Origin: Candidatus Bathyarchaeota archaeon
GTDB taxonomy: Archaea > Thermoproteota > Bathyarchaeia > 40CM-2-53-6 > FEN-987
DNA: 9,866 bases
Assembly: GCA_023247835.1 (NCBI GenBank)
Contig: JAHFFU010000023.1
Location: 1-9,866, forward strand
Reading direction: 5' to 3'
The position numbers were made by a program, and so were the translations under genes. The notes beneath the pieces were generated by a model. That model was given only the letters and a program-made list of their open reading frames with translations, was not told where the DNA came from and did no database searches. Positions 1 through 9,866 of the stretch are shown piece by piece. Every line of letters begins with the position of its first letter. The first letter of the stretch is position 1.

Positions 1-302
1 ACAATTAGTCCGGCCAGAAGATTGAAGACGAATCTCACGACTGCAACCGCAGGGCTCACGCAGTAGAATGGCACGTCCACAATCTGCGTTGGTTTCGGTG
101 GTTCATTAATCCCAAAGAGCGGCGAGACTACTGGGTACCAGCAGCTGTAGCTCAGTACATCGACCAAAAGGCCGGAGAATGTCATTAGGATAGATACTGC
201 GCCTAGGACTAGGATAAGGAACCCGGCCCAGTAGAGCAGGAACTCCCTCCGACTTCCGATACCAGCTTCGGCACTCAAGGCAACACTCATCCGAGCAGTC
301 AT
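1..302 (-). CDS. Membrane protein, partial (N-terminal ~100 aa)
   Basis: An open frame on the minus strand starts with ATG at 302-300 and stays open for 100 codons to the window edge, so the C-terminus is missing. After a short polar N-terminus with several Arg, there is a strong hydrophobic segment at about residues 23-46 (LLYWAGFLILVLGAVSILMT and onward), then a loop with Trp, Tyr, Pro and Cys that includes NEPPKPTQ. A second hydrophobic segment begins near residue 83 (SPAVAVVRFVFNLLAGLIV). This predicts a multi-pass membrane protein, or an extracytoplasmic loop between two helices. A second ATG at 290-288 (residue 5) is an alternative start; neither has a clear Shine-Dalgarno. I do not recognise the family. 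It is oriented like the next gene at 374-1156, but the 71-nt gap does not prove an operon. Confidence 0.6.
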   Translation of the reverse strand, partial: MTARMSVALSAEAGIGSRREFLLYWAGFLILVLGAVSILMTFSGLLVDVLSYSCWYPVVSPLFGINEPPKPTQIVDVPFYCVSPAVAVVRFVFNLLAGLI

Positions 303-373
303 TTCGCTTGGTATGAGTAAAGTCTAGGGAATGGAACAGCGCGTTCGAGAAATTAGGCCGAAATGGCGAACGG

Positions 374-1156
374 CTAGAAACCTAACTGGACGGGTTGGTG
401 AACGAGGAGGCTGTGCTGGCGCCCGATCTTTGGGACCCGGTTGCCAAGGGATGGTCGGCCTTCATATTCGTTGTCTGAGCTTTCGATGCTGTCCCATATG
501 GAGTAGTGGTTTTGTACGTGGTCGAGGATGCGTGCTTCCAGCCTGTGGTTAGCTACGTCCTGGATTGCTCGATATTCGATGACAACGTCAGCGAACCTTT
601 TCAGTATGGCAGTCTGCTTTGTGTCGTGCATGTCCTCTGTCGCTAGGAAGAACGCAGTCTGCCCATTTGTTCGAATTCTGGTGAAGAGTTTGCAGAGGAA
701 CGAGTAGAGTCCTGCTGGGGCGGAAGAGACGGAGAGCACGTTGTCAAGGAAGTCTCCGAGGATTAACGGAATACGGCCGGTTCTTGTCTTGGAGAGTTTT
801 TCGAGGTTTAGGCTGAGGTCTGTTAGGTGGTTTGGTGGCACTATGGTCAGTCGGGGGCCGTTCAACAGGTTTTGTCCGTCAGTAAACGTTGCCCACAATA
901 TCCTCGTTCCTGGTGGTGGTTGTAGGGATAGTGGCGTGGTTGGCCCTAGCGCAAGGAGGAGTTGGATGATGGAAAGGTCTTTCGAAAGACCTATCGCGTC
1001 TTTGAGTATGTTGATTGCCCCGACATCTCCTTTGATGATAGCGATGATAATGCTGTAATCAAGTAAAGGTCGGGCAAGCTGAAGAAGAGCAGGGAATGTT
1101 GCTGACCGCGTTTCTATGTCCGAGCTGGGGGGTTGCGTTCTGAGAGCGAAGGACAT
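374..1156 (-). CDS. RecA/KaiC-like domain protein lacking a P-loop (DUF835-like)
   Basis: 260 aa, soluble. The C-terminal two thirds resemble the RecA-fold 'signal transduction ATPase' group of archaea (KaiC/RAD55-like, DUF835-like). A Walker-B-like strand IPLILGDFLDNVL lies at about 129-141. It is followed by a helix (YSFLCKLFTRIRTNGQ) and a strand ending in FFLATEDMHD at 169-178. Next come ILKRFADVVIEYR at 184-196 and the strand LEARILDHVQNHYSIWDSI, typical of the sensor/terminal part of these domains. No Walker A motif (GxxxxGKT/S) is visible in the N-terminal 120 residues, so ATP hydrolysis is unlikely. The tail after residue 225 is polar and low-complexity. ATG at 1156 is chosen because a TATA-like element lies about 35-40 nt upstream. 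A ligand-binding or scaffold role in signalling is inference; the family call is by eye. Confidence 0.65.
   Translation of the reverse strand: MSFALRTQPPSSDIETRSATFPALLQLARPLLDYSIIIAIIKGDVGAINILKDAIGLSKDLSIIQLLLALGPTTPLSLQPPPGTRILWATFTDGQNLLNGPRLTIVPPNHLTDLSLNLEKLSKTRTGRIPLILGDFLDNVLSVSSAPAGLYSFLCKLFTRIRTNGQTAFFLATEDMHDTKQTAILKRFADVVIEYRAIQDVANHRLEARILDHVQNHYSIWDSIESSDNEYEGRPSLGNRVPKIGRQHSLLVHQPVQLGF
975..992. repeat. Perfect 18-bp palindrome inside the RecA-like gene
   Basis: AGGTCTTTC is followed immediately by its exact reverse complement GAAAGACCT, with no spacer. It lies within the coding sequence of the gene at 374-1156, where it encodes part of IGLSKDL. Zero-spacer symmetry favours a dimeric protein site over a hairpin, but chance cannot be excluded. 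Confidence 0.6.
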
Positions 1157-1183
1157 GTCGGGCGCCGAAACAGCAGTGTACCG

Positions 1184-1199
1184 TTTTATGTATATTAAT
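1184..1199 (-). promoter_or_regulatory. TATA-like promoter for the RecA-like gene
   Basis: The minus strand reads ATTAATATACATAAAA, close to the archaeal TATA-box consensus. Its centre is about 35 nt upstream of the ATG at 1156. Initiation about 26 nt downstream would leave a leader of roughly 10 nt. The element is nearly symmetric and might also serve the plus strand (gene at 1266), but the distance there (~70 nt) is less convincing. Confidence 0.5.
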
Positions 1200-1265
1200 G
1201 TTTCACCACAATGGAGCCCAACCCATTAACACAAATGTACATCGCCATAGCATCTCCAAACTAGA

Positions 1266-1454
1266 ATGGCGTTGATCTCGAAGTTCATGAAATACGTGGG
1301 TGCAATAGTCTGCACATTAGGCGGGGTCTACTTGGGAAACGCATACGGCGCTTCTTACTGGCGTTTTGGGCCATTCAACCTGGCATGGGACACGGTTTTT
1401 CGAGGGAGCATTCTAGTAGCCATTGGCGTGCTGCTCATTCGGCTCAGCAAGTAA
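1266..1454 (+). CDS. Small two-helix membrane protein
   Basis: 62 aa. There are two predicted membrane helices: about residues 8-28 (starting MKYVGAIVCTLGGVYLG) and about 44-60 (FRGSILVAIGVLLIRL). They are joined by an aromatic-rich loop (ASYWRFGPFNLAWD). The protein ends in Ser-Lys just after helix 2, and the charge pattern (Lys at the N-terminus, Arg/Lys at the C-terminus) puts both ends on the cytoplasmic side. No family is recognised. ATG at 1266 has no Shine-Dalgarno, consistent with leaderless translation. It is divergent from the gene at 374-1156 and isolated from the next plus-strand gene by 247 nt. That gap, up to 1701, holds only weak short stems and T-runs. The helical pattern supports a real gene, but its size keeps the call moderate. 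Confidence 0.55.
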   Translation: MALISKFMKYVGAIVCTLGGVYLGNAYGASYWRFGPFNLAWDTVFRGSILVAIGVLLIRLSK

Positions 1455-1701
1455 GCTTCACATTTCTTTCAAGAGAAGGCGTCTGCGAGAAACCGTTGTT
1501 GACGCATTGAGGACTCTGCATCAAAAAATGCTTGTAAGGCGAAAACGAAACACCCACATTGTAGTATCCGCGTCTATGGGCTCATTGTAATCTTGAAATA
1601 ACTTCTGACAAATTGGCATCGGATTTTTTACTTGCATTTGTCAGCTAGCGAACATACTCTTTATTTCCCGGAATCCTTCGCACCCGCATCGGTGCAAGAA
1701 T

Positions 1702-2433
1702 TTGCGACGAATATTACTAGCCGCCATCATAATCGTCTTGGTTTCGTTCCCACTCACAACGATTACCCCGGTCCACGCACAACAACGAAAGGCTGTGATA
1801 CTTTCCTCGCTCGAGCAACTGGCTCCATTGGGATATTATGGTATGTGGATGAAATATGAATTGGCACACGCCGGATATCAGGTAACCTTCCTCGCTGACA
1901 AGGCTGTGACACTCGATTTCCTCGTAACACAACTAAACAATTATGATGTGATAATCTGGCGCACGAACAAATACACCTTCCATCACGCCACCTACTGGTA
2001 CGTAGGGGAAACAGTCAGTTCGGCTGCGCGACAAAAATACGCAGCAGACTTCGCTCAGGGTTGGGTTAATGGCAATGCTGGAATCCTTGGGATAAGCATT
2101 GAATTCTTCAGTAAACACTTCTCCTTGGGCTCTTTAAGGAACGTCAGATTGATGATTCTAATTTCATCTGATTCAATCATATTTGCCAACTATTTCACCA
2201 ACGCAGGCGCCAAGGCCGCCATCTCTTGCAACGGAAGAATTACCCTCACTTTCGGACTGATTGACGATTTGACTAGCGCACTGTTATCCAACCTGGCAAG
2301 CGGAAATACGGTTCTCCAGTCCGTTTACAACACTGTCGCGCCTTTCAGCAGGGCTCAGCCCAAAGATCCGCTCGATGTGAGCTACAGTCCGCCTTTCTGG
2401 TTCTCGGGAGATGGCGGAGTAACAATCACTTAA
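1702..2433 (+). CDS. Secreted protein with a caspase/CHAT-like fold, catalytic residues apparently lost
   Basis: 243 aa. A Sec signal peptide is clear: MRR, a hydrophobic core LLAAIIIVLVSF, then a likely cut after ITPVHA (residue 26). No further membrane helix or anchor is seen, so it is probably released outside the cell. The mature part follows the caspase-haemoglobinase/CHAT pattern: strand AVILSS, helix, strand YQVTFLAD; YDVIIWRT at 81-88; strand VRLMILISSDS at 148-158; helix FANYFTNAGAKAAIS at 161-175; and a long helix (DDLTSALLSNL) then GNTVLQSVYNTV. In active members the strand after YDVII ends in His-Gly and the later strand ends near Cys. Here those positions are N89-K90 and S156. 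The TTG at 1702 is the only sensible start: it puts the signal peptide first, and the frame has no ATG or GTG back to a stop at 1606. The fold call is by eye; a binding role is inference. Confidence 0.6.
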   Translation: MRRILLAAIIIVLVSFPLTTITPVHAQQRKAVILSSLEQLAPLGYYGMWMKYELAHAGYQVTFLADKAVTLDFLVTQLNNYDVIIWRTNKYTFHHATYWYVGETVSSAARQKYAADFAQGWVNGNAGILGISIEFFSKHFSLGSLRNVRLMILISSDSIIFANYFTNAGAKAAISCNGRITLTFGLIDDLTSALLSNLASGNTVLQSVYNTVAPFSRAQPKDPLDVSYSPPFWFSGDGGVTIT

Positions 2434-2507
2434 CTTCGGATGCACCAATTCCGTGGATTCCGGTTTAATTCCCCATTTCTGAGCAATTTGTATAAACAAC
2501 TAGGTAG

Positions 2508-3692
2508 ATGCAGCTTCAGGTAAGATTGTCGGCCGTCAAAGAGCCGGTTGTCATCCACAAAGGGCTTGACAACGTATACGTGAAAGAGAGTAGGATTTGT
2601 TTTATCGACGGGGAAGCAAGCAAACTTTTCTATCGGGGCTATAGCATCGAAGATCTCACCGAACACGCGAGCTTCGAAGAAACAGTCTACCTTCTCACAT
2701 ACGGCTGGCTACCAACGAAATCCCAGTTGAACGAATTCAAACGGCGAATCGAATCCTACCGGTCCCTCGAGCGTAACATCTTGCAACTAGTTCGCTTATT
2801 TCCAACCAAAAGCGATCCGATGGACGCTTTACGAACAGCAGTTTCAGGCCTCGGCCTTTACGACCCTCAGCCCATGACGGACAGTATCGAAACACGAATC
2901 GACGAAGCTCTCAGAATCTTAGCCAAAACGCCAACGATAATTACAGCGTTCGACAGGATCAGAAACCGGAAGGAACCTGTTCCCCCGAGACCTGGCCTAA
3001 GCCACGCAGCAGATTTCCTATACATGCTAACCGGCGAAGAACCCGATCCATACGACGCCCATGTCATGGACGTCGCCCTGATTCTTCATGCGGAACACGA
3101 AATGAACGCGTCAACTTTCTCTTGCACCGTAACGGCCTCAACTTTGGCCGATATGTATTCCATAATCACCTCCGGAATTGGAACATTGAGAGGGCCACTC
3201 CATGGTGGCGCAAACGAAGCGGCGCTGCAGACGGTTATGGAGGTGGGTGAGCCGTCTAAAGCGGAGAGTTACGTTGTCGAAGCCCTGGCCCAAAAGAAAA
3301 AGATCATGGGCTTCGGTCACCGAGTGTACAAGACTTGGGATCCTAGATACGTGATTCTCAAGAAACTTGCGGGAGAACTTGCATCTAAAAAGGGTCAGGC
3401 GAAGTTGTTTGAAACTGCCGTCGCGATTGAGACGAGCGCGCGAGAGCACCTTGCAGGATTGCCCATCTTTCCGAATGTTGACTCATACTCAGGCGTCGTC
3501 TTCCACATGTTGGGGATCCCTACGGATCTGTTCACGCCGATTTTTGCGATGAGCAGAATCGCTGGATGGACCGCGCACTCGATCGAATACCTGGAAGCTA
3601 ACAGGCTGATTCGACCTAAGGCCCTTTACGTAGGAAAAACAGGACGACCGTACATCCCGCTAGATTCTAGGCCAGGGAGAGTGGAGGATTAG
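2508..3692 (+). CDS. gltA: Citrate synthase
   Basis: Condenses acetyl-CoA with oxaloacetate to citrate at TCA cycle entry, in the cytoplasm. At 394 aa it has the short archaeal/Gram-positive-type length. Family signatures: ICFIDGEASKLFYRGYSIEDL near the N-terminus (30-50); LHAEHEMNASTF (193-204); RGPLHGGANE with catalytic H232; MGFGHRVYKTWDPR with H271; FPNVDSYSG with catalytic D325; and SRIAGWTAH with substrate-binding R350. The catalytic triad is complete. ATG at 2508 gives an N-terminus about 10 residues longer than many relatives. A TTG at 2526 is an alternative, and the TATA-like GTATAAAC at 2490-2497 would suit that shorter form. The CBS-domain gene starts 6 nt after its stop, so the two are probably co-transcribed. 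A 2-methylcitrate synthase is the main alternative; I see nothing to favour it. Confidence 0.95.
   Translation: MQLQVRLSAVKEPVVIHKGLDNVYVKESRICFIDGEASKLFYRGYSIEDLTEHASFEETVYLLTYGWLPTKSQLNEFKRRIESYRSLERNILQLVRLFPTKSDPMDALRTAVSGLGLYDPQPMTDSIETRIDEALRILAKTPTIITAFDRIRNRKEPVPPRPGLSHAADFLYMLTGEEPDPYDAHVMDVALILHAEHEMNASTFSCTVTASTLADMYSIITSGIGTLRGPLHGGANEAALQTVMEVGEPSKAESYVVEALAQKKKIMGFGHRVYKTWDPRYVILKKLAGELASKKGQAKLFETAVAIETSAREHLAGLPIFPNVDSYSGVVFHMLGIPTDLFTPIFAMSRIAGWTAHSIEYLEANRLIRPKALYVGKTGRPYIPLDSRPGRVED
3683..3687 (+). promoter_or_regulatory. Shine-Dalgarno of the CBS-domain gene
   Basis: GGAGG lies 11 nt before the ATG at 3699 and inside the last codons of citrate synthase. It supports that start and translation from a shared mRNA. 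Confidence 0.6.
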
Positions 3693-3698
3693 GCAACC

Positions 3699-4127
3699 AT
3701 GAATGTAGGAGACATCGTGCAACGGCCCCTGATCACAATCTCATCTGGCAAAACGGTACTTGATGCAGCTAGGCTCATGGTTGAAAACAACATGGGCCTC
3801 TTGGTTATCTGCGACGCCATGGACAAGACGAAACCCGCCGGGGTCATCTCGGAGAGAGATATCATAAAGACAATAGCGTCGGGCGGGAGATTGAACGCAC
3901 CAGTTGACGAAGTGAGCACCAAGCAGGTTATCACCGTAAAGGCGAGTTCAGAAGTGGCAGAGGCTGCCAAAGCGATGAACAAACACCGAATAAGGCATGT
4001 GGTCGTAGTTGACGATCAAGGGGGGCTGGTGGGTGTGGTTTCCATGCGTGACTTGGTCGGTGAGCGGGCTACTCTAACTGCAATCCTCCAATCCCATGAA
4101 AAAGAAGTCTTCATTGGTGGCGACTAA
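3699..4127 (+). CDS. Two-CBS-domain protein
   Basis: 142 aa, made almost entirely of one CBS pair (Bateman module). CBS1 is about residues 5-62: MNVGDIVQRPLITISSGKTV ... GLLVICD ... GVISERDIIK. CBS2 is about 68-125: VSTKQVITVKASSEVAEAAK ... RIRHVVVVDDQGGLVGVVSMRDLV. Both end in the typical V-[IV]-[ST]-x-RD signature that contacts adenosine ligands, so AMP, ATP, SAM or NAD(H) binding is plausible. There is no attached enzyme or DNA-binding domain. Its position 6 nt after citrate synthase, with a Shine-Dalgarno inside that gene, suggests energy-charge sensing linked to carbon metabolism; this is inference. Its stop TAA (4125-4127) overlaps the stop of the convergent hisS gene by 4 bp. Confidence 0.9.
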   Translation: MNVGDIVQRPLITISSGKTVLDAARLMVENNMGLLVICDAMDKTKPAGVISERDIIKTIASGGRLNAPVDEVSTKQVITVKASSEVAEAAKAMNKHRIRHVVVVDDQGGLVGVVSMRDLVGERATLTAILQSHEKEVFIGGD

Positions 4128-5437
4128 TTCAACGACTGAAGTTTTGCGACGAGGCCATCGAACGAGATTTCAATTTCATTCCGAGTAGCCATTTCCCTGA
4201 TTTTGACCATTCGGGACTGAAGTTCTTGCGGACCGAGCACTACCAAGTACGGAATCTGAGTGGCGTCCGCGTACTCTAACTGTTTTCCTAAAGGTCGCCC
4301 CTTCAAGTCAATCTCTGTTGCGACACCATTGTCTCGAAGCTTCTGGGCAAGCTTGCTAGCTTCCGGCTTATTGTTCTCCTGAACCGTCGCAATGAAGACT
4401 TTGGCGCCAAACCTGCTTTTCGGAAACAAGTTAGCTCGTTCCAGGGAAATCATGAGGCGCTCAATTCCACCCGCCACACCTGTTGCAGGTATGTCGCGCT
4501 TTCCGTAGATCTTGCATAGCCGATCATACCTTCCTCCCCCGAAGATTGAGCCAACGTCCTCCTCACCCTTGTCGAAAGCTTCGAAGACAATTCCGTCATA
4601 GTAACCGATGCCGCGCACGATACTCAGGTCATAGACACAGCTCCCCAAACGCCCAAATGATGCCAGCGCGTCCGCGAGAATTCTCAACTCCTCCAACCCC
4701 TTCCTCGAACCCCCTGCTTTGAAGCCGAAGCCATCCAGCTTCCCAAGAACACTTTCAGGTGCGCCATTCAATGAGATTAAAGAGAAAATTTCTTCCCTCG
4801 CTCTTTCTCTGATTTTGATCGCTTCGAATTCCTCTTCAAGCTGTTGGCGGCTCACTTTCCTGATCTTATCAATGATTCTGAGGCTCTGATTGAGTTTCTC
4901 GTCCGAGCGAATACCCAGCTGCTTGAGATAGGCTTCCGTGAGCTTTCGGTTGCTTATTCTGATGACGAAGTCCTTCAACCCCACGTCGCTCAGAATATCC
5001 GCCCCAACACAGATCACCTCGGCATCGGCCAAGGGACTCTCGGAACCGAAGATTTCGATGTCCCACTGGGTGAAGTAACGATACCTTCCGTATTGAGGCT
5101 CGTCATAGCGCCAGTTTCCTCCGATTGTGGCGAACTTGATGGGCTCGGGCAAATCGGAGCGGCCGGCGACCATCCGTGCTAGGCCAACGGTGAGATCAAA
5201 GCGTAGGCCAAGGCTTCTCCCAGCTTTATCCTTGAACCAGTAGATCTGATTGCGAATGGCTGGTCCACTTTTCGCTTCTAGCGTTCTAAGGTTTTCAATC
5301 GTTGTAGGCTCGACCATCTGGAATCCGTATCTGCGGACAACATCGCGAATCTTATCACACAACCATAGCCTTCGATTCATCTCTTCGGGATCTGTGTCTC
5401 TCATTCCTCGCGGGAGCGTGAACACTTTCGCGGTCAA
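4124..5437 (-). CDS. hisS: Histidyl-tRNA synthetase
   Basis: Class II aminoacyl-tRNA synthetase that charges tRNA-His using ATP, in the cytoplasm. 437 aa, normal full length. Landmarks: LPRGMRDTDPEE at 8-19; RFDLTVGLAR at 79-88; motif 2 NWRYDEPQYGRYRYFTQWD at 108-126; the histidine-binding signature IVRGIGYYDGIVFE at 273-286 (often RGLDYYTG in other HisRS); motif 3 with FGGGRYDRL and GVAGGIERL (320-328); and a C-terminal anticodon-binding domain from about 345 (AKVFIATVQ ... PYLVVLGPQEL). The start is TTG at 5437, with an in-frame stop 9 nt upstream and a purine-rich GAAGAG just before it. A GTG four codons in is an alternative. Shared symmetric promoter DNA separates it from the divergent gene at 5519. 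Its last bases overlap the convergent CBS gene, so each mRNA end lies within the other's transcript region. Confidence 0.96.
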   Translation of the reverse strand: MTAKVFTLPRGMRDTDPEEMNRRLWLCDKIRDVVRRYGFQMVEPTTIENLRTLEAKSGPAIRNQIYWFKDKAGRSLGLRFDLTVGLARMVAGRSDLPEPIKFATIGGNWRYDEPQYGRYRYFTQWDIEIFGSESPLADAEVICVGADILSDVGLKDFVIRISNRKLTEAYLKQLGIRSDEKLNQSLRIIDKIRKVSRQQLEEEFEAIKIRERAREEIFSLISLNGAPESVLGKLDGFGFKAGGSRKGLEELRILADALASFGRLGSCVYDLSIVRGIGYYDGIVFEAFDKGEEDVGSIFGGGRYDRLCKIYGKRDIPATGVAGGIERLMISLERANLFPKSRFGAKVFIATVQENNKPEASKLAQKLRDNGVATEIDLKGRPLGKQLEYADATQIPYLVVLGPQELQSRMVKIREMATRNEIEISFDGLVAKLQSLN

Positions 5438-5477
5438 TTCTCTTCACACGTTCGTCTTCGCAGTTACGGAAACCTCT

Positions 5478-5486
5478 CCTATAATG
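5478..5486. promoter_or_regulatory. TATA-like element between hisS and the zinc-ribbon gene
   Basis: CCTATAATG on plus, CATTATAGG on minus. It is about 37 nt before the plus-strand ATG at 5519 and about 45 nt before the hisS start at 5437, acceptable for both directions. It is the best promoter candidate in the 81-nt divergent gap. Confidence 0.4.
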
Positions 5487-5518
5487 TTGTGAGTCGAAGA
5501 CTGACCGTTGAAGGTGCA

Positions 5519-6079
5519 ATGGTTTATAGCAAAGCGCGAATTCAGGCACGTGGAAATACTTTGCTTGCAAAGAGCAAGGCTCTTTGGGCCGCAACGTTGA
5601 GCGGTCTCGTTGTAGGCGGCGTGCTCGCTACGGTGTTGAGCATAGGTGATCTGCCGTTCTCGACGGCGATCGGAGCCTTGATTGGAGGTGTCGTCGCAGC
5701 ATATGTTCTCCACGGGAAGATCGGTCAGGCAGCTGCGGCCGGAGCATTAGCAGGCATTCTTGGCACACCGTTCTCCATCGGCGTCTCCTACCTCTTCCTA
5801 ATCTTCGAAGTGATACCTATCCCGTCCAGCAAGACCCCACCCCTGTCGCAGTTGCAGCTAGAAGTCGTTTCCATATTCCTAACTAATTCGGTTGCCGGTG
5901 CCGTGGGTGGAGTCTTAGCTGGCGCTGTTCGTCATCCCCCGTCAAGGGAAGGACTACCGCCACCACCGCAAGCGCCCGGAGCAGCCCCCACTCAGCCCCG
6001 ATATTGCGTACAGTGTGGTGCTCAACTGCCCTCAGGGACGCTTATCTGTCCACACTGCAATGCTCAGCAGCCGCAATAA
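5519..6079 (+). CDS. Membrane protein with C-terminal zinc ribbon (DUF5518-like membrane part)
   Basis: 186 aa from ATG 5519. Four Gly/Ala-rich membrane helices are visible: LWAATLSGLVVGGVLATVL, FSTAIGALIGGVVAAYVL, AAAAGALAGILG continuing to YLFLIFEV, and FLTNSVAGAVGGVLAGAV. This resembles the small archaeal DUF5518-type membrane proteins. A Pro-rich linker (about 145-160) leads to a zinc ribbon at the extreme C-terminus: YCVQCGAQLPSGTLICPHC, with CxxC-x10-CxxC spacing. The ribbon most likely faces the cytoplasm. An upstream GTG at 5489 would add 10 residues, but it lies only 3 nt after the best TATA-like element, whereas ATG 5519 is preceded by AAGGTG and sits at a suitable distance. It converges on the EndA-like gene with 13 nt between stops. 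Function unknown. Confidence 0.75.
   Translation: MVYSKARIQARGNTLLAKSKALWAATLSGLVVGGVLATVLSIGDLPFSTAIGALIGGVVAAYVLHGKIGQAAAAGALAGILGTPFSIGVSYLFLIFEVIPIPSSKTPPLSQLQLEVVSIFLTNSVAGAVGGVLAGAVRHPPSREGLPPPPQAPGAAPTQPRYCVQCGAQLPSGTLICPHCNAQQPQ
5568..5586 (+). repeat. Inverted repeat, 8-bp arms with 3-nt spacer
   Basis: CAAAGAGC, AAG, GCTCTTTG: a perfect 8-bp stem with a 3-nt loop, 50 nt inside the zinc-ribbon membrane protein gene (codons for AKSKALW). In RNA it would be a stable hairpin early in the message; as DNA it could be a dimer site. No role is assigned. Confidence 0.5.
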
Positions 6080-6092
6080 GCGCTCGTAAATT

Positions 6093-6689
6093 CTAGACTT
6101 TCAACGAACTCAACGTATAGTATACAACGTCCGTTCGCCGGTCAACGACTGCAAGTATCAGTTCCTTCTTCTCCCTGTCGGAGTATCGGAGCAGTTTTCC
6201 CAATTTCCTGAGGCTAGCCTCGCCGCCTTCGTAGACGATCGAGATGAGCCGCCTGAGTGGGCCTTTTCCGTAAATATCAAAATCGAAAGCCTTGGTGGAC
6301 TCACGAACTATGTACCCACGGTCCCGTAGGTCCCGGTAAACCAAGTACTTTATCCATATTTCCGGTTTGCCAACTGAAAACGTCTCTACTAGGTCTCGGA
6401 GTTCCAATTCCTTTTCGGCATTCTTGTTGAACACGCGTATCTTCTGTTTCTCTACGAGGTAGAAGGATTCGTAGGGAGAAAGCAATAATTTCCTGCCCTT
6501 GAGGTCGCCGAAGCCTCGGTCCCTCAATTCCATGAGTTCAGACTTGTACGGTATGTACACCGAACGCCTGTCGGATGTTGCGTTCCATGGAGTGAACTGT
6601 GGTTTTTCCTGAGTCTGCACTGGGGCTTGAGGCGTTGCGCTCGTGTTGTTCTCCATCAAGCGGCACTTGGCTGTCCGCTGAGACACCAT
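6093..6689 (-). CDS. endA: tRNA-splicing endonuclease EndA-like protein, probably the structural subunit
   Basis: 198 aa. EndA cuts pre-tRNA introns at bulge-helix-bulge motifs. The C-terminal domain matches the family: KYLVYRDLRDRGYIVRES at 114-131, FDFDIYGKGP at 135-144, and KKELILAVVDRRTDVVYYTL at 174-193. The catalytic triad is Tyr, His, Lys. Y140 and K174 or K175 are present, but the region after Y140 reads GKGPLRRLISIVYE, with no His and about three residues fewer than the usual GPxxxHxxxxV. The N-terminal domain (about 45-110) looks like the usual substrate-independent EndA N-domain, after a polar 30-residue leader. This suggests the non-catalytic subunit of an alpha2-beta2 enzyme, with the catalytic subunit elsewhere. 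ATG at 6656 (residue 12, MENNTSATPQ) is an alternative start and would drop a basic leader. Family call strong; loss of activity is inference. Confidence 0.85.
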   Translation of the reverse strand: MVSQRTAKCRLMENNTSATPQAPVQTQEKPQFTPWNATSDRRSVYIPYKSELMELRDRGFGDLKGRKLLLSPYESFYLVEKQKIRVFNKNAEKELELRDLVETFSVGKPEIWIKYLVYRDLRDRGYIVRESTKAFDFDIYGKGPLRRLISIVYEGGEASLRKLGKLLRYSDREKKELILAVVDRRTDVVYYTLSSLKV

Positions 6690-6870
6690 CCCTTAATGCT
6701 TTTGTGACCAGGTAGTTTGAAGAGGAAACAGACTATTTCGGCCTTCTTCACGAGCCCTGTAAGCTGTACGTGTTCTCTTCGGAGTTGGCCCTAGAAAACG
6801 ACCTTGCGAATACCGAACCGCCAACAACAATCCACAGGTTTGGGGGGAAAGGTAATTCAACGCGTCTAAC

Positions 6871-6886
6871 CCTGCTCGTTAGCAGG
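6871..6886 (+). repeat. Small hairpin just upstream of mtnA
   Basis: CCTGCT, CGTT, AGCAGG: a perfect 6-bp stem with a 4-nt loop, ending 10 nt before the TTG at 6897 and 19 nt before the ATG at 6906. It is the only structured element I see in the 207-nt gap 6690-6896. It could affect initiation if transcribed; no riboswitch is recognised. Confidence 0.4.
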
Positions 6887-6896
6887 CATCTCCGAC

Positions 6897-7940
6897 TTGC
6901 AGCCAATGTCCGAACTGAGAACCGTTGAATGGGTTAGCGGCCGAGTGAGAATGATAGACCAAACAAGGCTGCCATACAAGTTTGCGTACGTATCTCTCAA
7001 GGACTACAGGCAGGTTGCAAAGGCCATCAAAGATATGACTGTGCGTGGCGCGCCAGCGATCGGAGTAGCAGCTGCCATGGGGCTAGCCCTAGCGGCCAAT
7101 GCAAGCCGAGCAAAGAACAGAGAGCACTTCATGCAGGATCTTCAAAATGCGGCGGAAGTTCTTCGGAAGAGTCGCCCGACCGCCTGGAATTTGTTCTGGG
7201 CGATTGACAGGATTCTTCGGAAGGCTCAAGTTACGGCTGGCGGACCGAGTGGGATAGCCTCGCTGATTGTCGAGGAAGCTAGGAAGATGGCTGATGAAGA
7301 CGTTGAGGCGAACCGAAAAATCGGCGAGTATGGGGCCAGTCTAATTAGCGACGGCGAACAAATCCTTACCCACTGCAATACTGGGACACTTGCAACCGTA
7401 AGTTATGGCACAGCCATTGCGCCGGTTCGCACGGCTATACAACAGGGCAAGAAGGTTCGGGTGGTCGCTACTGAGACGCGCCCTCGGCTTCAGGGAGCCA
7501 AGCTAACCACCTACGAACTTCTTCGTGATGGAATCCCAGTTACATTAATCGTTGATGGAGCGGTCGGCTACGTGATGAAGACAGGTATGGTCCACAAGGT
7601 GATTGTAGGTGCAGATAGAATCACTAGGAAATTCGTCGCTAACAAGGTTGGAACTTATCTGATCGCTCTGGCAGCGCAGGCAAACCATATCCCATTCTAC
7701 GTGGCTGCGCCTGCCTCAACTTTCAACCTTCAAAACGAGGATTCAGAGGTTAGGATTGAGGAGCGGAGCCCGCAGGAGGTTACTCATATCGGAGGAAAAC
7801 GGATCGTACCGCAGGGCGTCCAGGTCTTCAACCCAGCCTTCGACCTTACACCAGTCGAGCTGGTAAGTGGCTTCATTACGAACTTGGGCGTAATAACGCC
7901 TGATATGGTCGAATCTAAGATTCCTGTGCTCCAGAGCTAG
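6897..7940 (+). CDS. mtnA: S-methyl-5-thioribose-1-phosphate isomerase
   Basis: Converts 5-methylthioribose-1-phosphate to 5-methylthioribulose-1-phosphate in methionine salvage; related to eIF2B and ribose-1,5-bisphosphate isomerase. 347 aa, normal length. Signatures: MTVRGAPAIGVAAAMG at 47-62, RPTAWNLFWAI at 93-103, LTHCNTGTLAT with catalytic C160, ATETRPRLQGAKLTTYEL at 191-208, VGADRI with catalytic D240, and FNPAFDLTPVELV at 311-323. ETRPRLQG and the FNPAFDLTP ending favour MtnA over the ribose-1,5-bisphosphate isomerase branch. Oddity: after GADRI most relatives have an NGD-containing loop before ANKxGTY; here it is TRKF and one residue shorter. Start: TTG 6897 gives MQPMSEL; ATG 6906 (MSELRTVEW) is equally likely. 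Its end is 16 nt from the convergent regulator gene. Confidence 0.92.
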   Translation: MQPMSELRTVEWVSGRVRMIDQTRLPYKFAYVSLKDYRQVAKAIKDMTVRGAPAIGVAAAMGLALAANASRAKNREHFMQDLQNAAEVLRKSRPTAWNLFWAIDRILRKAQVTAGGPSGIASLIVEEARKMADEDVEANRKIGEYGASLISDGEQILTHCNTGTLATVSYGTAIAPVRTAIQQGKKVRVVATETRPRLQGAKLTTYELLRDGIPVTLIVDGAVGYVMKTGMVHKVIVGADRITRKFVANKVGTYLIALAAQANHIPFYVAAPASTFNLQNEDSEVRIEERSPQEVTHIGGKRIVPQGVQVFNPAFDLTPVELVSGFITNLGVITPDMVESKIPVLQS

Positions 7941-7956
7941 AAAGCCCGGATCTAAT

Positions 7957-8709
7957 TCAGACTTCTTGTAGTGGTTTCTTGCCTACCTGCAAAACGATTT
8001 CTACAGGGCAATGGGTCACGGCTTCGATTCTGCCCTTCCACTCTGAACCCATACTGATGAGCGCATACATGCCCGTTACTTCCGCTTTGGCTTTCTGAAC
8101 GATTCGGGTTAATGCGATCTGGGTTTCACCGCTATCAATGACATCATCCACGATGAGTACGCAGTCTCCTTTCCTAAATGCGTCCCGTGGGACATACAGG
8201 CTGATCATTATTGCGGTCTTGCTGGGTATGTAGACCTCCTCAATGAACTCCCGTACGCCTACCTCTCTGTTTTTCTTAGCGATTATGAGGCCGACGCCAA
8301 GCCTATGTGCAAGCAGCGCAGCCAAAGGGATACCGTCAACCGCCGCCGCAAGAATCTTCGTAATACGCATACCAGCAAAAGCGTTCACAGCATGTTGAAC
8401 CGCCCGTTCAAGCAGAAGCGTATCCGAAATAAGTTTGGTATTATCGAAATATCCAGATTCGTCAAAACGAATTCTTTGCTGAATTTCTCCTTCAAGCCGC
8501 ATTATTTTCTGGAGGGTTCGGTTGATGTTCTGCGCCCTGTCTATCGTGGGTAAGACATGTCCCTTCACGTATCTGCTTAGAACTGTCTCGGGGAGCCCGA
8601 TGATCTGTGCGAGTTCTCTGTAGGTGTAGTAATTCTTGGCTAGGTTGAGAAGCTCAATGGTCATCAGCTTGTACTTCAGGTCGGATATACGAGAACCTGC
8701 TGTCAACAT
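7957..8709 (-). CDS. gfcR: HTH-phosphoribosyltransferase transcriptional regulator (GfcR/PurR-like)
   Basis: 250 aa from the chosen start. The N-terminal helix-turn-helix (about 23-52: AKNYYTYRELAQIIGLPETV, then LSRYVKGHVLP) is followed by a linker helix. A type I phosphoribosyltransferase domain comes next: ILAAAVDGIPLAALLAHRL, a flexible region (AKKNREVG), and the PRPP-binding loop CVLIVDDVIDSGET at about 183-195. This layout is that of archaeal GfcR-type regulators, where the PRTase fold senses a ligand rather than catalysing; haloarchaeal GfcR controls sugar catabolism. ATG at 8709 is chosen because GAAGGCGA lies just upstream and the sequence then begins with normal family content. The frame is open to a TTG at 8796, but that extra 29-residue segment looks unlike the family and contains TATA-like DNA. 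The ligand is unknown. It lies downstream of the Dcd-like gene, which may share its transcript. Confidence 0.8.
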   Translation of the reverse strand: MLTAGSRISDLKYKLMTIELLNLAKNYYTYRELAQIIGLPETVLSRYVKGHVLPTIDRAQNINRTLQKIMRLEGEIQQRIRFDESGYFDNTKLISDTLLLERAVQHAVNAFAGMRITKILAAAVDGIPLAALLAHRLGVGLIIAKKNREVGVREFIEEVYIPSKTAIMISLYVPRDAFRKGDCVLIVDDVIDSGETQIALTRIVQKAKAEVTGMYALISMGSEWKGRIEAVTHCPVEIVLQVGKKPLQEV

Positions 8710-8808
8710 GTCGCCTTCTGTAATCGTTTTGACAAGTAAGGATATGCACATGCCCATGCCGAACGGTAATAATACTTTCGACATGTATTGACACAAAGAG
8801 TAGGGTGA

Positions 8809-9243
8809 CTAAGACCGCCTATCTACAATTCCTTGGCTATCTTGGTACTTCCCGCTGTAAGAGTATCTTGTTTTGCTGCCAAGGTGATGCAGGACTAATT
8901 GCACGAACCTGTCATTCTTATTCATAGTGAATGGCTCGACTCCGGCGTTGAAGAGTGAGATCGTTAGTTGGCCTCGAAAGCCGGGGTCAACCAGAGCTAG
9001 GCTGGCGATTATTCCAGCGCGCGCGAGCGAGGAGCGGATATGCAGTGTCCCAGCCATGTCGTCCCCAAGCTCAACCCTCTCAAGAGTCGCCACCAAACGA
9101 TGTTCGCCGGGTGGAATGGCCAGATTGACCCCGAGACGCAGGTCGTAGCCGGCTCCATTTAGGCAGGAGCGATCGAAAGGCGTGAGAACCAGCGAGCCGT
9201 CCCGTACGCGCTTCTCAATCTCCTCACCGGACAATACCGGCAA
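8809..9243 (-). CDS. dcd: dCTP deaminase/dUTPase-family protein lacking the deaminase Glu
   Basis: 144 aa, compact; Dcd proteins are usually 155-200 aa. The missing part is between the N-terminal strand and the LRLG region. Family signatures: LSGEEIEKRV at the N-terminus; NGAGYDLRLG at 29-38; IRSSLARAGI at 69-78 (S72, R75); LALVDPGFRGQLTISLFNAG at 82-101; and the C-terminal SGKYQDSQGIVDRRS, the nucleotide-capping tail. In dCTP deaminases the segment after DPGFxG reads LTLEL with the catalytic Glu. Here that position is S96 (codon TCA). D86, aligned with the dUTPase motif 3 Asp, is kept. So a dUTPase, or a non-deaminating nucleotide binder, is more likely than a dCTP deaminase; this is inference. 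The start is TTG at 9243, supported by GGAGTGA six nt upstream. It is followed by the PRTase regulator on the same strand. Confidence 0.8.
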   Translation of the reverse strand: MPVLSGEEIEKRVRDGSLVLTPFDRSCLNGAGYDLRLGVNLAIPPGEHRLVATLERVELGDDMAGTLHIRSSLARAGIIASLALVDPGFRGQLTISLFNAGVEPFTMNKNDRFVQLVLHHLGSKTRYSYSGKYQDSQGIVDRRS

Positions 9244-9249
9244 TCGTTT

Positions 9250-9256
9250 TCACTCC
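9250..9256 (-). promoter_or_regulatory. Shine-Dalgarno fixing the TTG start of the Dcd-like gene
   Basis: The minus strand reads GGAGTGA, then 6 nt, then TTG. This is the strongest ribosome binding site in the window and the main reason for accepting a TTG start. Confidence 0.75.
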
Positions 9257-9263
9257 AGACTCA

Positions 9264-9278
9264 GCTCACACGGTGAGC
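9264..9278. promoter_or_regulatory. Operator-like inverted repeat upstream of the Dcd-like gene
   Basis: GCTCAC, ACG, GTGAGC: perfect 6-bp arms with a 3-nt spacer, 21 nt upstream of the TTG at 9243. On the minus strand it follows a weak TATA-like TACAATAC (about 9280-9287), so it would sit between TATA box and start site, a typical position for archaeal repressors. The HTH-PRTase regulator encoded downstream is a candidate binder; that is inference. Confidence 0.45.
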
Positions 9279-9327
9279 GTATTGTACCTAACAGTCTTGC
9301 CTCCCAGGAGACACACATCTTCGCTAA

Positions 9328-9337
9328 CCATATACAC
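9328..9337 (+). promoter_or_regulatory. TATA-like promoter of tRNA-Arg
   Basis: CCATATACAC is centred about 36 nt before the first base of the tRNA. Initiation about 26 nt downstream of the box would leave a 5' leader of about 10 nt for RNase P to remove. Confidence 0.5.
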
Positions 9338-9399
9338 CAATCTTGGCCTATGGCTGCGCGACATTACGGGCCCGTAGTCGAGCCAGGATTAAGACACAG

Positions 9400-9420
9400 C
9401 GGCCCAACCGGGTCGTGTAA
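9400..9420 (+). other. tRNA-Arg intron 1 (21 nt, position 29/30)
   Basis: Strict bulge-helix-bulge. Central 4-bp helix: ACAC (9394-9397) with GTGT (9415-9418). The two 3-nt bulges are AGC (9398-9400) and AAG (9419-9421), each cut after its second base. The intron's own hairpin is GGCCC (9401-9405), loop AACC, GGGTC (9410-9414) with one G-U pair. The site lies in the 5' anticodon stem, a non-canonical position. Confidence 0.85.
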
Positions 9421-9429
9421 GCCTTCGGA

Positions 9430-9444
9430 GCAGATGCGGCGAAA
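9430..9444 (+). other. tRNA-Arg intron 2 (15 nt, near position 37/38)
   Basis: Removal restores the 3' anticodon stem. The boundary slides: AGC occurs at both 9429-9431 and 9444-9446, so introns 9429-9443 through 9432-9446 give the same mature tRNA. Pairing TTCG (9424-9427) with CGAA (9440-9443) forms a 4-bp helix with a GAG bulge (9428-9430) on one side but a shorter one on the other, a relaxed motif. The helix sequesters the anticodon. Confidence 0.7.
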
Positions 9445-9504
9445 GCCTGGGATCCGGGGTTCGAATCCCCGCGGGCCCGCCAACTTCAAAGAGTCCTGCA
9501 TTGA

Positions 9505-9509
9505 TTTTT
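9505..9509 (+). terminator. Oligo-T terminator candidate after tRNA-Arg
   Basis: Five T residues 22 nt after the encoded CCA, in AT-rich DNA. Archaeal RNA polymerase can stop at such tracts without a hairpin. The tract is short, so confidence is low. Confidence 0.3.
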
Positions 9510-9574
9510 AGTAATTTGACTCCGGCTGTTTGATAGTGGTCTGACCGAACTCTAGACACTGGAACTTAATATTT

Positions 9575-9583
9575 CGATATACC
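9575..9583 (+). promoter_or_regulatory. TATA-like promoter of the MFS gene
   Basis: CGATATACC, preceded by AT-rich TTAATATTT at 9566-9574, is centred about 31 nt before the ATG at 9610. This implies a leader of only a few nt; no Shine-Dalgarno is seen, consistent with leaderless translation. Confidence 0.5.
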
Positions 9584-9609
9584 AGACATACACGCCATCT
9601 ACTATCCCC

Positions 9610-9866
9610 ATGGAGCACGTTCTATTGGTACAGGAATTTTCTTCTTGGGGGCGGTTGTGGAATCACAAGGATTTCATGCGCCTGTGGACGAGCGAAACGA
9701 TTGGCGCGTTCGGACGACAGGTTACAGCCCTGGCGTTGCCAACCATTGCAATACTCCTGTTGAACGCAGGCCCCCTCGAAATGGGTGTCTTGAACGGTCT
9801 AGAGGATCTTGCTTTCCCACTCTTCGGTCTCTTCGTGGGAGTCTGGGCGGACAGGTTGCGTCGAAG
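9610..9866 (+). CDS. MFS transporter, partial (N-terminal 85 aa)
   Basis: The frame opens at ATG 9610 and runs off the right edge, leaving 85 codons plus two bases. After an amphipathic N-terminus (WGRLWNHKDFMRLWTSETIG), helix 1 is VTALALPTIAILLLNAGP. Helix 2 begins at MGVLNGLEDLAFPLFGLFVG and ends with VWADRLRR, the cytoplasmic loop 2-3 motif A (G-x-x-x-D-R-x-x-R-R) of the major facilitator superfamily. The 'FMRLWTSETIGAFGRQVTALALP' style start is typical of the MFS_3/EntS-like exporter branch, which pumps out small molecules or drugs by proton exchange. The substrate cannot be told from this fragment. The gene stands alone downstream of tRNA-Arg. Confidence 0.85.
   Translation, partial: MEHVLLVQEFSSWGRLWNHKDFMRLWTSETIGAFGRQVTALALPTIAILLLNAGPLEMGVLNGLEDLAFPLFGLFVGVWADRLRR

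Follow-up and report, generated by a model that had tools for sequence, protein, structure and literature searches.

The window, that is, the whole 9,866-nt stretch of DNA analysed here, carries a tRNA-Arg(UCG) gene interrupted by two introns, with an 8-nt exon between them, and a gene for a homologue of the tRNA-splicing endonuclease. Their parts and neighbouring candidate signals are as follows:

6093 to 6689, reverse strand: tRNA-splicing endonuclease homologue (tRNA_int_endo), 198 aa, beta (structural) type
9329 to 9336, forward strand: TATA-like CATATACA, about 39 to 32 nt upstream of the tRNA gene, a candidate found by eye
9368 to 9482, forward strand: tRNA-Arg(UCG) gene with two introns, encoded CCA included, identified by direct reading, ARAGORN, shuffles and orthologues
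9368 to 9399, forward strand: exon 1, tRNA positions 1 to 29 (ARAGORN; vacant 29/30 sites in relatives)
9394 to 9397, forward strand: 5′ strand of the intron-1 central helix, ACAC, positions 24 to 27, followed by the bulge AG^C
9400 to 9420, forward strand: intron 1, 21 nt, position 29/30, in the one possible phase
9415 to 9418, forward strand: 3′ strand of the intron-1 central helix, GTGT, followed by the bulge AA^G
9421 to 9428, forward strand: exon 2, the 8-nt mini-exon GCCTTCGG, positions 30 to 37, with the anticodon TCG at 9425 to 9427
9423 to 9426, forward strand: 5′ strand of the intron-2 central helix, CTTC, positions 32 to 35, followed by the bulge GG^A
9429 to 9443, forward strand: intron 2, 15 nt, canonical position 37/38, a cut at 9430 to 9444 being equivalent
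9438 to 9441, forward strand: 3′ strand of the intron-2 central helix, GGCG, followed by the bulge AA^A
9444 to 9482, forward strand: exon 3, positions 38 to 73 plus the encoded CCA (9480 to 9482)
9505 to 9509, forward strand: T5 run, a candidate terminator found by eye

With 9400-9420 and 9429-9443 removed, the exons (32, 8 and 36 nt, then CCA) formed the full cloverleaf of an archaeal tRNA-Arg(UCG), including the UCG anticodon and the conserved tertiary bases. Exon 1 contained the 5′ strand of the acceptor stem, the D arm and stem positions 27 to 29. Read directly, the acceptor stem GGGCCCG/CGGGCCC joined 9368-9374 with 9472-9478, the T arm occupied 9455-9471 and G73-CCA lay at 9479-9482; the conserved bases were U8 (9375), A14 (9381), G15 (9382), G18G19 (9386-9387) and C48 (9454). 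The spliced anticodon arm had the stem CAGGC/GCCTG and the loop CTTCGGA. Arginyl-tRNA synthetase recognizes its tRNA by the identity bases A20 and C35, and both were present, at 9388 and at 9426 (the middle of TCG). CGA codons numbered 28 among the 2,145 codons of eight ORFs counted in the window. The sequence ATATACA, resembling the TATA-like sequence of the window, was found upstream of the orthologue in the nearest relative (G001). Three open frames (3689-3982, 5444-5713 and 9182-9511) overlap better-supported genes or the tRNA and are most likely not genes.

The initial annotation had claimed that a cloverleaf with all key tertiary bases appears upon removal of both introns, and both the bases read and ARAGORN bore this out. 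When introns were disallowed, ARAGORN called no gene in the unspliced sequence or after removal of either intron alone, and it called tRNA-Arg(TCG) once both had been removed. Running ARAGORN with intron detection had been suggested as a check. When it was permitted a single intron of at most 60 nt, the form lacking both introns was still called Arg(TCG), but the unspliced gene was miscalled as Pro(CGG) and the half-spliced forms as SeC and Gly. The Pro(CGG) call would favour a reading in which the chain is cut once, at a single intron, to yield another anticodon and a different isotype. However, that call depends on a lone intron of 21 nt placed in the wrong frame, and the window allowed a single placement of the two introns with a full 5-bp anticodon stem. 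Relatives without one or both segments have plain Arg(UCG) genes, and by comparison with these vacant-site orthologues the single-intron reading appears in effect refuted; we regard it as extremely improbable.

Shuffling the 54 nt from 9396 to 9449 gave a full-stem placement of any kind in 162 of 20,000 cases, and none of the 20,000 combined a full stem with four pairs in helix 1 and three or more in helix 2. When the whole window was shuffled 200 times, the two-intron finder returned no match. We therefore consider the observation of a two-intron tRNA-Arg(UCG) gene confirmed. The introns, at 21 and 15 nt, do not resemble group I or II self-splicing introns, and the window had no Rfam match at the gathering threshold. 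Using an E-value threshold for 9300-9560 instead, Rfam gave fragments of mascRNA and cyanobacterial tmRNA; these were rejected, as they lay below their own cut-offs and reflected a resemblance to the T arm.

General annotation tools missed the gene, neither ARAGORN nor Rfam (gathering thresholds) giving any match in the intact window, as might be expected if it were a decayed and silent copy. Against decay, the spliced form had no broken pair in the acceptor, D, anticodon or T arms and kept its CCA, the splice helices were conserved with compensatory change, and the two-intron gene was the only Arg(UCG) match in G001 among the matches listed. A pseudogene is thus very unlikely.

Intron 1 fitted a bulge-helix-bulge (BHB) motif with a 4-bp helix, two 3-nt bulges and a cut after the second bulge base. 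Its phase cannot slide, and its annotation as 21 nt at 9400-9420 stands. The outer helix on the exon side, examined by eye, consisted only of G23-C31 and A21-U33 around an A22-C32 mismatch, which suggests a relaxed motif. Intron 2 was placed at 9429-9443, position 37/38, because this phase fits a BHB. Its annotated size of 15 nt was retained, and its approximate position of 9430-9444 was moved by one; the product is the same, since 9429 and 9444 are both A. Likewise, the mini-exon does carry the anticodon loop, at a length of exactly 8 nt (9421-9428) rather than about 9 nt. In the window three of the four pairs of the intron-2 helix formed, U33 standing opposite C. The register TTCG/CGAA, found in the minimum-energy fold of the window, was rejected by hand because cutting after 9445 breaks the stem.

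Both helices were conserved among relatives. The intron-1 helix was paired in 309 of 324 cells across 81 class genes, window included, these genes being related. Position 26 was paired in all 81 (G-C in 62, A-U in 18 and G-U in one), and the pair at position 24 was absent from 14. The helix thus shows compensatory G-C/A-U changes. In 2,000 permutations of the intron tails the mean was 287.6 and the maximum 297 cells, with kinship among genes uncorrected. Sliding the partners left 73, 249, 7, 7 and 155 of the 324 cells paired, the value of 249, for a slide of 2, arising because the tails alternate. For the intron-2 helix, 253 of 292 cells were paired in 73 genes, also related, against a permutation mean of 242.3 and maximum of 251 and slid values of 146-186, again uncorrected for kinship. 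Position 34 was paired in 57 of the 73 genes (U-A/U-G in 36, C-G in 15, G-C/G-U in 6) and unpaired in 16, and its partner changes along with the anticodon. U33 was unpaired in 13 of the 73 genes bearing the 37/38 intron. More than one full-stem placement existed in eight of the 55 genes of one sample, where the choice of placement scored helix pairs.

The histidyl-tRNA synthetase (HisRS) of the window was 73% identical to that of ‘archaeon RBG_16_50_20’ (L001, genome G001) and 72% identical to that of ‘Candidatus Bathyarchaeota archaeon UBA185’ (L002), the next Bathyarchaeota record following at 57%; on this basis the host is probably bathyarchaeial. By “class” we mean that of the nearest genome, G001, comprising 256 genomes, which we take to be Bathyarchaeia. 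The G001 orthologue had both introns at identical sites, with different sequences and lengths of 19 and 15 nt. The Arg(UCG) pattern gave matches in at least 144 of the 256 class genomes. Among the matches listed we read 106 rows, the rows omitted being, by eye, mostly contiguous matches over 75-76 bases. Of these 106, 50 had no intron, 26 had both, 19 had the 29/30 intron only, seven had the 37/38 intron only and four were ambiguous. Each intron was therefore found precisely absent, with all four occupancy states occurring among Arg(UCG) genes. The vacant-site genes share the exon layout of the window position by position, which fixes the exon boundaries. The two introns, the UCG anticodon and the mini-exon of the initial annotation were thus upheld by orthologues with both, one or neither intron as well as by ARAGORN. 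A single Arg(UCG) match, with two introns, was found among the matches listed in each of six genomes (G001, G005, G007, G014, G030 and G050).

Across 155 distinct Arg genes of the class, window included, 60 had both introns, 21 the 29/30 intron only, 13 the 37/38 intron only and 61 none, so that the 29/30 intron was present in 81 and the 37/38 intron in 73. Intron lengths were 11-35 nt at 29/30 and 11-26 nt at 37/38. The two-intron genes comprised 27 Arg(UCG) genes with the window, 27 Arg(CCG) and six Arg(GCG). The parsed Arg(UCU) genes had the 37/38 intron only (seven genes) or no intron (one gene). These counts are of genes, not of independent gains or losses, and the samples are biased by queries that were a two-intron gene or a pattern demanding a 37/38 intron.

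Beyond the class, the pattern for Arg(NCG) with a 37/38 intron gave matches in 93 of 398 genomes of the phylum. From 40 chosen regions outside the class, 34 were parsed, five were ambiguous and one was incomplete in the extracted coordinates. The 37/38 intron stood alone in 24 of the 34 and both introns were read in 10, eight of which had at least three helix-1 pairs. The other two readings (L322 and L331) were not counted, their intron-1 helices being weak, with 2 and 0 pairs. The 29/30 and 37/38 pair thus extends beyond Bathyarchaeia. In five outside-class Arg genes with a 37/38 intron (L300, L307, L312, L325 and L336), insertions were seen by eye near the D arm or positions 22-26; these 5′-half insertions are probably further non-canonical introns.

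The endonuclease homologue of the window kept the Tyr and Lys of the catalytic triad and lacked the catalytic His. Its nearest solved sequences were EndA (5x89_A at 2.2e-19 and 1a79_A at 2.9e-15). PF01974 genes were found in all 20 chosen relatives, with two or more in 15; the five with one gene are draft genomes, in which a single gene does not imply absence of a second. When the window protein was aligned with 30 relatives, 17 sequences proved to be of alpha type and 13, plus the window protein, of beta type. All 17 alpha-type sequences kept Tyr, His and Lys and had a loop GF/YxGKPxGxxKPK with a further Lys, the KPK of the loop aligning with the Lys of 3p1z_B. His was absent from all 13 beta-type relatives. 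The alpha subunit of G001 matched 3p1z_B at 1.1e-39 and 2cv8_A at 5.5e-35, presumably the Aeropyrum and Sulfolobus enzymes respectively, and we take the loop Lys to be the K44 that has been studied. Separate catalytic and non-catalytic single-unit subunits, the mark of an (alpha-beta)2 enzyme, were thus found in the relatives (two or more PF01974 genes in 15 of 20), as was a crenarchaeal loop with its Lys in alpha. Crenarchaeota likewise have an (alpha-beta)2 enzyme of two single-unit subunits, alpha with Tyr-His-Lys and the loop Lys, and beta without His; however, the window has the beta type only, and pairing and specificity here are predicted. Together, the window's beta subunit and the catalytic partners of its relatives point to a broad-specificity (alpha-beta)2 enzyme.

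From these comparisons of sequence, we consider it highly probable that the tRNA-Arg(UCG) gene is functional and consists of a single locus. One transcript would carry both introns (29/30 and 37/38), with a BHB or relaxed BHB at the boundaries of each. A crenarchaeal-type (alpha-beta)2 splicing endonuclease would cut both, and an RNA ligase, which we assume to be RtcB, would join the exons into a normal arginine tRNA reading CGA. Such relaxed motifs and intron-rich tRNAs are connected with the (alpha-beta)2 type in the available parts of PMC12397907 and PMC4090602, the former also tying the crenarchaeal loop to relaxed intron motifs. An excerpt of PMC12918454 reports EndA identified in near-complete archaeal genomes, with Bathyarchaeia among the archaea treated.

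We infer that the two introns are removed in succession. Stepwise removal, in either order, is likely because cutting all four sites together would free an 8-nt exon held by about two base pairs. Excerpts of PMC8450103 describe archaeal tRNA genes, some of which need one intron out before the next motif can form. To compare orders, the central helices alone were forced and ensemble energies compared in 68 two-intron genes (60 of the class and eight from outside). The median cost of the helix in the precursor was 1.62 kcal/mol for intron 1 and 7.27 kcal/mol for intron 2. After removal of intron 1 the intron-2 helix cost a median of 3.52 kcal/mol, its cost having fallen in 62 of the 68 genes; removal of intron 2 left the cost of the intron-1 helix unchanged, at 1.67 kcal/mol. 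Across relatives, therefore, modelled folding suggests that the 29/30 intron would leave first. The window copy does not support this order: against the trend, its intron-2 helix cost 6.83 kcal/mol with intron 1 and 7.46 kcal/mol without it, so that no gating is seen. In addition, the intron-1 helix was not the cheaper one in 12 of the 68 genes, and some genes carry just one of the two introns, meaning that either motif can function by itself. Independent removal, or removal of the 37/38 intron first, is consequently a serious alternative, to which we give somewhat less than an even chance in view of the medians above.

A further extension of the 29/30-first order, which we hold to be possible but rather unlikely, is that the two introns of Bathyarchaeia Arg genes form a gated pair with a fixed order. 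The 29/30 intron would tie up D-arm bases and block formation of the 37/38 motif, thereby acting as a checkpoint on maturation of the tRNA. The beta-subunit gene near the tRNA in part of the class would then couple supply of the enzyme to its substrate. In the window this gene (6093-6689, reverse strand) lies 2.7 kb from the tRNA gene (9368-9482, forward strand). A beta-type gene, or a weaker one presumed to be beta, shared a contig with a listed Arg(UCG) match in 12 of 20 genomes, counted by eye. Seven of these 12 pairs were within 6 kb, one was 18 kb apart and four were far apart. This proximity may be plain synteny.

The tri-split tRNA of Caldivirga likewise has its anticodon on a short piece of its own, which is joined to its neighbours at a BHB motif on either side. 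Three separate transcripts are involved there, in contrast to the one transcript here. Multi-intron tRNAs had been described in the initial annotation as known mainly from Thermoproteales, a view that is now outdated. According to excerpts of PMC4033280 and PMC8450103, tRNA genes of Thermoproteales (Pyrobaculum and others) have up to three introns. Like the present gene, they can combine two or more short introns of BHB type, at non-canonical as well as canonical sites, and some of these introns lie so near each other that removal of one has to precede that of the other. The present gene belongs, however, to another class, in which 29/30 and 37/38 are used as a fixed pair of sites by Arg(UCG), Arg(GCG) and Arg(CCG) genes alike. 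Multiple tRNA introns are also found in another phylum, the soil Asgard lineages Atabeyarchaeia and Freyarchaeia, in which the accessible text of PMC11291895 gives introns in 92-95% of tRNA genes, several in over half, and often non-canonical ones. Caldiarchaeum subterraneum has three tRNA genes with multiple introns (PMC3293823, in part). Its tRNA-Thr(GGU) has introns at 24/25 and 45/46, with a one-intron form in the population, but the tRNA and sites differ from ours and its mini-exon comprises more than the anticodon loop. PMC3218864, likewise available in part, is a further source on the known background of such tRNAs. Among the tRNAs listed in a portion of PMC6143359 is a low-scoring ‘Arg ACG’ of 149 nt, including an intron of 77 nt, from an uncultured archaeal clone; this is perhaps a misread multi-intron gene.

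We found no description of tRNA introns in Bathyarchaeia among the papers listed from the open-licence literature, which excludes the primary lists of Thermoproteales introns, and the exact 29/30 and 37/38 pair may already be on record for that order. The gene is real and conserved; archaeal tRNAs with two introns are already known, and no new mechanism is involved. With it, the archaea whose tRNA genes depend on multiple splicing events come to include a further class, abundant and mostly uncultured. Annotation that is blind to introns or permits one misses such genes or misassigns the amino acid (Pro in the one-intron mode of ARAGORN), and bathyarchaeial tRNA sets may therefore look incomplete. 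Because the junctions are identical in genes that have no intron, one intron or two, this natural series makes gain, loss and splicing order directly testable, including ordered removal around the 8-nt anticodon exon.

The 29/30 introns of two Arg(UCG) genes of the class (L093 and L098) were 11 nt long, near the minimum size for a bulge-helix-bulge. The Arg(GCG) gene of G001 (L277) likewise gave a reading with both introns, in which the second measures about 33 nt; this locus ends at the contig end. Near 1506 on the reverse strand, loci of G002 (L039) and G001 (L043) contained other tRNA genes with a GGGCCCG acceptor and far longer anticodon regions. These regions look like two introns, which makes it probable that some tRNAs for other amino acids also have multiple introns.
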